A stretch of 36,683 nucleotides of DNA from Deltaproteobacteria bacterium (GTDB taxonomy: Bacteria; Myxococcota_A; Polyangia; DRWM01). This document shows, piece after piece, positions 1 through 36,683 of this stretch (the stretch's first letter is position 1; each line of letters begins with the position of its first letter). The notes beneath the pieces were generated by a model. It made no database searches and was not told where the DNA came from. It saw nothing but the letters and a program-made list of their open reading frames with translations. Position numbers and translations under genes: made by a program. Location: positions 1 through 36,683 of the forward strand of contig JAFDER010000003.1 in assembly GCA_019310245.1 (NCBI GenBank). The letters are read 5' to 3'.

Positions 1-99
1 CATGTCGCTGTGTGGAACGTGGTTGCGTCATGGGACGAGGCGGTGCAGGGCCATGGCGTGCACGACACGGACCCGGGGAACGTGTTGCTTTGCGCAGCA

Positions 100-119
100 T
101 TGTCCACAGATTGTCCACT
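100..119 (+). promoter_or_regulatory. Two tandem DnaA-box-like 9-mers (TTGTCCACA, TTGTCCACT)
   Basis: TTGTCCACA at 100-108 and TTGTCCACT at 111-119, start-to-start distance 11 bp, next to the stop of the PqqD-like gene. Confidence 0.45.
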
Positions 120-475
120 CAGGGATCGGCTGGTGGATCCAGGTGGATGGTGCCCGCATTCGACAAGGATCGGATGAAGCGCGAGCAGCGATCGTAGACC
201 TCGTCGTCATGATTCCCGCAAATATGACCCACGACCCTCGAGATCTCGCCTACCGTGCGCTTGCCGTCTATAGCGTTCCAGGCCCTTGAGCCCATCTCGT
301 CCAGGTGGACCTTGAGCGTCGAGCGCTTGCCGATGACGGAGGACCACCATCGGCCGAAACGGCCCGTGCCGAACTTTGGAATGAGCAGGACTTGCCGGCC
401 ATCCGGATCCAGCGTGCAATCGACCTTCCTGGAAGGGATGTAGTCGAGGAAGTTTGCCCGGTTTTTCCTTCGCAT
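119..475 (-). CDS. PqqD-like small protein (peptide-chaperone/RRE-like fold)
   Basis: 118-aa ORF starting just downstream of the OPT gene on the same strand; pattern 'LDEMGSRAWNAIDGKRTVGEISRVV' typical of PqqD-family proteins. Confidence 0.7.
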   Translation of the reverse strand: MRRKNRANFLDYIPSRKVDCTLDPDGRQVLLIPKFGTGRFGRWWSSVIGKRSTLKVHLDEMGSRAWNAIDGKRTVGEISRVVGHICGNHDDEVYDRCSRFIRSLSNAGTIHLDPPADP

Positions 476-481
476 CGAGAC

Positions 482-2554
482 TTAGGACTTGGCGGCGCGG
501 AGGGAGTTCGAGATCATGAAGACGGCCAGGCCGATGATGACGGCTCCACCCAGCAGGTAGGCCAACGCTCCGGTGACGATCGGACCGGCGACGAGCCGGA
601 CCTGGGCGGCCACGAGACTCGCGAGAAGCAGGCCCATGAGGGCCTCTCCCGCGACGAATCCAGAGGCAATGAGGAGCCCCCTGTTCTCCACGGCCTCGAG
701 CGCCTTGCCGTCCGTGATGCCGCGCCTCCTGACGGCGGCGTCCGCGAACCACTTGATGATCCCGCCCGTGAAGATGGCGAGGACCGTCTGGAAGGGGAGG
801 TACATGCCCACGGCGATGAGCATGGGTGACGGAGCGCCGATGAGGATGAGGCCACCGGCGAAGCACACTCCGATGATGACGAGCTCCCAGGCGATCTGCC
901 CCGAGATGATGCCCTTGGCCATGGTGGCCATCAGGCCGGCCTGGGGGGCGGGCAGGGCCTCGCCTCCAATGCCCTTTCCGCCGGACGCGATGTCCGAGTT
1001 GTGCAGCAGCGTGATGACGGCCACGAGGACGAAGGCGGCGGCGATGACACCGATGATGCCACCGATCTCCATCTTCCACGGGGTACCACCCAGGTTGTAG
1101 CCCACCTTCCAGTCCTGGGCCATGTCACCGGCTACGCCCGCGACGCAGCACACAACGGTGGCAACGCCCAGGACGGCGAGCACGCCGGCGCGCATCTTGT
1201 CGCTCATGGTGACCCCGTCATCGAGGTACCCGCCTCCCATGTTGAAAACGACCAGCAGGCCTGCAGCGATGAGGAGCGTCGAGAGCGTCAGGCCGGAGAT
1301 GGGATTCGAGGAGGAGCCGATGATGGAGACGAGGAAGCCGGCCACGGCGGCGAACAGGAATCCCGTGATGGCCATCACGATGGTCATGATGAGCGAGACG
1401 GGAATGGAGCCGCACAGGATCCAGTACAGGGCGAACATGGCGACTACCATGCAGCCGATGGCGGCGAACACCATCTTGATGCTGAGGTCCTTGTCCGTGC
1501 GCTTGACGTCTCCCGTGCTGCCGGTGGCGCCGCCGATGCTCTTGAACGAACGGACGAGACCCTCGATCAGGTTCTTGCGCATGTTGAACAGCGTGAAGAA
1601 CGCTCCGACGATCATGGCGCCGATCGCGATGATCTTGATGTTCTCGCCGTAGAGGACGCTCAGGCCCATGAAGCTCTTGAAGCCCTCGATGGGCTGGCCG
1701 TAGAGCGCGTGACTCTTCGGGTACCCCTCGAAAAGGAGCTGGAAGTCGCCAGCGGAGACGAGGGCGGCGAGGGTCTCCGAGAAGCCGGGATCGCTCAGCC
1801 CCATCGTGTACAGGACGATGGGAGTGAGGAAGAGCCAGCCGAACACGCCGCCGGACGCCGTGATGGCGCCGTAGCGTGGGCCGATGATCCAGCCCACGGC
1901 GAGGAACGCGGGCGACGGAGCAGGCGTGAGGAACGGGAACGTGCCCTTGCCGATGCCGAAGGCGGCCTTGATGTGCCCGCCGATGATCGGGATGCCGCTG
2001 CTGTTGCGGAAGAACTCGAGAAGACCGGCAAGACCCATGGATCCGAACACGTGCTTGGCGCCGGAGGCGCCGCCCTGGCCCGCCTTGACGATCTCGGTGC
2101 AGGCAGCCGACTCGGGGAAGGGCAGGGTGGCATCCTCGACAAAGGTCCGCCTGAGCAGGATGACGAACAGGACGCCCAGGACGCCGCCGACCGTGAGGAG
2201 GGCCGTGGCGAGCAGCCAGTTCGGGGAGAGGATGGAGATGTCGTCCCAGGCTCCGACGAGAATGAACGCCGGGATCGTGAAGATGGCCCCGGCAGCGAGC
2301 GCTTCACCCACGGCGCCAGTGGTTCTCGCGATATTCTCCTCGAGGATGTTGCCCTTGAAGAGCCGCAGCACGGCCATGGAGATGACCGCAGCGGGGAAGG
2401 TCGCGGCAACGGTCATGCCGGCCTTGAGTCCGAGGTAGACATTCGCCGCGCCCAGCACGATGGCCATGATGCCACCGAGGATCAGGGGCGCGATCGTGAA
2501 CTCCTTCATGGTCGTATCGGCATCGACGTATGGCTTGAATTCGGCTTCTGCCAT
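482..2554 (-). CDS. OPT-family oligopeptide/metal-chelate transporter
   Basis: Multi-TM protein; 'EFTIAPLILGGIMAIVLGAANVYLGLKAGMTVAATFPAAVISMAVLR' is a typical OPT N-terminus; internal ATG at 2554 (MAEAEF...) preferred over the ORF-track start at 2611. Confidence 0.9.
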   Translation of the reverse strand: MAEAEFKPYVDADTTMKEFTIAPLILGGIMAIVLGAANVYLGLKAGMTVAATFPAAVISMAVLRLFKGNILEENIARTTGAVGEALAAGAIFTIPAFILVGAWDDISILSPNWLLATALLTVGGVLGVLFVILLRRTFVEDATLPFPESAACTEIVKAGQGGASGAKHVFGSMGLAGLLEFFRNSSGIPIIGGHIKAAFGIGKGTFPFLTPAPSPAFLAVGWIIGPRYGAITASGGVFGWLFLTPIVLYTMGLSDPGFSETLAALVSAGDFQLLFEGYPKSHALYGQPIEGFKSFMGLSVLYGENIKIIAIGAMIVGAFFTLFNMRKNLIEGLVRSFKSIGGATGSTGDVKRTDKDLSIKMVFAAIGCMVVAMFALYWILCGSIPVSLIMTIVMAITGFLFAAVAGFLVSIIGSSSNPISGLTLSTLLIAAGLLVVFNMGGGYLDDGVTMSDKMRAGVLAVLGVATVVCCVAGVAGDMAQDWKVGYNLGGTPWKMEIGGIIGVIAAAFVLVAVITLLHNSDIASGGKGIGGEALPAPQAGLMATMAKGIISGQIAWELVIIGVCFAGGLILIGAPSPMLIAVGMYLPFQTVLAIFTGGIIKWFADAAVRRRGITDGKALEAVENRGLLIASGFVAGEALMGLLLASLVAAQVRLVAGPIVTGALAYLLGGAVIIGLAVFMISNSLRAAKS

Positions 2555-2600
2555 GTCCACTCTCCGTTTCGAGTCAGTGTGTGCGAGGCGGCGGAAAGTC

Positions 2601-2629
2601 AGCGTACCCATGCGGTGCTATAAAGTCAA
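2601..2629 (-). promoter_or_regulatory. Putative sigma70-like promoter for the OPT gene (TTGACT-N17-TACGCT)
   Basis: -35 at 2624-2629, -10 at 2601-2606 (minus strand), 17-nt spacer, upstream of the start at 2554. Confidence 0.35.
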
Positions 2630-2778
2630 CGTTGATCGGGTGGCCGGCCTGTTGCATGATCGTGAAACGGGGCGGTGCGGGAGGCGTGACGCGTCCGCCG
2701 GCAATTCCCACATGAACGACGATTCAACCGACGGGTCGAACGGGCTGCTCGGAATGCGGAACAGCGGCCTTCCGGAGC

Positions 2779-2794
2779 TGTTTCACGTGAAACA
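2779..2794. promoter_or_regulatory. parS: parS centromere site (ParB binding), perfect TGTTTCACGTGAAACA
   Basis: Exact 16-bp palindromic parS consensus in the intergenic region between the OPT and TolC-like genes; symmetry extends to 18 bp (CTGTTTCACGTGAAACAG, 2778-2795). Confidence 0.88.
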
Positions 2795-2799
2795 GGGGC

Positions 2800-4257
2800 T
2801 CAGAGCGTGCCGCAGGCCTTCCAGAGCTTCGCGATGGAGACGCGGTACTCGTAACGGTAGGTCGACAGGGTGACCTGCGCCTCCACGAGGCGGGTGGTGG
2901 CATCCAGGACCTCCGTCGTGGTGCTCACCTGCTTGTCGTATCGCTGCTTCTCGATCCGCAGCTGCTCCTCGGCGGCCCCGACGGCCTCCTGCTGGACCTC
3001 GATCTGGTTCGACGCGAGATCGATGCCCAGCAGGGCCCTCGTCACCTCGAACTGGATGGCGCGCTCGAGGGACTCCATTCCCGCCTCCGCGGCCGCCGCC
3101 CGCGCCTTTGCCTCGTCGACCGAGTAGTACACCTTGCCCCACTGGAAGATGTTCCAGGAGAGCGACGCGCCCAGCACGAACTGGGGCTGATCCATGACCG
3201 ATCCTTCCTGGTGCTGGAACGAGCCGAAGGCGGCCACGGATGGGATGTAGCCGCCCTTGGCGAGCATGACGGCCGCGTCCGCCTGCTCCAGCGCCACGCG
3301 CATCTGCTTGAGCTCGGGGCGGTTCTTCTCGGCGAGCTTGAAGGCCTCTTCCTCTGTCGGGATGCCCTTCGTCTTGATGTACATCTCCTCGGCCGCAGTA
3401 TCGTCGACCGGCTCGAGCATCGTGCCCGGAGGCTCGTTGAGGAGCAGCAGGAGTCCTTCCCGTGCAAGGATCACTCCCTGCGCGACGCTCAGGCGCGTTC
3501 CCTTGAGCTGTGCGAGCCGTGTCTCGGCCTGGAGCAGATCGTTCTTCGTGATGAGCTCCGCTCCGTGAAACGCCCTGGCCTGGTCCACGTGCGCCTGCAC
3601 GCTGACGAGCGCCTCGTCGATCGACTTGAGGGCCGCCTTTGCCTTGAGGTATCCGTAGTAGGACTCCACGATCGCGATCTTCAGGTCGGCCACGATCTTC
3701 TGCTCCTCGATCGTTGCCATGTCCACCCCGAGGTCGGCGAGCTTGTAGCCGTAGTAGGCATGGTAGATGGGAGTGATGGGCTGCGCGATAGTGAGGGAGA
3801 GGTTGAGGTTGTACTGCTCCGACTCGAACCCGCTGCCCATGTCCGCGAACATGGTGTTGAGTCCCTGGCAGAATCCGATCTCATCCAGCTCGTCCATGGC
3901 CAGGCACGGGTCAGGGCCTCCGCCTCCGTCTCCGAGACCGATCGAGCCGAATCCGGGCTTTTCGTTGTAGTACAGGAACGTGAGGTCGCCGGTGAGCATG
4001 GGCAGGAAGTTCGCCCTCGCGCTCTTCCTCGCCAAGACGGCTGCCTCTATTGAGATCTTGCCCGAGAGGACCTGCGGGTTCTGCGCCATCGCCTTCTCCA
4101 CCGCTTGCTGCAATCCGATGGGAGTGGCCGCCGGGGCAGCCGGTGTGGCGGCCCCGCTGCCCACGTCGTGCTCCTGCGCCGAGGTGGAGCCCGTGAAGGC
4201 CATGAGGGCCGCCAGCGTCGTGGCGCAGGCTGCGGTGCGTATTCTCGGTGTCAGCAT
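2800..4257 (-). CDS. TolC-family outer-membrane efflux protein
   Basis: Signal peptide 'MLTPRIRTAACATTLAALMAFTGSTSAQ'; long coiled-coil helices with 'GLQQAVEKAMAQNPQVLSGKISIEAA', 'GASLSWNIFQWGKVYYSVDEAKARAAAAEAGMESLERAIQFEV' typical of OEP/TolC proteins; GGAGGGA SD upstream of ATG 4257. Confidence 0.88.
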   Translation of the reverse strand: MLTPRIRTAACATTLAALMAFTGSTSAQEHDVGSGAATPAAPAATPIGLQQAVEKAMAQNPQVLSGKISIEAAVLARKSARANFLPMLTGDLTFLYYNEKPGFGSIGLGDGGGGPDPCLAMDELDEIGFCQGLNTMFADMGSGFESEQYNLNLSLTIAQPITPIYHAYYGYKLADLGVDMATIEEQKIVADLKIAIVESYYGYLKAKAALKSIDEALVSVQAHVDQARAFHGAELITKNDLLQAETRLAQLKGTRLSVAQGVILAREGLLLLLNEPPGTMLEPVDDTAAEEMYIKTKGIPTEEEAFKLAEKNRPELKQMRVALEQADAAVMLAKGGYIPSVAAFGSFQHQEGSVMDQPQFVLGASLSWNIFQWGKVYYSVDEAKARAAAAEAGMESLERAIQFEVTRALLGIDLASNQIEVQQEAVGAAEEQLRIEKQRYDKQVSTTTEVLDATTRLVEAQVTLSTYRYEYRVSIAKLWKACGTL

Positions 4258-4319
4258 GTCGTTCCCTCCGATGACGCGGCGGTCATGACGCTCCGGTGGC
4301 CGCTGTCGTTCACTCAAGG

Positions 4320-4348
4320 TCTATAACCACGCGCGCGTATACTTTCAA
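4320..4348 (-). promoter_or_regulatory. sigma70-like promoter for the TolC-like gene (TTGAAA-N17-TATAGA)
   Basis: Minus strand: -35 TTGAAA (4343-4348), 17-nt spacer, -10 TATAGA (4320-4325), about 60 nt upstream of ATG 4257. Confidence 0.6.
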
Positions 4349-4383
4349 CTTGGAGCGCCGGCGTGCGACCGTGTGCCAGATGT

Positions 4384-5271
4384 TTACTGTTCTGTTAACG
4401 GCTCGCCGCCGCCTTGCCGATCCGGGGCAGGTTCCAGCCATCCGGTGAAGCAGAAGTGCCGCGTGTCCTGGTTCTCGGCCGTGATCTTGACGACGAGCGG
4501 GACGGGGCCCTGCAGGGGATCGACGAACGTGAGGACGCGCTCTTGAACTCCGGGTACGTTGCCGAACGTGGTGCGGCCGATCTCGCGTCCGCCGGCCTCC
4601 ACCACCATCTCGACGTCGGCGCCATGCGGGTAGTACACGCCGTCGTCGTCGATTCCGCCCTCCAGCGCCAGCGACCCTCCGCCGGGAGTCTGCGGAAAGA
4701 CGATGACGAGCTCGCCGTCGCTTCTGGGGTGTGCATAGATGCACTCGAACGGGGCGCCTCCCATGAAGACCCGCTTGATGTCCACCGAGAACCAGGGCTC
4801 GCCGACGCAGGCGAACACGCCCGACCGGCGCGGGCAGGGCTCGATCCGTGTGCCCGAGCGGTGCACGCTGGCATGGTGCAGGTTGCGAAGGAGATTGTAT
4901 CCCTTGCGCTTGCGCGAGTGCGCGGCGAGATCGATCCTGTGGACGCGGTACGGACCCACGTCCCGCACCGTCACCTCGCCGAGCATCGGCACCTCCAGCC
5001 AGCCCGGACCGACCACCCACGCCACGTCGTAGCCCATGACGTCGTCCCAGTGGACCGCGTCCGAGTAGATCACGCGCCGCCCCTCGAGCCTGTGCATCTT
5101 GTCGAAGTCCGATGAGACGAGGACCACCACGTCCCGCTCGTCGGCGTTCGTCAGGAGGTACTCGGCGAGCGCCGCCTCGCGCCGCTCCCTCGTCACGACC
5201 ACTGCCGCGAGCACGAGGGCGAGGATCAGCGGCACGGCGACGAGGACTATCTGTTTGGTCTTCTCCTTCAT
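4384..5271 (-). CDS. Membrane-anchored hypothetical protein (single N-terminal TM, about 295 aa)
   Basis: 'MKEKTKQIVLVAVPLILALVLAAVVV' TM anchor, then a soluble domain; internal start at 5271, the upstream part of the 600-aa ORF is antisense to the glycosyltransferase-like gene. Confidence 0.7.
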   Translation of the reverse strand: MKEKTKQIVLVAVPLILALVLAAVVVTRERREAALAEYLLTNADERDVVVLVSSDFDKMHRLEGRRVIYSDAVHWDDVMGYDVAWVVGPGWLEVPMLGEVTVRDVGPYRVHRIDLAAHSRKRKGYNLLRNLHHASVHRSGTRIEPCPRRSGVFACVGEPWFSVDIKRVFMGGAPFECIYAHPRSDGELVIVFPQTPGGGSLALEGGIDDDGVYYPHGADVEMVVEAGGREIGRTTFGNVPGVQERVLTFVDPLQGPVPLVVKITAENQDTRHFCFTGWLEPAPDRQGGGEPLTEQ

Positions 5272-5298
5272 GCTCACTCCCGATATATTACACCGTGA

Positions 5299-7098
5299 GT
5301 GCGGTTTCCAGTCTCCAGGTTGACGCTGCGCGAGCTGCGCGGCTCGCTTCATCGGAACTGGATCATGATCCCCATCGTGATCCTGTACGTGTGGTCGTTT
5401 CCCTACTTCGAGCTCCTCAACAGTCCCAACGAGGTGGTGCGCCTCTACATGACCATCGCCATCGGCGACCATGGCTCCTACGACATCGAGCCCGTGTGCC
5501 GGCGCTACACGTGGGTGAACGACCGGAGCGTGGTCGGGGATCGGGCCTACTCCTCCAAGGCGCCGGGCGCATCGCTCGCCGCGGTGCCGTTCTACCTCAT
5601 GGCCAAGGGCTGGGCGGCGATCCGCGGCAGTCCGCTCGAGCGCAGCGAGATCGTGCGCTGGCTCCGGCTGACCGTGTGCGTGATCCCGGCGCTCGTGTTC
5701 CTGTTCGCCTTCAGGCGTTTCACCTCCACGCTGGGATACTCTCCGTTCGTGCGCGACGCCGTGTTCGTCGGCACCGCGCTGGGCACGCCCGCCTTCACCT
5801 ACGTCCACCAGTTCGCGGGTCACGTGCCGGCCGCATGCTCGCTGTTCGGCGCGTACATCGTGCTGGACGGCGCTCGGCGGCGCGGCGGCTGGAGTGCCTG
5901 GCGGAGCGCCTGGTTCGGCTGCCTGCTCGCCACGGCGCCCGTGATGGACTACCAGGCTCTCGTTCCCGGCCTCGTCGTGGGCGGCGCGTTCCTGCTCGAG
6001 CGCGCGTCGCGCAGACCCGCGGTGCTGCTCCCGGCGGTTGCCGGCGGCGCGCTCCCCCTCTCCTTCATGGCTCACTTCCACTGGAGCGCCTTCGGCTCGC
6101 CGCTGCGCACGGGCTACGCATTCATCGAGAACCCCGGCTTCCAGATGATGCTCTCCGAGGGGTGGATGGGCCTGACCTATCCCCACATCGATCGCCTGAT
6201 CAAGCTCCTGGTCAGCACGGACAACGGACTGTTCTTCTACTCGCCGTTCCTCCTCTTCGGGTTGCTCGTGCTGCCTCTCGCGCCCGCGCTATGGCGCGCC
6301 GCGGGCCGGGACAGTGCCCTGCTCAGGCACGTCGTGGTGAGCGCGGGCGTCGTCGTCACACTCGTCCTGTTCATCGCGTCGAACATCTCGTGGAGCGCGG
6401 GCTGGACCGCGGGCCCGCGCTACCTGACGCCGCTCATGCCGTTCGCCTCACTCCTCGCACTCGTCGGGCTCGGCGAGGCCGACAGGATCTGGGGCGCTCC
6501 CGCCCGCGCGGCCGCGCTGACCTGCGTGCTGCTCGCCGTGTTCTTCTCCGGCGTCTCGGGCGCCGTCTACCCCCACCTGCCCGTGGCGTTCGTCAATCCG
6601 ATCTTCGAGGTGCTCGTGCCCATGCTGAGAGACGGCTTCCTGCCCGGGAACCTGGGGTACGATCTCGGCCTGCGCGGCGTCTGGGGGTACGTGCCCGCGC
6701 TCGTGCTCGGCCTTGCACCCCTGCTCGCCTGGCTCTGCGTCGCCTCGTCGCGCACCACGCCCGGCAGGGCCTCGATCCTTGCGAGCGCCGTCCTTGCCGC
6801 CGCGCTCTTCTGCCAGCCGTTTGCGGACTTCGCCCGCCGCGCGGCCATGCCGCCCTGGGGCATCAACGACCTGCAGGGCGTGTACGTCTCATGGCATCCG
6901 GCGGACAACATCGCCTACTTCGAGCGCTGCGGGTGCACGATCGAGGATGGGAACATCTGGAGGATGACCTGCAGGGACCGCATCGCGAAGGGCCGCGTGC
7001 TCATGCGGCTCGGCCTCAAGCACCTCGCCGTCCAGTACTACCACGGCGGCGGCGGCCAGACGCAGTCCGGCACGTACACGGCCGTGGTCGTGGATTGA
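5299..7098 (+). CDS. Polytopic membrane protein, possible GT-C/PMT-like glycosyltransferase
   Basis: 599 aa with many TM segments and large loops ('YDIEPVCRRYTWVNDRSVVGDRAYSSKAPGASLAAVPFY'); GTG start. Confidence 0.7.
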   Translation: MRFPVSRLTLRELRGSLHRNWIMIPIVILYVWSFPYFELLNSPNEVVRLYMTIAIGDHGSYDIEPVCRRYTWVNDRSVVGDRAYSSKAPGASLAAVPFYLMAKGWAAIRGSPLERSEIVRWLRLTVCVIPALVFLFAFRRFTSTLGYSPFVRDAVFVGTALGTPAFTYVHQFAGHVPAACSLFGAYIVLDGARRRGGWSAWRSAWFGCLLATAPVMDYQALVPGLVVGGAFLLERASRRPAVLLPAVAGGALPLSFMAHFHWSAFGSPLRTGYAFIENPGFQMMLSEGWMGLTYPHIDRLIKLLVSTDNGLFFYSPFLLFGLLVLPLAPALWRAAGRDSALLRHVVVSAGVVVTLVLFIASNISWSAGWTAGPRYLTPLMPFASLLALVGLGEADRIWGAPARAAALTCVLLAVFFSGVSGAVYPHLPVAFVNPIFEVLVPMLRDGFLPGNLGYDLGLRGVWGYVPALVLGLAPLLAWLCVASSRTTPGRASILASAVLAAALFCQPFADFARRAAMPPWGINDLQGVYVSWHPADNIAYFERCGCTIEDGNIWRMTCRDRIAKGRVLMRLGLKHLAVQYYHGGGGQTQSGTYTAVVVD

Positions 7099-7124
7099 AA
7101 GGGCGTCGTGGGGGGAAAAGAAGC

Positions 7125-7547
7125 CTACTCGGCTTCGATGTTCTCGTTGTAGTAGGCGCGGGAGGGGGGGTCCTGCGTGATCGAGTAGATGATGTCCTCG
7201 AAGGACTCCTTGTCCCAGTCGTTCTCCTCGAGCATCTCCTTGAACTTCTTGTCCTTGGCCTCCACCGTCAGATCATCGTTGTGCATGATCTTGTAGATCT
7301 CGATGGCCTTGTCGAGGTCCTCCTTGGCCACCGCCATCTCGTCGGCCTCCTCCTCGTCGGCCTCTTCCACGGCGGCTTCCTCCTCGGCGGCTTCCTCCTC
7401 GGCGGCCGTGCCGGCGGCCTCTTCCACGGCCTCCTTGATGGCCTCGGCGGCCGCCTCCTCGGCCTTTTCCTCCATCTTCTGCTTCAGGTTGCACCCTGAC
7501 ACTGCCAACACGAAGACAAGCCCGACGATCCAGGTCAGATTCTTCAT
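7125..7547 (-). CDS. Acidic Ala/Glu-rich lipoprotein
   Basis: Signal peptide with lipobox 'VLAVSGC'; low-complexity EEAAEEE region; 15-bp tandem duplication. Confidence 0.75.
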   Translation of the reverse strand: MKNLTWIVGLVFVLAVSGCNLKQKMEEKAEEAAAEAIKEAVEEAAGTAAEEEAAEEEAAVEEADEEEADEMAVAKEDLDKAIEIYKIMHNDDLTVEAKDKKFKEMLEENDWDKESFEDIIYSITQDPPSRAYYNENIEAE

Positions 7548-7595
7548 GGTCTTCTTCCTCCCAGGTAGCGTTGATTCGGTCGAGTCAACAGCCGG

Positions 7596-8147
7596 TTACT
7601 TTGCCTTGAATGCGCCCTTCTTCTTGCCCTTGTGGGCGCCAGTGCTGACGGCCGTGTGCTTCTTCGGCGTCGTAGAGGTCTTTGGTGGGGCCGGCTTCTT
7701 CGGGGCGACCGTCACGGGCTTGCCGATGGGCTTGGCTTTCACGACGGGGTGCGGCCTGTCCTTGGGCGGCTTCTTCTTCCACTCGCCCTTGACGCATTTC
7801 ACGAGATCCTTGCCCTTGAGGCCCTTCGCGATGCACTCCTCCACGATGTCCCCCAGCCCCTCGTCGCTCATGCCCTTCTCGGCCTGGCCCTTGAAGTGCT
7901 CGCCCACGGCCTTGGCGGCCACGCCCTTGATGAGCACCTTCTTCATGGCCCCGTAGGCCTGCTTCATCTCGGTTTCCGTGCTCCCGGCGTCCGCCGCACT
8001 CTCCACCGTGGTGGGGATTTCGGTCAGCGCGGTCGTCTCTTCCACCTCGATCTCGATTTCGACGGTCACCTTGACCTTTGTCTTGCCTGCCGCTGCTGGT
8101 GAGGCAGCGAGCAGCAGGGCCGCTACGATAAGGATGCCAGCTTTCAT
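7596..8147 (-). CDS. Secreted protein with basic Lys/Pro-rich C-terminal tail
   Basis: Signal peptide 'MKAGILIVAALLLAASPAAAG'; strong SD (AGGAGGAG) upstream of ATG 8147; C-terminus 'KKPAPPKTSTTPKKHTAVSTGAHKGKKKGAFKAK'. Confidence 0.7.
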   Translation of the reverse strand: MKAGILIVAALLLAASPAAAGKTKVKVTVEIEIEVEETTALTEIPTTVESAADAGSTETEMKQAYGAMKKVLIKGVAAKAVGEHFKGQAEKGMSDEGLGDIVEECIAKGLKGKDLVKCVKGEWKKKPPKDRPHPVVKAKPIGKPVTVAPKKPAPPKTSTTPKKHTAVSTGAHKGKKKGAFKAK

Positions 8148-8376
8148 TTTTTCTCCTCCTTTTGAGCCATTTTGCTCTTCGTGCGACCTTTCCCAAGGAG
8201 CGGAAAGGATTCTTGCACCTTTGACATTCCAATGCAATGGCGATTTGACGCGAACGACGTCGGGGCTATTCATGTGAGCGTCTATACACGTCGACGTCCA
8301 TGCCATCGGACACGCAGGAGCCACTGTTGCATGATGCTGCAACGACCTGTCATTGCAGGAGATTTCTCGGTTCACC

Positions 8377-9417
8377 TCATCTCAGGACAAGCATCGCGTC
8401 GCCGTAGGAGTAGAAGCGGTAGCGCCTCTGCACGGCCTCTGCGTAGGCCGCCCGGACGGTGCTCACGCCCGCCAGCGCCATGACCAGCGCGAGGAGGGTC
8501 GAGCGCGGCAGGTGGAAGTTCGTGACGAGGTCGTCCACCACCGAGAACGCGTGCCCCGGGCGGATGAAGAGATTCACGGGGCCGTCCAGGGCGCGGACCC
8601 CGCCCCGCCCGTCCGCGGCGGCCTCGAGGGCCCGCACCACGGTCGTGCCGCAGGCCACGATCCTGCGTCCCTGCTCGTGCGCCCTGCCGAGGGCCATCGC
8701 CGCCTCCCGCCCGATCCTCACCCACTCCTCGTGCATGCGGTGCTCCTCGATCCTTCCCTCGCGCACGGGCTGGAACGTGCCCGGTCCCACGTGCAGCGTG
8801 ATCGTCAGGATGGAGTGGCCGCGCGAGCGCAGCGTGTCGAGGAGCCCGTGCGTGAAGTGCATGCCCGCCGTCGGCGCCGCGGCGCTGCCTCGCGTGCGCG
8901 CGTATACGGTCTGGTAGCTGGCCTCGTCTTCCTCCTCGACCGGCCGGTCGATGTAGGGCGGCAGCGGGACCTGTCCGCAGCGGTCCACGGCCTCGCGTAC
9001 CGCTCCTTGCCTCGCCTGCAGGGCCACCTCGAACAGTCCGCCCTCCATTCGCTGAGTGATCTCGATGCGGAGATCGCCGCACGCGGCGCGCGTCCCCGCG
9101 CGGAGCCTCCCGCTGCCGGAGCACAGCGCCAGCCACCGCTCGTGCGGACCGGCGGTGGACGTGCGGCGCGTCAGCAGCACCTCGAGACGGCCACCGGTCG
9201 TCTTGGTGCCGACGAGCCGCGCCGGGAAGACGCGGGTGTCGTTGAGCACGAGCACTGATCGCGGCTCGAGCAGATCCGCGATCTGGCAGAACCCTTGGTG
9301 GCGGATCCGGGCCGAGCCGCGTTCGAGGACGAGCAGCCGCGCCCCGACCCTGTCCTCGAGCGGGCGCTGGGCGATGAGCTCGCGCGGCAGCGCGTAGTCC
9401 AGCTCCTCGATCTTCAT
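8377..9417 (-). CDS. queA: S-adenosylmethionine:tRNA ribosyltransferase-isomerase
   Basis: 'LPRELIAQRPLEDRVGARLLVLER', 'VLNDTRVFPARL', 'PTAGMHFT', 'TNFHLPRSTLLALVMALAG' are QueA signatures. Confidence 0.95.
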   Translation of the reverse strand: MKIEELDYALPRELIAQRPLEDRVGARLLVLERGSARIRHQGFCQIADLLEPRSVLVLNDTRVFPARLVGTKTTGGRLEVLLTRRTSTAGPHERWLALCSGSGRLRAGTRAACGDLRIEITQRMEGGLFEVALQARQGAVREAVDRCGQVPLPPYIDRPVEEEDEASYQTVYARTRGSAAAPTAGMHFTHGLLDTLRSRGHSILTITLHVGPGTFQPVREGRIEEHRMHEEWVRIGREAAMALGRAHEQGRRIVACGTTVVRALEAAADGRGGVRALDGPVNLFIRPGHAFSVVDDLVTNFHLPRSTLLALVMALAGVSTVRAAYAEAVQRRYRFYSYGDAMLVLR

Positions 9418-12400
9418 TTGCCTGCGATGCCGGGATCGAGCGTGAGGGCCCGGGTGAAGGCCTGCTCTGCCGCGTCCATCTCGTCGAGAGCCTTCAAGGC
9501 CATGCCCAGGTTGAGCCAGGCGCGGGCGAGCTCCGGATCCAGGTCGGTGGCCCTGAGGTGAGCCTCCGCCGCATCGGCCCAGCGCTTCTGCCCGGCGATG
9601 GCGAGCCCGAGATCCGTCCAGGTCTCCGCCGAGCGCGGTTCGAGCCAGAGGGCGCGGGCAAGAGCGGCCTCGGCGCCGTCGAAGTCCGCGAGCGCCAGCA
9701 GGGCGAGTCCGCGGTCGTAGGCCGGTGCGAACCAGAACGGATCGAGCCTCTCGGCCTGCGCATGCGACCGGACGGCCTCGTCCCAGCTCTTGCGAGCCCC
9801 GTGTGCGCGTCCCAGCCCGTGGTGTGCCTGTGCGTCCGTTGGTGACAGGGCGATGGCGATGGTGAAGTTCTCGACCGCGATCTGCGGCTCGCCTCGCGCG
9901 AGGAAAGCGTCGCCGAGGTGCACCCACGTGCGGCGGAACGAGGGATCGATGCGCGCGGCCTGCTCGAGAATATTCGCGGCCTCGTACGGGTCGCCCAGGG
10001 CCATGATCGCCATGGCGAGGTTGTTGAGCGCGAGCACGTTCTCGGGTTTGGCCTCGAGCACGCGGCGGTAGGCGCCCTCGGCCTTCTCCCACCTTCCGGC
10101 CCGTGCATGCGCCAGGCCCATGTGGAACCAGGGGCGCGGGTCGCCCGGCGTCAGCGCCGCGGCCCTTTTGAGAACCTCCACGGCCCCGTCGAAGTCGCCG
10201 AGCGACTGGAGCGCGGTTCCCGCCTCGAGCAGGATGCGCGCGTCGTCCGTGAAGGCGGCCGCGAGCCTGCGGTTGTACGTGCGTGCGCTGGCGAGCTCCT
10301 GCGCGTAGCGCGCCAGCTTGGTGGATCGCTCGTTGAGCGAGGCCGCCCGCGCCGCCTCGCCGCGCAGTGCGAAGCCCTCGGCCGCGCGGTATGCCTCGAG
10401 CTCCAGCTCGAGGGCGGCGGCCTCGTCGATGTGCACCGGCGGGACCAGCAGGCCGCCCAGCGGCTCCGCGACCTGGCCGAGCGCCTGAGGCCCCATGCGC
10501 GGTCCGCGAGAGTGGCGCGTGACGTAGGGAGTGAGCGGCTGGTCGTCAGTGTTCACTGGAAGACCAACGGTCCATCGGTCCAGCGCCTCGGGACCTGCCA
10601 CGAAGCAATCGAGCACCGATGCGGGCGTGTCCAGCCCCCACCGCGCCATCTCGCCGCCCACGGCCTCGTCGTCCATGCGCGAGGCGATCCTGTCGGCATG
10701 CACGTCGATGCGGCCGCCGGGCGATCCCACGAGCAGCGCGTATCCGGTGAACCCGATGCGGTCGTAGCCCGCGTTCACCCAGAGCTGGCCCTCGGAGAAC
10801 GAGTCCAGGAACGTGCGCACGAGGATGCGGAACTCCGTCTCGCTCATTCCGTGCAGCGGCACCCACTGCACGAGGATGCCGTCGTCGGCGAGCCGCGATC
10901 GTGCCAGCATGTAGAACTCGCTCGTGTACAGGACCCACGAGTCCACGGCCCGCGGATGGGTCGAGTCCACGGTGATCACGTCGTAGTGCACGTGCGTTGT
11001 CAGCAGGTGGTTGCGGCCGTCCTCCACGAGCGTCCGCACGTTCTTTTTCTCGTGCAGCGACCCGTTGAGGTCGGCGAACAGCCGTGCTCCGTCGATGACC
11101 CTTGCCTCCAGGTCGACGACGGTGACGTCGAGTCCTGGATGCGTCGCCACGGCGCCTGCAGTGAGCCCGGCGCCGTAGCACACCACGAGTGCGCGCTGCG
11201 GGTCGGGGTGCAGGAGCGGGCCGAGGTGTCCGAGAAGGGAGAACGACTGGTCGTGCACGTAGCGCGTCGTGACCTCGCCCACCGCGTTGACGAACAGCTG
11301 GCGCATGCCGTCGAGCCGGTCACGGGTCACCGTGACCGTGCCCGTGCGGCCCTCGGCGTGCAGCAAGATCTCCTGCGTCGGTCCGCCCACCATCGCGTGC
11401 GCGATGCGCCTCGTGCCGCCCGATGGGCTCAGGGCGGCGAGCGCGGCAACGGCCGCAAGGCCCACCGCTGCGGCGATCCTGAGGCCGAGGCCGGTGCGCC
11501 TGCGGGCGAGGACGAGCACGGCGGGCACCGCCGCGGCCGCGCATCCCGCAGTGAGCGCTCCCTGCACGCCGAGCCACTCGACCAGTCCGACCGTGGGCAG
11601 GAGGGCGCCCGCGACGCATCCGGCCGCGTTCCATGCGGTGATCCTGCCGATGGCTGCTCCTGCCACCGCGGGCTTCGGATCCATGGCCGCGCACGCGAGG
11701 GGAAAGACGGCTCCCGCGGCGGCGGCGGGCAGGAACGCGACGAGGAACGAGAGCCCGAGCGGGTGCAGGAGACCGGCGCCCGGGTCGATGCCGAGCGATG
11801 CGCCGGCCAGGATGCCGAAGGGATCCGGCCCGGACCGGATCACGAGGGCCGCCGTGGCGGCGAAGCAGCCGAGAGCGGAGGCGCTGGAGGCGAGGAGCAG
11901 CGCTGCGGCCCAGGAGAGCGGGGACGCGGCCTTCCTCGTGATCGCACCCGCGATCGCGCCTCCCGCCGCGAGGCCAGCGATGGCCGCGACGAGCATGAAG
12001 GCGAACCCGTATGTGTCGTGGCCCAGGACCAGCACGAGGAACCTGCTCCACAGCCGCTCGAGCAGGAGCACGAGCGCTCCGGAGGTGAAGGCCAGCAGGG
12101 CTGCGGCTCGCCCGGCGCGCGTGACCGCGGCCCCTTCCAGCCTCGCCGGCACGGGTTTCTCACGTCCCCGCGCGATCAGGGCCAGTGCGGCTGCCGCCAG
12201 GTTGAGCGCTGCGGCGACCCCCGATCCCGCCGAGATCCCCATGACCGGGACGAGCCAGATCCCCGCGGCCGCCGCTCCGCCGCACGCACCGAGCGTGTTC
12301 GCCGCGTAGAGCCAGCCGAGGGCGCGGCCGGCGTCGCCCGGCGCCCTCGAGAGCCGCCTGACGAGGAGCGGCAACGTGGCGCCCATGACGGCCGCCGGCG

Positions 12401-12791
12401 CCGCCACGACGAGCACGGCGATCCCCAGCCGCACGGCCCATGCGGCGCCGCCGTCCCACAGGACGGCTCCCGCTGCCGCCGGAAGCACGGACCGCGCGAT
12501 CGCCGGTACGGCGATCGCGCACAGGGCGAGCACCCCTTCGAGCGCGGCGTAGACCACCAGGGGATCGCGCACGCGGTCGCCCAGCCTTCCCAGGTAGAAG
12601 GCGCCCAGGCCCATGCCGCCCATGAAGGCCACGAGCACGGCGGCCGAGGCGTCGGCGCTGTTTCCCAGGGCCGGAACGAGGGCGCGGCTCCACAGCACTT
12701 CGTAGACGAGCGCTGCGATGCCGGAGGCAAGGCAAGCCGCATGGATGAGGAGCGTTGCGGCGCGCGAGGCCGCTCTTGGCGGGCCCTTCAC
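9414..12791 (-). CDS. Fused MFS-like membrane domain / spermidine synthase-like domain / C-terminal TPR array
   Basis: 1125 aa: N-terminal TM bundle ('GIAALVYEVLWSRALVPALG'), SAM-binding-like 'ALVVCYGAGLTAGAVATHPGLDVTVVDLEARVIDGA...DGRNHLL..YDVITVDSTHP', then multiple TPRs; overlaps queA start by ATGA. Confidence 0.85.
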   Translation of the reverse strand: MKGPPRAASRAATLLIHAACLASGIAALVYEVLWSRALVPALGNSADASAAVLVAFMGGMGLGAFYLGRLGDRVRDPLVVYAALEGVLALCAIAVPAIARSVLPAAAGAVLWDGGAAWAVRLGIAVLVVAAPAAVMGATLPLLVRRLSRAPGDAGRALGWLYAANTLGACGGAAAAGIWLVPVMGISAGSGVAAALNLAAAALALIARGREKPVPARLEGAAVTRAGRAAALLAFTSGALVLLLERLWSRFLVLVLGHDTYGFAFMLVAAIAGLAAGGAIAGAITRKAASPLSWAAALLLASSASALGCFAATAALVIRSGPDPFGILAGASLGIDPGAGLLHPLGLSFLVAFLPAAAAGAVFPLACAAMDPKPAVAGAAIGRITAWNAAGCVAGALLPTVGLVEWLGVQGALTAGCAAAAVPAVLVLARRRTGLGLRIAAAVGLAAVAALAALSPSGGTRRIAHAMVGGPTQEILLHAEGRTGTVTVTRDRLDGMRQLFVNAVGEVTTRYVHDQSFSLLGHLGPLLHPDPQRALVVCYGAGLTAGAVATHPGLDVTVVDLEARVIDGARLFADLNGSLHEKKNVRTLVEDGRNHLLTTHVHYDVITVDSTHPRAVDSWVLYTSEFYMLARSRLADDGILVQWVPLHGMSETEFRILVRTFLDSFSEGQLWVNAGYDRIGFTGYALLVGSPGGRIDVHADRIASRMDDEAVGGEMARWGLDTPASVLDCFVAGPEALDRWTVGLPVNTDDQPLTPYVTRHSRGPRMGPQALGQVAEPLGGLLVPPVHIDEAAALELELEAYRAAEGFALRGEAARAASLNERSTKLARYAQELASARTYNRRLAAAFTDDARILLEAGTALQSLGDFDGAVEVLKRAAALTPGDPRPWFHMGLAHARAGRWEKAEGAYRRVLEAKPENVLALNNLAMAIMALGDPYEAANILEQAARIDPSFRRTWVHLGDAFLARGEPQIAVENFTIAIALSPTDAQAHHGLGRAHGARKSWDEAVRSHAQAERLDPFWFAPAYDRGLALLALADFDGAEAALARALWLEPRSAETWTDLGLAIAGQKRWADAAEAHLRATDLDPELARAWLNLGMALKALDEMDAAEQAFTRALTLDPGIAGK

Positions 12792-12816
12792 GGAACCCGC
12801 ATGTTAGCCTAGAGCG

Positions 12817-12825
12817 TGTTACAAT
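12817..12825 (+). promoter_or_regulatory. Extended -10 element (TGT-TACAAT) directly upstream of the kinase ATG
   Basis: TACAAT at 12820-12825, only 6 nt between its end and ATG 12832; no good -35. Confidence 0.4.
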
Positions 12826-12831
12826 ACCACC

Positions 12832-14769
<1,938 letters not shown>

Positions 14770-14786
14770 GAGCCTGTCCGTTTTCT

Positions 14787-14794
14787 GGTATAGA
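14787..14794 (+). promoter_or_regulatory. Putative extended -10 (TGG-TATAGA) for the MBL gene
   Basis: Intergenic TGGTATAGA about 25 nt upstream of ATG 14819; GGAGGA SD at 14808-14813. Confidence 0.4.
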
Positions 14795-14818
14795 ACATCC
14801 CTGCACCGGAGGATTTCA

Positions 14819-15457
14819 ATGTCCATCGAGAAGATCCACTGGCTGGGGCACGCGTCGTTCCGGATCGACGCAGAGGGCGCGGTCGTCTACATCGACCCGT
14901 GGAAGATCGCGGGCGGGCCGCGGGCGGACCTCGTGCTCGTCACACACGAGCACTTCGATCACTGCTCGCCGGAGGACGTGGAGAAGGTGGCGGGGGAGGG
15001 GACCGTGATCGTGGCGACCGAGCCGTGCAGGCCGGTGCTCGAGGGTGTGGGGGCGGAGCTCAGGACCGTGGCGCCCGGCGACGCGATCGAGGTGGGGGGC
15101 GTGAAGGTCCGTGCCGTGGCGGCGTACAACACCGAGCCCGACAGGCAGGGCTTCCACCCGAGGGACCCGCAGATCCCGCGGGTCGGGTACGTCGTCGAGG
15201 TGGACGGCGCGAGCGTCTACCACACGGGCGACACGGACGTGATCCCGGAGATGGAGGGCATCGCGCCCGACATCGCGCTCGTGCCCGTGGGAGGGACGTA
15301 CACGATGAGCGCCGAGCAGGCGGCCGAGGCCGCGAGGCTCATGGGCGCAGCGGCGGTTGTGCCCATGCACTGGGGCGACATCGTGGGTGAGAGGCAGGAC
15401 GCGGAGAGGTTCGCGGAGCTGTTCGACGGAGTGACACACATCATGGACCCGGAGTAG
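14819..15457 (+). CDS. MBL-fold metallo-hydrolase (UlaG/UPF0173-like)
   Basis: 'HASFRIDAEGAVVYIDPWKI', 'LVTHEHFDHCSPEDV', 'VYHTGDTDVIPEM', 'VPMHWGDI'. Confidence 0.9.
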   Translation: MSIEKIHWLGHASFRIDAEGAVVYIDPWKIAGGPRADLVLVTHEHFDHCSPEDVEKVAGEGTVIVATEPCRPVLEGVGAELRTVAPGDAIEVGGVKVRAVAAYNTEPDRQGFHPRDPQIPRVGYVVEVDGASVYHTGDTDVIPEMEGIAPDIALVPVGGTYTMSAEQAAEAARLMGAAAVVPMHWGDIVGERQDAERFAELFDGVTHIMDPE

Positions 15458-15464
15458 AAGACTC

Positions 15465-16760
15465 ATGATATTCGGCAAGCTGTTCGGCAGTGGGTGGGGC
15501 AAGACGGTCGAGCGCGCCCTCGAGCTCGAGGAGGCGGGAGAGGACGGAGACGCGCTGATCCTGTACGAGCGCGCCCTCGCCGGTGAGAGGACGGGCGTCG
15601 AGGCCGGCGCGATCAGGGATGCCGAGGCGAGGGCCGTGGCGATCCGGGACCGGATCGCCGATGCACGGATCGCGGACGGCAAGCTGTTCCTCGAGCAGGA
15701 CAGCGCAGAGAGCGCCGAGGAGGCGTTCAGGATCGCGCTGCAGGTGGCGGGCACCGAGAGCAAGGAGGCCGAGGCCCAGGCCTGCCTCGACGCCATGGAG
15801 GGCGAGCTCGCCCGGATGATGACCGGCGAGGCGAGGGAGCCCACGCAGGAGGAGACCTTCCAGGCGCTGAGCGGCGCGTGGACGGAGGACCAGTGGGACG
15901 AGCACGAGGAATACGGGGATGCCTTCAAGGAGGCGTACCTCGCCTTCCACACGGGCCGCCCCGCCGAGGCCGTGGTTATCTACGAGAATCTCCTCGACGA
16001 GGCGGGACAGGACGCGGTCTTCCTCCTGTTCGAGCTGGGGCGGGCGCGGGCGGCGAGCGCCGTGCGCACCGGGGGCGAGCGGGCCGAGAAGCTCAGGCGC
16101 GAGGCCATCGACGCGCTCGAGTCGTTCAACGAGAGGATTCCGGACGGCGTGGCCGAGGGCCTGTGCGCGGCGGCATGGAACGAGCTCGCGCAGATCCACC
16201 TCGAGGTGAAGGACGAGGAGAGCGCGGAGGACGCGCTCATGCGCGCGCAGGAGGCCGTGCCCGGGGAGTCGATCGCGTACCTGAACCTGGGCCGCTTCCT
16301 CAAGCAGGCCGGCAGGGCGGACGAGGCCGTGGAGGCCCTGGAGCAGGGGGCGGAGGTGATGGACAAGCTGCGGCCGGACTTCAGGCTGGTCGCCGAGCTG
16401 GGGCTCACGTACAGGGACGTCGGGAGGGTGGACGAGGCGATGGAGACGCTCCAGATGGTCGTGGACGGAATGGTCCAGCTCCACCATGGGCACCACGATC
16501 CCTACGTGGCGGTGCCGCTGGCCGAGATGTACGAGAAGAAGGGCAGGGTGCGCGAGGCCTGCGACCTGTACCGGCACCTCGCCGAGGGGGACGATGCGGA
16601 CAACCTCGGCCTGTACAGCTACCACTCGGCGAGGCTCCTCGGCGAGCTGCGAGAGGACGAGGCCGCGCTGCGCTACCTGGCGCGGGCCAGGGAGCTGGCC
16701 GCCGACGATGACCTGAGGAAGAAGCTCGATGAGCTCGACGGACGGGGTCAGACCCCGTGA
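15465..16760 (+). CDS. TPR-repeat protein
   Basis: 431 aa with several TPR-like helical pairs ('AYLNLGRFLKQAGRADEAVEALEQG', 'ELGLTYRDVGRVDEAMETLQ'). Confidence 0.8.
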   Translation: MIFGKLFGSGWGKTVERALELEEAGEDGDALILYERALAGERTGVEAGAIRDAEARAVAIRDRIADARIADGKLFLEQDSAESAEEAFRIALQVAGTESKEAEAQACLDAMEGELARMMTGEAREPTQEETFQALSGAWTEDQWDEHEEYGDAFKEAYLAFHTGRPAEAVVIYENLLDEAGQDAVFLLFELGRARAASAVRTGGERAEKLRREAIDALESFNERIPDGVAEGLCAAAWNELAQIHLEVKDEESAEDALMRAQEAVPGESIAYLNLGRFLKQAGRADEAVEALEQGAEVMDKLRPDFRLVAELGLTYRDVGRVDEAMETLQMVVDGMVQLHHGHHDPYVAVPLAEMYEKKGRVREACDLYRHLAEGDDADNLGLYSYHSARLLGELREDEAALRYLARARELAADDDLRKKLDELDGRGQTP

Positions 16761-16773
16761 GGGGTCAGACCCC
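16744..16773. repeat. Two copies of the palindromic motif GGGGTCAGACCCC
   Basis: GGGGTC-A-GACCCC at 16744-16756 and 16761-16773, spanning the TPR stop and HD start. Confidence 0.85.
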
Positions 16774-17410
16774 GAGTATCGCTGCGCGTGTCGAGAGCCG
16801 CGCGCGCGAGCGCATGGCTTCGGTGCGCTCGAGCCATGGATGGGATCACGTGCTAAGGGTCCGAAGGATGGCCGTCTTGATCGCGCGCGAGCAGGGGGCG
16901 CGGCTCGAGGTGGTCGAGCCCGCGGCCCTGCTCCACGACATCGGCAGGCAGGCCGAGGAGGAGTCCGGCGGGACGGTGTGCCACGCAAGGCTTGGCGCCG
17001 TGGAATCCGGGGAGCTTCTCGAGCGGATGGGCGCGGCGGACGATCTGAGGGACGCGATCGTGCACTGCGTGGCCGCGCACCGGTTCAGGGGTGGGGCGAG
17101 GCCGGAGACGCTCGAGGCCAAGGTGCTCTTCGACGCGGACAAGCTCGACTCCATCGGTGCGGTTGGCCTGGGCCGGGCGTTCCTCTATGCCGGCGAGGTG
17201 GGGGCGCGCCTGCACAACCCCGAGTCCGATCCAGAGACCTGCCCGGCGCGGGGCCCGGAGGACTCTGCCCTGAGGGAGTTCCTCGTCAAGCTCAGGTGGG
17301 TGAGTGACGGGATGTTCACCCCCGCGGGCAGGAGGATCGCCCGGGAGCGTCACGCGTTCATGGAAGCGTTCTTCGATCAGCTGGATCGGGAGGTGAGGGG
17401 CGAGAGGTAG
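16757..17410 (+). CDS. HD-domain phosphohydrolase
   Basis: 'SSHGWDHVLRVRRMAVLIAREQGARLEVVEPAALLHDIGRQ', 'DKLDSIGAVGLGRAF'; true start may be internal (e.g. ATG 16814). Confidence 0.88.
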   Translation: MRGQTPSIAARVESRARERMASVRSSHGWDHVLRVRRMAVLIAREQGARLEVVEPAALLHDIGRQAEEESGGTVCHARLGAVESGELLERMGAADDLRDAIVHCVAAHRFRGGARPETLEAKVLFDADKLDSIGAVGLGRAFLYAGEVGARLHNPESDPETCPARGPEDSALREFLVKLRWVSDGMFTPAGRRIARERHAFMEAFFDQLDREVRGER

Positions 17411-17412
17411 GC

Positions 17413-17808
<396 letters not shown>

Positions 17809-17853
17809 CCCTTGGCTCCTCCGATCAGGTTGCCGCACCCTTGATCTTCGCGA

Positions 17854-17881
17854 CTTATCATCGAGTTTTTGGCAGTGTCAA
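17854..17881 (-). promoter_or_regulatory. sigma70-like promoter for the acidic protein gene (TTGACA-N16-GATAAG)
   Basis: Perfect -35 TTGACA (17876-17881), -10 GATAAG (17854-17859), minus strand, upstream of 17808. Confidence 0.55.
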
Positions 17882-18057
17882 GACGTTTTTTCAACATCCG
17901 CGGGAAGCTCCCCGAGCATCGTCGCCTGTCGATGGCATCCACGTCGACGGCATCGAGGGTCTGGCGGCTCCGGCGCGGCCGATTCGAGGAGCCGCTGCCG
18001 GGGCGCACGGAGCGGTCGCGGTTGACAGCGCGGGCGGCCGGGACGACAGTGGCAGGG

Positions 18058-18753
18058 ATGGTGGAGCCTCGCACGAACGCCTTCGAGTGGCCGCTCCCCG
18101 TCTTCGGCCTCACCGGTACGATCGCGAGCGGCAAGAGCACGCTCGCGGCCGCGCTCGAGAGCCAGGGCGCCGCGCTCATCGACGCCGACCGTCTCGGCCA
18201 CGAGCTGCTGTGGAAGGGAAGGAGCGCGTACCGCATGGTGGTCGATCTCTTCGGCCGGTCCATCCTGGGCCCGCGGGGCGGCATCGACAGGGTGAAGCTG
18301 GGGGCAAGGGTGTTCGATGACGCGAGGGCCAGGGCGCGGCTCGAGGCCGTCCTTCACCCCGCCATCCTCGCCTCGGCCCGCAGGAGGATCGACGCGCTCG
18401 CACGCGGTCGCTTCCGCGTCGTGGTGTTCGAGGCCGCGCTGCTCTATGAGAGCGGGCTCGATGCCGTCATGGACGACACGATCGTCGTGCTGGCCCATCG
18501 GGCCACGCTCCTGGACAGGCTCGTGCGCCTGCGCGGCATGGATCGCGCCGAGGCCCTCGGGCGCATCCGCGCGCAGTGGACCCCGGAGCGCAAGGCCGAG
18601 CGTGCCAGGTGGGTCGTCGAGAACAACGGCACGCCGCAGGAGCTTCAGGGGCGTGCCGTCCGGCTGTACCGCGAGCTCGCCCGTCATCCCGCCGCCCGCA
18701 TGAGGGCCGCGGCCCACGCGCGTTCTGTCCGCTCTCGATCTGGTGTAGAGTGA
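18058..18753 (+). CDS. coaE: Dephospho-CoA kinase
   Basis: 'VFGLTGTIASGKSTLAAALESQGAALIDADRLGHELLWKG' P-loop and CoaE pattern; 'LHPAILASARRRIDAL'; start chosen at ATG 18058. Confidence 0.92.
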   Translation: MVEPRTNAFEWPLPVFGLTGTIASGKSTLAAALESQGAALIDADRLGHELLWKGRSAYRMVVDLFGRSILGPRGGIDRVKLGARVFDDARARARLEAVLHPAILASARRRIDALARGRFRVVVFEAALLYESGLDAVMDDTIVVLAHRATLLDRLVRLRGMDRAEALGRIRAQWTPERKAERARWVVENNGTPQELQGRAVRLYRELARHPAARMRAAAHARSVRSRSGVE

Positions 18754-19760
18754 GCCGCGTGGGACGCGGGGCAAGGAGCGCGGCGCTGGTCACGGGGTTT
18801 CCCGGGCCGGTGGCCCGTAGCGTGATCTCCGGCCTGGCCGTGGACGGCGGCGATGTGGTCGTGCTCGCGCGCGAGCGCGACTCACGCGCCGCTGAGGCCT
18901 TCTGCGCCGCGCTGGGCCCGTCAGTGAGCGTGATGAGGGGAGATCCCGGCCGCGTGGATCTGGGGCTCGGGGGACCCGAGGCGGCGGGAGTGCAGGACAG
19001 GCTGACCACGCTCTTCCACCTCGAGGAAACGGATCCCGGCGCCCTTGACAGGGCGGGCCTGCGCGCGGCCCGCGAGATCGCCGCGTTCGCGGCGTGCGGA
19101 CGCTCCGTGCGGCTGGTCGCCCTGGCTCCGTTCGGCGTCAGCGATGACGGTCCGGGGGTGCTCGAGCGCGTGCTCGGCGGCCGTGGCGCGGACCTCGGCG
19201 CCTCGTTCCTGCGAGCCGGGGTGGGCTGCGGTCCCGAGGGCCCCTGGCCGGTCGCGGGCAGGGGCCGGCTGCTCCATCTCATCGTGCTGCTGCACCTGAG
19301 CGTGGACATCCGCAGGCTGCGGAGCGTGGCGTCCCGCAGGCTCGTCCTCACCTGGGCTCCGCTCATCGCGGAAGCGGCGCTCGGGGCCTGTGCCGGATCT
19401 CACTCCGGCGAGCTGGATCTGACCGATCCCAGGCCGCCCAGCCTCTCACAGGTGGACCGTGCACTGAGCGGCATGCTCGATGGCACGGACGGGATGGACG
19501 CCGAGTTCCTCACGGCCTGCAGGCGGCACCGCGACGGCGTGATCGGCCGCTGGATCGGACGGAAGGATCCAGTGGACGTGCTGGCCTCCTGGACCGTGGC
19601 CGGGTCGCTCGGTGGCGGAGGCGAGAGGGCGGCACGTGATCTGGGCCTCGAGTGGCTGCCCACGCTCGACGTGCTCGGTGCATGCCTCGAGGCCGTGGTG
19701 CGTGACGTGAAGGCCGACCTGGGCGAGGAGGCCGAGGTGAGGGATGCCCTTCTAGGGTGA
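18750..19760 (+). CDS. Rossmann-like (SDR/NAD-dependent epimerase-like) hypothetical protein
   Basis: 'AALVTGFPGPVARSVISGLAVDGGDVVVLAR' divergent nucleotide-binding start; GTGA overlap with coaE stop (alternative GTG 18759). Confidence 0.6.
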   Translation: MSRVGRGARSAALVTGFPGPVARSVISGLAVDGGDVVVLARERDSRAAEAFCAALGPSVSVMRGDPGRVDLGLGGPEAAGVQDRLTTLFHLEETDPGALDRAGLRAAREIAAFAACGRSVRLVALAPFGVSDDGPGVLERVLGGRGADLGASFLRAGVGCGPEGPWPVAGRGRLLHLIVLLHLSVDIRRLRSVASRRLVLTWAPLIAEAALGACAGSHSGELDLTDPRPPSLSQVDRALSGMLDGTDGMDAEFLTACRRHRDGVIGRWIGRKDPVDVLASWTVAGSLGGGGERAARDLGLEWLPTLDVLGACLEAVVRDVKADLGEEAEVRDALLG

Positions 19761-21050
19761 GGCCCAGGCGGCCTCGATGACGACGTCCGCCCGTGCCGAG
19801 GGCAGTCCCTCCACGAACAGCACCCGGCGGCCGCGCCTCTCGACCACGGCGATCTGGTCTGCCTCCAGCCCGAACACATCGCCTCCGGGAGCCTCCTCTC
19901 GCCCGGCCGCGGGATGCCGCGCCTCGAGGTACTGCACGAGCGCGGCGGCGAACTGGACCGCCTCGGCGTCGGGATCGTCCTCGGGCCCCGGGTCCCAGGT
20001 GCTCATCATGACGAACACCCCGTGGCCGAGGTGGCCCTCTCCCACCTTCTTCGACGATGGCCAGAGGAACGCGTACCGGTCGCCGCCCCATCCCTCTGCC
20101 GCAGCCCGGGCCGTGTGCGGGACGATCCACTCCTCGAGCCAGGCGCTCAGAGCAAACTCGCCCATCACGTCCTCGGAGGCCAGGCGGTAGACCGCGGTGA
20201 GGCAGGAGGGGAGACGAAGGTCGACCTCGATGGGTGGGTCCTGTCCCAGCCGCTCGGGGTGGATGACCTGCTCGGTGGAGGCGGGCGGGCTCTCGAAGAG
20301 CCCGTTGACGGCCTTGTACCCGCCCTGGGCGTAGACGTTCCTGACGAGCACGTAGCCGTAGAGGTACGGGAACAGCAGGACCGAGCGCAGGAATCCCGGG
20401 GCCTTGGCCATGGCCTGCCCCTCCATGGGCGCCATCTGCATGAGCAGCTTCATCTGCTTGACCGTGATGCCTGCCGGCAGGAGGATCGATGTCATGACCT
20501 GCTCCATGAGCAGGGCATCGCCCTCGGCCACGGCCTCGAGCGCGGCGTTGCGGTCGGCCGTGCCCGGCTTTCGCTCCGTCAGCGCGCTCAGATCGAAGTT
20601 CATGTCCTGAATGGCGTGCGTGCACTCGTGCACGAGAACGCCCTCCATCACGGCCTCGGACGTGCCGCCGAGCAGCACCAGCTCCTTGGCACGGGGATCG
20701 TAGAGCCCCATGATCTGCTCCTCGAGCAGACCGTAGATGATCTGATCGTAGGCCGTGCCGGCGGGCAGGAGGCCGAGGCGCGTCAGCAGACGTCCCTCGT
20801 CCACGATCTCCTCGGGCTCGTACTCCGCGGCCACGAGCTGGTAGAGCCGGGCGCGCAGCTTCTCGCGCTCCATCACGCTCCACGAGACGGGCTGCGAGAG
20901 CTTCAGGCCGTGCTCCTTGGCGATGCGCCCGGCCAGGGCCTGGATCTCCAGGCCGTCCCAGAGCGCGGGAGGCGCGGCGGCCGGGGCCAGGACGAGGGTC
21001 GCCGCCAGGACGGCAGGCAGGGCGTGCGTCCAGAGGCGTTCGATTCTCAA
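19752..21050 (-). CDS. Secreted zinc metalloprotease-like protein (HExxH variant HECTH)
   Basis: Signal-like N-terminus 'LRIERLWTHALPAVLAATLVLAPAAA' from TTG; 'MEGVLVHECTHAIQDMNFD' and 'EAVAEGDALLMEQ'. Confidence 0.75.
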   Translation of the reverse strand: MRIERLWTHALPAVLAATLVLAPAAAPPALWDGLEIQALAGRIAKEHGLKLSQPVSWSVMEREKLRARLYQLVAAEYEPEEIVDEGRLLTRLGLLPAGTAYDQIIYGLLEEQIMGLYDPRAKELVLLGGTSEAVMEGVLVHECTHAIQDMNFDLSALTERKPGTADRNAALEAVAEGDALLMEQVMTSILLPAGITVKQMKLLMQMAPMEGQAMAKAPGFLRSVLLFPYLYGYVLVRNVYAQGGYKAVNGLFESPPASTEQVIHPERLGQDPPIEVDLRLPSCLTAVYRLASEDVMGEFALSAWLEEWIVPHTARAAAEGWGGDRYAFLWPSSKKVGEGHLGHGVFVMMSTWDPGPEDDPDAEAVQFAAALVQYLEARHPAAGREEAPGGDVFGLEADQIAVVERRGRRVLFVEGLPSARADVVIEAAWASP

Positions 21051-21070
21051 GGGTGGGCTGGCCCTCGGGC

Positions 21071-22816
21071 CTAGGAGCAGGTCGGGTTGGCGGCGCCCGG
21101 GGAGCCGTAGTTGCTGGCGGCGCCCGTCCACATGGCCGAGCCGTCGCACCAGTTGGTGAAGGTGTCGTTGTCCGTTGCCGTGAGCGTGGACGGGTCGAGG
21201 CTCCAGCTGTCGCCCTCGGTCACGGTCCACGACGAGCCGTCCCACGCCACCGCGTCGATCGTGGTGCCGCCGTCGATCACGCTCAGGGTGTCCGCGCTCG
21301 TCTCGTCGAAGGCGAGGCCCGCGTAGACGAAGTCGGGGGTGGGCAGGTTGTCGTTCTCGCCGGGGGTCGAGCTCAGGGCCAGCAGCGCGTAGTTGCTCCC
21401 CGCGACCAGCACGTCCGAGTCGATGGTGTCCGTGGCCGAGCCGGTGCCGATGGTCAGGCCGTTGAGGTTCACGGTCATCGAGCCGGGGTTGTAGATCTCG
21501 AACCACTCGCCGGTCGTGTCCGACACGGTGGCCGGATTCATCATGATCTCCGAGACCACCAGATCTCCTGCCATGAGCGGGGTGACCGTGACGGTCACCG
21601 TCCCGGGGGTGGAGCCCACGGTGTTCGTGGCCGTCAGGGTGTAGACCGTGGTCGCCGTGGGAGTCACGTCCGCCGTGCCGTCCGTGGTGAACGTCGAGGG
21701 CAGTGACGAGTCAGCCGGAACGCCGACTATTGCGACCGAGTCGGCCAGCGTGGTGTCCCAGGTCAGCGTGGTGGCCGTGCCCGGCCGGATCTCGGTGGGC
21801 GCCGCGGTGAAGGACTCGATGATCGGCGCCGTGGGAGTGGTCGTGACCTCGATGGTCAGCCTGTCGAGCATGATGCCTCCCGGCCCGGTGGCCGTGAGCG
21901 TGTACTCCATGGTGCCCGTGGGCGTGGCCTCGGCAGTGCCAACGCACTCGCGCCACGCGTCGCAGTACTGGGCCGAGTAGCCCGAGAGCTCGACGGAGTC
22001 GGCCTCGCGCACCTCCCAGCGCACCGTGGTCGCTCCGCCCAGGATGATCGTGTAGTCGTCCGCCGTGAAGGAGGTGATCTCGGGCAGGGGCACCTCGAAG
22101 AAGCCCACGTAGTTCTCCGCGTAGTCGGATAGGTCTCCCGCAGCTTCGTGGAGCTGTGCGTAGAAGCCCGTGTGGTGGGAGATCTTCAGGAAGCTCGTGC
22201 TCGAGGCGCAGTCGGTGACCTCGAACGTGCCGTGCAGCGTGTCGCCGTCCGTGTCGAAGTTGTGGATCATCTCCACGCCACCACGTTCCAACCACGTCCT
22301 GTCGTCATGAATGAGCGCGGGCTCGACGATGCCCATGTGCAGGGACATGCCAGCCTGCACGTTGGCGATCGTGTAGTGGAACTGGGCGCACTCGCCCGGC
22401 CCGAGCCAGGGAGATTCCGGGTAGAAGGCGACGAGGTGGTCGCGATCCGGCACGTCCGTGGTGATGTCGACGTACTGCTCCGCCTCGCGCCTCGAACCCG
22501 TGTTGTAGGCCCGGAGCACGAGCGTCAGGGCGGAGTGCACCCGGTACTCGAGCGCGCCGTTGGGCGTGATGTCGGACTCGAAGAGCACGTCGTAGCTGTA
22601 GTCGCCCTCGGCGCCGATCCTCTCCATGATCGTGATTCGATCCGCGTACGTGGTCTGCCATGACAGGAGCCTGTAGTCGCCCTCGTAGGCATCGATCGGG
22701 AACGCTGCGAACTGCAGGATCGCCGGGGTGTACTTCGGCCCCGTGCTCTCACCGCAACCGCCCGCGAGCGCGGCGATCACCGCGCAAGCGGCGAGGTGTT
22801 TCGTGATCTTGGCCAT
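21071..22816 (-). CDS. Lipoprotein with Ig-like repeats and C-terminal lamin-tail (LTD) domain
   Basis: Lipobox 'ALAGGC'; 'GDLVVSEIMMNPATVSDTTGEWFEIYNPGSMTVNLNGLTIGTG' LTD signature; 'TWDTTLADSVAIVG' Ig-like repeats. Confidence 0.8.
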   Translation of the reverse strand: MAKITKHLAACAVIAALAGGCGESTGPKYTPAILQFAAFPIDAYEGDYRLLSWQTTYADRITIMERIGAEGDYSYDVLFESDITPNGALEYRVHSALTLVLRAYNTGSRREAEQYVDITTDVPDRDHLVAFYPESPWLGPGECAQFHYTIANVQAGMSLHMGIVEPALIHDDRTWLERGGVEMIHNFDTDGDTLHGTFEVTDCASSTSFLKISHHTGFYAQLHEAAGDLSDYAENYVGFFEVPLPEITSFTADDYTIILGGATTVRWEVREADSVELSGYSAQYCDAWRECVGTAEATPTGTMEYTLTATGPGGIMLDRLTIEVTTTPTAPIIESFTAAPTEIRPGTATTLTWDTTLADSVAIVGVPADSSLPSTFTTDGTADVTPTATTVYTLTATNTVGSTPGTVTVTVTPLMAGDLVVSEIMMNPATVSDTTGEWFEIYNPGSMTVNLNGLTIGTGSATDTIDSDVLVAGSNYALLALSSTPGENDNLPTPDFVYAGLAFDETSADTLSVIDGGTTIDAVAWDGSSWTVTEGDSWSLDPSTLTATDNDTFTNWCDGSAMWTGAASNYGSPGAANPTCS

Positions 22817-22953
22817 TTCGCGTCCTCCTTCGCCATCGGGCCTCGCGCGGCCCGTCGCCTGGTATGGGATCCAGTTATATCGAAAACGTATTACCCGCTT
22901 TATCGCCTCAATTCAATGGCTTTGTGCGAAAGGACCGCTCCCGTGTGACTTTT

Positions 22954-23880
22954 CTAACGGTGGGCTGGTTCCTCGGCCCAGCGGCGGTGGAGCCACAGCC
23001 ACGAGTCGGGATGGAGCCGGATCCAGTCCTCCAGGGTCCGCGACAGGGTCGCCGTGACGCCCCTGATCCGGTCCATGGCCGTGCCCCGGGTCCCCGGCTC
23101 GACGGGCTCGTGGACCCGGATGACCAGCCTGGAGTCCTCGTCCACGCGTGATGTGATGGGCACGATGGCCCGCGTCCTGCGCAGTGCTACGGCCGCGGGC
23201 AGCGTGGAGGTCCAGGCCTCGCGGCCCAGGAAGGGCAGCCGGATCCCCGCCAGGTCGGGTCCGGTGCGCTGGTCGATCATGAGGGCGAGCGCCCGGCCGG
23301 GCTGCAGGGCGCCGAGCACCGCGTTCAGGCCGCGCGACTCGTCCAGCAGCGTGACCCCTGCCGCCGCCCTCCTGCGGCGCCACATCCTGTCGAGCGGCCC
23401 GTAGCTCAGGTTCCGGCTCACCACGGTCAGCTCCACGCCGCGGGCGCAGGCCGCCAGGGCGGCGAGATCCCAGTTGCCCGTGTGGGTGGTCGCGAGAACG
23501 ACCCCGCGATCGGCCTCGCGCTCGTAGTGCTCGAGGCCCTCGAATCGCACCACGTCGAGGATGTCCCGCGGCCGGGTGGAGTCGGCCGTGGCCCACAAGA
23601 GGGTGATCACGTTGGAGGCGCACAGGCACATGACGGAGCGGGCCGTGGCCGCAGCCTGCTCGGCGCTCCAGGTCGGGAATGAAGCACCAAGCGCCGAGAC
23701 GATCGTGCTCCTGCGGATGGGCAGCGCGTGGTACCAGATCCGGCCGAGCGCACGCCCCAGCTCGAGGGCAGCCTCGTAGTCGAGCCCTTCCACCGCCGCG
23801 GCCAGCACGTACAGGGCGCCGCTCGCGGGTGCCAGGGCGGCGCGGCCCAGGGCGCGGGAAGCGGACATCTTGGGGCTCAT
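22954..23880 (-). CDS. LpxL/HtrB-family lipid A lauroyl-type acyltransferase
   Basis: 'VVLATTHTGNWDLAAL' (HxxxxD variant), 'ALMIDQRTGPDLAGIRLPFLGREAWTSTLPAAVALRRTRAIVPI'. Confidence 0.85.
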   Translation of the reverse strand: MSPKMSASRALGRAALAPASGALYVLAAAVEGLDYEAALELGRALGRIWYHALPIRRSTIVSALGASFPTWSAEQAAATARSVMCLCASNVITLLWATADSTRPRDILDVVRFEGLEHYEREADRGVVLATTHTGNWDLAALAACARGVELTVVSRNLSYGPLDRMWRRRRAAAGVTLLDESRGLNAVLGALQPGRALALMIDQRTGPDLAGIRLPFLGREAWTSTLPAAVALRRTRAIVPITSRVDEDSRLVIRVHEPVEPGTRGTAMDRIRGVTATLSRTLEDWIRLHPDSWLWLHRRWAEEPAHR

Positions 23881-23883
23881 CGT

Positions 23884-26223
23884 CTACTTGACCGTGAAGT
23901 GGTCTCCCACGCTCGTCCCGTTCTTCTTGCGGTCGTAGGCCCGAACAGTGACCGTGTGCGGGCCCTTCTCGAGGTCCTTGGCCGTGTACGAGAACTTCTC
24001 CTTCTTCTCGTCGAAGATGAGGTCCTTCGGAAAGAGGGTCAGGAAGGGGCCGCCGTCCAGCGTGATCTCGATGCGCGTGATCTCGGAGAAGTCGTCAGCC
24101 ACGGTTCCCGTGAACGTGGCCTTGCCCTTGCCCGATTTGACCTTGAGCGTGACCGTCGGGGGGTCGTTGTCGACGAGGACGGGGTGGGAGATCTTCGTGT
24201 GGCTCGCGGCCAGCGTGGGATCGTTGACCGTGTCGTCCACGGCCAAGACCCTGACGAGGTAGTGCCCCGCGGGCACGCTCGTCGTGTCCCACTTGTACTC
24301 CGTCTTCGTGAGGATCTCACTTTCGTCGAGGATGGGGATCCACTGGTCCGTTCCCTCGAGGGCGAACCACAGCTCGTACCTCAGCGGGTCGGCGTCCGCG
24401 TTGTCGACCTTCCACTTGATCTTCGCCTCCGGGTCCGGGGCCGCGTTCTTGCCGCCGGACTTCGACTTCGAGGATCCCGACTTGCCTTTCGAGCTCTTGC
24501 CCTGGCCGTTGACCGTGATCTCGGTGATGGTCGCCTGCTGGTTCCGGGGCAGGTAGAACAGCTGCGTGTTCCACACCCTCGCCTTGGCCTTGACCCTGAT
24601 CCTGTACTGGACGAAGCGCGCCCCCGGGCTCTTCACCTTGCCCTGCGGCTTCGCCTGGGGGCTCGACCACTCGCTCCACGTCTCGTCCGGCTCCTTCGTG
24701 TTGCCCGAGCGCGTCTGCCACGAGACCGCTCCCTCCCCGCGCAGCACGAACGTGCCCCATCTGGCCTGGAAGCCCGCATCGAAGACCTTCGAGAGGTAGA
24801 GTGGATCGCTGGGCGGGCCCTGCAGGACGCGGTGCACCGCCGCCGGATCGGCCGTCCCGAGCACCGGCCTCTTGCCCGCGAGCGCGAAGGTCAGGATCTG
24901 GCGCTCGCCGGTGTCCAGGATCACGGCGTGCTTGCCCTCGAGGTCCACCTCGAGCACCCGTCCACCCGAGCCGGTCGCCACGTGCACGCCGCCCTTCGCC
25001 GCACGCAGCGCCGTCAGGTGCGTCTTCTTGCTCTTGTAGAGCGTGCGGTACCCGCCGCCCGGAAGGATCGCGGCCACGAGACCGGTCCCCTGCGGCGGCT
25101 TCGAGAAGCTGCTCTTTCCGCCCTTCGAGGGTGAGGAGAGGTCCTTCTTCGACGGCATCTTTGCCGACACCTTGGGAGGCGTCTTGAACTTGTTCACGGC
25201 GGCCACGATCACCGGCTCGTCGCCCTTCTTGTCGCCGATGAGCGCGATGCTCTTGACCTCCGTGGCGTCGAAGTCCCAGAGGGTCTGCACGCGCCCCGGG
25301 CCCTCGATGCGCAGCAGGCGCGCGTTGTTCCCGGTTCCCGCCAGGAGCGAGCCGTCGTCCGCGAGCACGAGGCTCAGGATGTGCTCCTCGTCGGTGTCGG
25401 CGAGCACGGTGGCGCGCCCCGACGCGTCGATCGCGTAGACGATGCCCTCCGGCCCCGTGCCCGCGTAGATCGTCTTCTTCTTCTCGTCCCATACGAGCGC
25501 CCAGACGTGATCGGCGTCCTCGAGCTCGACCCAGGGCTTGGGACCCTTCTTTTTCTTGTCGTCCTTCTTCTTGTCGTCCTTCTTCTTGTCGATCTTCTTC
25601 TTTTTCTTGGCCTTGTCCGTGGCCTTCTCGCCTTTCGTGTCCTTTTCCTTGTCGGTGTCCTTCTTCTTGTCGATCTTCTTCTTGTCGTCCTTCTTCTTCT
25701 TGTCCTTCTTCTTCTTGTCCTTCTTCTTCGAGGATTCGCCGCCCGGCTCCCACTTGATCTTGGGGCCGCCGGTGACCGCCTTGCCCGCCAGGGAGGAGAG
25801 CTTCTTGTCACTGAAGCGGAAGATCGCCCCGCCGGGCAGCGAGCCGGCGTAGAGTGCGCCCGAGCCGTCGGTGACCAGGGAGGTCAGGGCCACGCTGTGC
25901 GTCCGCGTGAGCATGAGGAGGCGGTCGCCATCCAGGGCGTAGAGCGCGCCCTCGTTGCCCGTACCGAGATAGACTCGCGAGCCCACCTCCAGGCTCGACC
26001 ACACGGCCGCGGCCCTGGGGATCTCGGCGCGCAGCGTCTCGATGCCCATGGTCAGCTCGCCCGCCGAATCGACCTGCGTGCCCTCGAACGTTCCGCCGGC
26101 GAAGTCGTCGTGCGTGGCGACCTCCCAGATCTTGGTCTGCGTTCCGTCCGCGCCCGGCGCGGCGCACAGGAGGATCGCGAGCGCGGCCGCGCCTGCGCGG
26201 ACCCCGTGTCTCGTTTGCTTCAT
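23884..26223 (-). CDS. Secreted beta-propeller-like protein with Lys/Asp-rich low-complexity insert
   Basis: Signal peptide 'MKQTRHGVRAGAAALAILLCAAPGADG'; repeats 'GNEGALYALDGDRLL', 'GTGPEGIVYAIDASGRATVL', 'ADDGSLLAGTGNNARLLRIEG'; insert 'KKKDKKKKDKKKKDDKKKIDKKKD...'. Confidence 0.8.
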   Translation of the reverse strand: MKQTRHGVRAGAAALAILLCAAPGADGTQTKIWEVATHDDFAGGTFEGTQVDSAGELTMGIETLRAEIPRAAAVWSSLEVGSRVYLGTGNEGALYALDGDRLLMLTRTHSVALTSLVTDGSGALYAGSLPGGAIFRFSDKKLSSLAGKAVTGGPKIKWEPGGESSKKKDKKKKDKKKKDDKKKIDKKKDTDKEKDTKGEKATDKAKKKKKIDKKKDDKKKDDKKKKGPKPWVELEDADHVWALVWDEKKKTIYAGTGPEGIVYAIDASGRATVLADTDEEHILSLVLADDGSLLAGTGNNARLLRIEGPGRVQTLWDFDATEVKSIALIGDKKGDEPVIVAAVNKFKTPPKVSAKMPSKKDLSSPSKGGKSSFSKPPQGTGLVAAILPGGGYRTLYKSKKTHLTALRAAKGGVHVATGSGGRVLEVDLEGKHAVILDTGERQILTFALAGKRPVLGTADPAAVHRVLQGPPSDPLYLSKVFDAGFQARWGTFVLRGEGAVSWQTRSGNTKEPDETWSEWSSPQAKPQGKVKSPGARFVQYRIRVKAKARVWNTQLFYLPRNQQATITEITVNGQGKSSKGKSGSSKSKSGGKNAAPDPEAKIKWKVDNADADPLRYELWFALEGTDQWIPILDESEILTKTEYKWDTTSVPAGHYLVRVLAVDDTVNDPTLAASHTKISHPVLVDNDPPTVTLKVKSGKGKATFTGTVADDFSEITRIEITLDGGPFLTLFPKDLIFDEKKEKFSYTAKDLEKGPHTVTVRAYDRKKNGTSVGDHFTVK

Positions 26224-26234
26224 GGTGGGATTCC

Positions 26235-28049
26235 TCACTTGGACTTGACCCTGATGTAGATGGACACGTTTCCCTCAAGCAGGTACGGCGTCGTGATGAA
26301 GTGGCGCTCCAGGATGGCGAGCGGCGCCTCTCCCAGGTACGCGGCCTTGGGCTGGAACGTGGACAGGGCCGAGAGGGGGAGCTTGCCGATCATCTGCCCC
26401 TTGACCGTGACTCCCGCGCCCGGCACCTGCACCACCGCGACGACCTTGTCGTCCGGATAGCCCAGGGCCAGGTTGGCGAGCACGTCGTCGAGGTCCTCGG
26501 GCGGGGCGAAGTCGGGCGGCACGCGGCCGCCCGGTTTGAAGTCGATCCTCAGGTCCTTGCCGGCCGTTCCCTGAGGCACCTTGAGCTTGAAGCCCAGGGT
26601 CATCTCGGCTCCGCGGTGCGGCTTGAGGATGACCCACACCTTGATGCTGTCGCCCTCCTCCACCTCGTCCATGTTCGCGTACGCTCCGGCGATGACCGCC
26701 ACGTCGTGGCCGTACTCGAGGTCGAGGTCCACGACCACCTTCTCGAGCCGGACCTTCTCGAAGCTCGAGCCCATGATCGCGTACAGCGCCTCGGAGAGCC
26801 TCTGCGAGTAGGCGAGGCTCAGCGTGCCCGAGGACAGGAATATCTTATGGTCGAAGATCAGGGGCTCGTGGCCCGCCACCTCGATGCGATAGGTGCCGTC
26901 GGCCACGGTGTCGACCACCTCGAGCGCGAAGTGGTCCACCGCGCTCGTCAGCGCCGAGCGCACCAGGTTCGCGGTGGCCTGGTTGTGGTGGGCAATGTCC
27001 ATGTGCCAGTCCTGCGTCAAGCCCCTGGTCGTGTCCCTGAGCCGGATGTCGAGGTCCACGGTGTCCGGCTCCACGTCCATGTCGGCCATGATGCCCGCCT
27101 GGCGGTCCTGGACGATGCTGCCGAGACCCGCCCCGGACTCGCTCATCTTGAACGAGAACGACGACGAGGCGAGGCAGTGGTGGATCTCCGCGCGGGCGGC
27201 GGGGAATCGCACTTCGCCCCAGTTGAACATGGGGTGGCCGAAGCCCAGGGCTCGCGAGCCCTTGACGGCGGTGACGGTGCCCGTGCCCGCCATGTCGAGG
27301 TCGCCTCCCACCAGGCGGACGGCGATCGCGTCACCAGGCCGGAACTTCTTGATCTTCTTGGTTTTCTTGTCCTTCTTGGCCTTGCCCTTCGTGCCGGCCT
27401 TGGCCGGAGACGACGGGGTCGCGACCATGAAGTGCGAGTCGAGCACCGAGGAGAGCGCCTTCAGGAAGCCTCCCGACAGCGGCCCCGAGCCCGAGACCGG
27501 CGTGGCCAGGGGCACCATCTGGGATCCCTGCAGGTCGAACCGGTCCCAGAACGCCTTGCCCGGGGGTGTGGCGGGGGCGGCCGCGTGCGGCGACGGTCCC
27601 ATGATCTTCGACGAGCCCGTGCCCAGGCCGGGCGGCATGAGCGGCAGATCGAAGTACTTCGTCATGGACGCGATGGGCGTGATCCCGGCGATCGGGTCCT
27701 TGGCGAACCTCCACGCGTAGGCCACCGCTCCGGCCATCTTGCCGTCGAAGTACACGGGCGAGCCGCTCATGCCCGCCAGGACGCCGGCATGATCGAGGAC
27801 CGGATGGGAGCAACGCGCCAGGATGAGGTCCTGGTTGGGCAGGAACGCATGGATGACGCTGATGACCTCGACATCGAAGCGCTCCGGGTCGTGTCCCGAG
27901 AACACGGTCATGCCGTGGCCCTTCATCCCCGGCTTGATCTCGTCCACCGGGATGGTCTCCGTGTTCTTGGCCTTGCCGCCGGCCGCGAGGCCGAAGGACA
28001 GGGCGAGGGCTACGGCCGCGAGCGCGGCTGGAAGTGCATCTCTTCGCAT
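26235..28049 (-). CDS. SpoIVB-type S55 peptidase domain protein
   Basis: 'IPVDEIKPGMKGHGMTVFSGHDPERFDVEVISV' and 'AGMSGSPVYFDGKMAGAVAYAW' S55 signature; N-terminal signal peptide. Confidence 0.85.
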   Translation of the reverse strand: MRRDALPAALAAVALALSFGLAAGGKAKNTETIPVDEIKPGMKGHGMTVFSGHDPERFDVEVISVIHAFLPNQDLILARCSHPVLDHAGVLAGMSGSPVYFDGKMAGAVAYAWRFAKDPIAGITPIASMTKYFDLPLMPPGLGTGSSKIMGPSPHAAAPATPPGKAFWDRFDLQGSQMVPLATPVSGSGPLSGGFLKALSSVLDSHFMVATPSSPAKAGTKGKAKKDKKTKKIKKFRPGDAIAVRLVGGDLDMAGTGTVTAVKGSRALGFGHPMFNWGEVRFPAARAEIHHCLASSSFSFKMSESGAGLGSIVQDRQAGIMADMDVEPDTVDLDIRLRDTTRGLTQDWHMDIAHHNQATANLVRSALTSAVDHFALEVVDTVADGTYRIEVAGHEPLIFDHKIFLSSGTLSLAYSQRLSEALYAIMGSSFEKVRLEKVVVDLDLEYGHDVAVIAGAYANMDEVEEGDSIKVWVILKPHRGAEMTLGFKLKVPQGTAGKDLRIDFKPGGRVPPDFAPPEDLDDVLANLALGYPDDKVVAVVQVPGAGVTVKGQMIGKLPLSALSTFQPKAAYLGEAPLAILERHFITTPYLLEGNVSIYIRVKSK

Positions 28050-28109
28050 CGTCTCGTGTCTCCCTGAAGTTTTGGGAGTGACAATATAGGCCATTTCAGT
28101 GGTTGGACG

Positions 28110-28910
28110 CTAGGCCGCCCGCATCCGTTCCCAGTCCACGCGCTCCGCGGCGAGCACCGGCCCGTCGGAGCAGGCATACAGGTACCCCCCGCCCGCTGCC
28201 GGGATGGCGCACCCGAGGCATGCCCCGAATCCGCACGCCATGAGCGCCTCCAGGCAGACGAGACAGGGCACGGCGGCCTCGAGCGCCAGGGCGGCGGAGG
28301 CCTCCATCATGGGCAGCGGGCCGCAGGCAAGGACCCGGTCCACGCCGCCCGCGGCCAGCGCCGCGGCGAGGGGATCGGTCGCCAGGCCGCGCTCGCCAAG
28401 GGTTCCGTCCTCGGTCACGCACACGAGGTCGCATACCTGACGCATCTCGTCAGCGAGCACGAGGTCGCGCCCGGCCCGTCCGCCGTAGATCATCGTCGGC
28501 CGGGCCCCCTGCCGCGCCGCGAGCCGGGCCTGGAAGAGCAGCGGCGAGGCGCCCACGCCGCCGCCCACCAGCACCACCCTCTCCCCCTTCGTGGGCGCTG
28601 GAAAGGGCGTGCCGAGCGGGGCGATCATCTGCACGTCGTCGCCTTCGACGAGTCCGGCCAGGGCACGTGAGCCCCTGCCCACCTCGCGGATCAGGAAGTC
28701 CAGGGTCGCACCGGATCCGAGGATGGACATGGGCCTGTGGAGCGTGGCCCTGCAGCCGCCCGGCACGCCGAGCATGGCGAACTGCCCCGGCCTGGCCTCC
28801 ACCTCATGCTCGGGCTCGACCCGGATCACGCCGTAGCCGGCTGCCGGCCTGGATGCGTCCACCACCCGGGCCGTGATGAGGGTGCGCGGCCTGGCGCAGG
28901 GGCCGATCAC
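28110..28910 (-). CDS. pyrK: Dihydroorotate dehydrogenase electron-transfer subunit
   Basis: FAD/NAD-binding 'LHRPMSILG', 'VLVGGGVGASPLLFQA' and C-terminal [2Fe-2S] cysteines 'CLEALMACGFGACLGCAIP...YACSDGPV'; GTG start overlaps pyrD stop. Confidence 0.9.
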   Translation of the reverse strand: MIGPCARPRTLITARVVDASRPAAGYGVIRVEPEHEVEARPGQFAMLGVPGGCRATLHRPMSILGSGATLDFLIREVGRGSRALAGLVEGDDVQMIAPLGTPFPAPTKGERVVLVGGGVGASPLLFQARLAARQGARPTMIYGGRAGRDLVLADEMRQVCDLVCVTEDGTLGERGLATDPLAAALAAGGVDRVLACGPLPMMEASAALALEAAVPCLVCLEALMACGFGACLGCAIPAAGGGYLYACSDGPVLAAERVDWERMRAA

Positions 28911-29857
28911 GGCTCCTCCATCGAGCCGATCACCTTGCGGATGGTCGTCTCGTGCTCCGTGCACCAGGTCTCGAGACCCGCGAGCACCTGGAAGGGCGCC
29001 TGCGGATCGAGGAATGTGGCGGTGCCCACCTGCACGGCCGAGGCACCTGCCATGAGGAACTCGAGCGCGTCCTCGGCGCTGGAGATGCCGCCGATGCCCA
29101 CGATGGGGATGGAGACCTGCTTCGACAGCTCGTGCACGATCCGTAGCGCGATGGGCTTGAGCGCCGGCCCGCTCAGCCCTCCGTAGACCGTGGCGAGGCG
29201 CGGCCGGGCCCGCTCCACGTCGACCGCCATGCCCCGGATGGTGTTGATCGCGCTCAGCGCGCAGGCGCCGGCCTGCTCGCAGGCACGGGCCACGGCCGCG
29301 ATGTCGGGCGCCTCGGGCGTCATCTTCACGATGATCGGCAGGCCCGAGCGCTCGCTCACGTGCGCCGTCAGCTCGGCCGCCCGGTCCGGGTCGCGGCCGA
29401 AGTGGATCCCGCCCTGCTTGACGTTCGGGCACGAGACGTTGAGCTCCAGCGCGGCGATCCCGCCCGCCTTGGCGAGACGAGCGGCCAGCCTGCCGAAGTC
29501 CTCCATCGAGTCGGCGAAGATGTTGGCGATCACGGTGACGCCGGCCTGTTCGAGGAGCGGAAGGACGTCCGCGAGGAAGGCCTCGACGCCCATGTTGGCC
29601 AGACCGATCGCGTTGAGCATCCCGGCGGGTGTCTCCCAGATCCTGGGCGGCGGGTTGCCCTGCCGCGGCTCCAGGCTGAGGCCCTTCGTGCAGATCGCTC
29701 CCAGGCTCGCGTTCAGGCCGGCGGGCTGGACGTCGTGACCGTAGCCGCAGGTGCCCGATGCGGTCATCACCGGGTTCTTCAGCCGCACGGGGCCGAGGTT
29801 CACGGCGAGGATTCCGGGAGTGCTCACGGTGGCCAAGATATCCCAGCGTCGGGCCAT
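28907..29857 (-). CDS. pyrD: Dihydroorotate dehydrogenase catalytic subunit
   Basis: 'LKNPVMTASGTCGYGHD', 'ALELNVSCPNVKQGGIHFG', 'INTIRGMAVD', 'GGISSAEDALEFLMAGASAVQVGTA'. Confidence 0.95.
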   Translation of the reverse strand: MARRWDILATVSTPGILAVNLGPVRLKNPVMTASGTCGYGHDVQPAGLNASLGAICTKGLSLEPRQGNPPPRIWETPAGMLNAIGLANMGVEAFLADVLPLLEQAGVTVIANIFADSMEDFGRLAARLAKAGGIAALELNVSCPNVKQGGIHFGRDPDRAAELTAHVSERSGLPIIVKMTPEAPDIAAVARACEQAGACALSAINTIRGMAVDVERARPRLATVYGGLSGPALKPIALRIVHELSKQVSIPIVGIGGISSAEDALEFLMAGASAVQVGTATFLDPQAPFQVLAGLETWCTEHETTIRKVIGSMEEP

Positions 29858-29898
29858 TTGCCAGTGCCTTGAGCCTGCGGCCCGTTCGGTGTTGCGCC

Positions 29899-29926
29899 TT
29901 TACAATCAATGAAAAATAAATAGATT
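29899..29926 (+). promoter_or_regulatory. Putative promoter for the Hsp70-like gene (TTTACA-N16-TAGATT)
   Basis: AT-rich island in the pyrD / Hsp70-like intergenic region. Confidence 0.35.
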
Positions 29927-29974
29927 GGTCAGGGGCGTAGACTGGGGAAGGTGCCCCACGGAGTCTGTTGAGAA

Positions 29975-32374
29975 ATGACGGAGATCTCGGTAGGTATCGA
30001 TCTGGGCACGACCAACTCGTGTATCTCCACCTGCTGGCCCAACGGCCAGCCCAGGCTCCTGCGCGACGAGGCCGGCATCGGAGTGATCCCGTCCGTGGTC
30101 TCGTTCACCGAGGACGGCCACGTGGAGGTGGGGCAGAAGGCCAGGATGCGGCTCCTCTCCGATCCGGTGAACACGTTCCTGTCGACCAAGCGCTTCATCG
30201 GACGCGACATGCGCACCGACGAGAACCGCTACGCCGCCGCCCAGTACACCTACACCATCGAGCCCGGCAAGAACGGCATCCCCATGGCCGTGACCCGGGA
30301 CAAGCGGCTGCCGATCTACCAGATTTCCGGTTCCGTGCTCAGGTACCTCAAGGAGATCGCGGAGCGCGGCGTGGGCCAGGAGGTCAAGAAGGCGGTGATC
30401 ACCGTGCCCGCCAACTTCAACGAGGTCCAGCGGCGCTCGACGCACCAGGCCGGCGAGTTCGCCGGCTTCGAGGTCCTTCGCATCTTCAACGAGCCCACGG
30501 CCGCGGCTCTGGCCTACGGGCTGGGTCGGACGGGCAAGAAGGTCGTGGCCGTGTACGACTTCGGCGGTGGGACCTTCGACATCACGATCCTCAGGCTCGA
30601 GGACCCGGTCTTCGAGGTCATGGCCACGTCGGGCGACATGCTCCTGGGCGGAGACGACTTCGACCGGCGGCTGCGCGAGGACATGTTCGAGCAGTTCCGG
30701 AACGAGTACGGATTCGATCCCGGTGACGATCTGTCCCTGGTCCAGCGCTTCAACCTGGGCGCCGAGCGCATGAAGTGCCAGCTGACCGACTGGATCGTCA
30801 CCGCGTTCGAGGACCGGCACGTGCGAAACCCGGATGGCCAGACCATGCCTCCCTTCCACTACGAGACCAACAGGGACCGGTTCAGGTCGCTCGTCGACGA
30901 CCTGGTGGACCGCTCCTTCCAGGTGTGCGACGAGGCGTTCCGTCTCGCCGCGGTCAATCCCGACCAGATCGACGACGTGATCCTCGTCGGCGGCACCACG
31001 CGCATCCCGTTCCTGCGCGAGAGGGTCGAGCAGTACTTCGGCAAGCCTCCGCTCGAGAAGATCCAGCCGGACGTGGTCGTGTCCATGGGCGCGGCCATCC
31101 AGGCCTACTCCCTGTCCGGCGGCGACCTCATCTACCCGGCCGCCGCCGGCGACATGCTGCCCATCCGCAAGGTGGAGGCCAGGCCTCCCGCCCCCAAGAC
31201 GGCAAAGGGAAGCGAGTTCGAGCTGCTCGACGACCTGTCCGAGGACTTGAAGGCCGACGAGGAAGCGGTCATGCACAGGCTCACCGGAGCGGGCAGGACC
31301 GTGCGCGGCACGCCGGCCGCCAGGCCCGGCGGCGACTCCGTGCCGCCTGCTCTCCCGGACGGGGCTCACCGCCCGCCCTCCGCACAGCCGGCCGCAAAGG
31401 GCAAGACACTTCCGTTCCCCCAGCCGGCCTCCTGGCCCTCGATGTCCGGGAGCGTCGATGAGCTGGATGCACCGCACGAGGCCGCCCCGACCCGGCCGCT
31501 CGAGGGCTCCGGCGCCGAGGCCCGGGCTCTGGATCTGCCCACCCCTGCCGGAGGTCCGTCCTCCCGGGATGATCTGCTGCCCGGCGTGCTGGACAACCGG
31601 AAGCCATCGCGGCCGCAGCCGGCCGTCGACGCGGATCTGCCCGTGCCGTTCGGCACGCCCGACGAGCCGACGTTCGATTCCCTGCCGCCGGCGCCGTCCG
31701 GGATCGAGCCTCCCCTCGTGCAGCCGCCCGGGCTGCCTGCCGCAGAGCCCACCCCTGCGTCGGGTCCGGCCTCGGCACTTCCCTTCGGGGCGCCTCCCAC
31801 GCAGGCCGACGTGGAAGAGGCCCGCTCGCTCACCTTCGAGGCGCTCGAGGCCAAGCCGCAGGAGGCGCCTGTCGTCACGCCCGAACAGGCGGCCAGGCCG
31901 TACGTCACCCGCGAGATCGTCGACGAGGTCCGGCGCGTGGAGACGAGCGAGGCCGCCGGCGAGCCGCTGTCCTCACCCGGCGACGACGGCAGGCAGGAGG
32001 TGCAGCCGGCCAGGGCGCCCCTGCTGCTCGACGTCACGGCGAACACGCTGAGCGTGGCCACGCTGGGTGGCTTCATCGAGGTGCTCGTGAGCAAGAACTC
32101 GCCGCTGCCGATCGAGAAGCGGCACCTGTTCACCACGGGAGCCGACTTCCAGGAGCGTGCCGTCATCAAGGTGGTGGAGGGAGAGAGCAACCGGGCCGAG
32201 GAGAACCACAACCTCGGCGAGGTGGAGCTCGTCGACATCCGCAAGGCGGTGCGCGGGGAGATCAAGATCGAGGTCATGTTCGAGATCACTGTGGACGGCA
32301 TCCTGAAGGTCTCCGCGCGCAACCTCGAGACCGGGGAGGCACAGTCGGCACGGCTGACGCTGTTCGGCGGCTAG
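29975..32374 (+). CDS. Hsp70/DnaK-like protein with about 300-aa Pro-rich linker between NBD and C-terminal SBD-beta-like domain
   Basis: 'VGIDLGTTNSCIS', 'VYDFGGGTFDITIL', 'VGGTTRIPFLRERVEQYFG'; C-terminal 'LLLDVTANTLSVATLGGFIEVLVSKNSPLPIEKRHLFTT...' resembling DnaK SBD; no alpha-helical lid visible. Confidence 0.9.
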   Translation: MTEISVGIDLGTTNSCISTCWPNGQPRLLRDEAGIGVIPSVVSFTEDGHVEVGQKARMRLLSDPVNTFLSTKRFIGRDMRTDENRYAAAQYTYTIEPGKNGIPMAVTRDKRLPIYQISGSVLRYLKEIAERGVGQEVKKAVITVPANFNEVQRRSTHQAGEFAGFEVLRIFNEPTAAALAYGLGRTGKKVVAVYDFGGGTFDITILRLEDPVFEVMATSGDMLLGGDDFDRRLREDMFEQFRNEYGFDPGDDLSLVQRFNLGAERMKCQLTDWIVTAFEDRHVRNPDGQTMPPFHYETNRDRFRSLVDDLVDRSFQVCDEAFRLAAVNPDQIDDVILVGGTTRIPFLRERVEQYFGKPPLEKIQPDVVVSMGAAIQAYSLSGGDLIYPAAAGDMLPIRKVEARPPAPKTAKGSEFELLDDLSEDLKADEEAVMHRLTGAGRTVRGTPAARPGGDSVPPALPDGAHRPPSAQPAAKGKTLPFPQPASWPSMSGSVDELDAPHEAAPTRPLEGSGAEARALDLPTPAGGPSSRDDLLPGVLDNRKPSRPQPAVDADLPVPFGTPDEPTFDSLPPAPSGIEPPLVQPPGLPAAEPTPASGPASALPFGAPPTQADVEEARSLTFEALEAKPQEAPVVTPEQAARPYVTREIVDEVRRVETSEAAGEPLSSPGDDGRQEVQPARAPLLLDVTANTLSVATLGGFIEVLVSKNSPLPIEKRHLFTTGADFQERAVIKVVEGESNRAEENHNLGEVELVDIRKAVRGEIKIEVMFEITVDGILKVSARNLETGEAQSARLTLFGG

Positions 32375-32375
32375 G

Positions 32376-32882
32376 ATGGAGAACTGGGACCAGTGGACGG
32401 AGCGGATCCAGCGGGCCTTCGAGGCGCTCGAGAAGGCCGACTACTACGCCGTCCTCGGGGTCGTGCCGGAGGCGGACGCGGAGAGCATCAGGCAGGCCTA
32501 CTACAACCGGGCCCGCCAGCTGCACCCGGACAGGCTCGTCGGGGCGCCCGAGCCCGGCAGGTCGCAGGCCTCGACCATCTACAAGCGCGTCTCGGAGGCC
32601 TACCAGACGCTGAGCGACCCCAGGCTGCGCGAGCTCTACGACGAGTCGCTCGAGCAGGGCGAGACGCGGCTCACGATCAGCAGCCGTCTCACGCTCAAGC
32701 CCAGGCAGGCAGACTGGTTCCTGCGGACGGAGGGGGGCAGGAAGCACTACAAGGCAGCCCGGGAGGCCCTCGAGGCGGGAAACGTCCCCATGGCGAAGCT
32801 CAACGCGCAGATCGCCATGCGTCACGAGGGCGAGCTCGAGCAGCTCGTCCAGCTCATGGAGGAGATCGACGGGGCCGGATGA
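32376..32882 (+). CDS. J-domain (DnaJ-like) co-chaperone
   Basis: 'DYYAVLGVVPEADAESIRQAYYNRARQLHPDRLVG' with HPD motif; starts 2 nt after the Hsp70-like stop. Confidence 0.9.
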   Translation: MENWDQWTERIQRAFEALEKADYYAVLGVVPEADAESIRQAYYNRARQLHPDRLVGAPEPGRSQASTIYKRVSEAYQTLSDPRLRELYDESLEQGETRLTISSRLTLKPRQADWFLRTEGGRKHYKAAREALEAGNVPMAKLNAQIAMRHEGELEQLVQLMEEIDGAG

Positions 32883-32926
32883 ACCCGATTCCGGCGGCTC
32901 ACGAGAGAATACGGCGAGATGACCGG

Positions 32927-32935
32927 TGGTCTAAT
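32927..32935 (+). promoter_or_regulatory. Putative extended -10 (TGG-TCTAAT) upstream of the TPR gene
   Basis: Intergenic, 18 nt upstream of ATG 32953. Confidence 0.35.
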
Positions 32936-32952
32936 GGCTTGCGAGGGATGAG

Positions 32953-34197
32953 ATGAAGACGAAAACACGTTGGCTGGCGGTCTCCATCACGGCTGCACTC
33001 ATGTGTCTGCTGTGGTCGGGCGATGCGCTGTGCGATTCGATCTCCGACGGTCATGCCGCGCTCGAGGCCGGTGACTGGAAGGGGGCGCAGAAGGCGTTCA
33101 AGAAGGCGGCCAAGGCCAGCAAGAACTCCGTGCAGTCGCAGTGGGGGCTCGGGCTCGTGCAGATCCACAAGGGCGACTTCCACGCGGCCAAGAAGCACTG
33201 CAGGGCGTTCAGCAAGAAGAAGCCGGACAGCCCGTGGTCCCACACCTGCCTCGGATACGCCTTCCTCGTGTGGAAGAAGTGGGGCCAGGCCCAGCAGTCG
33301 TTCGAAAAGGCGCTCGCTCTTGACTCCGGCTTCGCGCTTGCCATCGCCGGGCAGGGGCACGCTCTGGTCATCGCGGTCAAGTACACCCAGGCCATCGAGA
33401 AGTACAAGGTGGCCCTGGGCAAGGACCCCGACAACATCGAGGCCCTCCTGGGACTTGCCGATGTGTACGTGAACAAGAAGAAGAACGATGAGGCCGTCAC
33501 GCTGCTCGAGAAGGCCGTGGCCGCGCACCCCGGCTCCTCCCGCGCCCACGTCGCCCTGTCCCGGGCCCTGGGCAAGGGCACGGGGGCCATCGAGCATGCC
33601 ATCAAGGCCCTGGACATCAGGCCCGACTGGGACGAGGGCTACCTCGTGCTCGGACAGGTGTACCACGCCTCGGGCAAGTACGAGAAGGCGATCGGAGCCC
33701 TCGCCAGGGCAGTCGAGCTCGAGCCGGGCTTCGTGCAGGCCGAGAAGCTCATCGGCATGTGCTACTTCGAGCAGGGCAAGTACGACGAGGCCATCGCGAA
33801 GCTCGACGAGGTGCTCCTCAAGGTGCCCAACCTTGCCGATGCGGCGCTCGTCGTGGCCATGAGCCACGACTCCCTGAACGCGTACGAGGATGCGGTGGAT
33901 TCCTACAAGACCGCCATCAACCTGGATTCCAAGAGCCCCGCGCCGGTCATGAAGCTCGCCGACCTGTACTACCGGATGAACAAGTCCACGTCGGCGCTCA
34001 GCACCCTGCAGAAGGCCGTGACCCTGAGGTCGACGATGAGCGAGGCGCACAAGCTCATGGGCGACATCTACTTCGAGAACAAGCAGTACAAGATGGCCAG
34101 CCAGAGCTACAAGAAGGCTCTTGACGGCGACAAGAAGAACCTCGACGCCGGCTTCGTCAAGCAGCGCCTCAAGCAGCTCAAATCCATGGGCAAGTAG
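32953..34197 (+). CDS. Secreted/periplasmic TPR protein
   Basis: Signal-like N-terminus 'MKTKTRWLAVSITAALMCLLWSGDALC'; many TPR units ('EGYLVLGQVYHASGKYEKAIGALARAVELEPG'). Confidence 0.88.
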   Translation: MKTKTRWLAVSITAALMCLLWSGDALCDSISDGHAALEAGDWKGAQKAFKKAAKASKNSVQSQWGLGLVQIHKGDFHAAKKHCRAFSKKKPDSPWSHTCLGYAFLVWKKWGQAQQSFEKALALDSGFALAIAGQGHALVIAVKYTQAIEKYKVALGKDPDNIEALLGLADVYVNKKKNDEAVTLLEKAVAAHPGSSRAHVALSRALGKGTGAIEHAIKALDIRPDWDEGYLVLGQVYHASGKYEKAIGALARAVELEPGFVQAEKLIGMCYFEQGKYDEAIAKLDEVLLKVPNLADAALVVAMSHDSLNAYEDAVDSYKTAINLDSKSPAPVMKLADLYYRMNKSTSALSTLQKAVTLRSTMSEAHKLMGDIYFENKQYKMASQSYKKALDGDKKNLDAGFVKQRLKQLKSMGK

Positions 34198-34264
34198 CCG
34201 TTCTGCCCCGCCCGCTCTCTCAGTGACAGGAAACATCTCGAGTCGTTGCGGCGATACAGTGCGT

Positions 34265-34283
34265 GAGGGGCACGGTGCCCCTC
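34265..34283. promoter_or_regulatory. Perfect 9-bp inverted repeat GAGGGGCAC-G-GTGCCCCTC (operator-like)
   Basis: Intergenic palindrome with a 1-nt centre, 14 nt upstream of ATG 34298. Confidence 0.5.
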
Positions 34284-34297
34284 GTGAGGAGGAAGCC

Positions 34298-34771
34298 ATG
34301 ATCGGAGCCATCAAGCAGACCCCGTTCGAGACCGTGACCATCGAGAAGACGGCCAGCCGGCAGACGCCGAAGCCTCAGTCCGGCGCGTTCGCCGAGGTGC
34401 TCAAGCAGGGCGCCATGGCGCTTCTCGGCGCGGCTGGAGGTGTTGCCTCGGCGTTGCCCTGCGGGGGCATCGTCAGCGCCGCCGTGCGCTCGGGAGCGGC
34501 CACCGCGGCCTCGGCCCAGCCGGCGGGCCTCGCCCCGGCGGGAGAGGATCCGCGCGCCCCCGCCCCGGCGGCGAACCCGGCCAGTGCCCCGTCGGGCCGC
34601 TCGGACCTCGACGAGATGTGGGCGCTCCAGGAAGCCGGCGTGCGCTCGAATCTCGAGGTGCTCCAGCTCCAGGAGCGGATCAGCCGCGAGAGCCGCGTGT
34701 TCTCCACGCTCTCGAACGTGATGAAGGCCAGGCACGAGACGGCCCGCAACGCGATCGGCAACATCCGCTGA
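34298..34771 (+). CDS. Small protein with Ala/Pro-rich N-terminal half and helical C-terminus (weak T3SS rod/needle-like resemblance)
   Basis: GAGGAGG SD; C-terminus 'LDEMWALQEAGVRSNLEVLQLQERISRESRVFSTLSNVMKARHETARNAIGNIR'; ORF-track start at 34121 overlaps the TPR gene and is unlikely. Confidence 0.65.
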   Translation: MIGAIKQTPFETVTIEKTASRQTPKPQSGAFAEVLKQGAMALLGAAGGVASALPCGGIVSAAVRSGAATAASAQPAGLAPAGEDPRAPAPAANPASAPSGRSDLDEMWALQEAGVRSNLEVLQLQERISRESRVFSTLSNVMKARHETARNAIGNIR

Positions 34772-34774
34772 CCC

Positions 34775-34803
34775 TTGTCACGTCCGGGGGGTTCAACTAT
34801 CCT
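34775..34803 (+). promoter_or_regulatory. sigma70-like promoter (TTGTCA-N17-TATCCT)
   Basis: -35 34775-34780, 17-nt spacer, -10 34798-34803, upstream of TTG 34836. Confidence 0.45.
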
Positions 34804-34835
34804 GCTCCTGGGCGAACGAGAAGGGTGCCCGGGAT

Positions 34836-35207
34836 TTGAGCATCAAGAAGATAGGGGGCTCTGGGCCGCCCGAGGTGGCCGGGTCCGGGGACGATCGCGG
34901 CCCCGAGCAGGCCCGTGGAGCGCACGAGGCCTTCGCCGAGCGCCTGCAGGCCGCCGCGGGCGCGGGCACGGGCGACGTCGACGGCCTGCAGGCCGTGATC
35001 TCCGAGGCCGTCCAGTCCGTGCGGCGCGGCGACCTCGAGCCACAGGTGGCGCTCGAGTCCATCATCGAGGGCTCGCGCGAGATCCTGCTCAGTGAGCTGC
35101 CGTCCGAGGTTGATATAGAGGATGTGCTGGAGTATATTAGGGAAACCCTTGAGGGTGATCCTGCATTCATGGCCCTCATGAAGGGCTCGACCCCTTCCGG
35201 GACGTGA
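34836..35207 (+). CDS. Small helical hypothetical protein
   Basis: 123 aa from TTG start; conserved-looking C-terminal region 'VDIEDVLEYIRETLEGDPAFMALM'. Confidence 0.6.
   Translation: MSIKKIGGSGPPEVAGSGDDRGPEQARGAHEAFAERLQAAAGAGTGDVDGLQAVISEAVQSVRRGDLEPQVALESIIEGSREILLSELPSEVDIEDVLEYIRETLEGDPAFMALMKGSTPSGT
35110..35138 (+). promoter_or_regulatory. Strong sigma70-like promoter internal to the 34836 gene (TTGATA-N17-TATATT)
   Basis: -35 35110-35115, 17-nt spacer, -10 35133-35138; about 100 nt upstream of the PEGA gene. Confidence 0.5.
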
Positions 35208-35235
35208 GACTCTGGTCTCTTTTGGAGGTTGATCC

Positions 35236-36561
35236 ATGCAAAGGTGCCTCGCGCGCGCCGCGATACTGTGCTTGGCCGTCCTCGGCGCGGCCCTCCTGCC
35301 CGGCGTGCTGGCCGCGCAGACCACCATCTATCCGGTGGTCATCACGAGCCAGCAGGGCATGGAGAAGCAGATGGCCGTTCTGCACGGCTCGGCCAGGGCG
35401 GCCATCGAGGCCTCGGCCGATTACAGGCTGGGTGGCGGCGACACGGTCATGTACGGCATTCCCGCAAGCTCGCTGGATTTCGTGAGCCAGGCGCAGTCCC
35501 TGTTCGACACCGCCAAGGCGGATTACGAGAACCTCGAGCTCGACAGCGCCATCGAGAAGCTGAACCTCTCGATGGGCAAGCTCGAAGGCGGGGCGGCGTA
35601 TCTCACGGACCTGTCGATGGCCACCCACATCCTCTACTACCTGGGCGTGTGCCATTCCTTCAACGGGGACGAGGCCATGTCCAGCGAGGCGTTCCTCAGG
35701 GCCTACGTCCTCGCCCCCGACAAGAAGCCGGACCCGGACGTGTTTCCACCGGACGTCATCGACATGTTCAACATCGCGGTCTCCGGCGTGCACGGGATCG
35801 GCACGGGCACGCTGAGCGTGAACTCCGATCCCGGTGCGACGCAGGTCTATCTCGACGGCAAATTCATGGGCCTGACGCCCGTGACCATCGACAACATCGT
35901 TGCAGGCAAGCACTTCGTCCGTCTTGTCCACGTCGGCTACCAGCTGAACGGACAGACGGTCGTGATCAAGACCGACAAGACGCAGACCATCAATGCCAAG
36001 CTCTTTCCCGCGTACAACGCCTCCAAGGTCTTCACCCTGGCCGACGGACTTCCCGCCCAGCTCGTCAAGGGGGTCGACGTGGCCGCCCCGAGCCTGGGTT
36101 CCATCTGCACGTCGCTCGGCGTCAGCCAGCTGCTCATCATCTGGGTCACCTCGGGCGATGCATCGTATCTTTCCGCCTCGTTCTTCGTCTACGACAGCCT
36201 GCGTGCGGCCGTGATCGCCCAGAGGCAGGGAGACAGCCTGCCCGTCCAGGAAGGCATGCTGTCGATGAAGGGAGACGAGCTCTCTCGCAACACGCTCCTG
36301 GCGGCCCTGCAGGCCGATGCGGCCGGCACGGGAGTCGTCACCGTCATCGGCGGCCCCACGACCGGAGGGGGCGCGGGGGGTGGAGAGGGCGGCGTGAAGT
36401 CGAGCGTCGCGTCGAAGTGGTGGTTCTGGCTCGCACTCATCGGCGGCGCGGCGGTCATCGGCGGGGCGACCACCGCGGGAGTCTGCCTCGGCACGGACGC
36501 GTGCAGTGGGGGCGGGCCCTCCGGCCCCGGTGGCAGCGGCGACCTCATCTTCGAGTTCTAG
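35236..36561 (+). CDS. PEGA-domain protein with signal peptide and C-terminal TM segment
   Basis: 'GTLSVNSDPGATQVYLDGKFMGLTPVTIDNIVAGKHFVRLVHVGYQ' PEGA; C-terminal 'KWWFWLALIGGAAVIGGATTAGVCLG' TM; GGAGG SD. Confidence 0.88.
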   Translation: MQRCLARAAILCLAVLGAALLPGVLAAQTTIYPVVITSQQGMEKQMAVLHGSARAAIEASADYRLGGGDTVMYGIPASSLDFVSQAQSLFDTAKADYENLELDSAIEKLNLSMGKLEGGAAYLTDLSMATHILYYLGVCHSFNGDEAMSSEAFLRAYVLAPDKKPDPDVFPPDVIDMFNIAVSGVHGIGTGTLSVNSDPGATQVYLDGKFMGLTPVTIDNIVAGKHFVRLVHVGYQLNGQTVVIKTDKTQTINAKLFPAYNASKVFTLADGLPAQLVKGVDVAAPSLGSICTSLGVSQLLIIWVTSGDASYLSASFFVYDSLRAAVIAQRQGDSLPVQEGMLSMKGDELSRNTLLAALQADAAGTGVVTVIGGPTTGGGAGGGEGGVKSSVASKWWFWLALIGGAAVIGGATTAGVCLGTDACSGGGPSGPGGSGDLIFEF

Positions 36562-36594
36562 ACAAGGTACTGTAACTTCCAGCGTGCCGTATCC

Positions 36595-36683
36595 ATGGCG
36601 CGGGCTACGAGTGTGTCCATAAGTAGTGACCTGTTGAATATCAGTGACGTCTTCTTGAAGTTCGCTCTCCTGGGCGTCGAGTG
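36595..36683 (+). CDS. Partial CDS, possible MotA/TolQ/ExbB-family proton channel N-terminus (truncated by window end)
   Basis: Open frame 'MARATSVSISSDLLNISDVFLKFALLGVE...' to the window edge; resembles ExbB/TolQ N-termini. Confidence 0.4.
   Translation, partial: MARATSVSISSDLLNISDVFLKFALLGVE

Follow-up and report, generated by a model that had tools for sequence, protein, structure and literature searches.

The 16-bp palindrome at positions 2779-2794 of the window, the window being the whole stretch of 36,683 nucleotides analysed here, raises the question of whether a perfect match to the bacterial centromere parS can be a working chromosomal centromere when no par gene is found next to it. 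The window represents the entire contig C552 of assembly G000, a draft metagenome of 4.58 Mb in 679 contigs that is 70% complete, and, as noticed in the first-pass annotation, neither parA nor parB is present anywhere on this contig. In known ParABS systems, ParB-CTP clamps load at parS and slide, ParA moves the resulting complex and SMC is recruited, a single parS near oriC being sufficient (PMC7333895, PMC7022226).

The palindrome and its putative cognate ParB

The site and its immediate surroundings comprise the following features:

482..2611, minus strand: OPT-family oligopeptide transporter gene flanking parS; the longest frame starts at 2611
2555..2799, no strand: intergenic stretch between two minus-strand genes, holding parS and a broken copy of it
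2650..2669, plus strand: parS-like copy with a 4-bp insertion, TGTTGCA[TGAT]CGTGAAACG, from a gapped-pattern scan
2779..2794, no strand: parS, TGTTTCACGTGAAACA, from scans of the window and the assembly (consensus in PMC7022226)
2800..4317, minus strand: TolC-like outer membrane efflux protein gene flanking parS

The sequence TGTTTCACGTGAAACA is a perfect 16-bp palindrome and, in the window scan, agrees with parS at all 16 positions, as had been claimed from the sequence; it thus matches the consensus TGTTNCACGTGAAACA (PMC7022226) as a chromosomal parS does. When up to three mismatches to parS are allowed, 2779-2794 is the only match in the window, as against 0.04 in dinucleotide shuffles. Based on base composition (67.8% GC), 6.5e-7 exact matches are expected in the window, in agreement with the earlier statement that a chance match is very unlikely in 36 kb, and 8e-5 in the 4.58-Mb assembly. 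The genome-wide search that had been proposed shows that, with up to two mismatches, this site is the sole parS match in the 70% complete assembly, and the reversed parS, used as a control pattern read backwards, gives no match in the same assembly.

The position of the site between the OPT and TolC-like genes is likewise confirmed by the gene coordinates. These two genes are arranged in tandem, both on the minus strand, with the stop codon of the TolC-like gene (2800) 6 bp from parS. The OPT gene probably starts at 2554, with GGAGAG just ahead, rather than at the longest-frame position 2611. No relatives of OPT or TolC were found beside parS in the parS regions of related genomes, and these flanks are therefore not considered as part of the feature. 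Further along the window, a large protein encoded at 9414-12791 combines an MFS/spermidine-synthase-like region with a TPR array, and a match to SpoIVB-type S55 peptidases, here outside endospore formers, is found at 26235-28094.

The first-pass annotation overlooked the interrupted copy at 2650-2669, which reads TGTTGCATGATCGTGAAACG and lies about 110 bp from the intact parS. Without its TGAT, this sequence becomes TGTTGCACGTGAAACG, letter-identical to a parS variant that occurs twice in G002, a genome of the same order. No parS with an internal insertion was seen in 60 random Markov-1 windows of the same dinucleotide make-up, for which the gapped pattern had been picked after the copy was sighted. 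The segment is likely the relic of a second parS, which suggests that a parS cluster formerly existed here.

As for the protein partner, the assembly contains one ParB_N protein above threshold, encoded on the 3-kb contig C72, where parA (AAA_31) lies directly upstream of parB in a canonical parAB operon. This ParB possesses all three domains, ParB_N, HTH_ParB, and ParB_C, and its alignment to the Caulobacter ParB 6t1f reveals that the GERRWRA box and the equivalents of R173, T179, and G201 are kept, with a T at the position equivalent to A184. R173 and G201 are conserved in the ParB proteins that read parS and are Q and R in Noc (PMC7383237). Since the C72 ParB keeps these parS-reading residues, it is expected to recognise exactly TGTTTCACGTGAAACA, and the assembly thus holds, besides the site, a putative cognate ParB with residues of the parS type (R173/G201) and a ParA. 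A Noc/NBS pair was considered as well, given that it also associates a ParB-fold protein with a 16-bp palindrome. However, the C72 ParB carries R at position 173 and G at position 201, against Q and R in Noc, and the site is parS and not NBS; the identity was rejected, as the alignment shows that the protein is not of the Q173/K179/K184/R201 type.

Position relative to the origin and competing explanations

Within G000, dnaA (C167), dnaN (C670), and parAB (C72) each lie on a different short contig, none of which is that of the window (C552), and distances between them are therefore indirect. The window's own GC skew gives no indication in this respect. Proximity to the origin was consequently assessed through synteny, with two markers:

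19752..21506, minus strand: Hvo_1808-like / DUF6782 putative metallopeptidase gene, second synteny marker
21071..22816, minus strand: lamin-tail-domain protein gene, synteny marker with relatives in four same-order genomes

In all four of these genomes, the lamin-tail gene has its best relative on the parS contig (G001 C503, G002 C42, G003 C521, G004 C30). There, some 9-13 kb past parS, this relative precedes that of the adjacent gene 19752-21506. In two of them (G002 and G004), dnaA, adjoining dnaN and gyrB, is found approximately 12 kb from parS on the side opposite the markers. A relative of 19752-21506 is also located 7-9 kb from parS in three genomes of another family (G108, G110, G114). 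The marker pair of the window lies 17-20 kb away from parS, with its orientation reversed compared to G001-G004; being both farther away and reoriented, it points to a local rearrangement of the locus. Since relatives of 21071-22816 occur on the parS contigs of four same-order genomes, the window is almost certainly origin-proximal chromosome, of which the parS at 2779-2794 would be the mark. The earlier remark that parS sites lie around origins thus holds for this locus, its location near oriC being reached indirectly, via the same-order genomes.

Taken together, the exact match, its uniqueness in the assembly, the presence of ParB and ParA, and the oriC-proximal synteny support the initial identification of the site as parS, and we consider, with a probability of about 0.9, that TGTTTCACGTGAAACA would be a working chromosomal parS centromere near oriC. 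Among the observations that had been named as decisive for this identification, a ParB homologue and a near-origin location were both found, while a second intact copy was not detected in the assembly.

A first alternative is that 2779-2794 represents a stray or secondary parS remote from the origin and devoted to local ParB binding or regulation, the main cluster being hidden in the 30% of the genome that the assembly lacks. This explanation draws on the detection of one intact site in a 70% complete assembly, on the two to seven clustered sites seen in many relatives, and on the precedent of Myxococcus xanthus, in which a secondary parS exists away from the main cluster, at 349 kb (PMC3899335). 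It is nevertheless improbable, as marker synteny puts the contig beside the parS of four same-order genomes, these four genomes likewise carry one or two sites, and the broken copy suggests that the former cluster was at this very locus. A second alternative takes the palindrome, located between the TolC-like and OPT genes, for a transcription terminator or the operator of a repressor that merely resembles parS; in its favour are the location 6 bp past a stop codon and a possible RNA fold (6-7 bp stem, ACGT loop, z = -2.05). Yet there is no T run, searches of 2555..2799 returned no terminator-like or promoter-like match, the genome holds no further copy, unlike what an operator family would show, and the identical 16-mer is found across the class next to oriC genes in unrelated flanking contexts, making this explanation very hard to sustain. 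Chance or an assembly artefact, conceivable in a draft metagenome, can practically be dismissed in view of the 8e-5 matches expected per assembly and of the same-order synteny.

Considering TGTTTCACGTGAAACA as a working parS, we infer that binding, spreading, and segregation would take place at 2779-2794 by analogy with known ParABS systems. ParB would be supplied from the unlinked parAB operon, would load on parS as a CTP-dependent clamp, and would slide and spread onto the adjacent DNA. ParA would then move the ParB-DNA complex, which would also recruit SMC, and newly replicated origins would be drawn apart as an outcome. In comparison with Bacillus subtilis, the site shares all 16 positions of the universal parS and a location near the origin, but G000 has one intact copy against ten Spo0J-bound sites in B. 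subtilis.

Separation of parS and parAB across the class

The absence of parAB beside the site, which the first-pass annotation hinted to be odd, proves to be general in the class, which we infer to be Polyangia (Myxococcota) and from which 59 genomes, including G000, were sampled. A ParB search of named genomes did not point to a single class, its matches coming from Acidobacteria, Clostridia, and Myxococcota alike. Sites with up to two mismatches to parS are found in 52 of the 59 genomes, and in none of the 41 having both a listed parS and a chromosomal-type ParB do the two share a contig. A canonical oriC-linked parABS locus was accordingly rejected for G000, whose parAB and parS are on different contigs. 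This class norm accounts for the lack of par genes at the site, and their unlinking from parS is the only unusual aspect of this parABS.

By contrast with parAB, parS belongs to the oriC gene block throughout the class: dnaA lies on the parS contig in 19 class genomes, at 6-17 kb in 18 of them and at 65 kb in G047. The gene order in G021 is recF-dnaN-dnaA, rnpA-yidC-jag-mnmE, bioD-bioA-bioF-like, parS, and a bioF-like aminotransferase gene, often together with bioD/bioA, adjoins parS across most families, including those in which dnaA has been displaced. The parAB operon has another neighbourhood, which in several families comprises folD, a gene for a PilZ protein, and lon.

The distance between the two parts could be measured on 11 complete or near-complete class chromosomes of 10.3-16 Mb, which are non-independent as they come from two families and six genera. 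In these, parS is 3-31 kb from dnaN, and parB lies at 34-49% of the chromosome from parS in 11/11, on the terminus side, some of the chromosome lengths behind these percentages being good only to 0.1 Mb:

parB-parS separation, % of chromosome: G105 49, G129 46, G136 36, G140 34, G150 46, G157 45
parB-parS separation, approximate %: G137 ~41, G138 ~41, G151 ~42, G152 ~45, G158 ~45

In the large family f12, which is probably Polyangiaceae, dnaA is 0.7-1.5 Mb from the dnaN-recF-gyrB/parS block (G105, G129, G136-G138, G140, G150-G152), and the f12 records that start at dnaA therefore probably do not start at oriC. GC skew was sampled in G157, where it is noisy, and in G150, using 60 samples of 20 kb that cover 8% of the chromosome, a 20-point sampling being too noisy. 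In G150, the half that starts at parS and ends at about 50% has a positive mean skew, and most of the remaining half a negative one; the best breaks fall close to 12.0 Mb and 5.6-6.0 Mb (permutation p = 0.002). This fits with an origin located within the parS/dnaN region, or at most 1.4 Mb from it, and with parB (5.37 Mb) near the terminus.

We therefore favour as likely a split parABS in Polyangia, in which parS would have been kept in the oriC block and parAB moved to the terminus half, so that ParB would act wholly in trans and parAB would be at low copy when origin number peaks. Chromosomal par operons are regarded as a conserved oriC-proximal feature (PMC7022226), and no report of a split parABS in Polyangia was found in the literature searched. 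The sister class Myxococcia is instructive in this respect: M. xanthus has 22-24 parS of consensus TGTTCCACGTGGAACG, located about 4 kb upstream of parA, and its parAB lies some 30-35 kb from oriC (PMC3899335, PMC3778016). G000 thus resembles M. xanthus in its chromosomal ParA and ParB and in a parS near oriC, but differs in having parS and parAB on different contigs, 34-49% apart in the complete class genomes. Given this linkage in the sister class, the split appears to belong to Polyangia and not to Myxococcota overall. While the site at 2779-2794 is an ordinary origin-proximal parS, the class-wide unlinking of parAB is the more interesting result: a class with large genomes and parAB near the terminus in all complete genomes examined offers a natural test of the role of linkage, or of the dosage of an early-replicating parAB, in segregation. 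As a minor observation on site number, G036 (L024) contains seven parS-type sites within 0.65 kb (872-1516), several of them 37-38 bp apart.
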